This document shows positions 1 through 64,000 of a DNA stretch of 64,000 bases, piece after piece; position 1 is the first letter of the stretch, and each line of letters begins with the position of its first letter. The notes beneath the pieces are model-generated. The model made no database searches. It saw only the letters and a list, made by a program, of their open reading frames with translations, and was not told the DNA's origin. Position numbers and translations under genes: made by a program. This DNA comes from Deltaproteobacteria bacterium. Its GTDB lineage: Bacteria > Desulfobacterota > Desulfuromonadia > Geobacterales > Pseudopelobacteraceae. Where the stretch lies: positions 1 through 64,000 of the forward strand of contig JAJYCS010000002.1 in the NCBI GenBank assembly GCA_021778115.1, read 5' to 3'.

Positions 1-111
1 GGGGAAGGTGGCGCCTGCCCCGTTGATCAGGGTCTCGGCGCCGGCGGTACCGGCCGACAGGGCGCAGGCGAAGAGCGCCAGGGTGATAAATGCCTTACGA
101 ACAGCGTTCAC
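1..111 (-). CDS. pstS: Phosphate ABC transporter substrate-binding protein PstS (5' end only; gene runs off the left edge)
   Basis: GTG start at 111 with an AAGGAGG-like SD; translates as VNAVRKAFITLALFACALSAGTAGAETLINGAGATFP, a signal peptide followed by the PstS-type NGAGATFP motif. Confidence 0.85.
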   Translation of the reverse strand, partial: MNAVRKAFITLALFACALSAGTAGAETLINGAGATFP

Positions 112-165
112 AGTTGTATCCTCCTTGGGGTTAATGGCACAAACCATTGTGCCTGTTATAGCGCC

Positions 166-1800
166 CTAATGTGACAGTTGTGTTACGGAGCGGCAAAGGG
201 TTGGTAACGTTTCACCCGCAGCTGCGGCATGGTGGAGCAGGAGGTCGGCCACCAGTTCTCCGGTCAGGGTGGGATCGATATGGGGGATCTTGCTCTGCCC
301 CCCCAGCTTTCCCCGTGCGGCGCTAGACCAGTCATAGATCAGCGCTTCAGGCGCCAGCAACACCTCGGGACGGTTGATACGTCCCTGCCGGCGGAAGGCG
401 GCGTAATCGGCATTGGACGCCATCAGGTGTTGATCGAGGAACGCTGCGGCCTGTTGGGCTGAAACCTGGGTATCGCGGCAGGCCAGGACCCACTGGTGAC
501 GCCGCTTGGGAATATCGGGCCCCACCATGAACTCACGGACGCCGTCCGCGGCATCCGTGGCATTGAGGGCGGCAACGGCATCTTCAACCTCGGCCTGGGT
601 GATCTTTTCCTCGAACCGGTCCAGGAACTTGTCGCGGCCGGTAAATACGATCCGGTACTGCTCGGTATCGAGAAAGCGCAGCGTGTCGCCGATATGGTAG
701 CGCCACAGACCGGCGCAGGTGGAGAGGATCACGGCATAGCGTTCGCCGACCATTACTTCCGACAGCGGGATGGCCTGCGCATCCGGACGGGGGGCGCCGG
801 TCTCATCCAGCTGGCTGATCGGGACAAACTCAAAAAAGGCGCCGTAGTAGGGGGTGAGGCGCATGGTCCGCTCTCCCTGGAGCTGAAAGCCCATGAACGC
901 CTCGGAGGAGGGGAGGAGCTCAAGGAACCGGGGGCCGCCTGCCGGGAAGAGGCGCTCGAACTCGCCGGCATAGGGGGTCAGGCTGGCGCCGCCATGGATG
1001 ATCAGCTCCAACTGCGGCAGCGCCTGGGAGAGGGGGGCGTCGGCAAGCTGCCGGACCCGTTGGAGCAGCAGCAGGATCCAGGGGGGAACCCCGGAGATGA
1101 CCCGGATGTTGCGGTTCTGCAGGAGCAGGTGGGCCATCCCCTGCAGCCGTTCTTCCCAGGGGGCCGCGGAGAGCGGTTCTCGCGGCTCGATGAATGGACG
1201 CAGCCAGTCTGGACGATCCCGCAGGGTGATGCCACTCATGTCACCGGAGAGTACACCGTTCCCCAGAGAGGTCAGGCGGGTGCTGCCGGCCATGTACAGC
1301 GCCGAACTGCCGATGAGGCGGCTGCCCGGCTCGGCGGCCAGATAGCAGGCCAGCATATCCAGGGCCGCACGCCGGTTGGCGGCAAACATCTCATGGGTGA
1401 ACGGGATATACTTGGTGGGGGCGGTGGTGCCGGAGGTCTCACAGAAGAAGGGGATGAGGCCAGGCCAGGTCTGGTCCCGCAGCTCCAGGCGTTTCACGGC
1501 GCCGTTGTCCACCAGCTGCGGACCGAAGTAGTCATCCCAGAACTGGCGGTAGGTGCGCAGCGGCACCTGACGCTGAAACGCTCGGTACATCCGCTCGAAG
1601 GGTAGCCGGGCCAGGGAGTCGAAGCCGTGGTCATGGCCGAAGCGGGTTTCGGCGGCTCGCTTGACCAAGAGCGGCAGCAGCTCGCGCTGGGCCGTCAGCG
1701 GGTCGCGGAGCCGAAAACCGCGGGCTCGGATATCGGCAGCGGCGCGGAGTGGCAGAGAAAGTAACCCAACAGGCAGCATCATGGGGATCCTTGTAGGCAA
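166..1800 (-). CDS. GH3 (auxin-responsive promoter) family acyl-adenylate-type protein
   Basis: 544-aa ORF with GH3-like FCETSGTTAPTKYIPFT and YRIGD-like/FTGRDKFLDRFEEKI regions. Confidence 0.8.
   Translation of the reverse strand: MPTRIPMMLPVGLLSLPLRAAADIRARGFRLRDPLTAQRELLPLLVKRAAETRFGHDHGFDSLARLPFERMYRAFQRQVPLRTYRQFWDDYFGPQLVDNGAVKRLELRDQTWPGLIPFFCETSGTTAPTKYIPFTHEMFAANRRAALDMLACYLAAEPGSRLIGSSALYMAGSTRLTSLGNGVLSGDMSGITLRDRPDWLRPFIEPREPLSAAPWEERLQGMAHLLLQNRNIRVISGVPPWILLLLQRVRQLADAPLSQALPQLELIIHGGASLTPYAGEFERLFPAGGPRFLELLPSSEAFMGFQLQGERTMRLTPYYGAFFEFVPISQLDETGAPRPDAQAIPLSEVMVGERYAVILSTCAGLWRYHIGDTLRFLDTEQYRIVFTGRDKFLDRFEEKITQAEVEDAVAALNATDAADGVREFMVGPDIPKRRHQWVLACRDTQVSAQQAAAFLDQHLMASNADYAAFRRQGRINRPEVLLAPEALIYDWSSAARGKLGGQSKIPHIDPTLTGELVADLLLHHAAAAGETLPTLCRSVTQLSH
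169..186 (-). promoter_or_regulatory. Putative Pho box (PhoB site) upstream of pstS
   Basis: + strand GTGAC (171-175) and GTTAC (182-186), 11-bp phased; minus strand GTAAC-acaact-GTCAC, resembling the 11-bp direct-repeat Pho box. Confidence 0.65.
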
Positions 1801-1819
1801 ACGGTCAGGTGCAGCAGCC

Positions 1820-2902
1820 CTACACGGCGGCCCAGAGCGGTTCCCGGTGCAGCCGCTCCAGCCAGTGTTCGAGGCGTGGATTGAAACAGTGCTGGTGGAA
1901 TATCAGGGAGGCATGGGGTACCGGATCGCCGGGATCCGGCGAGCCGACCACCCGTGTGGTGCCGTTGGGAAAGAGGGCCTTGAATCTCTCCTGGTCCTGC
2001 AGCAGGCCCAGGGTGGGCGAACCAGCCACCAGGATGTTGGCCTCATCCTCGGCGGCCAGGAGCAGGGTCGGACCGTCAAACACGCTGGACCGGTCGCAGG
2101 GGGTGCTGAAATCCCGCAGTGCCAGGACCCGCTGATACCCACCCAGGGCCGAGGTCTGCTCCAGCACGCCGAAGATCCGGCTGCGGATCGTCAGGTGCCG
2201 CCCGCTTACGGGGCGGTTCTCGGCGCCGGCCTCAAACAGGGTGTAAAAGCAGCGCCGCGCCCGTTCCACCTGTCGCTGCAGCCCTTCCCGGTCGGCCGGG
2301 TCCACCTCCAGTATCTTCCGCAGGTTCGATTCGAGCATTCGCACCCCGCCGCTCCGTTCCCCTTTGGGGCGCACCAGATCATCGGTGCAGAGCACCGGGC
2401 TGATCAGCAGCAGGCCGCGCAGCATCCCATGGATCGCCTCCGTCGCCTGGCGCAGGTACTGTACCAGCAGGCCGGCGCCGAAGCTGACCCCCAGCAGTGT
2501 CGGCCGGCGTCCCTGGGCGGCAAGGTCGGCGATCAGGTCGCTCAGTTGTGCGCAGAACAGCGCCTGGCTGAAGCCGTTACGGGGAAAATTCAGGTAGTAG
2601 ATGCTGCCGTAACGCCGCAGGAGTGGTCTCTGAAACTCCAGCGCCTCCGTTGCATCCGGGACGAATCCCCCCACCACGATGGTGGGATGGGGCCCCTCCC
2701 CCTTCTCCTTATACAGCCGGCAGTGCACGCTGTGCAGGTCCTGGTAACGGTTGCGCAGTGCCAATTCGGCCGGTCGCTTGCGGGGTGTATACGGCTTGAT
2801 GGCCATGGTGCGGAACAGGCCGGCAGTGGCGGTGACGACGTGCAACAGTGCCGGATGGCGTACCGACAGCGGTTGCAGGTGTTTCTGCAGAAGCTGGCGC
2901 AT
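1820..2902 (-). CDS. Alpha/beta-fold hydrolase
   Basis: 360-aa ORF with PTIVVGGFVPDA and nucleophile-elbow-like LLGVSFGAGLL; directly upstream of the GH3 gene on the same strand. Confidence 0.7.
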   Translation of the reverse strand: MRQLLQKHLQPLSVRHPALLHVVTATAGLFRTMAIKPYTPRKRPAELALRNRYQDLHSVHCRLYKEKGEGPHPTIVVGGFVPDATEALEFQRPLLRRYGSIYYLNFPRNGFSQALFCAQLSDLIADLAAQGRRPTLLGVSFGAGLLVQYLRQATEAIHGMLRGLLLISPVLCTDDLVRPKGERSGGVRMLESNLRKILEVDPADREGLQRQVERARRCFYTLFEAGAENRPVSGRHLTIRSRIFGVLEQTSALGGYQRVLALRDFSTPCDRSSVFDGPTLLLAAEDEANILVAGSPTLGLLQDQERFKALFPNGTTRVVGSPDPGDPVPHASLIFHQHCFNPRLEHWLERLHREPLWAAV

Positions 2903-2989
2903 GGTCTCCTCCTCGCTTGGTATGGGAGGCAGTAGACCAGAGGCAGGTTACAGCGGGGTGGCAGCTGCGGAAAAGCTGTGTGGCATCGT

Positions 2990-3145
2990 TTAATCGGCTT
3001 CGTCAAACAGCATGCGGGAGAGGTACTCGCCGTAGTAGCGGCGGTTTTCATCCTTGAGTTCCTTGGCCAGACCGTGAAACTTGGTGATCTGTCGGTCCAG
3101 ATCGGCCAGGGGGTCGCGCAGGCAGAGCAGTCGGGTCAGAAACAT
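2990..3145 (-). CDS. Small conserved-looking protein, 51 aa
   Basis: Not in the supplied track (below its size cutoff). ATG at 3145, TAA at 2990: MFLTRLLCLRDPLADLDRQITKFHGLAKELKDENRRYYGEYLSRMLFDEAD; fills the gap between the hydrolase and STAS genes. Confidence 0.55.
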   Translation of the reverse strand: MFLTRLLCLRDPLADLDRQITKFHGLAKELKDENRRYYGEYLSRMLFDEAD

Positions 3146-3159
3146 GGGGGTACTCCTGT

Positions 3160-3474
3160 TCAGGCCCCGAGTTCGCGGGCCATGAGAAAGATGCCGGTCA
3201 TCTTGAACAGCATGCTGTTCATCTGGTTGAGGCCGCTGATCTGCACCTCCGCCTGTTTCTCGCTTTTGAGGCTCTTTATGGTGCGGAGCAGCAGGGCGAT
3301 CCCCATTGAGTTGATCCGGCCGACGTTGCTGAAATCAAGCTGAACCGTGGGTGATGAGGCCTGACGGACCACATCTTCCAGATGACGGTCGGCATGGGCA
3401 TCGATGTTTCCGTGAAACAAGAACGAAGTCCGTTGCGGCTCTTGGGTGTAGGCTACCTTGAAGGTCTGTTCCAT
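3160..3474 (-). CDS. STAS-domain anti-sigma factor antagonist-like protein
   Basis: 104-aa ORF; VQLDFSNVGRINSMGIALLLRTI matches the STAS phosphoacceptor-Ser region. Confidence 0.8.
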   Translation of the reverse strand: MEQTFKVAYTQEPQRTSFLFHGNIDAHADRHLEDVVRQASSPTVQLDFSNVGRINSMGIALLLRTIKSLKSEKQAEVQISGLNQMNSMLFKMTGIFLMARELGA

Positions 3475-3492
3475 GGTGGTTCGTATTCTCCT

Positions 3493-4095
3493 TTACGGCG
3501 TGGTGGCGTCCACTGGCGCCGGCCGCAGTTGCAGGCAGCCGCCCACTACGGTCTCCCGGCCGGGGCGTATATTGACGTAGAACTGGTCCAGGAGGCGCCA
3601 CATGAAGAACAGCCCCCGGCCTGCCCGCTCCGGGTCAGGGGCGGCGGTGGCGGTATTTATGGCCAGAAAACTGAACACCTGGGCCGCGGTGAGGGTCCCC
3701 CAGCTGTCCCGCACCTCAAGGGCCAGACGAGCGCCGTCATAGCTGTAGCGCAGCCGTATCTGCTCCATCGGGAGGAGCCGGCGCGGGTGGCCCTTGCTGA
3801 ACAGGCAGGCGCCGCTGCTGTCGCGGGGGGCGGCATAGAGGGCATTTTCCAGCATCTCGTCCGCCATCAGCCCGGCCTTCTGGCACAACAGGGCACGTGA
3901 TTCATCCTGGTCGCCGATCACCGTCAGCAGCTCATCGATCAGTTCCGGTTTGTCGGCGCTGCCGGTGAGGATGCGTTCCTGGACATCGGGGCCTTCGGGA
4001 AACAGGCCGGCAGTCCCTACCGTCATGCCGCAGCCGGTGAGCGGATCGCCGATAAAGACCATGGTAGCAGGTCCTTGTGATTCTTCTGTCATCAT
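3493..4095 (-). CDS. Anti-sigma regulatory factor-like HATPase domain protein
   Basis: 200-aa ORF; ADEMLENALYAAPRD (N-box-like) and GRGLFFMWRLLDQ; sits between STAS and SpoIIE genes. Confidence 0.65.
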   Translation of the reverse strand: MMTEESQGPATMVFIGDPLTGCGMTVGTAGLFPEGPDVQERILTGSADKPELIDELLTVIGDQDESRALLCQKAGLMADEMLENALYAAPRDSSGACLFSKGHPRRLLPMEQIRLRYSYDGARLALEVRDSWGTLTAAQVFSFLAINTATAAPDPERAGRGLFFMWRLLDQFYVNIRPGRETVVGGCLQLRPAPVDATTP

Positions 4096-5291
4096 GGGGT
4101 TACTCCTTCATGCCGCGCAACCACCAGGGTCACGTCATCTTCGAAATGGTCCCGGCCGCAAAAGCTACGGGCTGCGGCCAGCAGGGTGTCGCGCAGCTCT
4201 TCCGGGCCGGCCCCGACCTCCCGCTGCAGGAGGTCCGGCAGGCGTTGTTCGGCAAACTGCTCGCCGTGGAGGTTTTCGGCCTCCAGAATGCCGTCACTGA
4301 ACAGGAGCAGCAGGTCGTTGGCGAGAAAGGGGATGGTGGTCTCGGAGTAGCTCACGCCGTCGTCAAACCCCAGCGGAAAGCCGGGATCAAGGTCGATCAG
4401 CTGCCACTTCCCCGCGGCGCCGGAGCGGTGATAGGGATAGGGATGCCCGGCGGAGGCTATGGTGGCGGTCCCTTTCTGACGGTCAATGATCGCCAGAAGG
4501 GCGGTCATCAGGAGGCGCCCCTTGCCGGTGGCCCGGATGGCCCGGTTAATGCCCCCCAGAAATTGGGAAGGGGTCAACAGGCCGCTGTCCATGAGGGTCT
4601 GCAGGCCGGCCTTGGCTGCGGTTGTCACCAGCCCTGCCTGCACGCCGTGGCCGGTGACATCGGCAACCAGAAGACCCAGCCGATGCTCGTCCAGGGGAAA
4701 GACGTCGTACACATCGCCGCTGATCTCCGAGGAATGCACCAGACCGGCCGCCACCATGACACCGGCGTGACGCAGCGGGGTGACCGGCAGGAGGGCGGTC
4801 TGCACCTGGCGGGCCAGTTCAACTTCGTCCCGGATCCGCTGGCCGAGGCGCTGCAGGGTATCCAGCAGACCGGCCTGACTTTGGGATATGGCCATCATCA
4901 GATCGGCCACCGCGACAACACCGGTGCAGCTTCCCGCACTGCAGACCCCCAAACAGTCGTTTTCCAGGCGAGGGTCCAGTTGCAGCAACTCCTGCAGACC
5001 GGTGTGGATATCCAGCTCTCCGGCAAGCAAAAGCGGCGTTGCGGCCAGCAGCTCGACGATCGGCTTGCGGCCGTAGAGCTCCCGGGCAAAGGGGCGGGCC
5101 AGATGGTTGGAGAACAGTTCCCGGCGGCTGATGATCCCCACCGGCTCCCCGTCCGCAAGCACCGGCAGGGCCAGCAGGCCCGTCTCCTGCCGGAACCGTT
5201 CGATCACCTGATTGACGGTGATATCCGACTGCACCGGCGACACCGGTCTGGCCACCGTCTCCAGTCGGGGAACGTCAAGATCTGTCAGCAC
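4092..5291 (-). CDS. CBS domain-containing PP2C-type (SpoIIE) serine phosphatase
   Basis: 399-aa ORF; CBS-like repeats, then VQTALLP...SGDVYDVFPLDEHRLGLLVADVTGHGVQAGL and LLLFSDGILEAEN. Confidence 0.85.
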   Translation of the reverse strand: MLTDLDVPRLETVARPVSPVQSDITVNQVIERFRQETGLLALPVLADGEPVGIISRRELFSNHLARPFARELYGRKPIVELLAATPLLLAGELDIHTGLQELLQLDPRLENDCLGVCSAGSCTGVVAVADLMMAISQSQAGLLDTLQRLGQRIRDEVELARQVQTALLPVTPLRHAGVMVAAGLVHSSEISGDVYDVFPLDEHRLGLLVADVTGHGVQAGLVTTAAKAGLQTLMDSGLLTPSQFLGGINRAIRATGKGRLLMTALLAIIDRQKGTATIASAGHPYPYHRSGAAGKWQLIDLDPGFPLGFDDGVSYSETTIPFLANDLLLLFSDGILEAENLHGEQFAEQRLPDLLQREVGAGPEELRDTLLAAARSFCGRDHFEDDVTLVVARHEGVTP

Positions 5292-5470
5292 AGTCCCCCC
5301 ATCAGCTGCCGCAGGTTCTGCGGCGTGCCGGCGGTAGGAAGGCTGTTGCTGCGGTGGCAGGCGCCACAGGTCAGGTCACCCTGGGCTACCCGCACCCACA
5401 GGGTCCGGTTTTCGCTGTCGCACCAGTCACAGCTCCACTGGTAATAATCGTCAAGGGTCTTGAATTTCAT
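5285..5470 (-). CDS. Small zinc-ribbon-like protein
   Basis: 61-aa ORF with CDWC and CGAC pairs; start overlaps the phosphatase gene region. Confidence 0.55.
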   Translation of the reverse strand: MKFKTLDDYYQWSCDWCDSENRTLWVRVAQGDLTCGACHRSNSLPTAGTPQNLRQLMGGLC

Positions 5471-5571
5471 GGCTGCACTCCTTTCGCGCAGTGTCTGTAT
5501 GATGCTACGATAGCCGGCGTTCGTTGCAGCCAGGTGACAGACGGCCTAAGTCTTGGTAACAAAGCCGCCGT

Positions 5572-5778
5572 TTAACAGGGTGCAACCTGGGCCGCTATCA
5601 GATCGCAGCCGCAATGGATGGCCCGGCCGCTGTTGCCGTTGTCGGCGTAGACCGTCTTCAGGGTGGCGCCACAGGCGTAGGTAATGACCTCCATCTTGAA
5701 ACGGGGGAGATGGTTGTCCTCACGGCGCGAAACAATGGGGCTGCCGCAGTCCAGGCAGGATTCTTCTCTATGGTACAT
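5572..5778 (-). CDS. Small Cys-rich (zinc-ribbon-like) protein
   Basis: 68-aa ORF MYHREESCLDCGSPIV...YACGATLKTV...HCGC; CxxC motifs. Confidence 0.5.
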   Translation of the reverse strand: MYHREESCLDCGSPIVSRREDNHLPRFKMEVITYACGATLKTVYADNGNSGRAIHCGCDLIAAQVAPC

Positions 5779-5808
5779 GACAAGGTGCCTCCGCTAGGGT
5801 GAGTTCAT

Positions 5809-6381
5809 TTACATGCTGTGAGGATAGTGTACAGGTGTGTCAACGTGGTTGCGTTCTACCGAATCTTGCGTAACATCCGTAGTCGTAGAGGGAGGTGGGA
5901 GTTTCTTGAGATGGGTGAGGACTGGAAGCAACAGCAGATAGAGGAAGACGGAGGTGGGGGAAACGGTCACCAGCCAGGCTGCCACGGCTTTAAGCGTGAG
6001 TGAGCCGGCGAGGCCAACGGAGATGTCGTTGCTGTGAGTAAGGGGGTTGGCCAGAAGATGGTCGGGGATGGGTGTTCCCCAGGTGAACCAGTGGTTACCC
6101 AGCGTATAAAAGGGGACCAGCAGCGAGAGCTGCAGCGGATAGACCAGATAGTTGACCGTTTGCAACAGCAGCTGGTTGAGCCGGAAGCGGGCCGCAATCA
6201 CGAGGCACAGCAGGGTGGTGCCGAGCAGCAACGGCATGGTGCCGATGGCGATGCCGAGACTGCAGGTCGCTGCCAGCCGCTTCGGGGTCAGGCCGCTGGT
6301 CAGGATCGGCTGCAGCCGGTGCCTGAACGCGGGGACAAGCGATCGTCGGCGCGACGCCTCAGACCCGGTCGTGGTGGACAT
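5809..6381 (-). CDS. DUF2062 family membrane protein
   Basis: 190-aa ORF; LAATCSLGIAIGTMPLLLGTTLLCLVIAARFRLNQLLLQTVNYLVYPLQL is DUF2062-like. Confidence 0.7.
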   Translation of the reverse strand: MSTTTGSEASRRRSLVPAFRHRLQPILTSGLTPKRLAATCSLGIAIGTMPLLLGTTLLCLVIAARFRLNQLLLQTVNYLVYPLQLSLLVPFYTLGNHWFTWGTPIPDHLLANPLTHSNDISVGLAGSLTLKAVAAWLVTVSPTSVFLYLLLLPVLTHLKKLPPPSTTTDVTQDSVERNHVDTPVHYPHSM

Positions 6382-7414
6382 GGTAGCGTACCAGTGCGCC
6401 GGTGACGGTGCTGCGGCCGGTGTACAGGAAGAGCACCAGCCAGACCACCTGGAGGAACAGGACGATGGCCGGTGTCCAGAGCCGTTGCAGGCCTACGCTG
6501 AAGACCGGTTGGGCCAGCGGTTCAGCCCCCACCAGCAGGGCGACCGTCACGGCGTAGGCCAGACCGGCCAATCCCATGATCTGATAGGCCGAAATGCGGC
6601 CCGTGCCCCGGTAATCGGCCCGCCAGGTCTCCGAAAGGGCGCGCCAGCCCTGGGTGACGCCTGCCGCCAGCAGAAAGGCGGCCAGATGGTGGGCGCCCAG
6701 AAACAGCCCGATCGCCAGCAGGCCGCAGGCGGTGTACAGCACGGCGGTCACCGCCTGGATCGGTAGCAGTTCGACCCCTTCAAGGCCGGCGGCGTAGGCG
6801 GCCTTCTTAGTGCTGCCGTAAAACCTGAGACCCCGGCCGCTGAACAGGCCTCTGAGCCAGCCTTCCGTCTCGGCCAGCGGTCTGCCGTAACAACAGCCGA
6901 AGCTGATGCAGGCCAGCCGTCCCAGTCCTTCGCCAAAGGCGTAGGCGATGGCAATGGCCGCATAGGTGGCCATGATCGGCAGCTGGAAGCCAAAGGCGAC
7001 GCCGGCGGTCCGGTTTACCAGCAGGACGAGCGGCGGCGTGAGCAGCATGCCGACAAACACCGCCCCACCGACGGTGAAGGTATGGGCCTTTTTTTCCACC
7101 AGCCGCGCCACCAGCCGCGAGGCGGGCACGCAGCAGGAAAGCAGGGCCACCGCCAGCAGGGCGATCCCCAGCGGAGCGACCCCCACCGCTCCCAGGAGCA
7201 CCAGCAGCACCACCAGCGCCACCAGATAGGCGTTGGCGGTCAGCAGGCCGTACCAGGTGAAGTTGATACCCTGCCAGCCACCCTCCGGCGTCTTGACGGC
7301 CGGTACCGTCGCGATGATCTGCCAGCGCTCGGCCGGCAGATGGCTAAAACCCCACCAGAGGTACACCAGCATACCGGCCGCAAACGCAGCCAGCATCGTC
7401 AGGTCCGTCAGCAT
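6359..7414 (-). CDS. Prolipoprotein diacylglyceryl transferase (Lgt)-family-like membrane protein
   Basis: 351-aa multi-TM ORF with GEGLGRLACISFGCCYGRP, reminiscent of Lgt but divergent; overlaps both neighbours. Confidence 0.6.
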   Translation of the reverse strand: MLTDLTMLAAFAAGMLVYLWWGFSHLPAERWQIIATVPAVKTPEGGWQGINFTWYGLLTANAYLVALVVLLVLLGAVGVAPLGIALLAVALLSCCVPASRLVARLVEKKAHTFTVGGAVFVGMLLTPPLVLLVNRTAGVAFGFQLPIMATYAAIAIAYAFGEGLGRLACISFGCCYGRPLAETEGWLRGLFSGRGLRFYGSTKKAAYAAGLEGVELLPIQAVTAVLYTACGLLAIGLFLGAHHLAAFLLAAGVTQGWRALSETWRADYRGTGRISAYQIMGLAGLAYAVTVALLVGAEPLAQPVFSVGLQRLWTPAIVLFLQVVWLVLFLYTGRSTVTGALVRYHVHHDRV

Positions 7415-8415
7415 CGGTAGTCCTTTCCTATCCGGTATGCGATCAACGAGCGCAGCCTGAGGTCGGTCTCCACCAGCGGCTTGCCGAACCCCTGGCTGAA
7501 CCGGCTGACCACGTCGCGGCGCTGCGCATTCGCGACGATATCCGGGGCAAACCGGACCCGATCCGGCTGGAAGATCAGGATATCGGTGCTGCTGCCCGGC
7601 CGGTACAGGCTTTTGGGCTGGCCCTTGGCCAGAAACATACCGGTCTCGATCGGCTTGGGTGCGTCATAGCGGCTGCTGCTGTAGGCCTGCACGATATCGC
7701 CGATCATCAGGGCCACCACCTCGATCATCGCCACCAGCCCGACTCCGGTCCCCCCCGGCAGGTCGGTGTCGATGATCGTCACGACCCGGCGATTCTTGGA
7801 GTAGGGGGTCACGACACTGACCACCGCCGCAGGGTTGCAGGAGTGGTAGGAGCCGTCCAGGGTATAGCAGCCCACCACCCGCCCGGCAACCGGTGTGTGA
7901 TTGTAGTGATATTTGTCCGGGGTCAGCCGGAAGACCATGAAGTCGCCGCCCTGAAAGGCACTGTGCCACTGCGTAGCCCCCTGGCCGAGGAGCTCGTCGA
8001 AGGCAAAGAACTTTTCCTTCAGGCAGACCAGCGAGGTCTCGCTGAAGGAGCCGGGGAGTACCCGGGCATCGGCCGGCGAGACCACCGCGGCCTCATCGTC
8101 GGGCATGGGGCGGCACTCCCAGTAGCGGATCTTGCGTTCAAACAGCTTGCGGGCGGTGTCCAGCGTATGGGGCGCGTCGAGGCATTCCTGCAGGTCAATG
8201 CCGCAGGAGGCCAAAAAGGCCTGCCGGTTCAGCACCGGCCGGTCAAACTGGACCGCGGCCAGCACCTGCGACATCCAGCCACTGGTCAGCATGCCGAACA
8301 GCCGGCTGTTCTGCTCCCTGACCCGATGGTAGAGCAGCCGGACCATCCGGTCGCCCAGCAGCTGTTCGCCGACCACCTGGCCGCTCTGCCGCTCAATGTA
8401 CTGATGCTGCAGCAT
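7408..8415 (-). CDS. psd: Phosphatidylserine decarboxylase
   Basis: Internal ATG at 8415 (MLQHQYIERQSG) preferred over 8466; FRLTPDKYHYNHTPVAGRV, LPGGTGVGLVAMIEV and GMFLAKGQPKS are typical of Psd. Confidence 0.85.
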   Translation of the reverse strand: MLQHQYIERQSGQVVGEQLLGDRMVRLLYHRVREQNSRLFGMLTSGWMSQVLAAVQFDRPVLNRQAFLASCGIDLQECLDAPHTLDTARKLFERKIRYWECRPMPDDEAAVVSPADARVLPGSFSETSLVCLKEKFFAFDELLGQGATQWHSAFQGGDFMVFRLTPDKYHYNHTPVAGRVVGCYTLDGSYHSCNPAAVVSVVTPYSKNRRVVTIIDTDLPGGTGVGLVAMIEVVALMIGDIVQAYSSSRYDAPKPIETGMFLAKGQPKSLYRPGSSTDILIFQPDRVRFAPDIVANAQRRDVVSRFSQGFGKPLVETDLRLRSLIAYRIGKDYRC

Positions 8416-10858
8416 GCAGACTCCTCTCGGCTGTTGAGGGACGGACGTGGTCCTGTTGCTCGGCATGCACCGTCAGCAGGATCAGGTTGACCAGCCGACG
8501 TATGGCCGGCAGATCGGCCCGCTCGGCCAGCAGGTCCTGTCTGGTCTGGTCGAGCAGCTCGGCGGCGCCCTGGCCCTGCACGAGTGACCGCACGGCCTGG
8601 CGGGTCTCCCGATCCAGGTCGTGCTGTTCGCGGTCCAGCCGTCTGGCCGCATCGCCCAGGAGTCCCAGGGCCTCTGCCAGCTGCTGTTTCCGCAGGGTCG
8701 CGCGGTAGTACTGTTCTGCCAGCAGGTTGAAGTCCCGTGCCGGCATCTTCAGCGGCTGGTTGGCGGCGGAGCCGGCCATGATGCCGCGGGTCAGGCGGCC
8801 GGCGACGGAGCAGTGCTCGAAATCGTCCAGCCGGCGTTCCAGGTCCTCAATGGTGGCCTGCAGACCCAGCAGTTCGATCAGGTCGGCGGCGTCCTCGCGG
8901 AGCACCGTGAGCAGCGCCCGGCGGTATTCGTTGTTGTGTACCCGCAGGTAGCCCGGATAGCGATGGCTGGACCGGACACCGGCGGCCTTGCCCAGGATCC
9001 GGGTCATCAGGCTGTTGCGGCTCTCCTTCGCCACAAAGAAGGTGGGGATGCCGACCGCAGCGCCGAAGAAGATCTGCCGGCGTTCGCTCTCGGCCGAAGG
9101 GGTATCGGGGATGCTGGTGGGGGTGATGATGCCGTAGGCCATGTATTTGAATGCCAGGGCGGTCATCAGGGTCTGCAGGTCGGCCGCACGCCCCATGTCC
9201 TCGCCAAACCGCTCGAACAGGCTGTAGTGCCGCCCCTCGAATCCCGAAAAGCCCATCTTGCCGAATTCCCGCAGTTTATACAGCAGATAGACCGACATCT
9301 GTTCATCGAATACCCCCATTTGGGCCAGGTCTCTGCGCAGGTGGTCGGTGTTGCCCACCATCCCGTTTAAGGCCGGGCTCCGTTCGGTGGAGAGCAGGCA
9401 GACCAGGTAGTCGATCAGACGGTAGTCGGGAACGAAATCCCCCTTCAGTCCAAAGAGCGAGCTGATCAGGCGGTCGATCGGCAACGGCCCGAAGGGGGTC
9501 AACGGCTGGCCGAGGATCGAGAGGTCGGCCTTGGTGCGCCAACGGCGCCAGAACATCCGCAGATGGGTGTAGTCGAGCTCATGCGCCAGGAAGCCCAGCG
9601 CCTTTTCCGGGTGGAAGTCGGTATAGGCCAGCCGAAACGGCGCCGCCGAATAGGTGCCCACGAACAGCGGCAGAAAGTGTTCGCTGATCTTGATGGCCAG
9701 GTCACCGAGCCGTTTTTCGTGGGCGGCCGTGAATCCCGACCCGCCATCGGCCAGGGCCCTGGTCAGCCGTCGGCTGCCGATGCTGATGTGGGTGCCGTTG
9801 TTGGCCAGGCTGACGTTGGAGACGTTGGGCAGGACCACCAGATTATTAAGGATGATCCCGGATTCGCGCAGTTTGGCAACGGCATTCAGCTGGCTGCGGG
9901 AGAGCACCTGATGGCAGAGCTGCATGTAGCGGTATTTGTCCTCTCCCCGGTCCCACCCGGAGAGGCAGGGGCTCATGAACAGTTCGCGGTAGAAACTGTC
10001 GGAGACGTGGTCGTTCAGCTCCTTCTGTCGGACCGGCGGGTGGGGGGCGAAGTAGACCATCGCCCGTTGACCGTTTTCCTGCAGGCCGAAAGCCAGGTTG
10101 GCATGGCTGACCAGGAGCTGGGTCATCAGGTAGCGCAGGGCGGTCTCATGGGCTATCGCCTGGCCCATGCCCCCTGCCGCCGTCAGCGTGACCACGTTGA
10201 AGGAGAAGTTTTCCGGCGAGGTGTTGTCGTTCAAGTAGTGGCCGAGCAGCCTGATGCCGGTCTCCCTGATCGGTTGCGGCAGGAGGTCCTGTGAACCGAT
10301 CAGGTCGGCCAGGGCCAGCTTGATCAGATAACTGATCGGCAGCCGCAGCATCTCTTCACCCTGCTCGTCATGATAGATGAAGCGGGCGCAGTCTCCGCGA
10401 CGGCCGGCCGCCGGCAGCCGTTTGTCCGCCAGCAGGTCGGCCTCGAGTACTTGGTTGGCATACCCGGACAACCTGCGGCGCGCAAAGCGCACCCAGCTGT
10501 TTTCCCAGACACCGCTGCTGTTTTCCGCCAGGAACCGTTCAAGGTCGGCCTTCACCTTGTGGGGAGTTTCGCCGGCGGCGGTCCGCTTGAGGATGTTGGC
10601 AAAGTAGTTGGACTGTTCGATGATCTGCGGCAGATCGACCTGCTCCCGGCTGCCCAGCACCACCGCCTGCAGTTCGCTTTCCGAGCCGGCGGTCACATCA
10701 TCGGCCGAAAAAGGGAGCGATGCGACCAACTCCTCCGGAGAATCAAACGAAACGCCAGCCCTGATCAGGGACTGGCGTACGGTGGGGGGGACGATAGCCG
10801 AACGAGGGGAGGAGCCATCCGGCCGGACTACGGTCATCTGATGTCGGGTCGCCTGCAT
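8393..10858 (-). CDS. Uncharacterized 821-aa protein, translationally coupled to psd
   Basis: Long ORF whose 3' end overlaps the psd start; no recognised catalytic motif. Confidence 0.8.
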   Translation of the reverse strand: MQATRHQMTVVRPDGSSPRSAIVPPTVRQSLIRAGVSFDSPEELVASLPFSADDVTAGSESELQAVVLGSREQVDLPQIIEQSNYFANILKRTAAGETPHKVKADLERFLAENSSGVWENSWVRFARRRLSGYANQVLEADLLADKRLPAAGRRGDCARFIYHDEQGEEMLRLPISYLIKLALADLIGSQDLLPQPIRETGIRLLGHYLNDNTSPENFSFNVVTLTAAGGMGQAIAHETALRYLMTQLLVSHANLAFGLQENGQRAMVYFAPHPPVRQKELNDHVSDSFYRELFMSPCLSGWDRGEDKYRYMQLCHQVLSRSQLNAVAKLRESGIILNNLVVLPNVSNVSLANNGTHISIGSRRLTRALADGGSGFTAAHEKRLGDLAIKISEHFLPLFVGTYSAAPFRLAYTDFHPEKALGFLAHELDYTHLRMFWRRWRTKADLSILGQPLTPFGPLPIDRLISSLFGLKGDFVPDYRLIDYLVCLLSTERSPALNGMVGNTDHLRRDLAQMGVFDEQMSVYLLYKLREFGKMGFSGFEGRHYSLFERFGEDMGRAADLQTLMTALAFKYMAYGIITPTSIPDTPSAESERRQIFFGAAVGIPTFFVAKESRNSLMTRILGKAAGVRSSHRYPGYLRVHNNEYRRALLTVLREDAADLIELLGLQATIEDLERRLDDFEHCSVAGRLTRGIMAGSAANQPLKMPARDFNLLAEQYYRATLRKQQLAEALGLLGDAARRLDREQHDLDRETRQAVRSLVQGQGAAELLDQTRQDLLAERADLPAIRRLVNLILLTVHAEQQDHVRPSTAERSLHAAASVH

Positions 10859-11046
10859 CGGTAGCCTTTGGTCTGCGCGTAAGGAAAGATGGTGAGCGTT
10901 ACCCGTACAGTATACGGCGGTTATGCTACAGTGCTGCGGATATCGGGCAACGATTCCGTGAAACGTGTTTCCGGCATCTCCATGGTTGAACTCTTGCCGG
11001 ACGGGTGTATGATTGCAACATTACCCTGTGTATCGCGGGAGGTTCG

Positions 11047-11517
11047 ATGCAGCAACTGACAAAGACCATCACCATGCCGGGGCGCAAGCGGATCGCCCTG
11101 GTGGCCCACGACCACAAGAAGGGAGACCTGCTGGAGTGGGCCCGTTTCAACCGGGCCGTCCTGGTGGAGCATGAGCTGTACGCCACCGGCACCACCGGCG
11201 CCCTGCTGCAGGAACGCCTGGGGCTTTCAGTGACCCGCCTCCAGAGCGGCCCCTTGGGGGGCGATCAGCAGATCGGGGCCCGGATTGCGGAGGGGGAGAT
11301 CGATTTTGTGATCTTTTTCTGGGATCCCCTGGAGCCCCAGCCCCACGACCCCGATGTGAAGGCACTTCTACGGATAGCGGTGGTCTGGAACATACCGGTT
11401 GCCTGCAACCGGGCCACCGCCGATTTCATGATCTCATCGTCCCTGATGCACCACCCCTATGACCGCATGCTGCCGGACTACGACCAGTACCGGCAGCGGC
11501 TTACGTCGGGCATCTGA
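11047..11517 (+). CDS. mgsA: Methylglyoxal synthase
   Basis: [25 protein letters not shown]..., [40 protein letters not shown] and [11 protein letters not shown] are MgsA hallmarks; SD GGGAGG before ATG 11047. Confidence 0.95.
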
Positions 11518-11540
11518 GCGGACCCCCGCAGGAGGCAGTC

Positions 11541-12584
11541 ATGACCAGCCCTCAGCAGACTTCGCTGTACAAGACCATCCCCCTGGCCGACGATCCGAAG
11601 GTACGGCGCCGCTATCTGGTGCTGGATGAGCCGCTGGTGGGCAATTTCCGTTTCGGTCTGCTGCTTGAGGACCTGGATATCATGGCCGAGCAGGCGGCCC
11701 TGGCCTACGCCCGTCTGAGCCACCCCGACGCCAAGGTGGTCACCGCCGCCATCGACAACATCATCGTCCGCCATGTGGTGGATGTGGAGCGGGACATCCA
11801 GATCGACGCCCGGATCAACCACGTGGGCCGAACCTCCATGGTGGTGGGGATGCGGGTGGAGCACCCCGGCGACCCCGGCACCCATATCGCCTCCTGCTAT
11901 TTCACCATGGTGGCCCGTGGTGGTGAGGCGGCCGAGGAGAGCCGCACCCTGCTGCCCCTGGAATATCAGGATGCCCTGGAGCGGCGCCGGGCAGAGAAGG
12001 CCGAGCAGGACCGGGAGCAGTACCGGCAGCAGCAGGCCGCCCAGCAGGAACCGCCCAGCAGGGAGGAGTACGACCTGCTGCGGCAGCTGCATGAGGCCCA
12101 GGAGACCCCCGGTTTCAGCGGCCTGCGGGCCGACCGGCTGGTGGTGGACGGCTGGGAACGGATGTACCCGGAGCAGGAGTATGTGCCGCACCGGATCTTC
12201 GGCGGTTATATCATCCGCCGGGCCTACGAGCTCTCCGCCATCTGCGCCGAGCTGATCGCCCCGGACCGCCCGATCATCGCGGCGGTGAACCGGATCAACT
12301 TCTTCCACCCGGTGAGGCTGGGGGACAAGCTGCACTACACCTGCCGCGTGGTCTACACCAGCGACAGCTTCATCTGCGTCGAGGCCGGCATCGAGCGGAT
12401 CAGCCGTGACCGGACCAGCAAGGCCCTCTCCAACTCCTGCCTGTTCACCTTTGTCAATGTGGACAGTGCACTGAAACACCGGCCGGTGGCCCCGGTCTAC
12501 CCCACTACCTATGCCGAGGATGCCCGCTATCTGGCGGCCCACCGCAGCCACCGGGCCATGCAGCAACACTATCGGCTCTTGTAG
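11541..12584 (+). CDS. Acyl-CoA thioesterase (double hotdog)
   Basis: 347-aa ORF; two hotdog-like halves (GNFRFGLLLEDLD...; HRIFGGYIIRRAYEL). Confidence 0.75.
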   Translation: MTSPQQTSLYKTIPLADDPKVRRRYLVLDEPLVGNFRFGLLLEDLDIMAEQAALAYARLSHPDAKVVTAAIDNIIVRHVVDVERDIQIDARINHVGRTSMVVGMRVEHPGDPGTHIASCYFTMVARGGEAAEESRTLLPLEYQDALERRRAEKAEQDREQYRQQQAAQQEPPSREEYDLLRQLHEAQETPGFSGLRADRLVVDGWERMYPEQEYVPHRIFGGYIIRRAYELSAICAELIAPDRPIIAAVNRINFFHPVRLGDKLHYTCRVVYTSDSFICVEAGIERISRDRTSKALSNSCLFTFVNVDSALKHRPVAPVYPTTYAEDARYLAAHRSHRAMQQHYRLL

Positions 12585-12612
12585 TCCCGGCGCCACGGGA
12601 AATTTTTTATAC
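12585..12612 (+). terminator. Short intrinsic terminator candidate after the thioesterase gene
   Basis: TCCCG-gcgcca-CGGGA hairpin followed by AATTTTTTA. Confidence 0.5.
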
Positions 12613-12718
12613 CCCCTTTTCAGAGTGACAGACTGCTGTCATCCCTCTCTGCTACAGTTCACCGCCGATAAGCCGTGGAATAATCCGCCTTGACCGTCCT
12701 ACTGGCTCGTATATACGG

Positions 12719-14218
12719 GTGAATTTCCGGAGTGAGGGGTGTTGGACTGTGTATAAATACGCCAACAAGATCGATGCGCTCACCGCCATTCTGAAGCGGC
12801 TCGACAGCGGCGAACAGCTGACCACGGAGCGTTTGTCCCAGGATTTTCAGGTGGGGGTGCGGACCATCTACCGTTACCTGAGCCACCTGCAGGCCGCCGG
12901 TTACCCGATCTACTACGACAAGCAGCACAAGAGTTATCGCTTTCTGCACAACTTCCGGCTGAACCAGCTCAAGGCCGCCAGCGGCGACGCCGCCTTCTCC
13001 CTGCACCCGATCAACCAGATGAACGGCATGGCCATCGCCACCTTCCGTCTTAGTGGCGAGTGCATCCACAAGAACCGGGCCATGGTCCGGCTACTCTGCT
13101 GTCCGGACCGGCACGCCTGCTGCGCCAACTTCAGGGAGCTTGACTGGTGGCGTGAGTCGGGGCTGCTGGCCATGGCGGAGGAGGCGATCGCCACGGGCCA
13201 TGAGGTCTGTCGCGACCTGACCATAACCCTCAACAACCGGGAGCGCTGGATACAGGCCCATATGACCCTGGTGGAGCAGGGGGCCGGTTCTTATCTGCTC
13301 CTGCTGGCCCAGGACCTCTCCCCCCGGATGCACAAAGAGCTGCAGGTGGCCCGTTTCTTTGCCGCCATGAACCAGCCGCCCCGGTTGATCCTGGTGACCG
13401 ATGCCGCCGGCGTCATTGAGTATGTGAGCGAGCGTGCCGAGGAGCTGACCGGCTACAGCGCCGCTGAACTGATCGGCGCCAATCCGCGTATCCTCCAATC
13501 CGGCATGACCCCGCCCGGGACCTACCATAATCTCTGGAGCACCATCAGCCAGGGCTTCTCCTGGAGCGGTGAGCTGTATAACCGGAAGAAGAACGGCGAC
13601 GGTTACTGGCAGCATCTGCATATCGTCCCGATCCGCAATCACCAGCAGGGGGTCTCCCGCTATGTGGCGGTCATCGAGGATATCTCCCGCCAGAAGCTCC
13701 TGGACGAGGAGATCTACCGCTACGCCATCATCGACCGGATCACCGGGCTGTACAACCGCCGGATCTGGCTGGCCCTGGGTAACCGGGACCTGGCAGCCGC
13801 CCAGCGGTATCGGCATCCGATGACCCTGCTGCTGGTGGATATCGACCGGTTCAAGGCGGTAAACGACCAGTACGGCTATCCGGCGGGCAACCGTTACCTG
13901 CAGCAGCTGGCGGACTGCTGCCGCGTACAGCTCAGGAGCACCGACCTGATCGGCCGCTTTGACAAGGACGCCTTCACCATCCTTTTGACCGAATCGACCC
14001 TTGCCGATGGGGCGCTGGTGGCGGCCCGTATCCACGAACAGGCCGGGCAGATCAGGATCGATACCCCGGACGGTGCCCTTGCCTGCACCGTCACCGTGGC
14101 CGGGGCAAGCCTTGCCCCGGAGCAGCAGTCCCTGGAACAGCTGGTAACGGCGTGTGAGGGGCTGCTCCGCCAGCAGCAGGCCCAACAGCAGGGTAATCGC
14201 TGTATCGGTTTTTCATGA
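12719..14218 (+). CDS. HTH-PAS-(degenerate) GGDEF protein
   Basis: N-terminal HTH (TERLSQDFQVGVRTIYRYLSHLQAAGYPI), PAS (VTDAAGVIEYVSERAEELTGYSAAELIG), GGDEF-like domain with GRFDKDAF replacing GGDEF. GTG at 12749 behind GAGGGG is an alternative start. Confidence 0.8.
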   Translation: MNFRSEGCWTVYKYANKIDALTAILKRLDSGEQLTTERLSQDFQVGVRTIYRYLSHLQAAGYPIYYDKQHKSYRFLHNFRLNQLKAASGDAAFSLHPINQMNGMAIATFRLSGECIHKNRAMVRLLCCPDRHACCANFRELDWWRESGLLAMAEEAIATGHEVCRDLTITLNNRERWIQAHMTLVEQGAGSYLLLLAQDLSPRMHKELQVARFFAAMNQPPRLILVTDAAGVIEYVSERAEELTGYSAAELIGANPRILQSGMTPPGTYHNLWSTISQGFSWSGELYNRKKNGDGYWQHLHIVPIRNHQQGVSRYVAVIEDISRQKLLDEEIYRYAIIDRITGLYNRRIWLALGNRDLAAAQRYRHPMTLLLVDIDRFKAVNDQYGYPAGNRYLQQLADCCRVQLRSTDLIGRFDKDAFTILLTESTLADGALVAARIHEQAGQIRIDTPDGALACTVTVAGASLAPEQQSLEQLVTACEGLLRQQQAQQQGNRCIGFS

Positions 14219-16227
14219 TCGCGGGGTGGCGTAAAGAGCGCTCCTTCAGTCAAGCCGCCCGTCTGCACTGGCTGGCGTTGGCGGTGGCCCTGGTCCTGGT
14301 GGGCGGGGTGATCGGCTATAACCTGCTGCTCATGCGTGAACGGGTGATCCGGCAGGAGGAGAGCCGGCTGCTCTCCCAGGCCCGGGTGATCGGCAACGGC
14401 ATCGAACTGCAGCTTGAGGTGACCAATCGGGCCCTGGAGGGGGTGCTGCACGAGTACCGGCAACTCTCCCCGCCCGGCGATCGCAGTCGCCTCAACCGGC
14501 GGCTCGGGCTGCTGGTTGAGGCGATACCGGGGATCCGGACCCTGGTCGTCACCGATGCCGCTGGGGTGGTCATCGCCAGCAACCGGCCGGAGCTGATCGG
14601 CCGCAGTACCGCCTCCCGCCAGTATTTCACCGAACCGCGCCGCCACCTGCACGCCGCAACCCTCTACATCTCACCCCCGTTTCGTTCCTACCTGCGCAAC
14701 TACCTGTTCGACCTGACCCGGGTCCTCCCCGGGACCGGCGGCCGTTTTGGCGGCGTGATCAGCGCCGGGGTCGATCCCGACTTCTTTGCCGATATCCTGG
14801 AGGCGTCCCTGTACGCGCCGGACATGCGGAACACCATTGCCCATGGCGACGGGCTCCGCTTCATGTCGCTGCCGCTGCAGAAGGGGCTGGACGGCACCGA
14901 TATGGCGGTGAGCGGCTCCCTGTTCAACCGGCACCGCAGGGGCGGCCGGATGGAGGATCTCTATACCGACCGCCCCTGCAGCAGGACCGGGGAACACCGG
15001 ATTGTGGCCTTTCGCACCGTGCAGCCGGCAGCCCTGCGGATGGACCGGCCCCTGGTGGTGATCTGCAGCCGCAGCACGGCGGCTATCCTGCAGGGATGGC
15101 GTGATCAGACGATTTTTCAGGGGGTGTTGTTCCTGCTCCTCTGTCTCGGTGGTGCACTGGGGCTTGTGCTGGTGCACCGGCGCCAGCGGATCCTGGAGCT
15201 GGCTGCCCGCAGGACGGAAGAACTGGTGGGGTTGCGCTACCAGCTGCTGGATTACGCAAGCCTCCATCCGGTGGATGAGCTTCTGCAGTATGCCCTTGAC
15301 GAGGTCTGCCGGATCACCGACAGCCCGATCGGGTTCTACCACTTTGTCGATCCGGACCAGCAGGGGCTTACCCTGCAGGCCTGGTCCACCCGCACCAAGG
15401 AGGAGTTTTGCCGTGCCGACGGGGCCGGGATGCACTACGACATCGGCCAGGCCGGGGTCTGGGCCGACGCCGTCCGGACCAGGGCGCCGGTGATCCATAA
15501 CGACTATGCCGCCGTGCCGGATACGAAGGGTCTGCCCCCGGGCCATGCGCAGGTGGTACGCGAGCTGGTGGTGCCGGTGATCCGTGATGAACGGGTGGTG
15601 GCGGTGCTGGGGGTGGGGAACAAGGTAACCCCCTACGGCGAAAAGGATACGGTGGAGGTTGATTACCTGGCCGATGTCACCTGGGAGATCATCGCCAGCC
15701 GTCGGGATCAGGAGGAGCTGCGGCAGGCCAATGAACTGCTGGCCACCCAGGCCCGGATCGATTTCCTGACCGGCGTCTACAACCGGCGGATGCTGGACAG
15801 CCTGCTGACGGCGGAGATGACCCGCGCCTGCCGCTACGACGAGCCGTTGTCCCTCATCATGCTGGACCTGGATCACTTCAAGCGGGTGAATGACAGCTTG
15901 GGGCACCGTGCCGGCGATCAGGTGCTGCAGCGGCTGGTAGCGCTGCTCTCCGGCAGGGTACGCAGTCACGACATCGTAAGCCGCTGGGGGGGCGAGGAGT
16001 TCCTGGTCCTGACCCCCAACAGCGATCTCAGCCAGGCCGCTGCCCTGGCTGAAGACCTGCGGGAGCTGACGGCTGAGCACGATTTTGGCGATGGCCTGCG
16101 GATCACGGTCAGCTTCGGCGTCACCAGCCATTGCTGCGGCGAATCGGCGGAGACTTTTGTGGCCCGGGCCGATACCGCCCTCTACGAGGCCAAGCGCAAC
16201 GGCAGAAACCGGGTGGAACGGCTCTGA
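14215..16227 (+). CDS. Diguanylate cyclase: membrane sensor, GAF and GGDEF
   Basis: Two TM segments flanking a Cache-like domain, GAF-like region, RSHDIVSRWGGEEF (I-site RxxD and active GGEEF). ATGA overlap with the previous gene. Confidence 0.85.
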   Translation: MIAGWRKERSFSQAARLHWLALAVALVLVGGVIGYNLLLMRERVIRQEESRLLSQARVIGNGIELQLEVTNRALEGVLHEYRQLSPPGDRSRLNRRLGLLVEAIPGIRTLVVTDAAGVVIASNRPELIGRSTASRQYFTEPRRHLHAATLYISPPFRSYLRNYLFDLTRVLPGTGGRFGGVISAGVDPDFFADILEASLYAPDMRNTIAHGDGLRFMSLPLQKGLDGTDMAVSGSLFNRHRRGGRMEDLYTDRPCSRTGEHRIVAFRTVQPAALRMDRPLVVICSRSTAAILQGWRDQTIFQGVLFLLLCLGGALGLVLVHRRQRILELAARRTEELVGLRYQLLDYASLHPVDELLQYALDEVCRITDSPIGFYHFVDPDQQGLTLQAWSTRTKEEFCRADGAGMHYDIGQAGVWADAVRTRAPVIHNDYAAVPDTKGLPPGHAQVVRELVVPVIRDERVVAVLGVGNKVTPYGEKDTVEVDYLADVTWEIIASRRDQEELRQANELLATQARIDFLTGVYNRRMLDSLLTAEMTRACRYDEPLSLIMLDLDHFKRVNDSLGHRAGDQVLQRLVALLSGRVRSHDIVSRWGGEEFLVLTPNSDLSQAAALAEDLRELTAEHDFGDGLRITVSFGVTSHCCGESAETFVARADTALYEAKRNGRNRVERL

Positions 16228-16266
16228 GTTTTTGTCCGGCAGTTCGACCAGAAGAACATGCGCAGG

Positions 16267-17664
16267 CTAATCCGGCAGCTCGATGGTGAAACGGGCTCCT
16301 CCACTTGGGTTGTTAACCGCCTGCAGTCTGCCCTCCATATGTTTCTCGATGATTGCCTTGGCCATGTACAGGCCGATTCCGGAACCGCCCGGTCCTTTGG
16401 TTGTAAAGTATGGCTCGAAGATATGGGGCAGATCGGATGCCGGGATGCCGGCTCCGCTGTCCTCGATAGTTACGCGTGGGCCAAGGGCGCCCCGGTCTAT
16501 GGTTACCGTGATCAGTTGTGTTCCTCCCTCCTGCTCTTTCAGGGCATCAATGGCATTGTTGAGGATGTTCAGCAGTACCTGCAGATATTCAGCTTGATAG
16601 CCGATGACGGTTGGTGTCGCATCGGCTATCAGACGCCATTTAATCTGATGCTGCTCCAGGCGGGGTATGACAAAGTGCAGGGCCTGGTTGACGGCCACCT
16701 TAAGGTTAAAGGGGTGCGGTTGCTTCTCCTGACGGAAGAATATCCGGAAATCGTCGATGGTCTTTGACATGTACGTGATGATCTCCATCACGCTGCGCAC
16801 ATCGCTTGCCAGCTGCTCATCGCTTAACTCTCTGGATTGGCGCAGCAGTTGGATCCCCTGCACGTAGATGGCGATATTGTTCAGGGGCTGCCGCCACTGG
16901 TGGGCGATAGTATTCAGCACTTCTCCCATGGCGGCCTGGCGGCTCTGCTGCAGCAACAACTCGTCCTTGTGCCGCAGTTCGGCAACCGTTTCAGCTACCC
17001 GCTGTTCCAGCGTTCGGTTCAGCTCCTCCAGCTGCTGTTGATGGATCTTCAACTGTTCTTCGGCCCATTTCCGCTTGCTTATATCACGCACCAGCACGAT
17101 GCAGCACGGTCTGCCCTCCAGGACTGCGCAGCGCATGCTCACCTCCACCCAGAACTGGTGGCCGTCCTTGTGGGTGGACAGCCATTCGAAGAGCTGCGGT
17201 TGACCTGCGGCGGCCCGGTGGATCCATTCTAGGGCATCAACATCCCGGTAGGGAGCTTCATCGGTTCCGAGGCGGAACAGCCCCAGCTCCAGTGCTTCAT
17301 CGCGGTGGTAGCCGTACATCCGGCACATGGTAGCGTTTACATCCAGGATGCGGCCGGTATCGGCGTCGTGGATGAATATCGCGTCGCTTAAGAGATCGTA
17401 GATGGTGTGGAAACGCTCCTCGCTTTCAGTAAGCCTGGCGTTTGCCTCGGCCAGGATACGATGATCGCTGGTGATAAGGCGGTAAAGCAGCAGTGAGGTA
17501 AGCAGGACGAAGAGCCAGCCCTTGAATACCGCCAGCCGAGTCATAGTGGCGGGATTGTGTACCAGCCAGCCTACCATGGCATCGGAGGTCAGGATCCAAA
17601 TCCCGGCGAAAAAGGCGTAGATAGCGACAATGCGCAGCGTGGCAAGGTGGTTCGAGCGGCTCAT
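16267..17664 (-). CDS. PAS-domain membrane sensor histidine kinase
   Basis: TM region, PAS (YDLLSDAIFIHDADTGRILDVNATMCRMYGY), AHQWRQPLNNIA, DSGAGI and GGSGIGLYMAK. ATG at 17664 overlaps the end of the upstream gene. Confidence 0.85.
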   Translation of the reverse strand: MSRSNHLATLRIVAIYAFFAGIWILTSDAMVGWLVHNPATMTRLAVFKGWLFVLLTSLLLYRLITSDHRILAEANARLTESEERFHTIYDLLSDAIFIHDADTGRILDVNATMCRMYGYHRDEALELGLFRLGTDEAPYRDVDALEWIHRAAAGQPQLFEWLSTHKDGHQFWVEVSMRCAVLEGRPCCIVLVRDISKRKWAEEQLKIHQQQLEELNRTLEQRVAETVAELRHKDELLLQQSRQAAMGEVLNTIAHQWRQPLNNIAIYVQGIQLLRQSRELSDEQLASDVRSVMEIITYMSKTIDDFRIFFRQEKQPHPFNLKVAVNQALHFVIPRLEQHQIKWRLIADATPTVIGYQAEYLQVLLNILNNAIDALKEQEGGTQLITVTIDRGALGPRVTIEDSGAGIPASDLPHIFEPYFTTKGPGGSGIGLYMAKAIIEKHMEGRLQAVNNPSGGARFTIELPD

Positions 17665-18488
17665 GGTGAGACCTTTAGATACTGCTGCCAGAGCGCCATG
17701 ACGATCTCGAAGGCGATCAGGATGATGATGATCCACTCCAGGCGGGCGGAACGGCGGGCGTGGGAGAGGTTGGCAAAGACGTCGGTGACCCCCAGCAGGG
17801 TCTCCGATTTATGTTTTATCTCGAGATAGCGCGGACGCAGCTCGAACAGACCGGCCATGGTGAGGTAGAACCGTTCGGCCGCGGCGTTGTCCCAGGTGAT
17901 GTCGGGCTTATCCAAGACCATGATCTGGGCGATGGAGGCGTATTTGAACCCCAGTACCGTGGCGGCCAGTTGCGCCAGGTCGCGGTCCGGCAGCTCCAGC
18001 TTCCCCTTTTTCAGGCGGGCGATCAGCCCCTCCACCTCGTCCAGCACCGCATCGGTCCGCTCTTCGATCCGCTCCAGGGCCACCGACTGGGCCAGCACCA
18101 GGCAGATGATCTCCTGGCAGGCCTGGCTGTACTCGGTCATGACGGCGGCATCGTTGGTGACCGTCGCCTCTCTGCCAGAGGCGACCTCAAGTCGATACTC
18201 TTCGCGGAACGGCAGCTGGGAACGGGCCTTCAGGCTGTCCGCGTAGCGGCCGATGCCGTCCAGAAAACGGCCCACCAGGTCATCGGAGCTGTTGAGAAAG
18301 ACCAGGGCGCCGAATGAATACAGGTAGACCTGCAGGTCGTCTCCTTCCTGACTGAGGGCGAAGGTGACCGGATTCAGATGCATTGGTTCTTCCCAGCGGT
18401 ATCTGCGGCCGAGGTTCAGTCTGGCGGCCAGGCGGTTCAGCTCCAGTTCGGCATCGAGGGCAAAGGCGGTAAAGGTGATCGACTCCAT
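17661..18488 (-). CDS. RMD1/DUF155 family protein
   Basis: 275-aa ORF; SQEGDDLQVYLYSFGALVFLN and C-terminal TM (LEWIIIILIAFEIVMALWQ) as in RMD1/YagE-type proteins. Confidence 0.7.
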   Translation of the reverse strand: MESITFTAFALDAELELNRLAARLNLGRRYRWEEPMHLNPVTFALSQEGDDLQVYLYSFGALVFLNSSDDLVGRFLDGIGRYADSLKARSQLPFREEYRLEVASGREATVTNDAAVMTEYSQACQEIICLVLAQSVALERIEERTDAVLDEVEGLIARLKKGKLELPDRDLAQLAATVLGFKYASIAQIMVLDKPDITWDNAAAERFYLTMAGLFELRPRYLEIKHKSETLLGVTDVFANLSHARRSARLEWIIIILIAFEIVMALWQQYLKVSP

Positions 18489-18490
18489 GG

Positions 18491-20035
18491 CTAGTCCCTG
18501 TGCCCGTCGGTCTGCACCCCGAACACCACCTGCAGGCCGAAGGCCTTTTCAAACAGCTCCTTCTTGGCGCTGCCGCCGAACAGCTCAACGGTCAGGTCAT
18601 CGGCGCCGTACAGCACCATGCGGGCCACCCGGCCAAGCAGTTCGCAAGAGATGCGTCCCACTGCGCCACACCGGCGGCGGTCCAGACCGTCGGCCAGGCG
18701 CAGGATGCCGCCGAGCCGGCAGACCAGGGTCTGCTCCCGCTCCGTAAGCTTCTGAAACGGTTCGTGCTTCTTCTTGGGGAGCGCCTTGCGGTGATAGCGA
18801 GCCACCTGGGCCGCCTGTTCCCGCTCCCGGGGGGAGAGGCCGAACAGGGCCGCGTGCCGTATCAGGTGGTAGGAGTGCTTGTGGTGGCTCTCGTAGTTGA
18901 TCCAGGCGCCGCAGTCGTGGAGTATGGCGGCGGTCTCCAGGATCACCCGCTCCCGTTTCTTCAAGGAGCAGGGGACGGCCAGGTCGTCGAAGAGGGAGAG
19001 GGCGAGGCGGGCCACCTGGAGGGCATGTCCCTCCTCGATCTGGCAGTTACGGCCGAACTCCAGTACGCCATCGCGCCAGGAGCGGGGGGGCTGGGTCTGA
19101 CCGGAGAGCCCATGCCGCTCCAGGGCCTGCAGGATTACCCCTTCGCGGATCCCCCGGCCGTTCACCAGCAGGGCGTTGGTGTCGAAGAACTCCATCAGTG
19201 TATCCACCAGAACCACCCCGGCCACGATGATATCGGCCCGGTCGGGGGAGAGGCCGGGGAGGGTCTTCCGTTCCGCAAGGGGCTTGCGCTGCAGCATGGC
19301 CAGGATATGTACCACCTCGGTGCGGAGTACGGTCATGCCGTGGACCGCGGGCAACTCCTCGCGGCGGTAGGCCAGCACCATCTGAGCGATGGTGGTGATG
19401 GTGCCGCCTGAACCGACCAGCAGGGGGAGGCGCAGCTTGCCGTTGCCAAAGCGCTCCTTGAGCTGCTTGCGGATATGACGTCGTAACCGTGCCACCGCCT
19501 CGTCCCGGATCGGATCCCCCCGCAGGAACCGTTCGGTCATCACCACCGCCCCAAGTTCCAGGGAGTAATGCTCCTCAATGATCGCCCCCTGGGCCGTGGT
19601 CAGCTCCACGCTGCCCCCCCCCACATCCAGGACGCCGTAGCGCTGTCCCTGCAGGTCGAAGTTGCGCAGGGCCGACTGGGAGGCCAGGGCTGCCTCCTCC
19701 TCGCCGCTGATGACCCGTATCGGCACCCCCAGGATCGCCTCCAGCCGTGCCACCAGCGAGGGGCCGTTATCGGCGCTACGCACGGCGCTGGTGGCCACCA
19801 CCTCAACCCCGGCGACCCCCAACCCCCGTATTAGCTTGGCCATGCGGCTTATGGCCTGTTCGGCGCGCCCTGCGGCGGCCTCGCTGATGGCACCGCTGGC
19901 CGCGATCCCTTCCCCCAGTCTGACGGTCTCCTTTTCGTCGTCGAGGATCCGGTAGCTGCTGCCGGAGGCCTCCACCACGATGCAGCGGATGGAGTTGGTG
20001 CCGATATCGATGGCGGCCAGGCGGTGCCTTTTCAT
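18491..20035 (-). CDS. Ppx/GppA exopolyphosphatase family protein
   Basis: MKRHRLAAIDIGTNSIRCIVVE, YGVLDVGGGSVEL, SGGTITTIAQM, HD-like HDCGAWINYESHHKHSYHLI. Confidence 0.9.
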   Translation of the reverse strand: MKRHRLAAIDIGTNSIRCIVVEASGSSYRILDDEKETVRLGEGIAASGAISEAAAGRAEQAISRMAKLIRGLGVAGVEVVATSAVRSADNGPSLVARLEAILGVPIRVISGEEEAALASQSALRNFDLQGQRYGVLDVGGGSVELTTAQGAIIEEHYSLELGAVVMTERFLRGDPIRDEAVARLRRHIRKQLKERFGNGKLRLPLLVGSGGTITTIAQMVLAYRREELPAVHGMTVLRTEVVHILAMLQRKPLAERKTLPGLSPDRADIIVAGVVLVDTLMEFFDTNALLVNGRGIREGVILQALERHGLSGQTQPPRSWRDGVLEFGRNCQIEEGHALQVARLALSLFDDLAVPCSLKKRERVILETAAILHDCGAWINYESHHKHSYHLIRHAALFGLSPREREQAAQVARYHRKALPKKKHEPFQKLTEREQTLVCRLGGILRLADGLDRRRCGAVGRISCELLGRVARMVLYGADDLTVELFGGSAKKELFEKAFGLQVVFGVQTDGHRD

Positions 20036-20049
20036 CTGCGCTCTCCCCG

Positions 20050-20868
20050 TCATGCCGTGTAGTGATACTGCAGCGGCTGTTTCATGAGCAGCTGCGTGAA
20101 ACGCCGTACCAGCTGCAGGCGCCGGCGTTGCATCCGGGCCGTGGTCCGTTCCCGTGTCTCCGCCGTGAGGCCGGTGTCCTGCTGCAGCTGGGTCAGCAGG
20201 AGTTCACGGTCGTTCAGATCCCCCAGGAGGCCCTGGTAGGTCTTGAGCTGCGCCAGCAGGGTGGTCTGATCCCGGCCGGTGAGCTGCTCCAGCAGCTCGG
20301 TGAAGTAGCGCCATTTCTTGATGGCGATCCGCAGGGCATGGCGCTCGATGGCCAGCTCCGCCAGGCGTGGGAGCTGCAAAAGGTCATGGATCGGCCGGTA
20401 GAGCGTCAGGCTGTGGGAGGAGAGCAGGCCGGCGAGCCGTCCCCCGGCTGGCATGCGGGCCGCAGCATCCCGAAGGCCCCGCTGCAGGCGTTTGCAGGGG
20501 AGCTCCTCCACGAGCCGCAGTATCCTGCGGCTCTCACGGCGCCGCCGGTGGGCAAGGTCCCCTAGAAGGGGGGTCAGGTCGGGCTCCTCGAGTTCCTGTA
20601 GGAGACGGCGGCTCTCGTCGAGGTTTCGCAGCTGTCCCAACTCTCGGGTAAGGCCCCGGATCGGCCGTCGCAGCCGCCGTAGCGCCCGACGGCCCACCGC
20701 CGGTTCCAGAAGATCGATGAGGGCACGGAGGCGGCGGCTCCCCACCCGGAGGTCGTGGATCGCCTCCTCGCCGCACCCTGCCGCGATCACCCCCTGCCGC
20801 AGGCGCACAAGCGTGGCCCAATGGTGGTCGAGAAGGGCCGGCAACGGCATCGGGGCGCTATCCGGCAC
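20050..20868 (-). CDS. CHAD domain-containing protein
   Basis: 272-aa ORF; EEAIHDLRVGSRRLRALIDLLEP and RNLDESRRLL are CHAD signatures. Confidence 0.9.
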   Translation of the reverse strand: MPDSAPMPLPALLDHHWATLVRLRQGVIAAGCGEEAIHDLRVGSRRLRALIDLLEPAVGRRALRRLRRPIRGLTRELGQLRNLDESRRLLQELEEPDLTPLLGDLAHRRRRESRRILRLVEELPCKRLQRGLRDAAARMPAGGRLAGLLSSHSLTLYRPIHDLLQLPRLAELAIERHALRIAIKKWRYFTELLEQLTGRDQTTLLAQLKTYQGLLGDLNDRELLLTQLQQDTGLTAETRERTTARMQRRRLQLVRRFTQLLMKQPLQYHYTA

Positions 20869-20870
20869 GG

Positions 20871-21386
20871 TCAGGACTGTCTGGCCAGGGCCTTGCGGGG
20901 GGTGGTAACCAGCTTCTTGCCCCCGGCGGCATACCAGCTGAATTGGGCGAAATGATCCTGTTTTTCCGGTTTCCAGCGGAGGGCCAGACAGGCCCCTTTG
21001 TGCAGGGGGGAGCTATGCTCGAGCCCCAGAAGCTGTGCCGCCACCCGGGAGAGGTGCGGTTCGTGTCCCACCAGCAGGATGGCGTGCAGCTTTCCGGCCT
21101 CACGCAACAGCCGGACGGTCTCTTCCGGGTCGGCCTCACCGGTAAGGGAGGGGTGGGCCGCCACCACGGCGTCACGCCCCACCTGGGCCGCCAGCAGTTC
21201 GGCGGTCTGTACCGCCCGTACCCGGGGACTGGTGATGATCAGGTCGGGGCGCACCTTCAGCTTCTTCAGGCGCCGGGCCTGTTTGGCCGCCAGCTTGCGG
21301 CCGCTGCCGGTCAGGTGCCGGAGCTCGTCGGCCATTCCTTCACGGGGTTCCAGGGCCTCGGCATGCCGTACCAGATAGATGTTCAT
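20871..21386 (-). CDS. sixA: SixA-type phosphohistidine phosphatase / histidine phosphatase family
   Basis: MNIYLVRHAEALEPREG...ITSPRVRAVQTAELLA...LLVGHEPHLSRVA. Confidence 0.85.
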   Translation of the reverse strand: MNIYLVRHAEALEPREGMADELRHLTGSGRKLAAKQARRLKKLKVRPDLIITSPRVRAVQTAELLAAQVGRDAVVAAHPSLTGEADPEETVRLLREAGKLHAILLVGHEPHLSRVAAQLLGLEHSSPLHKGACLALRWKPEKQDHFAQFSWYAAGGKKLVTTPRKALARQS

Positions 21387-21587
21387 GGCGATTCCTCTCC
21401 TTGGCGGATATCACTACTGCTCCGGCAGCCAGTCTATCCGTTGCCGTGGCGCCGCTCAAGGCCCAGGGATGATTGTTGCGCAATTGTAACATGGTGTGAC
21501 GGCCTGTGGCGAAAAAAACGGGTCGCGGCATCCGCCGTCGACCCGATCACAAGGGGGAAAGATCGTGAGCGATGGTAGCGGAGCGAC

Positions 21588-21625
21588 GTGACGGTGGTGT
21601 GAAGGATGGGTGATAATTCGGTGAC
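21588..21625 (-). promoter_or_regulatory. Putative extended Pho box: four GTGAN half-sites at 11-bp spacing
   Basis: + strand GTGAC 21588, GTGAA 21599, GTGAT 21610, GTGAC 21621; upstream of sixA-CHAD-ppx. Confidence 0.5.
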
Positions 21626-21635
21626 GCCGGTCTGT

Positions 21636-21671
21636 CCCCTCCTGACGGCGGCAGAACGCCGTCGGGAGGGG
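21636..21671 (-). terminator. Strong stem-loop immediately after the pit stop codon
   Basis: CCCCTCCTGACGGCG-gcagaa-CGCCGTCGGGAGGGG; 15-bp stem with one wobble-type mismatch; no clear U tract. Confidence 0.6.
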
Positions 21672-21674
21672 TGA

Positions 21675-22676
21675 TTACCTGCCAAAGAAGGGGGTGAGCC
21701 CCTGATAGGTGAGAAAGGCCATGATCGCTGCGGCCGGTATGGTGAGAATCCAGGCCCAGAGGATCCGGTAGGCCACATTCCAGTTAACCGCGGTCAGGCG
21801 TTTTGAGACCCCCACCCCCAGGATGGCGGAGGTGATGACGTGGGTGGTGCTGACCGGCATCCCGAAGGAGGCGGCCCCCATGATGACGCTGGCCGAGGCG
21901 GTCTCCACGCAGAAGCCGTGTACCGGCTGCAGCTTGACGAAGTCCTTGCCGATGGTCTTGATGATCCGCCAGCCCCCTGCGGCGGTACCCAGGCCCATGG
22001 CGATGGCGCAGCAGATCTTGACCCAGGTGGGGACGTCGAAGGTGGGGATGAGGCCGTATGAGAGCAGGGCCATGGTGATCACCCCCATGGATTTCTGGGC
22101 ATCGGCGGTGCCGTGGGAGAAGGCCATCAGGGCCGCCGACGCCACCTGCAGGCGTCGGAAGCCGTTGTTGAGGCCGCTGGGGGCCTGTTTGCGGAACAAC
22201 CACATCAGCAGCACCATGAACAGAAAACCCATGATGACGCCGACAATGGGGGAGATGATCAGCCCCAGCACGATGTTCTTGAGACCCCACCAGTGCAGGA
22301 CATCGGGGCCGGCATGGGCGATGACCGCACCGATCAGTCCGCCGATGATGGCGTGGGAGGAGGAGGCCGGCATGCCGTAGTACCAGGTGATCAGGTCCCA
22401 GATGATCGCCCCCAGGATACCTGCCAGCACCACCAGCTGGGTGACGTGGCCGGCATCGACGATCCCCTTGCCGATGGTGGTGGCCACCTTGGTGGAGACC
22501 ATGGCGCCGGCAAAGTTGAGGATGGCGGCCATGAAGATCGCCCCCTTGATCGACAGGGCCCGGGTGGAGACGCAGGTGGCGATGGCGTTGGCGGTATCAT
22601 GGAAGCCGTTTACGTAATCAAAGATCAGGGCCGAGGCGATGACCAGGACCAGCAGCAACAGGGTGACCTCATGCAT
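21675..22676 (-). CDS. pit: Inorganic phosphate transporter, PiT family
   Basis: FDYVNGFHDTANAIATCVSTRALS and FSHGTADAQKSMGVI, duplicated PiT signatures. Confidence 0.93.
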   Translation of the reverse strand: MHEVTLLLLVLVIASALIFDYVNGFHDTANAIATCVSTRALSIKGAIFMAAILNFAGAMVSTKVATTIGKGIVDAGHVTQLVVLAGILGAIIWDLITWYYGMPASSSHAIIGGLIGAVIAHAGPDVLHWWGLKNIVLGLIISPIVGVIMGFLFMVLLMWLFRKQAPSGLNNGFRRLQVASAALMAFSHGTADAQKSMGVITMALLSYGLIPTFDVPTWVKICCAIAMGLGTAAGGWRIIKTIGKDFVKLQPVHGFCVETASASVIMGAASFGMPVSTTHVITSAILGVGVSKRLTAVNWNVAYRILWAWILTIPAAAIMAFLTYQGLTPFFGR

Positions 22677-23283
22677 TTTTCACCACCACGCTTTCCAGGA
22701 TATTGGCGGCGTCCTCGCATTTGTCGGTGGTCTTCTCCAGGGTCTCGTAGATCTCTTTCCACTTGATCAGGCGGATCGGGTCCTGCTCCTCATCGAACAG
22801 GTGGCTGATGGCGCTGCGGCAGACCTGGTCCGCCTCGTTTTCAAAGACGTTGATCTCCACGCAACAGGCGTAGATATCGGCGTCCTTCCCCCCCAGGTGC
22901 TGCAGGGCGCGGTCGATGGCGAGGCAGGCGTTGAGGATGATCCGCGTCAGCTCACGGGCATCGTCGGTGGGGCTGTCCACGTGGTACATGACGAACCGCT
23001 GCGCAGAGGCGTCGATCAGATCGAGGATATCGTCCAGGGCCCCGGCCAGGGCGTAGATATCCTCACGGTCGAAGGGGGTGATGAAGGTCTTGTTCAGCTT
23101 GCGGATGATCTCGTGGGTCTGGCTGTCCCCCCGATGCTCCGTCTCCTTGATGGCCCGCTGGCTTGCCACCGGATCGCGGTACTCGGCCAGCATGTCGTGC
23201 AGCTGCTGAGCCCCCTCGATGATGATGGTGCCCATCTGGCGGAACAGCTCGAAGAACTTCTCGTCCTTGGGGATCAGTCCAAA
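22669..23283 (-). CDS. DUF47 family PhoU-like protein
   Basis: MFGLIPKDEKFFELFRQMG...HRGDSQTHEIIRKLNKTFITPFDREDIYALAGALDDILDLIDA. Confidence 0.92.
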   Translation of the reverse strand, partial: FGLIPKDEKFFELFRQMGTIIIEGAQQLHDMLAEYRDPVASQRAIKETEHRGDSQTHEIIRKLNKTFITPFDREDIYALAGALDDILDLIDASAQRFVMYHVDSPTDDARELTRIILNACLAIDRALQHLGGKDADIYACCVEINVFENEADQVCRSAISHLFDEEQDPIRLIKWKEIYETLEKTTDKCEDAANILESVVVKNA

Positions 23284-23323
23284 CATGAAAGCGGCTCCTT
23301 GCATGGCGGAAAATGGCCCGGTT

Positions 23324-23350
23324 GTGACGGACTGGTCACAACCGGGTTAC
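23324..23350 (-). promoter_or_regulatory. Putative Pho box upstream of DUF47-pit: three half-sites at 11-bp spacing
   Basis: + strand GTGAC 23324, GTCAC 23335, GTTAC 23346 (minus GTAAC-N6-GTGAC-N6-GTCAC). Overlaps a 12-bp perfect inverted repeat at 23317-23346. Confidence 0.65.
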
Positions 23351-23390
23351 CATACTGGAGACCGCGTTATCCCTGCAACAGTTTTCGCAC

Positions 23391-25124
23391 TCAGCCCCGT
23401 TTGAGCAGGACCGTGAAGCAGCTTCCCCGACCGGGCTCGCTCTGCACCTGCACCTGGCCGCCATGGAGCTGGACGATATGCTTCACAATGGCCAGGCCCA
23501 GTCCGGTGCCGCCCGCCTCCCGGCTGCGGGCGCCGTCCACCCGGTAGAACCGTTCGAAGATACGGGGCAGGTCTTTCGGCGGGATGCCGATGCCGGTGTC
23601 GGTAACGGTGAGAGCCACCTGATCGCCCCGGAGCTCGCCCCCCAGGGCGACGGCGCCGCCGGCGGGGGTGTATTTGATGGCGTTGTCCAGCAGATTGAGG
23701 AGGACCTGTTCCAGACGGCCATGGTCGGCCAGGGCTGTAAGGGGTGGATCGGGCAGGGCGAGGGTCAGCGTTATCCCTTGTTTGTGGGCATGTTCACCCA
23801 TCAGCAGGGATGCCTTGCGCAGCATGGCGCAGGTATCCACCGGCGCCAGGGTCAGGGCCGTCTCCTTCGATTCCAAGCGGGAGAGGGTCAGGATGTCGTT
23901 GATCAGGTTGGTAAGCCGTTCAGCATGGCTGGCAATGACGCCGATGAACTGGCGGCTCCGTTCCGGGTCACTCTGCAGGCCGTTGTCCAACAGGGTCTCG
24001 GCATACCCCTTGATCACCGCCACCGGGGTTCTGAGCTCGTGGGAGGCGTTGGCCACGAAGTCACGACGGATCGCCTCGGCCCGTTTCAGGGCGCTAATGT
24101 CGTGGAAGACCGCCACCGTCCCCTGCCGGTCTCCCAGGGGGACCCAGTGGGTCGAGAGGGTGACCCCATCCGGCAGGGAAAGGGGGGCCAGCACCTCGTC
24201 AGAGGTACGGCGGTGTTGTTCATAGGCCTGCAGCAGGTCCGGGTGACGGCAGACCTCCGCCACGGTCCTGCCCAGCAGATCGCCGGTAAGCCCCAGCTGT
24301 CCTCGCAGCGCAGGGTTGACCAGGGTGATCTCGCCCCGCTCGTTGAGCACCATCACCCCCTCACCCATCCCGTGCAGGATGGCGGTCAGACGCTGGCGTT
24401 CAGCGGCCAGGCTCGCCATCTGGCTCTCCAGGCGGTCCGCCATCTGGTTCAGGACCTGCCCCAGCGAGCCGATTTCGTCTTCCCCCCGTGAGGGTATCCT
24501 GATTCCCCGCTCTCCGGCGCCGAAACGGGCTGCGGCATCGGCCATGGAACGCAAGGGGCGGGCAACGAGACTGGCCAGGAGGGCGGAGAAGAGGAGGGCC
24601 AGCAGCAGTACGGCAGCGGTGGCTCCACCCAGCACGGCATGCAAGGAACGCCGGGCGGCATCGAGATACTCAAGGGGCAGGGCCAGACGAACCACCCCGC
24701 CCCAGCGGCCGTCGGGGATGGCCAGATAGAGCATGGTCACCCGCAGGGTCTCGGAGTAGCGCAGGGAACTGCCGATGCCGGTTTTTAACGCCTGCTGCAC
24801 CTCGGGGCGCTGGAGGTGGTTCTCCATGGCAGGGACCTGATCCCCCGGCAGATTGGAATCACCCATGACCCGGCCATCGGGGGCGATCAGGGTCACCCGT
24901 GCCCTGATGGCACGACCCACCTGCTCGGCGAGATGCTGCGGGGAGCGGGGCGCGCCGGTTGCCGTTAGCAACAGACGGGCCAGTTGGGCCTGGTGCAGAA
25001 GGTTCTCCCGGCTCTCCGCCACGAGCCGCCCTTCGAGGGTGCGGTTTACGTACCAGAGGAGGCTACCGGCCAGGAGCAGGGCCAGGATCAGGTAGGAGAG
25101 GAACAGTTTCCAGCGGAAGGTCAT
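23391..25124 (-). CDS. phoR: Phosphate regulon sensor histidine kinase
   Basis: [80 protein letters not shown]. Confidence 0.88.
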   Translation of the reverse strand: MTFRWKLFLSYLILALLLAGSLLWYVNRTLEGRLVAESRENLLHQAQLARLLLTATGAPRSPQHLAEQVGRAIRARVTLIAPDGRVMGDSNLPGDQVPAMENHLQRPEVQQALKTGIGSSLRYSETLRVTMLYLAIPDGRWGGVVRLALPLEYLDAARRSLHAVLGGATAAVLLLALLFSALLASLVARPLRSMADAAARFGAGERGIRIPSRGEDEIGSLGQVLNQMADRLESQMASLAAERQRLTAILHGMGEGVMVLNERGEITLVNPALRGQLGLTGDLLGRTVAEVCRHPDLLQAYEQHRRTSDEVLAPLSLPDGVTLSTHWVPLGDRQGTVAVFHDISALKRAEAIRRDFVANASHELRTPVAVIKGYAETLLDNGLQSDPERSRQFIGVIASHAERLTNLINDILTLSRLESKETALTLAPVDTCAMLRKASLLMGEHAHKQGITLTLALPDPPLTALADHGRLEQVLLNLLDNAIKYTPAGGAVALGGELRGDQVALTVTDTGIGIPPKDLPRIFERFYRVDGARSREAGGTGLGLAIVKHIVQLHGGQVQVQSEPGRGSCFTVLLKRG

Positions 25125-25804
25125 GGCGACTCCTCCAGTTTGTAGCCGAAGCCCCGCACGGTCTTGAGCATCTCGCCGGCCCCCCCCAACTTGCCCCGCA
25201 GCCGGGTGACATGGGTATCCACGGTGCGGGTGTCTCCCACGTAGTTGTAGCCCCAGACATTCTGCAGCAGCAGTTCACGTCCCAGGACCCGTCCCGGCCG
25301 CTGCGCCAGGTAGAGCAGCAGCTTGAACTCCGTGCTGGTCAGCTCAACCTCGTCGCCCGCAACGGTGACCCGGCAACTCTCGGTGTCGATCCGCAGCTCA
25401 CCCAGCTGTACCTGGGGGGTGTCGATCGGCTCGCCGGCGCTGCGCCGCAGGATGGCCCGCACCCTGAGGAGGAGCTCCCGCATGGAGAACGGCTTGACCA
25501 TGTAGTCGTCGACCCCCACCTCAAACCCCACCACCCGATCGATCTCCTCACCCCGGGCGGTCAGCATCAGCACCGGCAGGGCGGCGCTTTTCGGCTCCCG
25601 GCGTAGGGTGGTGCAGATCTCGGTTCCCATCATGCCAGGGAGCATCTGGTCAAGTATCAGTAGATCGGGCAGCTCCTGACGGGCCATTTTCAGCCCTTCC
25701 GGGCCGCTATAGGCGACCAGGGCCTGGTAGCCCTCCTTCTCCAGGTTAAAGGCCAGCAGATCCGCCATGTCCCGCTCATCCTCGATCACCAGTATCTTCT
25801 TCAT
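25121..25804 (-). CDS. phoB: Phosphate regulon response regulator (OmpR family)
   Basis: MKKILVIEDERDMADLLAFNLEKEGYQ, receiver plus winged helix (LTSTEFKLLLYLAQRPGRVLGRELLLQNVWGYNYVGDTRTVDTHVTRLRGKLG). Confidence 0.9.
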   Translation of the reverse strand: MKKILVIEDERDMADLLAFNLEKEGYQALVAYSGPEGLKMARQELPDLLILDQMLPGMMGTEICTTLRREPKSAALPVLMLTARGEEIDRVVGFEVGVDDYMVKPFSMRELLLRVRAILRRSAGEPIDTPQVQLGELRIDTESCRVTVAGDEVELTSTEFKLLLYLAQRPGRVLGRELLLQNVWGYNYVGDTRTVDTHVTRLRGKLGGAGEMLKTVRGFGYKLEESP

Positions 25805-25853
25805 CTCATGCCCCCCTGTCTCACGCGATAGCCTCAGACGGTGCCAGAGCAAT

Positions 25854-25869
25854 GTTACACAGGCGTTAC
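25854..25869 (-). promoter_or_regulatory. Putative Pho box upstream of phoB
   Basis: + strand GTTAC 25854 and GTTAC 25865, 11-bp spacing, about 50 bp upstream of the phoB start. Confidence 0.6.
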
Positions 25870-25911
25870 GGCAATGCAACAGCTGCGCCATTTTTAGCGC
25901 AGCATAGAAAA

Positions 25912-25937
25912 CGGGCAGCCGGATTACCGGCTGCCCG
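25912..25937 (-). terminator. Intrinsic terminator of hcp
   Basis: Perfect 11-bp stem CGGGCAGCCGG-atta-CCGGCTGCCCG followed on the minus strand by TTTTC. Confidence 0.88.
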
Positions 25938-25969
25938 CAGTACGGTGCGTGCCTCTGCTCGGTGGGGTA

Positions 25970-27580
25970 TTACCCGAGGATCGCCTTTAGGTCCTCCTCG
26001 GCCGTGGCGATCGGCCCCAGGTTGAAGTTCTCTACCAGGAAGTTGAGTACGTTGGGGGTGATGAAGGCCGGCAGGGACGGGCCGATCTTGATGTTTTTGA
26101 TCCCCAGCGACAGCAGGGTGAGGAGGATCACCACCGCCTTCTGCTCGTACCAGGAGAGGATCATCGATAACGGCAGGTCGTTCACGCCGCAGTTGAAGGC
26201 GCCGGCCAGGGCCACGGCGATCTGGATGGCGGAGTAGGCGTCGTTGCACTGCCCCACATCCAAAAGGCGCGGGATACCGCCGATATCGCCGAACTCAAGC
26301 TTGTTGAAGCGGTACTTGCCGCAGGCCAGGGTCAGGATGACGCAATCCTTGGGCACCTTTTCGGCAAACTCGGTGTAGTAGTTGCGGCCGGACTTGGCGC
26401 CGTCGCACCCGCCTATCAGGAAGAAGTGCTTGATCTGGCCGGCCTTGACCGCGGCGATCACCTTGTCGGCCACCCCCAGCACGGCGTTGTGGCCGAAGCC
26501 GGTCAGGATCTCCTGGCCGGGGTTTTCCGGCAGGGACGGGCACGCAAGGGCCTTGTTGATTACCTCGGAGAAGTCCCAGCCGTCAATATGCCTGACGTCG
26601 GGCCACTGCACCAGGCCCCAGGTAAAGAGGCGGTCCTTGTACGAGTCGGCCGGGCGCTGGATGCAGTTGGTGTTGAAGATGATGGCGCCGGGGAAGTGGG
26701 GGAACTCCTTGGCCTGATCCTGCCAGGCACCGCCGAAGTTGGCCACCAGGTGCGGGTATTTCTTCAGGCCGGGATAGCCGTGGGCCGGCAGCATCTCGCC
26801 GTGGGTGTAGATGTTGATCCCCTTCCCTTCGGTCTGTTTCAGGAGCTCCTCCAGCATCCGCAGGTCGTGGCCGGAGACCAGGATCCCCTTACCGGCCCGG
26901 GTGCCCAGGTTGACGGCAGTGGGTTGAGGAGCGCCGTAGGTCTCGTTGTGGGCGCCGTCAAGCAGCCCCATGGTGGTCAGGTTCTGCTTGCCGCACTCCA
27001 TGCAGAGGCCCACGAAGTCCATCAGCCCCAGGCTGGCGTCGGTGGTGGCGGCCAGGGCCTTCTGGAAGAAGGCCAGCACCTCGTCGTTGCTCTTGCCCAG
27101 GATCATGGCGTGATCCATGTAGGCGGCCATCCCTTTCAGTCCGTACATCAGGATCTCGATGGTGGAACGGATGTCTTCATTAAGATGCTGGCTGTTGATG
27201 CCGTACTGCTCCCCCTGGGCGATCATGCCGGCCAGATCGGCGGCAGGCTTCCAGTCGGCCACGGGGCCTGAGAGGGTAATCCCCTTGGTAGCGCAGTCGG
27301 CCTTGGCCCGCTCTTTCAGCTGGTAGCAGCGCTGGATCATCTGGCCGATAACCGCAGGGTCAAAATCGACGTTGGTGACGGTGGTAAACAGCCCCTCGAT
27401 GGTGAAACGGTCGATCTCCTGGTTGCGCCCCAGCTTGTCGGCGTACCGGGCCAGGGACTTCAGGCCGTACAGCAGGTGGTCCTGCAGAGTGGCCACCTCC
27501 GGCTTCTTGCCGCAGACTCCCGAGATATTGCAGCCGGTCCCGTTGGCGGCCTGCTCGCACTGGTTACAGAACATTCCCAT
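25970..27580 (-). CDS. hcp: Hybrid cluster protein (hydroxylamine reductase)
   Basis: ATG at 27580: MGMFCNQCEQAANGTGCNISGVCGKKPEVATLQDHLLYGLK...; GGCDGAKSGRNYYTEFA. Confidence 0.95.
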   Translation of the reverse strand: MGMFCNQCEQAANGTGCNISGVCGKKPEVATLQDHLLYGLKSLARYADKLGRNQEIDRFTIEGLFTTVTNVDFDPAVIGQMIQRCYQLKERAKADCATKGITLSGPVADWKPAADLAGMIAQGEQYGINSQHLNEDIRSTIEILMYGLKGMAAYMDHAMILGKSNDEVLAFFQKALAATTDASLGLMDFVGLCMECGKQNLTTMGLLDGAHNETYGAPQPTAVNLGTRAGKGILVSGHDLRMLEELLKQTEGKGINIYTHGEMLPAHGYPGLKKYPHLVANFGGAWQDQAKEFPHFPGAIIFNTNCIQRPADSYKDRLFTWGLVQWPDVRHIDGWDFSEVINKALACPSLPENPGQEILTGFGHNAVLGVADKVIAAVKAGQIKHFFLIGGCDGAKSGRNYYTEFAEKVPKDCVILTLACGKYRFNKLEFGDIGGIPRLLDVGQCNDAYSAIQIAVALAGAFNCGVNDLPLSMILSWYEQKAVVILLTLLSLGIKNIKIGPSLPAFITPNVLNFLVENFNLGPIATAEEDLKAILG

Positions 27581-27675
27581 GGTCGTTTCCTCCTGTTTGA
27601 TTGATGGCATCCGCAGAGATGCGTTTTGGGCGTTTGTATGGTATGGAGAGTATAGCAGTGATTCGACCAATTGCA

Positions 27676-27687
27676 TGACCACGGTCA
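27676..27687. promoter_or_regulatory. TGACC-N2-GGTCA palindrome (candidate HcpR/CRP-FNR-type operator)
   Basis: TGACCACGGTCA lies in the hcp / DUF362 divergent intergenic region. Confidence 0.55.
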
Positions 27688-27713
27688 AAAAATATCCATT
27701 TGCGGAGGAAGCC

Positions 27714-28817
27714 ATGTCCAAGGTCTTTTTTGCCGATATGCGGGCCAGTCATAAGGAAAACCTGTTCGACAAGTTAGCCAAGCTGCTGGCCCTGGCCGGC
27801 CTTTCACAGCGGGTGCAGGAAGGCGATCTGACCGCGGTCAAGATCCACTTCGGCGAGAAGGGGAACAGCGCCTTCATCCGGCCGATCTTCGCCCGGCGAG
27901 TGGTGGACGAGTTGAAAAAGCTGGGGGCCAGGCCGTTTCTGACCGACTCATCCACCCTCTACCCCGGCGAGCGCAAGGAGGCGGTCTCGGCACTTTCCTG
28001 TGGCATCGAGAACGGCTTCGCCTACGCGGTGGTGCAGGCGCCTCTGATTATCAGCGACGGTCTGCGGGGGATGAGTGAGGTGACCGTGCCGATGGCTGGC
28101 GAGTTGCTCAAGGAGGTCTATATCGGCACCGATATCGTGGAGGCTGACTCCCTGGTGGCGCTCTCCCACTTCAAGTGCCACGAGCTGACCGGCTTCGGCG
28201 GCGCCATTAAAAACCTGGGGATGGGTTGCGCATCCCGTCGTGGCAAACTGGTGCAGCATTCCACCGTGGCGCCGGTGGTGGCGGCCAAACGGTGTATCGC
28301 CTGCAGTCTGTGCATACGGGCCTGCGCCCATGGCGCCATTGTCATCAGTGACGGCGCGGCGGTAATCGATCCGCTCCTCTGCGCCGGCTGTTCCCGCTGC
28401 ATCACGGTCTGCCCGGTCAAGGCGATCGATATCCAGTGGAATGAGGCGGCCGAGCTGGTGATGCGAAAGATGGCCGAGTATGCCAGGGGGGCGGTGACCG
28501 GCAAGCAGGATAAGATGCTCTTCCTGAACTTTATCACCCAGGTTTCGCCGGCCTGCGACTGCTATGGCCACTGCGATGCCCCGATCGTGAACGACGTCGG
28601 CATCTGCGCCTCGCATGATCCGGTGGCCCTGGATCAGGCCTGCGCCGATCTGGTCAACCAGGCCCGGGGCAACGAGAGCTCTGCCCTGCAGACCGGCCAC
28701 GAGCCGGGTGGCGACAAGTTCCGCGGCGTCTACCCCCACATCCCCTGGGAGGTGCAGCTGGAGCACGCCGAAAAGGTCGGCCTGGGCAGTCGGAAGTACG
28801 AGCTGGTGAAGCTGTAG
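27714..28817 (+). CDS. DUF362 domain 4Fe-4S protein
   Basis: ATG 27714 behind GCGGAGGAAG; MSKVFFADMRASHKENLFDK..., two clusters CIACSLCIRAC and CAGCSRCITVCP. Confidence 0.88.
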   Translation: MSKVFFADMRASHKENLFDKLAKLLALAGLSQRVQEGDLTAVKIHFGEKGNSAFIRPIFARRVVDELKKLGARPFLTDSSTLYPGERKEAVSALSCGIENGFAYAVVQAPLIISDGLRGMSEVTVPMAGELLKEVYIGTDIVEADSLVALSHFKCHELTGFGGAIKNLGMGCASRRGKLVQHSTVAPVVAAKRCIACSLCIRACAHGAIVISDGAAVIDPLLCAGCSRCITVCPVKAIDIQWNEAAELVMRKMAEYARGAVTGKQDKMLFLNFITQVSPACDCYGHCDAPIVNDVGICASHDPVALDQACADLVNQARGNESSALQTGHEPGGDKFRGVYPHIPWEVQLEHAEKVGLGSRKYELVKL

Positions 28818-28856
28818 CAAGGCGTTGCAGATGTTTGAAGTGGAGCCCTGCCAACA

Positions 28857-31800
28857 ATGACCTTCTCCAGTTTCCGACAACGGCTGACATGGTACATCGG
28901 TCTGTTTGTTACCCTGCTTTTGGCTGGCATAGCCTGGGGAGTGGATGCCTGGTTCAGTTCACAGATCGGTAAACAGATTGAACAGCAGCAATTTGCCCTG
29001 GTCAGTTTTCTTGCCCGCGGGCTTGATGACGATCTCAAAACCTACCAGACCATAGCGACGACCATGGCCCGACAACTGGCGCCGGTTCTTGAACGGCAAC
29101 CAGAGGAGGTTCAGACCTGGCTCGATCACCGCTCCAGCATCGCCGGAATCTTCAATCACGGCATCTATCTGCTGAACCGCAACGGTATCATGCTGGCCGC
29201 CACCCCCCGCGCCCCAACCCTTGAGGGGCGATCCTTCGCCTACCGCCCCTTTTACCGCCAGACCCTGGCAGCCCGTCGTTCTGTGATCTCACAGCCGTTT
29301 CCGTCACTGCTGGACGGCTCACCGGTGATCGTGGTCACTGCGCCGGTCTTGAACCGGCGGGGACAGGTGATCGGCGTGCTGGACTGCTCCGTCAGACTTG
29401 ACTCCTCCAATACGCTGTTTTCCGATCTAGCCGCCACCAGTGTGGGCAGCAGCGGCTACCTCTATCTGTTTGACCGCGACGGCACTATCATCCTGCACCC
29501 GGACAAAAGCCGGATCCTGCGTCGGGACGTCCCGCCGGGGGTGAACCGGATGTTCGACCGTGCCCTGCGCGGATTTGAAGGAACCGGCGAAACCGTCAAC
29601 AGCCGGGGGCGCCATTTCCTCGTTTCATATAAGCGGCTGGAAAGCACCGGCTGGATTCTGGGCGCCAACTTCCCCCTAAAAGATGCCTACGCGCCGGTTA
29701 CCCGTTTCAGAACCTTTTACTTTTGGGGGATGCTGGCCGTGGTGCTCTTCAGCATCGCTATGATCTGCCTGCTCGGAAAAAAGCTGACTGCCGGGATCTC
29801 GAACCTCGCTCACCAGATACGGAGCCTGACCAATCAGCCGGGCAATACCGCCCAAGTCAGCACCACCGGCGATGAGGAGCTGAAACTGCTGGCTGATTCC
29901 TTTAACGAACTACTGGAGAGGGTTCGAGAACGAGAGTTGAAGCTGCTTGATTTCTCAGTCAACATGGAAGAGAAAACCCTAGAGCTGGGCATGGCTCTGG
30001 CTGTTGCAGAGGAGGCGACCCGTTCAAAAAGCACCTTTTTGGCCACCATGAGCCATGAAATACGCACCCCCATGAACGGGGTGATCGGCATGACCGGGCT
30101 GTTGCTGGATACGGAGTTGACCCCGGAGCAGCGCACCTATGCCGAGGTGGTTCATCGCTGCGGAGAAAACCTGCTGGAGATCATCAACGATATCCTGGAT
30201 TTCTCCAAGGTCGAGGCCGGCAGGCTATCCCTGGAGGAGATGCCGTTTGACCTGCAGGTAACCCTGGAGGACACCGCCGATCTGCTGGCGTCCCGCGCTA
30301 CGGAAAAGGGGCTTGAGCTGATCTGCCTGGTGGATCCGGCCATCCCCTGGGAGTTGTCCGGCGATCCGGGGCGCCTGCGCCAGATCATCCTCAACCTGAC
30401 TGCTAACGCCATCAAGTTTACCCACCAGGGCGAGATCAGTATCAGTGTTGAGCTTGAGGAGGAGACTGCTGACAGTCTGACCCTGCGGTTCTCAATCAGC
30501 GACACCGGTATCGGCATCCCCCCGAACCGCCTGCACGCGATCTTTGAGCCGTTTACCCAGGTGGATGATTCTATGAGCCGCAAATACGGCGGCACCGGGT
30601 TGGGGCTCGCAATCTGTAAACAGCTCACCGTACTGATGGGGGGGGCCATCGGCGTTGATAGTACCGAAGGCAAAGGCTCTACCTTCTGGTTTACCGCCCG
30701 TTTCAGAAAGGCGGTGGACGGCAGCATCAGGCAGTTCCGCTTTGCGCCGATCAGGGACCTCCACGTACTGGTGGTGGACGACAATCCCACCAGCCGGCAA
30801 TGGCTGATAACCCTGCTCAGTGCCTGGGAGTGCACCTATGAAACCGCTGCCGACGGCAAAACCGCCCTGGCCCTGCTGCAGGAGGGACGGGAGACGGGCA
30901 AGCCGTACCATATCGTACTGGTCGATTTTTCCATGCCGGAGATGGACGGAGTTGAGCTGGCCCGCCGGATAAGGGAGAATCGGGCCTATGACGCCATACG
31001 TTTGGTCATGCTGACCTCCCTCGGCAACCGCGGCGATGCCGCCATGCTGCAGGAGATCGGCTATGCCGCCTATCTGACCAAGCCGATCCATCAGCAACAG
31101 CTGCACGACTGCCTCTCGTTGCTTGCCGGCGGCGGATCTGAACAGCGCCGACCACTCATCACCCGGCATTCCCTGCGGGAAACCCACCAGCAACACAAGA
31201 TCAGAATACTGCTGGCCGAGGACAACCCGGTTAATCAAACCGTGGCGCTGGCCATGCTGAAAAAGGCCGGTTATCGCGCCGATGTGGCGGCAAATGGCTG
31301 TGAAGTGCTGGAAGCCCTCTCCCGCGTTCCGTACGACCTGGTGTTGATGGACTGCCAGATGCCGGAGATTGACGGTTTTGAGGCTGCCGCCCGGATACGG
31401 TCCGATGATTCTCCGGCAATAAATCCCAGCGTGCCGATCATCGCCATGACCGCCAATGCCTTGACCGGTGACCGGGAACGCTGCATTGCGGCCGGCATGA
31501 ACGACTATCTTGCCAAACCGGTCAAACCAGAGGCGCTGGAACAGATGCTGCTGAAATGGCTGCAGGTGGGTGATCCGCTACCGGACTCGCCTCATCCTGA
31601 CAGAGAGACAGGTGACATTGAACCGGAAGAGCTGCCGGTTTTTGACCGCGAAGCGGTCCGGGAACGTCTGGATGACGACGAGGAGCTGCTGAACAACATC
31701 TTCGGCATTGCCTGCAGCGATCTTCCCCTGCGGCGGGAACAGCTGCAACAGGCGCTGGACAGGGGCAGCCATAAGGAGATCCGTCAGGCCGCCCATACCA

Positions 31801-31985
31801 TCAAGGGGATTGCCGCTAACATCGGCGCTCTGCGACTCCAGAAGGCCGCCCTGGAACTCGAGCGGCAGGCGGAAGCGAACGTCAGCGTCGACCTGCTGCA
31901 GGAGTTGGCTACCCGACTGTTTGAGCAGCAGCAGATTCTGCTGGAACTGCTGCACCGGCTGCCGCCGTTAGGAAAGAGGCCATGA
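28857..31985 (+). CDS. Hybrid sensor histidine kinase: Cache, HAMP, HisKA, HATPase, REC, REC, Hpt
   Basis: [34 protein letters not shown], two receivers ([26 protein letters not shown]), Hpt ([17 protein letters not shown]). Confidence 0.9.
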
Positions 31986-32422
31986 AGGCGGTCATCCAGC
32001 GGGTTTCATCCGCCTCCGTCACGGTTGCGGGCCGGTTGGTCGGTCAGATCGACCAGGGGATCATGGTGCTCGTGGGGGTGGAGAAGGGGGATGTGGAGGC
32101 CTCGGCCGACTGGCTGGCCGAGAAGATCGTGGGTCTGCGGATCTTTGAGGACGGGGACGGCAAGATGAACCGCTCACTCAAGGATGTCAACGGAGCGGTC
32201 CTGGCGGTATCCCAGTTTACCCTGGCCGGTAACTGTGACAAGGGGCGGCGCCCCTCCTTTGACACGGCAGCACCGGCTGAGGAGGGTAAACGGTTGTACG
32301 ACTATTTCGTCGAGGCGTTGCGTCGTCAGGGTGTTCCGGTACAGACCGGTATCTTTCAGGCCGACATGCAGGTGGCGCTGGTGAACGACGGTCCGGTCAC
32401 CTTTATCCTGGAGAGGAGATAG
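31982..32422 (+). CDS. dtd: D-aminoacyl-tRNA deacylase
   Basis: [23 protein letters not shown]...[23 protein letters not shown]. Confidence 0.95.
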
Positions 32423-32426
32423 TGCC

Positions 32427-32717
32427 ATGCAACGGGGCAGTCTGAAAGCGGTGGTGGTCAGCATCGGGTTCTGGCTGGCCTGGCTGCTGCTGGGGGCGGG
32501 GCTGCTGCTGCCGACCCCCACGGCCAGCTTCTGCCTGGTCTTTTTAGCGGTGAGCTGTGCGGTGGTTCCACTGGCCTTCGGTGATACCAAACGCCGCATT
32601 GGCGCCGTGATCGCCCTGATCCTGGGGGTGGCGCTGGCGGTCTCCCTGGTGGGCAGGATCGGACACGATCCCTCTTTCAAGAAGAACCGTCCTGCCCCTA
32701 CTCGCCAAACAGGCTGA
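32427..32717 (+). CDS. Small membrane protein, 96 aa
   Basis: Several hydrophobic stretches; directly follows dtd; 20-bp convergent overlap with the next gene. Confidence 0.6.
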   Translation: MQRGSLKAVVVSIGFWLAWLLLGAGLLLPTPTASFCLVFLAVSCAVVPLAFGDTKRRIGAVIALILGVALAVSLVGRIGHDPSFKKNRPAPTRQTG

Positions 32718-33798
32718 GGTTGCCTAACTTCTCAAACGGTTGGTTGCCGAAGCGGGCCTTGTCCTGCTTCGGGCGTTCGGTCTGCTGGGCCGTGCTTGGT
32801 GCGGCCTCCGACGGCTCGGCTAGCGCCACGATCTCCTCATCCTCGTCCATGCCGTTGCCGGTAAAGAAGTAGAGGTTGTACAGCCGGTGATGGGAGGTCC
32901 AGCGGTTGCCCTGGGCGGTCTCCTTGGCGATGTGGGAGCGGATGCCGTTGATCTTGGAGTCCATATCGTCCAGGTAGTGCAGGATGGTGGCCTCCACGGT
33001 CTTGGGGCGCTTGGGTGAGCCGTACTCGTACTGGCCGTGGTGGGAGAGCAGCATATGCTTGAGCAGCATCGCCAGTTCGCGGGGGAAACCGGGCAGTTGG
33101 GCGATCCGCTCGGTCAAGAGCTCCACGCCGATGCTGATATGGCCCAGCAGCCGCCCCTCGTCGGTGTACTCAAAGGCCCGCTCGTAGGCAAGTTCGGCCA
33201 CCTTGCCCAGGTCGTGCAGGAGCGCCCCCACCACCAGCAGGTCACGGTTCAGGTCCGGGTAGAGCGGCACGACAGCCTCAACCAGCCGCACCACCGACAG
33301 GGAGTGTTCCAAAAGCCCCCCCAGGTAGACGTGGTGCATCCCCTTGGCGGCGGGCGCCTTGCAGTAGCCGGCCATGAAGGCGGCATCGCGTGTAAAGCTC
33401 TCCATCAGGCTTTTGAGGTGCGGGTTGGTCAGCGAGGCCACCACGTGAGCCAGTTCGGCCTGCATCTCGGCCAGCGGTACCGGCGAGACCGGCACGAAGT
33501 CGGCCAGATCGACCCCCTCCTCCTCCAGCCGTTTGATCTCCTTGGCCACCAGCTGCATCTTGCCCATGTAGAGGGAGGCCGTGCCGCGGATCTGCACGAA
33601 ATCACCCTTCTGGAACCTCTTGTCCAGCTCGTCCACGTTGTCCCACAGCTTGCCGTCGATCTCGCCGCTCTTGTCCATGAACTTCAGGTTCATGTACGGC
33701 TTGCCGTTCTTGGCCATGGCCATGGTCTTTTCCTTGACCATGAATACTGAATCAACGGTGTCTCTATCCTTCAGGTCGGCGATGTACTGTTTGGGCAT
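32698..33798 (-). CDS. OB-fold/HD-domain exoribonuclease, YhaM-like
   Basis: ATG at 33798 (MPKQYIADLKDRDTVDSVFMVKEKTMAMAKNGKPYMNLKFMDKSGEI...), HD motif LVVGALLHDLGKVAEL. Confidence 0.83.
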   Translation of the reverse strand: MPKQYIADLKDRDTVDSVFMVKEKTMAMAKNGKPYMNLKFMDKSGEIDGKLWDNVDELDKRFQKGDFVQIRGTASLYMGKMQLVAKEIKRLEEEGVDLADFVPVSPVPLAEMQAELAHVVASLTNPHLKSLMESFTRDAAFMAGYCKAPAAKGMHHVYLGGLLEHSLSVVRLVEAVVPLYPDLNRDLLVVGALLHDLGKVAELAYERAFEYTDEGRLLGHISIGVELLTERIAQLPGFPRELAMLLKHMLLSHHGQYEYGSPKRPKTVEATILHYLDDMDSKINGIRSHIAKETAQGNRWTSHHRLYNLYFFTGNGMDEDEEIVALAEPSEAAPSTAQQTERPKQDKARFGNQPFEKLGNLSLFGE

Positions 33799-33829
33799 GG
33801 AGGTTCTTTCTTTTATAGAAATGAGCTTA

Positions 33830-34207
33830 TCAGGCTGCCAGGCGGAAGGTGGCGTCAATCTCGTCCCAGGGCACGTAAAAGTGGCCGCTGGCATCCTTTT
33901 CAACCAACCCCAGACGCTCCATGGCCTTGACATCATCAAACACGTTACGATACTGACGGTGGAGGTGCTTTGCCAATGCATTGATACTGGCATGTCCCAT
34001 GCGGCGCAGTTCTGACAGCAGTTCAAACCGTTTCGGCGTCAGATGTTTGAGCAACATCGGCAGGTTATCAAAATATAAGCGCTCGACCGTTTTTTGGGGC
34101 AACCAGCCATCGTCAAGCCGGTCGGCAAGCAGCTTCAGCTCATCGAAAAATTCGTTGTCACTTTTTATGCCGATTTTCAGGTCACGTTTTTCTTTCATAC
34201 CGCTCAC
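33830..34207 (-). CDS. HTH antitoxin-like transcriptional regulator (partner of TumE-type toxin)
   Basis: 125-aa ORF; wHTH-like LSELRRMGHASINALAKHLHRQYRNVFDDVKAMERLGLVEKD; 4-bp overlap with the upstream gene. Confidence 0.75.
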   Translation of the reverse strand: MSGMKEKRDLKIGIKSDNEFFDELKLLADRLDDGWLPQKTVERLYFDNLPMLLKHLTPKRFELLSELRRMGHASINALAKHLHRQYRNVFDDVKAMERLGLVEKDASGHFYVPWDEIDATFRLAA

Positions 34208-34482
34208 ATCCTCTCCAGATCCGCTTCAAAATCTTCCACCAGCTTGCGTAGGGTGGTGAAGCGATAGGCCTCTTCAACCGGTCCAACATGCCGGTGGTCA
34301 CCTTTGCCGCGTTCATTATCGTACCGGACAATGCAGGTACCGTCTGTTAAGCCGCAGTACAGGCGGTATTTGAACGGGTGCACACTGCCTGCAACCGGTT
34401 CGGAAAGGCGCCAGATCACTACCTCGATGATCCGGCTGTTCTTTTCTTTCCGGTATCTGATGATCTCTCTGGCGGTCCCCAC
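34204..34482 (-). CDS. TumE-type (DUF6516) toxin family protein
   Basis: GTG start at 34482; FKYRLYCGLTDGTCIVRYDNERGKGDHRHVGPVEEAYRF is typical of the DUF6516 family. Confidence 0.78.
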   Translation of the reverse strand: MGTAREIIRYRKEKNSRIIEVVIWRLSEPVAGSVHPFKYRLYCGLTDGTCIVRYDNERGKGDHRHVGPVEEAYRFTTLRKLVEDFEADLERM

Positions 34483-34499
34483 TTTTACCTCTTAGGCTA

Positions 34500-34518
34500 T
34501 ATGTTATTAAATAACATA
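34500..34518. promoter_or_regulatory. Perfect 19-bp AT-rich palindrome upstream of the TA pair
   Basis: TATGTTATT-A-AATAACATA, about 18 bp upstream of the toxin start codon. Confidence 0.7.
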
Positions 34519-34565
34519 CCAGGCTGACTTCATCAACCGCTATCGCACTACCGCCCTGATGATCT

Positions 34566-35972
34566 TCACCGTTTCCAAGCCATCCGCTCCCTGGCCCGCT
34601 CGATGCGGGCAACGGTCTCGACTATCCCCAGCGCCATCACGATCTCGCCGATGCCGGGGGCCTGGGTGCCGCCGGACAGGGCCACCCGCACCGGTTGGCC
34701 GACCTGAGGCATCTTCCAGTTGTTTTCGCTGCAGAGCTCCTTGAACAGGGCGTCCACTGCCGCGGTATCGGCCGGCTGCAATGCGGTGAGCTTGGCTGCC
34801 ACCGCATCAAAGACCGCTGCCAGGTGCGGCTTGTCGAACTTGGCCAAGGCCGCCTCATCGTAGCTGGCGGGGGCCTGGTAGTAGAACAGAGCCCGCTTGG
34901 CCATCTCCTCCAGGGTCTGAGCCCGCTCCTGCAGGGTGGCCACCACCCCGCCCAGGTCAGGGGCGCTGGTGTCGGTCACGCCGCGGGTTGCCAGGTGGGG
35001 CTTGAGCAGTTCCGCCAGCCGGGCCGGTTCCGAGCTCTTTATGTAGTGGGCGTTCAGCCAGTTGAGCTTGTCCGGGTTGAAGACCGACGGCGCACGGCCG
35101 ACGTTGCTGATGTCGAACTTTTCCACCATCTCCTGGCGGGAGAAGATCTCGTCGTCGCCGTGGCTCCAGCCCAGCCGGACCAGGTAGTTGTTGAGCGCCT
35201 CCGGCAGGTAGCCCATCTCGCGGTAGGCGATCACGCTGGTGGCGCCGTGGCGCTTGGAGAGCCGCGCCTTGTCGCTACCCAGGATCATCGGCACATGGGC
35301 GAAGAGCGGCACCGGGTAGCCGAGCGCCTCGTAGAGCTGGATCTGACGCGGGGTGTTGTTGACATGGTCGTCGCCGCGGATAACGTGCGAAATTTTCATC
35401 AGGGCATCGTCGATCACCACACAGAAGTTGTAGGTGGGGGTGCCGTCGGTGCGGCTGATGATCAGGTCGTCCAGCTCGGCGTTGGGGAAGGCGATGCGGC
35501 CCTTGATCAGGTCGTCGAAGGCAGTCTCCCCCTCCTCCGGTGCCTTGAAGCGGATCACGTGGGGCTTATCCAGCGGCTGGTCCTTCCGGTGACGGCAGGT
35601 GCCGTCGTACTTGGGCTTGCGTCCCTCGGCCATGGCCGCCTCCCGCTTGGCCTCCAGCTCCTCTTGGCTGCACCAGCAGCGGTAGGCCTTGCCTTCGTCC
35701 AGCAGCTTCTGGACATGCTGCTGGTAGAGCGGGAAGTTTGCGGTCTGGTAGAACGGCCCCTCGTCCCAGTCAAGCCCTAGCCACTCCATCCCCTGCAGGA
35801 TGGCGTCGACGGATTCTTTTGTGGAGCGTTCGGTGTCGGTATCCTCAATCCGCAGGATAAAGGTGCCGCCGAAGTGGCGGGCGTAGAGCCAGTTGAACAG
35901 GGCGGTGCGGGCACCCCCCACGTGCAGGTAACCGGTGGGAGACGGGGCGAAACGGACGCGCAGGTTGGACAT
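34566..35972 (-). CDS. gltX: Glutamyl-tRNA synthetase
   Basis: [41 protein letters not shown]. Confidence 0.95.
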
Positions 35973-36090
35973 AGTGAATGACTCTCTTTCTAGCGGTATG
36001 CAGGGGATCTAAGGTCGTTCAAGCTGCTAGTGCGATCTGGCGTGAGGCAGGTCGTGGCCGGTGGCAGTTGAGGGGCCAGCATGATCAGTT

Positions 36091-38025
36091 TCATTTGATA
36101 CAGACCCGCCGTACCTCGTGAATATCGGTTACCCCCTGCAACACCTTCAGGATGCCGTCCTGTTTCAGGGTGGTCATGCCGTCACGGAGGGCCTGGAGTC
36201 GGATATCGTCGGTGTCTGAGCGGCGTTTGATCAGGGTGCGCAGGGGAGGGGTGACCTCCAGGACTTCATGGATCACCAGTCGTCCCCGATAGCCGGAGTG
36301 GCCGCACTGCTCACACCCCAGGGGACGGGCCAGGGTGAGGGTCGCCGGATCGAGCCCGGCATCGCCCCAGAGGTCGCCGCCATACTCCTCTGCCAGGGCA
36401 TCCCGTTCCGCCTGATCCGGCGTGTAGGTGGTCTTGCAGGCGGGGCAGAGACATCGGGCCAGCCGTTGGGCCAGGACGCAGAGGAGGGAGTCGGAAAAGC
36501 TGTACGGGTCGATCCCGATCTCCAAAAGCCGGGTGACGGTCTCGGGGGCCGAGTTGGTGTGCAGGGTGGAGAGGACCAGATGGCCGGTGAGGGAGGCCTC
36601 CACGGCGATGGTGGCGGTCTCCTCGTCACGCATCTCCCCCACCATGATGACGTCCGGGTCGAGGCGGAGGAAGGAGCGGAGGGCAGCCGAAAAGGTGAAG
36701 CCGATCTTCGGGTTGATCTGCACCTGACGCAGGCCGGGCTGGGTGATCTCCACCGGGTCTTCGGCGGTCCAGATCTTGCGGTTGGCGGCGTTGATCATGG
36801 CCAGGCCGGAATGGAGGGTGGTGGTCTTGCCCGAGCCGGTGGGACCCACGACCAGCACCAGGCCGTAGGGACTGGTGACAGCATGTTCGAATACCTGACG
36901 GTTCCGTGCGGTGAGGCCCAGGCGATCGAACAGGATCGGCTCACCGCTGGTCAGTATCCGGATTACCACGTCCTCCAGATGTCCCACGGTGGGCATGGTG
37001 GCGACCCGTAACTCGATATCCAGGGGGCCGAACTTCTTGAAGTCGATCTTACCGTCCTGGGGGCGGCGGCGGTCGGCTATGTCCAGATCGGCCATGATCT
37101 TGATCCGCGAGGGGATGGCGAATTTGTATTTGTACGGGATCTTCTGATAGAGCACGCACTGGCCGTCAATCCTGATCCGCACCGTCACGTCCCGTTTGCC
37201 GGGGTACGGCTCGATATGGATATCCGATGCCTTTTTCATGTAGGCGTCGTACACGATCTTGTTCACCAGTTTGACGATCACCGAGTCCTTCTCGGTGACC
37301 TTGCGGACCTCTTCCTCTTCCTCCGGTTCATCAAAAGCCTGTGTCTTGTTCAGCAGGTCGGCGATGCTGTCCGGCACCAGATCGAGGTTCACGTCGTCGT
37401 CATCCGTCCGGCTGCTGGGGAGATCGATCCGGTAGAGCAGCCTGAGGGCATGGATGATACTCTGCTCCGAGGCGATTACCGAGATGATCTTCAGGCGGAT
37501 GGAGTCTTCCAACTGCTTCAGGTCGTGGCCCCGCAACGGCCGTGCCATGGCCAGGGTCAGGGTGGTGCCGATCATGGAGATCGGCGCCAGCAGGTGTTTT
37601 TGGGCATAGACCGGGCTGATGTAGCGTGAGAGGGACGGATCGAGGGTTAGGGCGTTCAGGGCGACGCAGGGGAGATCGAACTGTACGGCCAGGGCCTGGG
37701 CCAGCTGTTCATCATCGACAAGGCGCAGTTTGCGCAGCGCCTGTTCCAGAGGAATATCGTGCTGTCGGCTCAGCTCCCGTGCCTGGGTGAGCTGTTGCGG
37801 GGTGATCGCCCCCCGTTTCAGGAGGATCTCGGATAGCTTGGGACGCTTCTGTTTCTGGTCAAGCACCAGCGACAGGTCCCCCTCCCCGATATAGCCGAGT
37901 CGTGAGAGGAGCTGGCCGATGGTCTGGTCAGGAAAACTGGTCTGCAGCTGCAGGGCCTCATCCAGCTGTTCCTGGGTGATGAGCCCCTGCTCAATCAGCA
38001 GTTCCCCCAAACGTTTGGTAATCAT
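36091..38025 (-). CDS. PulE/GspE-type secretion ATPase with N-terminal MshEN-like repeats
   Basis: RLGELLIEQGLITQEQLDEALQLQ repeats, Walker A GPTGSGKTTTLHSGL, tetra-Cys CLCPACKTTY...CEQCGHSG. Confidence 0.9.
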   Translation of the reverse strand: MITKRLGELLIEQGLITQEQLDEALQLQTSFPDQTIGQLLSRLGYIGEGDLSLVLDQKQKRPKLSEILLKRGAITPQQLTQARELSRQHDIPLEQALRKLRLVDDEQLAQALAVQFDLPCVALNALTLDPSLSRYISPVYAQKHLLAPISMIGTTLTLAMARPLRGHDLKQLEDSIRLKIISVIASEQSIIHALRLLYRIDLPSSRTDDDDVNLDLVPDSIADLLNKTQAFDEPEEEEEVRKVTEKDSVIVKLVNKIVYDAYMKKASDIHIEPYPGKRDVTVRIRIDGQCVLYQKIPYKYKFAIPSRIKIMADLDIADRRRPQDGKIDFKKFGPLDIELRVATMPTVGHLEDVVIRILTSGEPILFDRLGLTARNRQVFEHAVTSPYGLVLVVGPTGSGKTTTLHSGLAMINAANRKIWTAEDPVEITQPGLRQVQINPKIGFTFSAALRSFLRLDPDVIMVGEMRDEETATIAVEASLTGHLVLSTLHTNSAPETVTRLLEIGIDPYSFSDSLLCVLAQRLARCLCPACKTTYTPDQAERDALAEEYGGDLWGDAGLDPATLTLARPLGCEQCGHSGYRGRLVIHEVLEVTPPLRTLIKRRSDTDDIRLQALRDGMTTLKQDGILKVLQGVTDIHEVRRVCIK

Positions 38026-38031
38026 GGTCCC

Positions 38032-39366
38032 CTACCGTTCCTGCACCTGGTAACCGTCGTCATGGAGCAGTTCCCGCAGGCCGGCGTCAAGGGGACGATC
38101 GGTCACCATGACGGCTCCGCCGTCCGGGGCGCCATTTTCCAGCAGAAAGCCCGACATCTGGAGAGAATAGCGTCCGGCGGCGTCGGCCAGGAGCAGATGT
38201 GAGGCGTAGACCGCAGGGAGGTTCAAGGCGGTGAGCAGCTTGGCGGCAACGACCCTGAAGGTGTCGTGGGGTTCCAGGAAGACCACCCGATACCCCTTGG
38301 TCTCCAGAAGCCGTGTCAGGGTATAGGCCACCGGATCGCCGGTGAAGCGGGCCACTACATATCGGTTGCCCGCACGCTCAAAATAGCGGTCGGCAGTCAC
38401 GTCAAGCGAGATGCCGTTTTCGGCGGCGCTGAAGAGCTGGATGCGGCGACGGTGCTCGGCCGGGATGGCCAGGGCCCCGAGGAGGCGGTCCACAAGGGGC
38501 CCCTGACGGCCATCGGTGATCTCGACAATCCGGTGCCGCAGGGGCATGGCGGTTGCCGGCTGGTCGGCCAACGGCTCAAGCAGCCGGAACCCCTGGTTTT
38601 TGATATAGTCCTGTAAGGCGGGGGGATAGCCCTGGCGGGCGGCGCTGACCAGCACCAGATCGTTGCGCAGGAGACTGTCGGGGGTGCGCTCCACCTTGAA
38701 GTCCGGACGGAGGGTCAGCTGCGGGTCGGTGCCGAAGGTCATGACCGGGTTCTCGGCCACGGAATAAAACCCCCCTGCCGCCAGCAGGGAGGCCAGCAGC
38801 CGGCGCCCATCACCGGGTGGCCCGGAGACGATACGGATCGCCGGGTCCTGGTCATGGATCAGGGTCTGCACCAGCGCCGGCAGGGTCCCGTCGGCATCCA
38901 GCAGCACCGTACCGCCATCGGCTGCCTGCAGCAAGGGGTAGCGTGACGGATCGACCGTAAGGCTGAACCGGCTGGAAGAGAAGACCAGGGGTTTCAGCGG
39001 CGGCCCCTGGTGGGGTGAGACCGCATCCCAGAACTGGCGGATCTGTGTATCAAAGCGACCGGCGGCGAGGGGGGCAGTCCCGGTCAGTTGCAGGGTGGTT
39101 GCGGGGTGGCGGGATGCGGAACCGTTGAGGCGGAGATTGGTGGCGCTCTCTCCCCTCGCCACGCTCCGGTGGTGGTGACGCCGCGGCCGATGCTGATGGC
39201 GATGTGGCAGGCGGGCCCTGTGGCGCGGGGGGTGGGAGAGCTGGCCGGGCTCAAGGGTGAAGCGGGGGTCAAGGGCACCGGCAGACGGTGGTTCCACCAG
39301 CAGAAGGGGGAGGAGCAGGAGGGTAACGCAGAGCGACAGCCGGCTTGGCGTGGGGAAGGTGATCAT
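38032..39366 (-). CDS. Uncharacterized exported protein
   Basis: 444-aa ORF with N-terminal signal-like segment and a His/Arg/Pro-rich stretch; 6 bp from the PulE gene. Confidence 0.65.
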   Translation of the reverse strand: MITFPTPSRLSLCVTLLLLPLLLVEPPSAGALDPRFTLEPGQLSHPPRHRARLPHRHQHRPRRHHHRSVARGESATNLRLNGSASRHPATTLQLTGTAPLAAGRFDTQIRQFWDAVSPHQGPPLKPLVFSSSRFSLTVDPSRYPLLQAADGGTVLLDADGTLPALVQTLIHDQDPAIRIVSGPPGDGRRLLASLLAAGGFYSVAENPVMTFGTDPQLTLRPDFKVERTPDSLLRNDLVLVSAARQGYPPALQDYIKNQGFRLLEPLADQPATAMPLRHRIVEITDGRQGPLVDRLLGALAIPAEHRRRIQLFSAAENGISLDVTADRYFERAGNRYVVARFTGDPVAYTLTRLLETKGYRVVFLEPHDTFRVVAAKLLTALNLPAVYASHLLLADAAGRYSLQMSGFLLENGAPDGGAVMVTDRPLDAGLRELLHDDGYQVQER

Positions 39367-39374
39367 CGGTAACC

Positions 39375-40841
39375 TCAGGAGAACAGTTCGAGCACATAGG
39401 CCTGTATCGATCCACGGGCACCAGTGCGGTAGATGATCAGTTCGGCACGCCCCGGAATCACAGCGTGCTCCAACAGCAGACCTCCCCTGCGTTCACGGTC
39501 GGTGAGGCGATACCGGTCGCTCCCGGTCAGGGCTACCAGGGCCTGACGGAGTTCTGCCGTCGTAATCGCGCCATCTTCCACGGTCAGCGTCTGCAGGGCC
39601 TTCAGGCGGCCATGTTCGTAAAACAGTCGGTAGTCCCGGTGTCGGGAACGATAGCGTTCCCAGCCGGGGTGGGTAGCGGCAAAGGCGGTGTCATGTCCCG
39701 TTGCGGGGATGAACGGGGGGAGCGTGGTAACCGCCCGGGTTGGTACCGTGGGGCGGTTCCGGGTAGCGCTGGTAGTCGCCAGGGTCGCCGGACGCTGCTG
39801 TGGCGGGGGGGCGACCACAGTGCCGCCACGGCGGCTGTCGGGCTGCCGTCCGATCCACCACCAGATACCGGCCGCCACCAGGGCAAGCAGCAGCAGGAGG
39901 GCGGCGAACAGGTGGCGCTTGGTCTGCTGCCGGGCATGGTAGGTCTTTTCCATTACCAGCAACGCCTCTGCCACCGGATCTGCCGTTTTTTCCGGCTGTG
40001 GTACCGGGGCAGCCACCGGTTTCGGCGGGAGAGGCTGCGGTGTGGGCTGGTGGGAGGCGTCGGGTGCAGGAGGTGTCGGCGCCATACGGGGAGGAGGCGC
40101 TGCGGCCATCGGTTCGGCCGGCGGACCGCCTGGAGCATCCTGCACGAAGAGGGGCTCACGCTCGGGTTCGTCAGACGGTTCGGTTCCGGGTAGCTGTCCT
40201 GCGGGGGAGGGCCTGAATATGGAGTCCTCGGTCAGGTAGGCATCGAACTCAGGTTGATCCGGCCGGGGGGTGGCTGCGTTAGCCGCGGGCGGCCCCGGCG
40301 GCTCATAGACCTGTGCCCAGTGGGCGCCAAGCTGCTGCTGCAGGGCCTGTTGGAGGTCCCGGCAGACCGCTTCGAACGGCTGGGTCAGGTCAACGGTCCG
40401 GCTGAACAGGTCGGCAGGCGCCGGGGCGGTTGGGGGAGAACCCTGCAGAAGGATGAAGGCGGGGGCGCCGTTCCCCAGGAGCAGCTGGAGGTGGCGCGCC
40501 ACGTTTTCGGCGGTCAGCCCGGCGATCCTATCCTGCAGGCAGGCCACCAGCGGCCGTTTGTCGTAAATCTCTTTCAGGCCGTGGTCGAAGTCGCGTACCA
40601 CGGCAATCCGGAGCTTGAGGAACTGCTGGAAATGGGCGCGCAACGGCTCTATCAGCGGGTTGTCGGATATGAAGAAGAGGGTCAGCAAGCGGGGCAACCT
40701 CGTGGTGAAGGCTGTGGCGGCGTTGGTGTAGGACGTTATGTACGTGCTTACGCCCTGATTGTCAAGCCGACCTTCACGAAAACGGCGCCTTAACGCGGGG
40801 CGGGGTGCGGTATGAACGGCTTTTTGCTTTTGACAAAACAT
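39375..40841 (-). CDS. Uncharacterized membrane protein: N-terminal globular domain, Pro-rich linker, TM, C-terminal domain
   Basis: Long ORF; LTLFFISDNPLIEPLRAHFQQFLKLRIAVVRDFDHGLKEIYDKRPLVACL, Pro-rich linker, TM HLFAALLLLLALVAAGIWWWI. Start uncertain. Confidence 0.6.
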   Translation of the reverse strand: MFCQKQKAVHTAPRPALRRRFREGRLDNQGVSTYITSYTNAATAFTTRLPRLLTLFFISDNPLIEPLRAHFQQFLKLRIAVVRDFDHGLKEIYDKRPLVACLQDRIAGLTAENVARHLQLLLGNGAPAFILLQGSPPTAPAPADLFSRTVDLTQPFEAVCRDLQQALQQQLGAHWAQVYEPPGPPAANAATPRPDQPEFDAYLTEDSIFRPSPAGQLPGTEPSDEPEREPLFVQDAPGGPPAEPMAAAPPPRMAPTPPAPDASHQPTPQPLPPKPVAAPVPQPEKTADPVAEALLVMEKTYHARQQTKRHLFAALLLLLALVAAGIWWWIGRQPDSRRGGTVVAPPPQQRPATLATTSATRNRPTVPTRAVTTLPPFIPATGHDTAFAATHPGWERYRSRHRDYRLFYEHGRLKALQTLTVEDGAITTAELRQALVALTGSDRYRLTDRERRGGLLLEHAVIPGRAELIIYRTGARGSIQAYVLELFS

Positions 40842-40860
40842 CGTGTTGCTGTGCTACAAT
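40830..40860 (+). promoter_or_regulatory. Sigma70-like promoter for acyl-CoA synthetase gene
   Basis: TTGACA (40830-40835), 19-bp spacer, TACAAT (40855-40860). Confidence 0.5.
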
Positions 40861-40891
40861 CCGCCCCAAACTTGGACGAGGGGCCATACCC

Positions 40892-42754
40892 ATGCATACC
40901 ATCGATGCTCTGCTGCGAGAAGCCTGCAGAATGCACAGCGACAAGCCCGCCCTGCGCCACAAGGTCTCCGGGGTCTGGCGGGAGATGACCTACGGCGGGC
41001 TCTGGGCACTGTCGGATCGGATCGCCGCCGGGCTGATCCGCAGCGGTTTCAGGGCCGGCGACCATGCCGCCCTGCTGGCCCCTTCCAGCCCCAACTGGAT
41101 GGCCACGTATCTCGGCATTCTCAAGGCAGGCGGGGTGGTGGTGCCGGTGGACAAGGAGCTGAAGCGGGCAGAGCTGCGGCATATCTTGAGTGACTGTGAT
41201 GCCCGGGTCCTCTTTACCGATTCCCAGTGTCTGGAGATGCTCCTGGAGATTATCCCGGAGATACCCCACCTGGAGCAGTGCATCCTGATCGCCGGCACCG
41301 TGCGCAGCGGGGGGGATCAGCACCTTGTCCGCACCATTGAAGCGCTGCTTGACGAGTGGCGAGGTCTGGTGGCCGACCTGGCGCTGCCGGCCGAGCGGGT
41401 CGTCCGATTGGAGTCACTGGCCGGGCAGGCCCACCGCCTGCTGGCCGCATCTGCTACCGTCGGCGGCGAACAGAAGGAGATTGCCAATCCGTTTGCGCCG
41501 GTCGAGGCTATCAGGGCCCGCCTGATCAGAGAGGGGCGGCTGCAGGACCTTGCCTCCTTCTGTCATGATGCGCCGCTGCCGGAGCGTTTGCGCAGGCCGC
41601 AGGATACGGCGGTCATCCTGTACACCTCCGGCACCACCGGCCGCTCCAAGGGGGCGATGCTGTCCCATGCCGGTATCGTTGCCAATATACAGGCTGCGAT
41701 CCGTCATCTGGAGTTGACCAGCGCCATCTCCACCCTCTCCTTTCTGCCGATCAACCATGTCTTCGAGCAGGTCTGCGGGGTGCTGCTGCCGCTCTCCATG
41801 GGGGGGACGGTCACCTTCTGTGAATCACTGAAAAAACTTGGGGAGAACCTGGCCGAGGTAAAGCCCAACTTCTTTCTCGCCGTGCCGGCGGTCTACCGGG
41901 TGCTGCTGGACCGGATCATGAAAAACATCGGCGCGAAGCGGCTGTCGCAGCTCCTGTTCTCCTTCTCGCTCACCCGCCCGTTGGTAACGGCCAAGATCCG
42001 CCAGACCTTCGGCTCCGGCACGGTCTTCGTCAGCGGCGGCGCTGCCCTCGATCCGGCCATTGTCCAGGGGATGACCCGTCTGGGGCTGATCATCTACCAG
42101 GGGTACGGCATTACGGAAACCTCACCGATCATCAGCGCCGAACAGCCGTCGCTGCGCAAGCCGGGCAGCGTCGGCAGGGTCCTGACAGGGGTGCAGGTCC
42201 GTATCGACAGCCCCAACGAAGACGGCATCGGTGAGATCGTGGTCAACGGCCCCAATGTGATGCAGGGGTACTATAAAAACCCGGCGGCAACGGCCGAGGT
42301 GCTGATCAACGGCTGGTACCGCACCGGTGACCTGGGCCATCTTGATAGTCAGGGGGTACTCAGCATCTGCGGCCGGGTCAAGAATCTGATCGTCACCCCC
42401 AACGGCAAGAACGTCTATCCTGAAGAGGTAGAGAACGAACTGCTCAAGTCACCCTACATCGCCGAGGTGATGGTCTACGGACACCGGGTCGGGCCGACTG
42501 CGGAGGAGGTACACGCCGTGATCTATCCCTGCCAGGAGGCCTTGGATCAGTACTGCCGGGAGGCAGGCAAGGGGCCGCTCAACGAGGCAGACGTGGAGCG
42601 GCTGCTGCGGGCAGAGGTGCTGCAGGCGTGCAACGGGCTGGCGGACTACAAACGGATACGGAGATTCACCCTTCGAGAAGATGAGTTCCCCAAGACCACT
42701 ACCCGCAAGATCAAACGCTATGCCGTGGAGGCCAGCATCTCGACGCGGGAGTGA
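40892..42754 (+). CDS. Long-chain acyl-CoA synthetase (AMP-binding)
   Basis: ATG 40892 (MHTIDALLREACRMHSDKPALRHK); VILYTSGTTGRSKGAMLSH, YQGYGITETSP, YRTGDLGHLD. Confidence 0.92.
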   Translation: MHTIDALLREACRMHSDKPALRHKVSGVWREMTYGGLWALSDRIAAGLIRSGFRAGDHAALLAPSSPNWMATYLGILKAGGVVVPVDKELKRAELRHILSDCDARVLFTDSQCLEMLLEIIPEIPHLEQCILIAGTVRSGGDQHLVRTIEALLDEWRGLVADLALPAERVVRLESLAGQAHRLLAASATVGGEQKEIANPFAPVEAIRARLIREGRLQDLASFCHDAPLPERLRRPQDTAVILYTSGTTGRSKGAMLSHAGIVANIQAAIRHLELTSAISTLSFLPINHVFEQVCGVLLPLSMGGTVTFCESLKKLGENLAEVKPNFFLAVPAVYRVLLDRIMKNIGAKRLSQLLFSFSLTRPLVTAKIRQTFGSGTVFVSGGAALDPAIVQGMTRLGLIIYQGYGITETSPIISAEQPSLRKPGSVGRVLTGVQVRIDSPNEDGIGEIVVNGPNVMQGYYKNPAATAEVLINGWYRTGDLGHLDSQGVLSICGRVKNLIVTPNGKNVYPEEVENELLKSPYIAEVMVYGHRVGPTAEEVHAVIYPCQEALDQYCREAGKGPLNEADVERLLRAEVLQACNGLADYKRIRRFTLREDEFPKTTTRKIKRYAVEASISTRE

Positions 42755-43713
42755 GCGGTCGCAGCAGGTTCCGGCAGGTGGCAGCCCTGATGGCTGTCAC
42801 GGCGTTTCAGTTCGTTCAGCACAGCATACCACATCTGGTTGTTCTTCAAATCCCATTGCGGGGCCACCCGGATCTCCAACGGAGATGAGCCGTAGAGGCG
42901 CTGCACGCTGATGCGGGGCGCCAGCCGCTCCAGAAAGTCGGCGGCGGTGGTGATGTACTGCTTCAGGGTGAGGGGGGTGAACGCGCCGCGGCGGTACATG
43001 GCGGCCAGTTCGGTCCCCTCCACGGCGTGCAGCTGGTGCAGCTTGACTGAGGTGATGCCGGGCAGTCCGTTCAGCAGGTCGGCGCTTTTCAGAAACTCCT
43101 GCGGTTGTTCGCCCGGGAAGCCGTAGATCAGGTGGCCGCAGATGTCGAGGCCGCGATTGCCAGCCCGGTTGACGGCAGCAATAAAATCATGCAGCGAATG
43201 CCCTCGGTTAATCCGTTCCAGGATATGGTCGTCGATCGACTGCAACCCCAGTTCCAGGCAGACGTAACGCTTTTGGGCGATCCGCGTTAACAGCTCCAGC
43301 GCCGCGTCGGTCAGGCAGTCGGGCCGGGTGCCGACCGAGATCCCCAGTACATCCGGCAGCGCCAGGGCGCGCGAATACAGATCCTCCAGTTGTGCCACCG
43401 CGGCATAGGTATTGGTGTACTTCTGAAAGTAGACGATGAACTTTTCTGAGCCCAGCCGTCTGCGGTGGTAGGCCATGCCGGCCGTCAGCTGCTCTTCCAG
43501 GTCGATCTCGGACAGGGTGCCGCGGGGGGAGAAGGAGACGTTGTTGCAGTAGATGCAGCCGCCGGTCCCCTTGCTGCCATCACGGTTGGGGCAGGTGAAA
43601 CCGGCGTCTACGTTGACCTTACTGACCCGGCAGCCGAAGCGACGGCGCAGGTAGTGGCCGTAGGAGTTGATCCGCAGCTCAGGATGGATATGTGCAGATG
43701 AAAACGACAACAT
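42718..43713 (-). CDS. Radical SAM protein, TIGR01212/YhcC family
   Basis: HYLRRRFGCRVSKVNVDAGFTCPNRDGSKGTGGCIYCNNVSF... characteristic of the family. Confidence 0.9.
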   Translation of the reverse strand: MLSFSSAHIHPELRINSYGHYLRRRFGCRVSKVNVDAGFTCPNRDGSKGTGGCIYCNNVSFSPRGTLSEIDLEEQLTAGMAYHRRRLGSEKFIVYFQKYTNTYAAVAQLEDLYSRALALPDVLGISVGTRPDCLTDAALELLTRIAQKRYVCLELGLQSIDDHILERINRGHSLHDFIAAVNRAGNRGLDICGHLIYGFPGEQPQEFLKSADLLNGLPGITSVKLHQLHAVEGTELAAMYRRGAFTPLTLKQYITTAADFLERLAPRISVQRLYGSSPLEIRVAPQWDLKNNQMWYAVLNELKRRDSHQGCHLPEPAATAHSRVEMLASTA

Positions 43714-43726
43714 TGCAAGCCTTTTG

Positions 43727-44341
43727 TTAGTGCAGCCCCCGGCGGATCGCCTCGGCAGCGGCAGCCGGGTCGGCGGCGGCCAGGATGTCCGAGATCAGCG
43801 CCACCCGGCGGCAGCCGGTGGCGGTAACCTGGTCCAGGGTGGCCTGTTTGACCCCCCCCAGGGCGAAGACCGGGCCGTGCAGCCGGGCGCAGGCTTCTGC
43901 CAGGGGGGTAAGTCCAACTGGCTCGCCGTAGGCGGCCTTGGACGGGGTGGGGAAGACCGGTCCGAAGGTGACGAAATCGGCCCCCTTGGCCAGGGCTGCG
44001 GCCGCCTCCCCTGTGGCATGGCTGGAGTATCCGATCAAGAGGTCCGGCGCGATGCGGCGGGCCGCGGTGACCGGCAGGGAGCTTTTCCCCAGGTGGACGC
44101 CGTCGGCCTCCACCGCCAGGGCCACGTCGATCCGCTCGTTGATGAACAGCCGGGCGTCAAAGCGGGCGGTCAACGCCCGTAGTTCCCAGGCCAGGTCGTA
44201 CAGCTCGGCCGTGGTTAATGCTTTTTCCCGCAGCTGCACCGCCCGTACCCCGCCGGAAAGGGCCGCCTCAACCACCTCCACGAGCGGTCTGCCGGCGGTC
44301 TGATGGCGGTCGGTGATCAGGTAGAGCGAGAAGTCGATCAC
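43727..44341 (-). CDS. thiE: Thiamine phosphate synthase
   Basis: [51 protein letters not shown]. Confidence 0.93.
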
Positions 44342-45117
44342 GACCCGATCAGGTCGGTCAGCGGGCTCGATGCAGTGGCATATAGTTTCTTGGGTATCCG
44401 TCCGGCCTCGTAGGCCAGCCGTCCCGCCTCCACACCCAGCCGCATGGCCCTGGCCATGGCCACCGGGTCCTTGGCGCCGGCGATGGCGGTGTTCATCAGG
44501 ATGCCGTCGCAGCCCAGCTCCATGGCAACGGCGGCATCTGAGGCGGTACCGACGCCGGCGTCCACGATCACCGGCACCTTGACCGCCTCCATGATCAGCT
44601 TGATGTTGTAGGGGTTGCGGATGCCGAGGCCGCTGCCGATCGGTGCCGCCAGCGGCATCACCGCGGCGCAGCCCAACTGCTCCAGCTTTTTGCAGAGGAT
44701 CACGTCGTCGCTGCAGTAGGGCAGTACGGTGAAGCCTTCGGCAACCAGGACCTTGGCCGCCTTGAGGGTCTCTTCGTTATCGGGGAAAAGCGTCTTCTCA
44801 TCTCCCAGCACCTCCAGCTTGACCATATCGGAGATGCCAGCCTCGCGGGCCAGTCGGCAGGTGCGGATGGCCTCATCGGCGCTGTAGCAGCCTGCGGTGT
44901 TGGGCAGGAGGGCGTATTTTTTCGGGTCGATGTAGTCCAGCATGCAGCCCTTGCCCATCTCGGCAAGATTGACCCGCCGCACCGCCACGGTGATGATCTC
45001 GGCCCCGGAGGCCTCCAGCGCCGCCACCATCTGCTCGTTGGAGGCGTACTTGCCGGTGCCCACCATCAGTCGGGAGTTGAATTCTCTGCCTGCAATCGTC
45101 AGTCTACCCTGTGCCAT
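44338..45117 (-). CDS. thiG: Thiazole synthase
   Basis: [64 protein letters not shown]. Confidence 0.96.
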
Positions 45118-45118
45118 G

Positions 45119-45319
45119 TTACCCTCCTCCTACAAAGTGTACGATCTCGATCCTGTCCCCGTCCTGCAGGGTCCGCTCGGCGTAGGTCGCCTTGGGTGCG
45201 ATCTCCAGGTTGATCTCCACTGCCACCCGGGTTAGCGGAATCTGCACTTCCTCCAGCAGTTGTTTGACGGTGGTGCTGTCGGCCACCTGATGGGGTTCGC
45301 CGTTTACCGTGATGTTCAT
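45119..45319 (-). CDS. thiS: Sulfur carrier protein ThiS
   Basis: [26 protein letters not shown]...[10 protein letters not shown]-type ending with C-terminal GG. Confidence 0.92.
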
Positions 45320-45384
45320 GTCTGCCTCCTGCAACGAAAAAGCCGCCTGGGTAGGGCGGCGGCGATTCGGTGAGGTTCTTAAAA

Positions 45385-45472
45385 TCGGCCGCTTCCCTCC
45401 GCCGGTATTACCCGGATCAGGTTCCAAGGGTCGCAGCGGCAAGGCTGCTCTCAGTCGAAACTCCCCTAGCGA
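45385..45472 (-). ncRNA. TPP (THI-box) riboswitch upstream of thiS-thiG-thiE
   Basis: Minus strand CTAGGGGAGTTTCGACTGAGAGCAGCC...GACCCTTGGAACCTGATCCGGGTAATACCGGCGGAGGGAAGCGG has CTGAGA and ACCTGATCnGGnTAATACCnGCGnAGGGA. Confidence 0.95.
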
Positions 45473-45668
45473 ACGCGTATGAAAATGTATATGGTTACTG
45501 AAGCCTAGAGGATTCAGGGGGATAAGTCAACGGGATTTTCCCTCCTTCATTTTCTCCCCTGACGTCGGCCGTGTGGTATCATTTTCCGCGTGCTGCTGCG
45601 AAACGGCGACGCTCTGGTATACTGAAAAAATGTCTGCTGGTGACAACCGGCAGACGAGGGGGTGGAGC

Positions 45669-46073
45669 ATGGCGGATAAGCGGGACGTACAGCGGAGCCG
45701 AAAGCGGGTCGCGATACGGTTTGGCGTTGGCGGGGACCTGCAGCGCCGGGCCTTCAGTGAGGACCTTTCACCCCTGGGGATGTTCATCAAGACCGCCAAT
45801 GTCAGCAACCCGAACACCGTGCTCAGGATAGAGCTGCTGCATGACGATCAGGTCATCAGCCTTGATGCCAGGGTGATGTGGGCCAAACGGGTGCCGCAGA
45901 ACCTGTTCCATCTGGTGAAAAAGGGGGGGATGGGGGTGCGGATCATCCGGTTTCACAGCGGCCGGGAGCAGTATCTCGCCCTGTGCGCCCCCCCACTGCA
46001 GCTGTCCGGGATGGCGCCCCTCCCCCCTGATCAAGATGGCCGGCTGCTGGAGCCGGAGACGCTACGGTGCTAA
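45669..46073 (+). CDS. PilZ domain-like protein
   Basis: ATG 45669 MADKRDVQRSRKRVAIRFGVGGDLQRRAFSEDLSPLGMFIKTANV; PilZ-like R-x-x-x-R and S/N-x-S-x-x-G-like pattern. Confidence 0.75.
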   Translation: MADKRDVQRSRKRVAIRFGVGGDLQRRAFSEDLSPLGMFIKTANVSNPNTVLRIELLHDDQVISLDARVMWAKRVPQNLFHLVKKGGMGVRIIRFHSGREQYLALCAPPLQLSGMAPLPPDQDGRLLEPETLRC

Positions 46074-46214
46074 ACCAAAAATATATACGCATTACATATT
46101 GTTATCCGATACCAGGGGCGTCTGCAATCGCCCCTCCAGCGCCGTCGGTGGCGAAAAAACTTGACCTTATCTAGTTGTTTGATATTTTTGACGAAAAACT
46201 TGTTGAGGGACCCC

Positions 46215-46511
46215 ATGATCCTGGTAACCCGCCTGGACCGTCAGGTGATGCTCCTGAATCCTGATCTGATTGTGACGATTGAGGAGACGCCCGATACGGT
46301 GGTCACGCTGACCAACGGCCATCACCTGCTGGTACGGGAGCGGGGGCAGGTGCTGCTGAATAGGATTGTGGCCTATCACACCATCGTATTGCGCCGGGCC
46401 GGCAGCCGTCATGCCGGCCGTAAATATCTGGAACGCAGGCGACTCGGCCAGTTTCGGAACCGGTTGGCGCCACCGGCGCACGAGCGCCCATCTCATCATC
46501 AGGATAACTAA
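46215..46511 (+). CDS. FlbD family flagellar protein
   Basis: MILVTRLDRQVMLLNPDLIVTIEETPDTVVTLTNGHHLLVRE; immediately upstream of motA. Confidence 0.85.
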   Translation: MILVTRLDRQVMLLNPDLIVTIEETPDTVVTLTNGHHLLVRERGQVLLNRIVAYHTIVLRRAGSRHAGRKYLERRRLGQFRNRLAPPAHERPSHHQDN

Positions 46512-46514
46512 TCA

Positions 46515-47261
46515 ATGGATCTGGCAACCATTATAGGTCTCGTACTCGGCTTCGGTGCGGTCTTTGGCGGCTCGGTGCTGGAAGGGGTGCATATCGGCGC
46601 TCTGATCTCCCCCACCTCGGCCTTGATCGTGTTGGGGGGGACCTTCGGCGCGACCTTTGTTTCCTTTCCGTTGCCGGCGGTCATCAAGGCGTTCAAGGAT
46701 GTGGTCATCGCCTTTCTCCCCCCGAAGATGGACCCTGAGGCGGTGGTGAAGGATATCATCGGGTATGCCACCAAGGCCCGCCGCAACGGCCTGATCTCCC
46801 TTGAGCAGGAGGCCCAGAACGCTAAGGATCCCTTTATCAAGAAGGGGATATCCCTGGTGGTGGACGGCATCGATCCCCAGAAGCTGCGGGAGACCCTGGA
46901 GGCCGAGATCATGACCTATGAGGATCACCAGAAGCATTCGGCCGAATTCTTTGAAGCCGCCGGCGGGTACTCCCCCACCATCGGCATCATCGGCGCCGTA
47001 CTGGGGTTGATCCACGTCATGAGCAACCTGGCCGACACCTCCAAGCTGGGAGCCGGCATCGCCGCCGCCTTTGTGGCCACCATCTACGGCCTGATGACCG
47101 CAAACATCATCTGTATCCCGATCGGTACCAAGATCAAGATCCGGATGAAGGAGGAAGTGATGCGGAGGGTGATGATTCTGGAAGGGTTGATCGCCATTCA
47201 GAACGGTGAGAACCCCCACTTCATCGAGCAGAAGCTCAAGGCCTTTGCCGGTGAGCACTAG
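46515..47261 (+). CDS. motA: Flagellar motor protein MotA
   Basis: MDLATIIGLVLGFGAVFGGSVLEG..., PTIGIIGAVLGLIHVM. Confidence 0.92.
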   Translation: MDLATIIGLVLGFGAVFGGSVLEGVHIGALISPTSALIVLGGTFGATFVSFPLPAVIKAFKDVVIAFLPPKMDPEAVVKDIIGYATKARRNGLISLEQEAQNAKDPFIKKGISLVVDGIDPQKLRETLEAEIMTYEDHQKHSAEFFEAAGGYSPTIGIIGAVLGLIHVMSNLADTSKLGAGIAAAFVATIYGLMTANIICIPIGTKIKIRMKEEVMRRVMILEGLIAIQNGENPHFIEQKLKAFAGEH

Positions 47262-47270
47262 GAGCGGGCT

Positions 47271-48086
47271 GTGGCACTGAAGAAAGAGCCTGAAAAGCAT
47301 CCGAACCACGAACGGTGGCTGGTCTCCTACGGCGACTTCATCACCCTGCTGTTCGCCGTGTTTGTCACCATGTACGCCATGTCGCAGTCCGACAAGAAGA
47401 AGGTTGAGCAGGTTGCCGCCTCGCTGCGGGAGTCGTTCGGCTACTCCACCATGGCTTCTGCGGGCCAGAAAGGGGTTCTGGACTCCAAAGACCTGCGGCT
47501 GATCCCGGCGATCAAGCCGGAGATGGCGGTGGTCCCGATGACCAACAAGATGCCGCCGGCAGGCCCCAAGCAGGGGGGCAAGGAGAAGGGTGGCGGCAAG
47601 GGAAAGGCGAGCGAGCAGCAGTTTAAGCAGATCATGTCATCCATCGAGGCCTACCTGATCAAGCATAACGCCCAGGACAAGGTTTCGATGTCAATCACCC
47701 GCAGGGGACTGGTGGTAAGCCTGAAAGAGGCCGGATTCTTTGATTCCGGTTCTGCGGTCATCAGGCCCAGCGGCTATCCGGTGCTCAACACCATCATCGA
47801 GGCCATGACTCAGTACAGCAATCCGTTGCGGGTGGAAGGGCATACCGACAATGTGCCGATCAGCACCCGGCAGTTCCCTTCAAACTGGGAGTTGTCCGTG
47901 GGGAGGGCGGTGAACGTACTCCGTTACATGGTCAAGAATTACGACATCGATCCGGCGACGGTATCCGCCACCGGTTACGGCCAGTACCGGCCGGTCGCCG
48001 ATAACGGCACGCCCGAAGGGCGGGCAAAGAACCGCCGGGTCGATATCGTCCTCCTGTCCGGCAGCGATGCGCTGCAGGAACCGTGA
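47271..48086 (+). CDS. motB: Flagellar motor protein MotB (OmpA-like C-terminus)
   Basis: RWLVSYGDFITLLFAVFVTMYAMSQ and OmpA-like VEGHTDNVPIS...NWELSVGRAVNV. Confidence 0.93.
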   Translation: MALKKEPEKHPNHERWLVSYGDFITLLFAVFVTMYAMSQSDKKKVEQVAASLRESFGYSTMASAGQKGVLDSKDLRLIPAIKPEMAVVPMTNKMPPAGPKQGGKEKGGGKGKASEQQFKQIMSSIEAYLIKHNAQDKVSMSITRRGLVVSLKEAGFFDSGSAVIRPSGYPVLNTIIEAMTQYSNPLRVEGHTDNVPISTRQFPSNWELSVGRAVNVLRYMVKNYDIDPATVSATGYGQYRPVADNGTPEGRAKNRRVDIVLLSGSDALQEP

Positions 48087-48091
48087 TCCCT

Positions 48092-48403
48092 CTACTTCTC
48101 CAGTGTCAGGCCGGCCCTGCGCCAGCCGGCCATATCACCATCCAGATAGCCGACCGCCAGGTAGCCCCGTTTGCGCAGTAGCTCACCAGCAAGCTGCGAG
48201 CGTCCTCCTGACTCACAGACCACCACCAGCGGGGCGCTGGTATCCCTGGGCAGCCCGCCGTTCAAGCGAAACATGAGCTTCCAGAGCGGTAGGTGCAGCG
48301 CGCCGGGGATATGCCCCATCCGGTATTCCATGCCGCTGCGTACATCCACCACCAGGGGCGGCGTCTTCGATTTCAACTGTTTCTGTAATTCTTTCGGTTG
48401 CAT
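48092..48403 (-). CDS. Rhodanese-like domain protein
   Basis: PLVVDVRSGMEYRMGHIPGALHLPL...VVVCESGGRSQLAGELL. Confidence 0.85.
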   Translation of the reverse strand: MQPKELQKQLKSKTPPLVVDVRSGMEYRMGHIPGALHLPLWKLMFRLNGGLPRDTSAPLVVVCESGGRSQLAGELLRKRGYLAVGYLDGDMAGWRRAGLTLEK

Positions 48404-48409
48404 ATAACC

Positions 48410-49801
<1,392 letters not shown>

Positions 49802-49865
49802 AAGTGACTCCTTTAGTCGGTTCAATGTAGTAGTAACTGTCTACTATGGAAGGGTCCAAAAAGCA

Positions 49866-49902
49866 AGCCGGGGTGCCCGCTTCTGGTGCGGATACCCCGG
49901 CT
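49866..49902 (-). terminator. Intrinsic terminator of the nitronate monooxygenase-like gene
   Basis: Minus strand AGCCGGGGTATCCGC-loop-GCGGGCACCCCGGCT followed by TGCTTTTTGG. Confidence 0.8.
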
Positions 49903-49922
49903 GTCATATAGCTCTGTCTTCC

Positions 49923-51008
49923 TTACGCCGCCTCTTGCAGTTCCTGCTCAGCGCCGAACAGCTCGTCGAAGATGGCCTGCACGGTGGTGATCCGGTCGGC
50001 CTTCCAGGCGTTGGTGCCGCAGAACACCAGGCCGGTCTCCACATCGCCGCGCTGGGCCCGATCCAGGGCGGTAACGATGCAGAACCGTTCCCCGGATTCC
50101 TTGTAGGTGCACTTTTTCAGGCAGCCCATCCGGCAGACGGTGTGGTGGTCCAGGTCGTACTGGCGGATTTTGGGGGTGCTGGTCAGGATGGCCCGGCCCG
50201 GCAGGCCGGCCGGCGACATCAGGAGACCGATATCCTCCTTGGTGCAGTTCAGGTAGGCCTGCTTGAACTCCGGTGCCGCATCACACTCCTCGGTACAGAC
50301 GAAACGGGAGGCCATCTGCACCCCATCGGCCCCTTCGGCCAGGGCATGCTCCAGGTCGGCCCGGTCCCAGATGCCGCCGGCGGCGATCACCGGGACGTCA
50401 CTGTGGTACTCTTCCAGAAAAAACTGTTTGATGGCGCGGACGGTGGCGTACTGGTCATATTCGCCGGTGCCGATATGCTCAAGCTTCTCCCCCAGATGGC
50501 CGCCAGCGGTATCCGGGTCCTCCACCACCACCGCGTCTGGCAGCCGGTGGTAGCGCTTTTCCCAAGTACGGGCGATCAGCTGGGCGGCCCGCAGTGACGA
50601 GGCGATCGGCACCAGGGCCACATCAGGGGCGTGTGCCGCCAGCTCGGGCAGCGAGAGCGGCAGGCCGGCCCCGCAGACCACCACCTGGGCTCCGGCCTCG
50701 ATGGCGGCCTTGACCAGGGCCTCGTAGTCGGAGAGCGCCACCATCACGTTGACGCCGATCACGCCGTCCGGCGCAATGGCCCGGGCCTTCCTGATCTCGG
50801 TCTGAAAGGCCTGCACCTCGGCCTGGAAGTAGTTGGCGCCGGTGTAGTGGTCGCTGTTCAGGGCGATGCCGGCCGCCGCCACCAGTCCTATGCCGCCGGC
50901 CTTGGCCACATGGCCGGCCAGCCGGCCGCCGGAGATCCGCACCCCCATGCCGCCCTGAATCAGCGGGTACGGGACGGTATGGTTGCCCAATTTCAACGGT
51001 TTGATCAT
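49923..51008 (-). CDS. Nitronate monooxygenase / FabK-like FMN protein
   Basis: ATG 51008 MIKPLKLGNHTVPYPLIQGGMGVRISGGRLAGHVAKAGGIGLVA; VIAAGGIWDRADLEHALAEGADGVQMASRF. Confidence 0.88.
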   Translation of the reverse strand: MIKPLKLGNHTVPYPLIQGGMGVRISGGRLAGHVAKAGGIGLVAAAGIALNSDHYTGANYFQAEVQAFQTEIRKARAIAPDGVIGVNVMVALSDYEALVKAAIEAGAQVVVCGAGLPLSLPELAAHAPDVALVPIASSLRAAQLIARTWEKRYHRLPDAVVVEDPDTAGGHLGEKLEHIGTGEYDQYATVRAIKQFFLEEYHSDVPVIAAGGIWDRADLEHALAEGADGVQMASRFVCTEECDAAPEFKQAYLNCTKEDIGLLMSPAGLPGRAILTSTPKIRQYDLDHHTVCRMGCLKKCTYKESGERFCIVTALDRAQRGDVETGLVFCGTNAWKADRITTVQAIFDELFGAEQELQEAA

Positions 51009-51230
51009 CCTCGTCACGGCCTCCTGCTTGGACTGGTTACCCTGTAGCATAGCAAGGCCGGGCGTCGACCGGTGTAATAGTTGTGTAAAAACGTTTATTT
51101 TAATGAAAAACCCCAAACCAACACCCCGCAATCCACCCCCCTCAAAAAGAAATAAGTCTTTATATTCCGAATACTTTTGTCTATAATCCGTCTTAATGAA
51201 TATATTTTCACTTTAAGCCAAGTCGCGGTT

Positions 51231-51426
51231 CTTGAGCATATACTTGAGCATATAGTTACGGGTTATGGGTCGGAGTTTACGGTTTTCAGGTGACCCGGGC
51301 TGTCGAATGGCAGCTCCCCTTAATGCCGTGACCGCCACCCCCATCTGTTGAAGAAACGCATCCCGGGTAGCTTATAGGAACGGCACCTTACAACAGGCGT
51401 CGGAAGTATCAGGTGACCCGAGCTGT
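51231..51426. repeat. Intergenic repeats: tandem 12-mer CTTGAGCATATA x2 (51231-51254) and direct repeat TCAGGTGACCCG(G/A)GCTGT (51286-51303; 51409-51426)
   Basis: Read directly from sequence. Confidence 0.8.
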
Positions 51427-51441
51427 TCAAAAGTGATATCG

Positions 51442-52197
51442 TCAAGAGCGGCTTCGGTACCATTGTTTCACCTTGCGTAGTGGCTTACAAGGGACTGTCC
51501 ATGGGTATGGCAGCAAACCGTTGACCAGCCAGGCCTTCCAGTCCATGGCGTGGGCCTGCAGTCGGCTGTTGAGGGAACGATTGCTGGCCCCCCCAGATCG
51601 CATGCTTACCAGCAGGTAAGGTAGGTAGGCTGCTTGGAGTCGATGACGTAACAGATAGCGCAGCATGAGCTCGTAGTCTGCTGCTGTACCAAGATCGAGC
51701 CGATAACCGCCATATTGCCGATACCATTGCCGCCTAACGAAGAAAGTCGGGTGTGGGGGCATCCAGCCAAAATACAGCTTACGCCGGGTCAGTTGGCCGG
51801 CGCGCCAGGAGCGGGTTACGCGGTTCGGATGGCATGCATCAACATAGACCAGATCACCATAGCAAGCATCGATGGTGCCAGTAGCAAAAACCGCCGCAAC
51901 TCTGGCCAAAACCTCACGGTCGGCATACTGATCATCGGCATGGAGAAAACCGACCACCTCGCCGGTGGCCAGGGCAAGTCCCTTATTCATCGCATCGTAC
52001 AGTCCCCGGTCCGGCTCGCTGAGCACCGTAGCAATCTTCTCCCGGTACGGTGCGAGTTGTGTGAGCGTCCCGTCGCAGGATCCTCCATCAATTACTAGGT
52101 ATTCGATATCAGGATAGCTTTGTTCACATACTGAGCGTGCTGTTGCTGCAATAGTCTCCTGGCTGTTCAGGCTGACGGTAATCACTGAGAGTTTCAC
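51442..52197 (-). CDS. Glycosyltransferase family 2 (WcaA/PGF-type)
   Basis: MKLSVITVSLNSQETIAATARSVCEQSYPDIEYLVIDGGSCDGT. Confidence 0.9.
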   Translation of the reverse strand: MKLSVITVSLNSQETIAATARSVCEQSYPDIEYLVIDGGSCDGTLTQLAPYREKIATVLSEPDRGLYDAMNKGLALATGEVVGFLHADDQYADREVLARVAAVFATGTIDACYGDLVYVDACHPNRVTRSWRAGQLTRRKLYFGWMPPHPTFFVRRQWYRQYGGYRLDLGTAADYELMLRYLLRHRLQAAYLPYLLVSMRSGGASNRSLNSRLQAHAMDWKAWLVNGLLPYPWTVPCKPLRKVKQWYRSRS

Positions 52198-52203
52198 ACC
52201 TGG

Positions 52204-52932
52204 TCACCGCCTCTGCTCAAAGATACGCTGCATCAGGCTGCGCAGCAGCTGGTAGCGCAGCATGATCTTCTGCCACAAGGAATAACTGCTGCGGCCAGCT
52301 GCTGTCGAGGCGGCACCATTGTGGCGCCGGTAAGCCACAAGCTGTTCAGGATAAAAACAGGTCTGACCATACCATTCGGCCACCAGGCCAAGCCAGATAT
52401 CGTGCATAGGGACAGATGGAGGAATAGGTCGGGCGTTTTCCAGTAATGTGCGACGGAAGGCCATGCAGCAGCCGAGGTAGGAGTTACGTATAAAGTTAGC
52501 CCAGAAACCGGGCCGTGAGTGGTGTTGGGCAAAAAAGGAAGGAGCGATCTCAATTCCCTCCTCGTCAATGAGAGTGCAGTCGCTCACCACGAGATCAAAG
52601 CTCTGGAGCAGCTGTACGACGGTTGTTATTTTATCCCGGTGCCAGATGTCATCTTGGTCGGCAAGGAAGATGAAATTATGACGTGCGTGCGCGAGGGTAC
52701 AGTCAAAGTTGGAAACGGGGCTTCGAGGGGCGGTGGATCGTTCTAAGAGTCTGATGCGGGGGTCAGCAAAGGCTTTGATGAGATCCACCGTTTCGTCCGT
52801 AGACTGGTCATCGGAGACAATCACCTCATCATCGGCATGCAGCTGACACATAATTGACCTGAGCTGTTCTCCGATAAAACGAGCGCCGTTGAAAGTAGCC
52901 ATGCAGACCGATACCGGTGGTCGTTCAGGCAT
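52204..52932 (-). CDS. Glycosyltransferase family 2
   Basis: VSVCMATFNGARFIGEQLRSI...VIVSDDQSTDET...FLADQDDIWHRDKI. Confidence 0.9.
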   Translation of the reverse strand: MPERPPVSVCMATFNGARFIGEQLRSIMCQLHADDEVIVSDDQSTDETVDLIKAFADPRIRLLERSTAPRSPVSNFDCTLAHARHNFIFLADQDDIWHRDKITTVVQLLQSFDLVVSDCTLIDEEGIEIAPSFFAQHHSRPGFWANFIRNSYLGCCMAFRRTLLENARPIPPSVPMHDIWLGLVAEWYGQTCFYPEQLVAYRRHNGAASTAAGRSSYSLWQKIMLRYQLLRSLMQRIFEQRR

Positions 52933-53875
52933 AAAAATACAAGCTCACAGTACGGTACCACGCCTGCTTATGAATACCATGCCGGGCCAATACAAACTTC
53001 CTAAAAAAAGGACTATACGCCGACAATTGGGCATAGTCTTGGATAACCCGCCTATTTGCCGTTGAAATATCAACGTCATAACGCTGTAACAACGCAGCGG
53101 CCTGTTTTTGTGTGGCACCTAATTCTCGCCGTATCATCTCCCCATTCGTCCCTAGCCTATCCAACATCAGCTTCCACCAGGCACGCGCCCCCACATCATT
53201 ATGGTGATGTTGTCTATAGAGGACTGTTGATGAGTGTAGTCCGCTCATATGACCGCCAAAGGCGGCTACCGTCAAAGCAAACCACCAGTCGTGCATCAAT
53301 GGCCCTTGTTCAGGCATCGGCATCACCAACTTGAGAGCAGCCCGATTCACCATCATCGTGCATCCGGTTACGATATTTTGTGCCAAAAGCACCTGCAAAT
53401 GGTTAACTGGCGGCTTCATCTGCTGATATCGCCAGAAAGAAGGGGCTATTTCGGTTCCATCTTTTGCGACAACCTTAAGGTCAGTATAGACAAGACATGG
53501 CCGATCATTACCGTATGCCCCTTCAAGTCGCTGCATCTCAGACAGAGTCATGTGAATCTTGTCAGGCAGCCAGACATCATCCTGATCGCAAAACATCAGA
53601 TAATCGCCACCCACAAACTCCAGCAGACGGACAAAGTTCTTACAGGCCCCCAACTTGTTGCCAGCGGATCGTACCATGCGTACAGGAAAAGGGCTTGTTG
53701 CAGCAAAATCATCTAGTATCCTACAGGTGTCATCCTGCGATACATCATCCCCGACAATCAATTCGTTGGGCAATAACGTCTGCTCAGCCAGTGATGCTAA
53801 CTGTTCCCTCAAGTAAAGAGCACCATTACAGGTAGCAAGTATGATGCTTACACCGGGGACTTGCACTATTGACAT
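52925..53875 (-). CDS. Glycosyltransferase family 2
   Basis: VSIILATCNGALYLREQLASLAEQTLLPNELIVGDDVSQDDT...FCDQDDVWLPDKI. Confidence 0.9.
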   Translation of the reverse strand: MSIVQVPGVSIILATCNGALYLREQLASLAEQTLLPNELIVGDDVSQDDTCRILDDFAATSPFPVRMVRSAGNKLGACKNFVRLLEFVGGDYLMFCDQDDVWLPDKIHMTLSEMQRLEGAYGNDRPCLVYTDLKVVAKDGTEIAPSFWRYQQMKPPVNHLQVLLAQNIVTGCTMMVNRAALKLVMPMPEQGPLMHDWWFALTVAAFGGHMSGLHSSTVLYRQHHHNDVGARAWWKLMLDRLGTNGEMIRRELGATQKQAAALLQRYDVDISTANRRVIQDYAQLSAYSPFFRKFVLARHGIHKQAWYRTVSLYFYA

Positions 53876-53942
53876 CCTCCTTGGTCTGAAAGCCTGAGAT
53901 TCCTGCGGTGCTTAGGTCCGGCATTGAGCCGCCCCCAGATCC

Positions 53943-54869
53943 TTAGCAGCAAAGCAGTGAGTCACGTACCTTTGCCATGCCGACAGCCAGCGGCACCAAG
54001 GGTTGCCAGCCCAACTCTCGTCGAGCCAGGGTGATATCAAGAATATTGACGGGTACATCGCAGACCCGTGCTGGCAGATAGGTGCAATTGATCGCATTTC
54101 CGAGCAGGAGACGTAGATGGTCCAGCAGATCGTTGAGGCTGTGGCCGGTGCCGCTGCCAATATTAAATATTCGTTTTGTGCCCGTGTAGTCGATGGTCGT
54201 CAGTATGGCGTTGATTACGTCGTCGATATAAAGGTAGTCGCGCACCACTGTGCCGTCGCCCCATATTTCCAACTGTTCGTGCTGTAAGGCTTTGTGGAGA
54301 AACACGGGGATGACACCTTGACCTGAATGCAGGGACTGCTGCTCGCCATAGGGATTGGCCAGACGTAGGATGCGATAGTCGAGACCATGCAGGTAGCGGT
54401 AGAGGGCCAGATACTTTTCAATGGCCAGCTTACCGATACCATAGGCGCAAACCGGATTGGTTGGATGTTCCTCATTGATAGGAATGGTGCGTGGAATACC
54501 GTATACTGTACCACCGGAAGAGATGAAGACAATACGTGGCGGTTTAGGCTGCTTTCGTATGAGATCAAACAACTGCAGGCTTCCCCCTACATTACCATGC
54601 AGGTCGTACAGAGGGTTCTCATTGGATGTTCGTGGTAAGGTGGTGCTGACCAGATGAACGACGAGATCGGTCTCTGCCAGTGCAGTTGTGAGATCCGCAG
54701 TATTGGTGAAGTCTCCTGCCTGCCAGGTGACCCCGGCAATAGCCGGCCAATCGACCCGTCCTCCGGCCGGCAGCAGGTCAAGAGAGGTGACCGCATGGCC
54801 AGCCGCAATCAGAGCTGCACAGAGATGTCGACCGATAAAGCCGGCGCCACCGAGAACGAGGGTATTCAT
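53943..54869 (-). CDS. NAD-dependent epimerase/dehydratase (extended SDR)
   Basis: MNTLVLGGAGFIGRHLCAALIAAGH; Tyr/Lys motif YGIGKLAIEK. Confidence 0.9.
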   Translation of the reverse strand: MNTLVLGGAGFIGRHLCAALIAAGHAVTSLDLLPAGGRVDWPAIAGVTWQAGDFTNTADLTTALAETDLVVHLVSTTLPRTSNENPLYDLHGNVGGSLQLFDLIRKQPKPPRIVFISSGGTVYGIPRTIPINEEHPTNPVCAYGIGKLAIEKYLALYRYLHGLDYRILRLANPYGEQQSLHSGQGVIPVFLHKALQHEQLEIWGDGTVVRDYLYIDDVINAILTTIDYTGTKRIFNIGSGTGHSLNDLLDHLRLLLGNAINCTYLPARVCDVPVNILDITLARRELGWQPLVPLAVGMAKVRDSLLCC

Positions 54870-56125
54870 TGGGCCGCCTTCTGTCGGATGGTTTCGAGAT
54901 GGGTTTCGACCTGACCGATCATCCGGGAGAAGGTAAAGGTGCTGGCATACTGACGTGCCTGTGTAGCAACACGGGTACGCAGCGGGTGGTCTTGTGCGAG
55001 CCTGATTGTCTGTGCAGCCAGTTGAGATGCGAGCCCTTTCCCAAAGAGCATGCCGGTAATGCCGTTTGTAATGATCTCTGGATTGCCCCCCACTGTAGAG
55101 GCCACGGTGGGGATCCCAGCCTGTAGGGCATGGATGAGCGTCAGTGAAAACGGTTCATAAAGTGAGGGGAAAAGATAGAGATCATGAGTCTGGAACAATT
55201 GAAACAGATCGGTTTCGGGGACGGCAGGGGCAAAGGTGACCGCTGATGTGAGTCCCAACTCTTGGATCCGGTTGCGTAGTTGTGCAAGATAGGGTTGATC
55301 GCGGTCATCTCCCACAATGGAAAGTTCTACCTGTAGCATAGGTAACCCCTTTATGATCTGGGGCAAGGCTTCGATAATGGTATGGCATCCTTTGATTTCC
55401 ACGACGCGTCCGGCGAACAACAGCCGCAATTTCCCCTCATAGAGAAGACGAGAACGGTCGGCAAACGGCATGGGAGCAGCCAGAGGCGCGGTAACGCCAT
55501 GGTGAATGATCGTGCTCTCGGTGAATCTGAACCCGGCGTCATGGTAAAGTTGCTGCATGAAGTGGCTGGCAAAGATGGCGGAACCGCGCAATGGCGGGAT
55601 AGTTGTCAGCGCACCGGCAAAAGTTCTTTTTATGCGTCGTAGTAATGCGGTCAAACCTGGAGGGCGCCCATATACCTCATGGCTGAAGTATTGGGCGATG
55701 AAGTTGCCGTTGTAGAAGGCAATCAGCCAATTGTCGGTCAGGAGATAGACAAGTCGTCGGCCTGAGCGTTCCAGTGCGGTCAGCAACGACACATCGTAAA
55801 AATGGAGATTCCAGACAAAGACGAGGTCGGGGTCCTGTTCAGCGAGGACCTGGTTAAGCAGCTCGACGTTGTGCTTGTTAATTGCATCCCGGTCTTCTGC
55901 CGATGGGGTGAAGGGCTGGTAGATATTTCCGTTAGTGGCCAGGAGGGTGAGAGAGCGTAGCACCTGCTGGTTGGCGTAGTCAGCCTGCTTATCACCGTAG
56001 CTGCTGGTCAGTACAACAACAGTGTGTCCCTTTGCGGCCAAGGAACACATAACCTCGAAGCAGAGAATTTCGTAACCGCCTACGGCGTTTGGTGGATATA
56101 GGTTGCTGAGCGCTAAAATTTTCAT
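54866..56125 (-). CDS. Glycosyltransferase family 4
   Basis: MKILALSNLYPPNAVGGYEILCFE...LRLLFAGRVVEIKGCHTIIEALP...LFPSLYEPFSLTLIHALQAGIPTVAS. Confidence 0.92.
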   Translation of the reverse strand: MKILALSNLYPPNAVGGYEILCFEVMCSLAAKGHTVVVLTSSYGDKQADYANQQVLRSLTLLATNGNIYQPFTPSAEDRDAINKHNVELLNQVLAEQDPDLVFVWNLHFYDVSLLTALERSGRRLVYLLTDNWLIAFYNGNFIAQYFSHEVYGRPPGLTALLRRIKRTFAGALTTIPPLRGSAIFASHFMQQLYHDAGFRFTESTIIHHGVTAPLAAPMPFADRSRLLYEGKLRLLFAGRVVEIKGCHTIIEALPQIIKGLPMLQVELSIVGDDRDQPYLAQLRNRIQELGLTSAVTFAPAVPETDLFQLFQTHDLYLFPSLYEPFSLTLIHALQAGIPTVASTVGGNPEIITNGITGMLFGKGLASQLAAQTIRLAQDHPLRTRVATQARQYASTFTFSRMIGQVETHLETIRQKAAQ

Positions 56126-57030
56126 CGTACGGCTCCTGCCAGGAATCGTCGGAAGGCCTCGTCATCTTGCCAACTATCGACTTTGAGTCTGTCTGCCGGC
56201 AGCTGTTGCTGATAATATTTGAAGAAGAACAAGAGTAGACGGGTCAGGTTGTGGCGTTCGGTGATGTTGGCCAGCCGTGCAAGATACTGCCAATCCTCTG
56301 CAGCACCTATTTGCCAGGCAAAAAAAGCCACGACGGCTGCCCACTCTTGTTTGACCTTCAAGGTGCCTTCGCTGATAGTATTTGCTGCATGGATGCGATA
56401 GTGCAGCAGCGGTTGTTCCAGCAATTTTATCTTTTGGCCATGCAGGAGTAGGCGAAGAAAAAAGTCAAGGTCATGGGCGTAGCGCAGGTTGGCGAAATGT
56501 CCTACCTCGTCGAAAACGGCTCGCCGAATGAAGAGATTGGAGGTGGTCATCAGGAAATTGCCGTTGATAAGCGCCAACGCCAGATCCTGTTCGTGACGAT
56601 AGAAGGTCAGCGCTTCTTCATACCATGTATTGCGGCATGGTTTCCCTTGCGCATCCAAGAACGTCAGCGCCGAACACACCGCTGCCGTGCCGGGCATCTG
56701 TGCCATGGCCTGCATACAGGTCTCAAAGCGCTGGGGGTGGTAGCAATCGTCGGAATTGAGGATGGCGATGTAGGTGCCACTGGCTCGTTTAAGGCCGGCA
56801 TTGATCGTGGCATGGGCCCCCTGGTTGGGGTGTGACCAGGCGATGATGCGGGGGTCATGCTGAGCTCGTGCCTGCACCCGTTGGAAAGAACCGTCAGTAG
56901 AACCGTCATCCACTATGATAATCTCACAAGGCGCAATCGTCTGGGCCATGATGCTATCGAGCGCAGCGTCAATAAACTTTTCGTGATTATAAAGCGGTAT
57001 TACGACCGATATGGTGGTGTCTGGAGGCAC
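56122..57030 (-). CDS. Glycosyltransferase family 2
   Basis: ISVVIPLYNHEKFIDAALDSIMAQTIAPCEIIIVDDGSTDGS. Confidence 0.92.
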   Translation of the reverse strand: MPPDTTISVVIPLYNHEKFIDAALDSIMAQTIAPCEIIIVDDGSTDGSFQRVQARAQHDPRIIAWSHPNQGAHATINAGLKRASGTYIAILNSDDCYHPQRFETCMQAMAQMPGTAAVCSALTFLDAQGKPCRNTWYEEALTFYRHEQDLALALINGNFLMTTSNLFIRRAVFDEVGHFANLRYAHDLDFFLRLLLHGQKIKLLEQPLLHYRIHAANTISEGTLKVKQEWAAVVAFFAWQIGAAEDWQYLARLANITERHNLTRLLLFFFKYYQQQLPADRLKVDSWQDDEAFRRFLAGAVR

Positions 57031-57050
57031 GCAGCTTCTCTCAAATATCT

Positions 57051-60000
57051 TTATTTTAGTGCCCGGAAAAGGAGCTGTTCACCCCCCAGATAGCCAAAAT
57101 GTTCCGACCAATAGCCATAGGCCACTACGTCCCGGAAACCTAACTCACGCAACTCGTCCAACAGTTTCCAGCCGAAGTGGTAAAAACAGAGGCATCCATC
57201 GTTATTGAGCGGATCACCGTGGTATTCGGGGGGGAGCAGATGGTGGATCTGCCCGGTTTCATCAAGTTTGGCCCGTATGGTATGGTTGGCTGCACGGTGG
57301 TCAAAAGGCACCGTAAAGAACAGGGTACCACCCGGCTTCAGGCAACGCAGACATTCCTGAAATGCTTGCCGATAGTTGGGAATATGTTCTATCACGTCAA
57401 AGGAGAGAATGGTATCGAGACATTCATTGGCAAATGAGAGGGCCGTGAGGTTCTCGTTGCGCAGACCGGTGTGATCTACCCCGCCAGGTGGCACGGTGTC
57501 CCCTAGATATTCACTGCCGATCACCTGTGCATAGTTGCGTTGGAACCAGGCGAAGAGGGTTGTCGTTTGTTCGGTCAGGTAGATGCGGCTCTCCGGAGTT
57601 GGGGCACCCAGTAAATGGAAGAGATGGATCGCGGCCCGCATTCTGTTGTTGAGGTGGCATTCCGGGCATACAACCCGTTCGCGCCAATTGGGAACAATGC
57701 TGCCATCCGGCTGTGGGAAGCCATACTTGAGGTCGCTGTGGAAGGACATTTCACCTCCGCAGACGAAGCAAAAACCATGGGTGACTATCGGTTCGTTGGC
57801 GCTAGCCAGGTTGGTTTCCGTCTCGTGGTAATATTGTCGTAGCAGGGTGCGGTCCGGATGTTGATATGCATCTTGAGAAGCAAGTCGTTCTAGATATAAT
57901 CCGTTCCTCGGCGGGTTCGGCAGCATATTTTTGAAAATTCGTTCAAAGCCCTGGGCTGCCGCATCCAGTGAGAACTTCCGGTGCGCCAGTTCTCGGCCGC
58001 CCCTAGATAGGCGCTCCCATAAATTTTGATCATGGTGCAGTGTCAGTACGGCATCGGCAAATGACCTCGGTGTATCGGCCACCAGAACCTGTTGGCCCGG
58101 CACCGCCCCCATCCCCTCGACGGCGATTGAGGTGCCGATGCATGGGACACCATAGGACATGCTGGTAACCAGCTTGCCTTTGACGCCGGCACCAAAGCGC
58201 AAGGGGTTGACCGATATCCTGACTTTATGCATCAGCTCGGTCAGATCAGGTACAAAACCGTGTATGACTAAGCAGTTACTCGTAAGTGCGATCAGTTCAG
58301 GGGGAGGATTGCTCCCCACTACGTGAAAAATAAGATTGGGATCTTGAGCTGTGATCAGTGGCATAATCTCCCGGACAAAATAGATCACAGCATCCACATT
58401 GGGTTGGTGCTCATAGCCACCGATAAAGATCAGCCCGGACCGTTCCCCGAACCCAGCCTCACAAGCAAAGGATTCACTGACCACGGGGATTACCTCGACG
58501 TATAGCCTCGGATTTTCCGCCAGCAGCGTGTTGCGTTCCTGCTCACTCACGACAATGGTACAGTCCACCGCTGCTGCAATACCTAACTCCTGCTCCTTGC
58601 GCCAGCGCGCATGCGCAAAAAGTTCCTCCCGCTGCGGCTCCCGCTGTTCTAGTGCTGCTTGGCGCTCTTCGCGGACATAATGCAGATCGTGGGTTTCGTA
58701 AAGCAGGCGAGCTTGGGGACAATGTGTGCGCAGCAACGGCAGCATTGCTGCGGTGAGATCAGGCCGACACGAGAGGATTAGGTCATATGAGGCACCTTCC
58801 ACAACGAGATGTTCATACAGGGAGTGCACCATCGGGATATGTAGGCATTGCACGCCCATGGCCTGCAATGCCGGGGTGTAATCAGGGTCATAGGCCAGAT
58901 CGGCCGGGAAAAAGGTCAGGGCGTAGCCTCGTTCACGGAAGATCCGAATAAAGTTGAAGATCATCACCGAACCGGCATCTTGGTTGGGCCGGGGGACAGA
59001 ACGCTCCAGCAACAGTATTCTCACCGGTGCCTCATCCATTGCCCTCCGGGTAAAGGGGGTAACTTGAGAGGCAGTCGCCATCGGGTTTGTCGGATGTTCG
59101 TATGCCGCAGGATGTAGTCCGGGCAGGGAGTTCCGATAATACCACCCGCGCAGAATAGCCTTACGGGAGGGGGAAAGGGGTAGTCGTCGGTACGCATGGT
59201 GCAACGTTTCCAACAGGTAGTGACGCATCTCTCGGGCAAGTCGGCCGGCCCAGCGTACTGGCCTTGTCATACGCCAGGAGCGAGAGGCATACATCGCCTC
59301 CAGTTCAGCCTGTCTCATCGCCTGGGCATCCCTTGACTGGTTTAACTGTTCCGTCAGCCGTCCTTCCGTTTCCGTCAGCCGCCCTTCCGTTTCCGCCAGC
59401 CGTCCTTCCGTTTCTGTCAGCCGTCCTTCCGTCTCCGTCAGCCGTCCTTCCGTCTCCGTCAGCCGTCCTTCCGTCTCCGTCAGCCGCCCTTCCGTTTCTG
59501 TCAGCCGTCCTTCCGTTTCTGTCAGCCGTCCTTCCGTCTCCGTCAGCCGTCGGTTGTGGTAGTCTAAACATGCTTGCAGATCATAGACAGTCTGGTGATG
59601 GAGGTCGGCGACCGCCTTCCATTCAGTCGGAGTGAGCAGATGGAGCCATTTTCTAAAGAGGTCTTCAGCCGCATGCGCCACCGTATCGGCATCGGGAGCA
59701 AGTGGCGATACAGCCGAATCTCCCCCTAGATAATATGTGGCGGTAATCCGATCAACAAAGTGGAAAGGGGCAATGCGTGACGCCTGGAGCCAGAAATCCC
59801 AATCTTCATAGCAGGTAAGAGTTTCGTCGAACCGAACTCCTTTTTTCAAAAGGGAAGCGGGAAACAGTACGGCATGGATTGGGATGACGTTTCCCAAGAG
59901 AAGTTTTGGGAAGTGTACTGTTGACTCGTTAAAGGTTTTGAGAACCGTCCGGGCGTTGTCATGACGTCTCAGTCCTTTTACGCCGCTATATACCACCACG

Positions 60001-61070
60001 TCTGGCAGCTTGGTCTGGAGAGCCGCAACCAGAGCGTAGATATGATCAGGGTCCAGGGTATCATCATCATCAAGAAAGCCGATATATCGTCCCCGGGCCT
60101 CCTGAAGCCCCCGATTGGCCGCAACGGGTCGGGACAGCGGTTCTCCTTCCCGATTGATCAGCCGCAACGGAAACGGGCCACAGTGCTCCGGCAGGGACGC
60201 ATGCAGCCCCCCCTTGGCGTTGACTACGACCACTTCCAGGTGGGGCCAGGTCTGCAGGGCCACGGAGTTGAGGGCGTCGTGCAGGGTGGGACGGTCCATG
60301 CTGCGGATGATGATACTGACCAGCGGCAGATCGTCGGGCAGGGCGATCAGGCCGGCATCGTGCTGTCGCTGGTATTCGGAGCGGAGAAAGGAGAGGGCCC
60401 CCTGGCGCAGATCTTCGGGAGTGTAGTGTTCAAAGGCCTCCGCCGCCTCAACGGCGGCCGGCAGGGTGAAAGTGCGGAAGGTGTTCAGGCCGTCGACCTG
60501 GCGATCATAACGCTGTCTGGCCAACTGGGAGGTGAAGCAGGCCATGGCGGCCTTTTTTTGTTCCCGCACGGCACTGATATCAACCAGGAAGTTGGGGCGC
60601 AGCGGCGCACTGGTCTCGTACTGCATCAGCGTGGCCCGTCCCTGGCGGCGCAACGCCTCGATGACGGCAATGGCCGTGGCCCGATGGTCGGGGTGGTTTT
60701 CCCACAGCGAGGGGGCATAGACCAAGGTGGCGTTGTTTTCTTCAACAGCAGCCAAGATCGTCTCCACCAGAGCCTCGCCGTAGCGTAGTCCGCGGTCAGG
60801 CAGCCCCCAGCAGAGCGGCGTGTCGTACCCCAGCACCAAGGCCGCCTGTTGGCTCTCCGCAAGCCGTGTCGTTTGATCGCCGGCCTGGGCGCCGTCGGTG
60901 AGGATGATGACCACCACCTGGTCTCCCTGACGCCGGTGGAGGGCCAGGACACCGCCGCAGCCGAAGACCTCGTCGTCGGCGTGGGGCGCCAGCACCAGCA
61001 CCGTGCCGGCCTTCGGCACCGGCTGTGCGGTATAGGGTATCAGCGCCTGTTCGTTCAAAAGATCTCCCAA
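57051..61070 (-). CDS. 1339-aa fusion: PIG-L deacetylase, GT2, RLTETEG heptad-repeat coiled coil, GT4-like, Cys-cluster and SAM methyltransferase
   Basis: VLAPHADDEVFGCGG (PIG-L); PLVSIIIRSMDRPTLHDALNSVALQTWPHLEVVVVNA (GT2); nine RLTETEG repeats; LIFIGGYEHQPNVDAVIYFVREIMPLI (GT4); CLDTILSFDVIEHIPNYRQAFQECLRCLKPGGTLFFTVP (methyltransferase). Confidence 0.9.
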   Translation of the reverse strand: MGDLLNEQALIPYTAQPVPKAGTVLVLAPHADDEVFGCGGVLALHRRQGDQVVVIILTDGAQAGDQTTRLAESQQAALVLGYDTPLCWGLPDRGLRYGEALVETILAAVEENNATLVYAPSLWENHPDHRATAIAVIEALRRQGRATLMQYETSAPLRPNFLVDISAVREQKKAAMACFTSQLARQRYDRQVDGLNTFRTFTLPAAVEAAEAFEHYTPEDLRQGALSFLRSEYQRQHDAGLIALPDDLPLVSIIIRSMDRPTLHDALNSVALQTWPHLEVVVVNAKGGLHASLPEHCGPFPLRLINREGEPLSRPVAANRGLQEARGRYIGFLDDDDTLDPDHIYALVAALQTKLPDVVVYSGVKGLRRHDNARTVLKTFNESTVHFPKLLLGNVIPIHAVLFPASLLKKGVRFDETLTCYEDWDFWLQASRIAPFHFVDRITATYYLGGDSAVSPLAPDADTVAHAAEDLFRKWLHLLTPTEWKAVADLHHQTVYDLQACLDYHNRRLTETEGRLTETEGRLTETEGRLTETEGRLTETEGRLTETEGRLTETEGRLAETEGRLTETEGRLTEQLNQSRDAQAMRQAELEAMYASRSWRMTRPVRWAGRLAREMRHYLLETLHHAYRRLPLSPSRKAILRGWYYRNSLPGLHPAAYEHPTNPMATASQVTPFTRRAMDEAPVRILLLERSVPRPNQDAGSVMIFNFIRIFRERGYALTFFPADLAYDPDYTPALQAMGVQCLHIPMVHSLYEHLVVEGASYDLILSCRPDLTAAMLPLLRTHCPQARLLYETHDLHYVREERQAALEQREPQREELFAHARWRKEQELGIAAAVDCTIVVSEQERNTLLAENPRLYVEVIPVVSESFACEAGFGERSGLIFIGGYEHQPNVDAVIYFVREIMPLITAQDPNLIFHVVGSNPPPELIALTSNCLVIHGFVPDLTELMHKVRISVNPLRFGAGVKGKLVTSMSYGVPCIGTSIAVEGMGAVPGQQVLVADTPRSFADAVLTLHHDQNLWERLSRGGRELAHRKFSLDAAAQGFERIFKNMLPNPPRNGLYLERLASQDAYQHPDRTLLRQYYHETETNLASANEPIVTHGFCFVCGGEMSFHSDLKYGFPQPDGSIVPNWRERVVCPECHLNNRMRAAIHLFHLLGAPTPESRIYLTEQTTTLFAWFQRNYAQVIGSEYLGDTVPPGGVDHTGLRNENLTALSFANECLDTILSFDVIEHIPNYRQAFQECLRCLKPGGTLFFTVPFDHRAANHTIRAKLDETGQIHHLLPPEYHGDPLNNDGCLCFYHFGWKLLDELRELGFRDVVAYGYWSEHFGYLGGEQLLFRALK
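59360..59548. repeat. Nine tandem 21-bp units inside the fusion gene, encoding (RLTETEG)n
   Basis: Consensus + strand unit GTCCTTCCGTCTCCGTCAGCC, 9 x 21 = 189 bp, plus a partial unit on the left. Confidence 0.95.
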
Positions 61071-61768
61071 TTCTGCCAGGCAGCGGGATGCCGCCGGATA
61101 TGTCGTTCAAGTGCCGCCAGGTACCGTTGCCCCAGGGGGGGCGTCCCGGCGGTGGGGGCCGATCCTCCCTGCAGCGGTTCCAGATGCAGGGAGTAGTTGC
61201 CCGATGATGGTTCCAGATGGAATCCTGCAAAATATACCGGTGCGTCTTCTTTTTCAACCAGCCGGATGACGCCGCCCGGTATCTGCAGCTGTCTGCCGAG
61301 GAACGGGTAGACTTGGTTCGCCTGCTTCGGTTCATTGAAGTCGCAAAACACCAGCAGCAGTTGCCGGGAGGCCAGGGCTTGGCGGATACCCTGCAGAAAA
61401 GTGCGCCCTTGGTTGTTGAAGAGCCATGCCCCGCCGTTTAGGTTCGTTGCCGTGGCTTCGTTCAGCTGCAGGGTGAAGTGGTACAGGTAATCGTCGGCGC
61501 TGAAGGCGGTGGGGGGATTGCCGACCGGGAAGCTGGCCAGCCCGGTGGTCTTGCAGAAGCTGATCAACAGGTTGTGGTGGTAGGAATGGTGGGATAGGAA
61601 CACCGCGCCGGTCTGGCCGATGCGGGCCAGCAGCTCTGGCTGTTCCACCCGGACATGGCGCTGGAACCAGCCGCAGGGGGTATGGGCCAGCCGCCAGGCC
61701 ATCTGTACCGCCACGCCGCTGCTCTCACACAAAAGTCGGAACTGCTCTCCAGCGGCCGTGCTGCCCAA
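61055..61768 (-). CDS. LpxL/HtrB- or lysophospholipid-acyltransferase-like protein; 5' end unclear
   Basis: AVFLSHHSYHHNLLISFCKTTGLASFPVG... and LLLVFCDFNEPKQ. Reading frame stays open upstream to 61963 but has no ATG/GTG/TTG before TTG 61768. Confidence 0.5.
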   Translation of the reverse strand: MGSTAAGEQFRLLCESSGVAVQMAWRLAHTPCGWFQRHVRVEQPELLARIGQTGAVFLSHHSYHHNLLISFCKTTGLASFPVGNPPTAFSADDYLYHFTLQLNEATATNLNGGAWLFNNQGRTFLQGIRQALASRQLLLVFCDFNEPKQANQVYPFLGRQLQIPGGVIRLVEKEDAPVYFAGFHLEPSSGNYSLHLEPLQGGSAPTAGTPPLGQRYLAALERHIRRHPAAWQNWEIF

Positions 61769-61937
61769 CCCCAGGCACTGCTGCAGGGTATCGGTGATCC
61801 GTTCCTGGTGGTGGAGCAGAAATGAACCCTGGCGGCCCCTGTAGGCCCCTATGCGCCAGGCCAGCGCCCAGGGTAACCGCCGGAAGCGACGCGCTCCCCT
61901 GACCAGGCGGATATAGCTGTGGGTGTAGGCATCTTGG

Positions 61938-62894
61938 TTAGTGATAGTCGGTATCGCCGCTGGTCAGCCACCAACGGCCGGCAAAACGTTGCGGATTGCC
62001 GCCAGAGCTGAACGGGTTGGCCATGATCCGCAGCTCCATCCGGTCATTGCGCAGCGCCTCGTCGGCAAAGGTCGTCCCGTGGTGTTCGGTGAGCCAGAGG
62101 GTCAGGGTCTGGGCTCCCCAGTCTGCCAGGTGCTGGCGGGCGGCCTGGATCAGGCGTCCCATGAGGGCGGGAGGGGCCACCATATCAACCAGTTCCACCT
62201 GTTCCCCCTCGCGGCGGGTGACGATGACCCCCAGCGGTCGTCCGCCCCACCACGGCCTGACCAGGGAACAGGTATAGCGCAGGGTGGGATGGCCGAAATA
62301 GCGGTCATCCAGATAGGGGGCATCGCGGACGACGATCAGATCATCCCCCAGCGCCTCGGCCATCCCCTGCCAGAGCCGGTCTACCAGGGGGCGGAAGGTG
62401 TCGTCCGGGCGGGGACAGGGGATTACCCGGTCGGCGCGCCAGGAGCGGGGCAGGGGGGCAAAGGTGAGCAACTGCATCTGGTCGATGGCGCTGAACAGCC
62501 CCAGTCGTTCCCCCAGGCGCATGGCGCGGTCGCTGGGAAAACCGAAGGCCAGGGCGTCCGGGTTTTGCGGCGTCGCCAGATCATCCAGCATCCGTTGGAT
62601 CACCAGGGCAAAGGGGGCGGATCGGCCCAGCCCCCCCCGGCCGCCCGGCACCGCCATCAGGTCACCCATATGGGCGATCCGGCGTAACTGGCCATCGGCC
62701 AGGGCGCGGCGGTAGGAAAGGCCGCAATGCACCAGCAGCTCGCCGTTATCGCCAAAATAGCCGTAGGCGGCCCCTCGTCCGGCGCCATACTTCCACTGCA
62801 GCATTGCCAAGGAGATATCGCCGCCGAATACCTGCCGGAACAGGGGAGGGATCAGGGGGAACTGCTCAGCGGTGAGCATCCGCACCTGGTTCAT
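61938..62894 (-). CDS. GNAT-like N-acetyltransferase
   Basis: ATG 62894 MNQVRMLTAEQFPLIPPLFRQVFGGDISLAMLQWKYGAGRGAAYGYFGDNGELLVHCGLSYRRAL...; 4-bp overlap with the ABC gene. Confidence 0.65.
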   Translation of the reverse strand: MNQVRMLTAEQFPLIPPLFRQVFGGDISLAMLQWKYGAGRGAAYGYFGDNGELLVHCGLSYRRALADGQLRRIAHMGDLMAVPGGRGGLGRSAPFALVIQRMLDDLATPQNPDALAFGFPSDRAMRLGERLGLFSAIDQMQLLTFAPLPRSWRADRVIPCPRPDDTFRPLVDRLWQGMAEALGDDLIVVRDAPYLDDRYFGHPTLRYTCSLVRPWWGGRPLGVIVTRREGEQVELVDMVAPPALMGRLIQAARQHLADWGAQTLTLWLTEHHGTTFADEALRNDRMELRIMANPFSSGGNPQRFAGRWWLTSGDTDYH

Positions 62895-64000
62895 GGCCGG
62901 CTGCCCCCGTCGGGCTGTCGCCACTGGTGGGGGAGAAAGACCACCCCCTTCTCCAGATGGGGTTGGGTCATCTCAAAGGAGACAGCGGTGGTCACCTGAT
63001 CATAGAGGTGGATCATCCGTTCGCAGGTGAGGTAGACGGCCATATAATACCGTCCGCGCATGAGCGGCAGGCGGGGGAAACAGACCTCCACCGTCCCCTG
63101 GCCGGACTGGTCGCGGCAGAGTGTAATCCCTTCAAAGAGGGAGCTGCAGCTGGAAACGGTACTGCCGGTCTCGGAAAACAGCTCGAATGCCACCGTCGGA
63201 GGCGCCAGGGCCGGATCTGACGAGAAGGTCACCGCCACCCGCAGGTCGTCCTCCCCGGAACGGAACACCCGGCACTCCCGTGAGAGGCTGCCGCAGACCT
63301 CGATCCGCTCAATGCCGGCCTCCCCTTTTCGTACTTGGGCGGTCGGTGGTGCGACACCGTCATGACGTTTCGTTGTTGCGGCGGAACAGGCGATCGCCTC
63401 CTCTTCCAGCGAGGTCCGGAAGGCCGCCAGCACCGAGGCTGGCTTCCCCTGGGCAACGGGCCGCCCTTTTTCCAGCCAGAGCACCTGGTTGCAGAGCGCT
63501 TCCACCTGGTACAGGGAGTGGGAGCAGAACAGGATCGTCACCCCGCGCTCTTTCAGCTCCATGATCCGGTCGAAGGACTTGCGGGCAAAGGCGCCGTCAC
63601 CCACCGACAGCGCCTCGTCGATCACCAGGATATCCGGCTCCACGCTGGTGGCGATGGCAAAGGCCAACCGGACGTACATACCGCTGGAATAGGTCTTCAC
63701 CGGCTGGTCGATGAACGCGCCGATGCCGGAGAAGGCCACAATGGCGTCATAGCGCTGCGTGATTTCGGTCTGGGTCAGCCCCAGCACCGAGGCGTTGAGA
63801 AAGACGTTCTCCCGGCCGGTGAACTCCGGATTAAACCCGGCCCCCAGCTCAAGCAGCGCTGCGACCCGCCCCCGCACCTGCAGTTTCCCTTCGGTGGGGG
63901 AGAGGGTACCGCAGATCAGCTGCAACAGCGTCGATTTGCCGGCCCCGTTGCGGCCGACAATACCGAACACCTCCCCTGGCGCTATCGTGCAGGAGATATC
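62891..64000 (-). CDS. Polysaccharide ABC transporter ATPase (Wzt-like) with C-terminal Wzt-C-like domain; 5' end outside window
   Basis: GRNGAGKSTLLQLICGTLSPTEG, TYSSGMYVRLAFAIA, DILVIDEALSVGD; frame open to the window edge. Confidence 0.9.
   Translation of the reverse strand, partial: DISCTIAPGEVFGIVGRNGAGKSTLLQLICGTLSPTEGKLQVRGRVAALLELGAGFNPEFTGRENVFLNASVLGLTQTEITQRYDAIVAFSGIGAFIDQPVKTYSSGMYVRLAFAIATSVEPDILVIDEALSVGDGAFARKSFDRIMELKERGVTILFCSHSLYQVEALCNQVLWLEKGRPVAQGKPASVLAAFRTSLEEEAIACSAATTKRHDGVAPPTAQVRKGEAGIERIEVCGSLSRECRVFRSGEDDLRVAVTFSSDPALAPPTVAFELFSETGSTVSSCSSLFEGITLCRDQSGQGTVEVCFPRLPLMRGRYYMAVYLTCERMIHLYDQVTTAVSFEMTQPHLEKGVVFLPHQWRQPDGGSRP

Follow-up and report, generated by a model that had tools for sequence, protein, structure and literature searches.

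Organization of the locus

The window analysed here is a 64,000-nucleotide stretch at the start of a contig assigned to the Geobacterales. On its minus strand we confirmed an open reading frame (ORF) of 1339 codons, whose start codon placement matches that of a Sulfuricurvum homologue. From N- to C-terminus, the protein comprises a PIG-L domain, a GT2 domain, a heptad coiled coil, a basic SRSWRxT segment, a GT4 domain and a Cys4 methyltransferase-like domain. Features of the locus are as follows:

51442..57030, minus strand: downstream low-GC genes (GT2, GT4, epimerase, three GT2)
57051..61070, minus strand: the ORF, 1339 aa, TTG start at 61070, stop at 57051
57054..57818, minus strand: class I methyltransferase-like domain, residues 1085-1339 (Pfam and model)
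57657..57770, minus strand: Cys4 (CxxC...CxxC) putative zinc site, C1101/C1104/C1135/C1138 (homologue alignment)
57876..59048, minus strand: GT4 (GT-B) domain, residues ~675-1065 (Pfam and alignment)
59151..59285, minus strand: basic amphipathic segment SRSWRMTRPVRWAGRL..., residues ~596-640 (helical moment and boundary)
59289..59624, minus strand: coiled-coil spacer, residues ~483-594 (heptads, by sequence alone)
59349..59551, minus strand: in-frame 21-bp minisatellite coding RLTETEG (Tandem Repeats Finder)
59631..60338, minus strand: GT2 (GT-A) domain, residues ~245-480 (Pfam and motifs)
60158, no strand: GC3 breakpoint near codon 305 (GC3 0.81 on the upstream side of the codon, 0.58 after)
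60366..61013, minus strand: PIG-L/LmbE deacetylase domain, residues ~20-235 (Pfam, motifs and AF2 model)
61055..61768, minus strand: LpxL-like acyltransferase, whose homologues match Lip_A_acyltrans (16 bp overlap with the ORF start)
61938..62924, minus strand: GNAT-like acyltransferase, whose homologues match Acetyltransf_9
62891..64000, minus strand: Wzt ABC ATPase with Wzt_C domain, running on to contig position 64135

An initial annotation had described four enzyme classes, a heptad linker and a Cys patch in this single 1339-aa frame, a description borne out by Pfam, the repeats and the alignment, to which we add the minus strand. Because all of the domains pass Pfam cut-offs and the N-terminal half recurs elsewhere, chance is ruled out as their source. 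The low-GC tract that begins at about codon 305 extends to about 51442, and the first three downstream genes are 70-71% identical to the genes that follow a homologue in the related G261 genome. We considered a chimeric assembly as the origin of the GC step and judged it unlikely, since the fusion is also present in other genomes and G261 has counterparts of the 3' half of the ORF and of the next three genes.

Upstream of the ORF lie, in order, the LpxL-like acyltransferase, the GNAT-like protein and Wzt, followed beyond the window by Wzm and a WecA-type transferase. The Wzm/Wzt exporter matches profiles PF01061, PF00005 and PF14524, and Wzt carries a C-terminal carbohydrate-binding domain. 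We found no solved structural relative of the GNAT-like or acyltransferase-like neighbour. Across sister loci, Wzm/Wzt is present in most of those with adequate flanks and the GNAT-like gene is usual. With its set of domains, including a deacetylase and two intact-looking glycosyltransferases (GTs), and its Wzt_C neighbour, the protein appears to be a glycan-assembly enzyme of several domains, encoded next to a Wzt-type exporter, much as first proposed.

Further along the contig, at 69591-73223, is a homologue of RsaA, the Caulobacter S-layer protein (E 3.6e-35), and a SapA/serralysin-like protease is also encoded at the locus. We saw no type I secretion gene in 22 kb of the contig past the window; a type I secretion ABC gene is present in many sister loci, G014 included. 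Because an RsaA-type S-layer protein is encoded at the same locus, the glycan is probably smooth-LPS-type or S-layer-associated, and the RsaA homologue suggests that the glycan made by the ORF may anchor the S-layer.

Catalytic domains and a repeat-encoded spacer

The PIG-L match (residues 25-139, Pfam E 2.8e-22) includes both zinc motifs, HxDDE (H30-A-D32-D33-E34) and HPDH (H126-P-D-H129). The GT2 match (residues 253-366, Pfam E 5.9e-15) is accompanied by a DDDD stretch at 334-337, corresponding to the DxD metal motif, and by E422-D423, the ED catalytic-base motif. Active-site residues of the two domains are retained in 20-23 of the 23 members of our alignment. An AF2 model of PIG-L-GT2 built from four sequences was good for PIG-L, with a core pLDDT of about 85-95 and a fold matching 2ixd, BshB and diacetylchitobiose deacetylase, and poor for GT2 because the input was only four sequences. 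Assignment to an NCBIfam family was rejected, as TIGR03087, BshB1 and others match, all under cut-offs. The N-terminal half matches other genomes at 47-51% identity; searches of viral contigs returned only distant relatives of PIG-L/GT2 and of the methyltransferase.

In the C-terminal half, GT4 (Glyco_trans_1_4, residues 880-1014, Pfam E 1.9e-20) keeps GAGxKGK and a downstream E in its donor-binding C-terminal domain, and by our reading of the alignment the usual E-x7-E has a Thr at its second Glu position. All four cysteines of the putative zinc site (C1101, C1104, C1135 and C1138) are invariant among six aligned homologues. The domain that follows matches Methyltransf_11 (residues 1202-1252, Pfam E 8.3e-11), and its model, with a pLDDT of only 61.5, resembles SAM methyltransferases (Foldseek E about 1e-7, TM 0.35-0.46), predicting a Rossmann-like methyltransferase fold. 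The GxGxG SAM loop (E/D-x-G-x-G-x-G) is absent from this domain, with YLTEQTT in its place; aligned homologues likewise lack it, and its absence is usual for this methyltransferase subfamily. Degeneracy, which the initial annotation had named as grounds for doubt, is not seen in PIG-L, GT2 or GT4; the methyltransferase-like domain may be degenerate.

Between the two catalytic regions, heptad repeats predicted to form a coiled coil span about 110 residues. At the DNA level, the 21-bp unit is present in 9.7 copies with 92% matches. Repeats of 21 or 42 bp occur in 8/23 members of the family vs 4/248 other ORFs (p = 3e-7), and in all eight repeat-bearing members they sit in the coil, although the encoded heptads are unrelated to one another. 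The RLTETEG heptad is itself a weak coiled-coil sequence, which counts against reading the coil as a ruler. The basic segment that follows has a helical moment of 0.52 at residues 602-619 (protein-wide median 0.21, 95th percentile 0.41), and it marks a boundary at which other members stop or switch C-terminus.

Exchange of N- and C-terminal modules

The PIG-L-GT2-coiled-coil half is found in three phyla, where it is followed by GT2-GT2, RgpF-HAD or WbsX-GT4-GT2 C-termini, or by none. Some members stop after the coil (Xenophilus, G193) and others bear C-terminal GTs. Conversely, the GT4-methyltransferase half reappears in G261 behind a methyltransferase instead of PIG-L-GT2. In total, four C-terminal types are each seen with both N-termini: GT4-methyltransferase (window/G261, 61% identity), WbsX-GT4-GT2 (G814/G107, 45%), GT2-GT2 (G462/G469, 48%) and RgpF (G582/G134, 28%, a weak alignment beginning before the coil). 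Alignment begins near the coil in three of the four pairs. In G193, the PIG-L-GT2-coil protein and an RgpF-HAD protein are encoded by neighbouring but distinct genes, and the RgpF-HAD protein shares 51% identity with the fused protein of G582. The pairing of PIG-L with GT2 is itself not obligatory, since close GT2 relatives without PIG-L adjoin the fusion in L093 and L095, and G493 and G425 encode PIG-L as a protein of its own.

This free recombination of halves, and their existence as separate genes in some genomes, lends no support to an 'assembly line' of sequential reactions on one substrate, as the protein had first been interpreted. Elsewhere in the family, a WsaF homologue comes after the G014 member. 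Some PIG-L loci also have a methyltransferase, fused to GNAT in L092, and such an enzyme could make a chain cap in place of PIG-L-GT2.

A Wzt_C domain that recognises the cap would be expected to vary with the N-terminal module. This is true for G261, with 21% identity and no profile match, but not generally; strong Wzt_C relatives occur in methyltransferase-type loci too, and we set Wzt_C aside as an indicator of the kind of cap. In a mirror-tree comparison, PIG-L distances were closer to those of Wzm and the Wzt NBD than to those of Wzt_C. Judged by such distances, the cassette travels together and PIG-L has no special link to Wzt_C.

A candidate terminator module

In characterised ABC-exported O-antigen machines, the terminator is N-terminal to a coiled coil and polymerase modules are C-terminal; a methyltransferase in the N-terminal slot is a known terminator type (PMC11231755). 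Because the layout of the ORF matches WbdD, WbbB and O7 ORF6, and because its N-terminal slot is swapped with methyltransferases, we read the N-terminus as a terminator module. In this model, which we hold at just under an even chance, the ORF is a modular protein for an ABC-exported glycan, ordered as PIG-L-GT2 terminator, coil ruler, basic segment and chain builder. An amino sugar, for instance GlcNAc, would be transferred by GT2 to the lipid-linked chain end and then deacetylated by PIG-L; the GNAT-like protein encoded nearby might re-acylate it afterwards. The product would be a non-reducing-end cap that halts growth. By keeping PIG-L-GT2 away from GT4 and downstream GTs, the coiled coil may ensure that only sufficiently long chains are capped, such that each 21-bp repeat lost or gained would shift the cap-to-builder distance by one heptad. 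The basic segment is probably membrane-proximal, and the C-terminal methyltransferase-like domain may alter the chain without capping it.

Other placements of PIG-L-GT2 have to be weighed against termination. The module could work at the chain start, with a WecA-type enzyme making GlcNAc-PP-undecaprenol, PIG-L deacetylating the primer or first adaptor sugar, GT2 adding the adaptor, and the coil a mere scaffold. PIG-L enzymes deacetylate in GPI synthesis and BshB does so in bacillithiol synthesis; use of small GlcNAc glycosides by PIG-L families, the PF00953 WecA-type gene in the loci of the window and G014, and the fit of a conserved start and variable polymers to a constant N-terminus with variable C-termini all favor this alternative. 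However, an adaptor enzyme would need no long spacer, and sister proteins fill the slot with methyltransferases, which are terminators at that position in characterised systems, so we regard a role at the chain start as unlikely. We find it equally improbable that the module belongs to the polymerase, GT2 adding one sugar per repeat and PIG-L deacetylating it, so that each repeat would be cationic or re-acylated. It is common for a single-protein polymerase to contain several GT modules, and GT2 relatives without PIG-L build GT2-coil-GT proteins in the same clusters. A polymerase module should nevertheless vary with the polymer, yet PIG-L-GT2 is constant before four unrelated GT sets.

The initial annotation had assigned the cap to the C-terminal methyltransferase, which would methylate the chain end and set its length. 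Methyl caps are used in the WbdD and WsaE systems (PMC3482155, PMC2943079), Wzt_C is present, and the model resembles class I SAM methyltransferases. Relative to the coil, however, this domain is on the polymerase side, the reverse of every characterised case that we found in the literature, and it lacks the glycine-rich SAM loop; the cap is therefore better assigned to PIG-L-GT2. In addition, G261 retains the domain and fills its terminator slot with a second methyltransferase. We consider a methyl cap made by the C-terminal domain very unlikely, and this part of the initial annotation is probably wrong.

Extending the terminator model, we offer a broader proposal that is doubtful as a whole: PIG-L-GT2 would be a new terminator class, swapped with methyltransferases and combined with a slippage-tuned 21-bp ruler, whose cap or chain anchors an RsaA-type S-layer far from Caulobacter. 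If true, a deacetylating terminator would join the known methyl, methyl-phosphate and Kdo terminators, and the exchange pairs would provide a natural swap series (same polymerase, different cap) for testing the fit of cap, ruler and exporter. Slippage of the 21-bp repeats would alter surface-glycan length by simple genetics, of which we found no report in the literature. In at least three phyla, ABC-exported glycan loci would be tied to S-layer-like proteins, which would open S-layer anchoring to tests outside Caulobacter, and the exchangeable halves could serve as natural glycoengineering parts.

Comparison with known systems

Whether the architecture was already common or characterised has a divided answer: the layout is known, and we found no literature description of a PIG-L-GT2 terminus. 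The Caulobacter RsaA S-layer/smooth LPS system shares the RsaA homologue and SapA-like protease with this locus; it differs in that the 22 kb past the window lack a type I secretion gene and in that LPS anchoring would here be by analogy (PMC3034196). WsaE of Geobacillus stearothermophilus is a trifunctional methyltransferase-GT-GT protein encoded directly after wzm-wzt in a lower-G+C S-layer glycan cluster, but its methyltransferase is N-terminal where that of the ORF is C-terminal, it has no PIG-L, and it serves a Gram-positive S-layer glycoprotein (PMC2943079). WbdD (Escherichia coli O8/O9a) is similar to family members with nothing beyond the coil, with a catalytic module, a coil and Wzm/Wzt export, whereas its cap is made by a methyltransferase/kinase and its polymerase, WbdA, is separate (PMC3482155).

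WbbB (Raoultella/Klebsiella O12) is like the ORF in joining an N-terminal GT that adds a terminal sugar, a coil and C-terminal GTs in one chain, but it terminates chains with a Kdo transferase and has no deacetylase (PMC11231755, PMC9587256). K. pneumoniae O7 ORF6 (methyltransferase-kinase, coiled coil, GT2, GT2) shares the N-terminal non-polymerase module, central coil, C-terminal GTs and Wzm/Wzt in the cluster, and its orthologues, like relatives of the ORF, occur with and without C-terminal GTs (PMC11231755). Unlike O7 ORF6, the ORF has a PIG-L-GT2 N-terminus, a GT4-methyltransferase C-terminus and a spacer of DNA-level 21-bp repeats. BshB and diacetylchitobiose deacetylase share the PIG-L fold and zinc motifs, but both are stand-alone enzymes that act on small substrates.

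Domain architecture of the ORF

We examined a 1339-aa ORF together with S-layer-related genes that lie beyond the window on the same contig (C63 of the window's genome, G000; stretch L035).

57051-61070, minus strand: 1339-aa ORF
L035:3404-5017: serralysin/SapA-like RTX protease
C63:69591-73223 (L035:6792-10424): 1210-aa RsaA-like S-layer protein, past the glycan cluster's Wzt/Wzm end

Pfam places PIG-L, GT2, GT4 and Methyltransf_11 domains in that order along the ORF, with a tandem repeat (21-bp unit, 9.7 copies) between GT2 and GT4. Across 23 aligned members of the family sharing the PIG-L-GT2-coiled-coil N-terminal half, PIG-L motif residues H30, D32, D33, E34, P127, D128 and H129 are almost always retained, as are GT2 residues D334-D337, E422 and D423. 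H30 is altered in one member and H126 in three; the window protein is unaltered at both. Structure prediction for PIG-L gives a confident model, similar to 2ixd, BshB and diacetylchitobiose deacetylase.

The methyltransferase-like domain is one of a subfamily that carries a Cys4 site and lacks the glycine-rich SAM loop. Its four cysteines immediately precede the core and are invariant in all six aligned homologues (6/6), and its predicted structure (pLDDT 61.5) is similar to class I methyltransferases. This subfamily also includes stand-alone genes and genes on viral contigs; homologues in viral contigs L191-L197 likewise lack the loop.

Tandem repeats of 21 or 42 bp occur in 8/23 members versus 4/248 other ORFs (p = 3e-7). 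In those eight, they invariably lie in the coil, with unrelated heptads (RLTETEG, KDEQIAA, RQISEKD, AISDQHK). The repeats show repeated expansion and contraction of the coil, although they are not in themselves proof of selection for length, because coils favour heptad duplications.

Family spread and module exchange

A profile of the PIG-L-GT2 half strongly matched 4/277 genomes of the window's class, several of the 399 searched in the Xenophilus order and about 10/297 genomes of the phylum, plus Sulfuricurvum. Named taxa beyond the window's phylum are Sulfuricurvum (Campylobacterota), Xenophilus and Zoogloea (Pseudomonadota). After the coil and a SxSWRxT(x)PLR segment, the C-terminus is variable.

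C-terminal types by taxon or comparison genome (G-numbers)
GT4-methyltransferase: window
GT2-GT2: G014, Sulfuricurvum, others
RgpF-HAD: G582
WbsX-GT4-GT2: G814
None: Xenophilus, G193

In G193, the RgpF-HAD half is a separate next gene, 51% identical to the fused G582 version. The two domains PIG-L and GT2 are found separately in Zoogloea, G493 and G425, and some PIG-L loci contain additional methyltransferases. Matches at ~30% identity cover both PIG-L and GT2 query regions in viral contigs L112, L118, L120 and L162, possibly as independent neighbours or fusions.

G261, from the same family as the window's genome, encodes a methyltransferase-coil-SRSWR-GT4-methyltransferase protein with 61% identity to window residues 483-1339, and the three genes after it (GT2, GT4, epimerase) share 70-71% identity with those following the window ORF. 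Judged from these identities, the chain-building block is common to both and the N-terminus different. Methyltransferases are also found in front of the remaining three C-terminal types: WbsX-GT4-GT2 in G107, GT2-GT2 in G469 and, with a weaker match, RgpF in G134.

Around codon 305 of the window gene, GC3 drops from 0.81 to 0.58, and it remains low as far as the last of the downstream GT genes. The low-GC island (51442-60158; GC3 about 0.5-0.6 versus 0.8-0.9 around it) begins within the GT2 domain and stops before the gene at 49923-51131, where GC3 returns to 0.83. The window groups with Sulfuricurvum and Xenophilus in the PIG-L tree and with same-class members in the GT2 tree. AU tests reject alternative placements (p 9e-5 and < 1e-100), values that are optimistic because the clades were named after identities and trees had been seen.

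A possible link to the S-layer

Upstream of the ORF lie an LpxL-like acyltransferase (homologues match Lip_A_acyltrans), a GNAT-like protein (homologues match Acetyltransf_9) and a Wzt that carries a Wzt_C domain; outside the window follow Wzm, a WecA-type transferase, the protease and the 1210-aa protein. The latter matches Caulobacter RsaA across 585 residues (PDB 6p5t/5n97; 6p5t E 3.6e-35). S-layer-like/T1SS genes surround many family members, and RsaA is reportedly anchored to smooth LPS (PMC3034196). Together, these observations suggest that the glycan may carry or anchor an S-layer. The 'RsaA-type' label is supported for the window's locus only, because the sister S-layer-like protein in L250 had no match among solved structures.

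S-layer-like genes are divergently oriented beside Wzm-Wzt in stretches L092-L095, L249 and L250. Some sister loci, such as L092:9722-11671, encode the GNAT-like protein as a fusion with a methyltransferase at its N-terminus, a further candidate glycan-modifying enzyme. In G014, a WsaF family rhamnosyltransferase (PF21374/PF22772; L037:16062-17351) directly follows the PIG-L fusion gene, and WecA, a type I secretion ABC, Wzm and Wzt lie upstream (L201).

PIG-L-GT2 as a putative terminator

In those ABC-dependent systems that have been characterised, a coiled-coil ruler carries the terminator, a chain-ending module, at its distal end and polymerase modules at the opposite end (PMC11231755). WbdD is a characterised example (PMC3482155). 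Klebsiella pneumoniae O12 and O7 carry terminator and polymerase within one polypeptide, and O7 orthologues exist both with and without C-terminal GTs (PMC11231755). The family has a matching layout, and either PIG-L-GT2 or a methyltransferase occupies its N-terminal slot; we infer that PIG-L-GT2 is a terminator, which would add an amino sugar and then deacetylate it, ending the chain; the GNAT-like neighbour might re-acylate this sugar. The initial annotation had assigned capping to the C-terminal methyltransferase, a role that this reading moves to the N-terminus.

A Wzt_C test gave no support for the terminator model. We consider it less likely that PIG-L-GT2 instead acts at chain initiation or that it belongs to the polymerase. 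The basic, amphipathic segment following the coil fits the membrane-proximal part described for WbdD.
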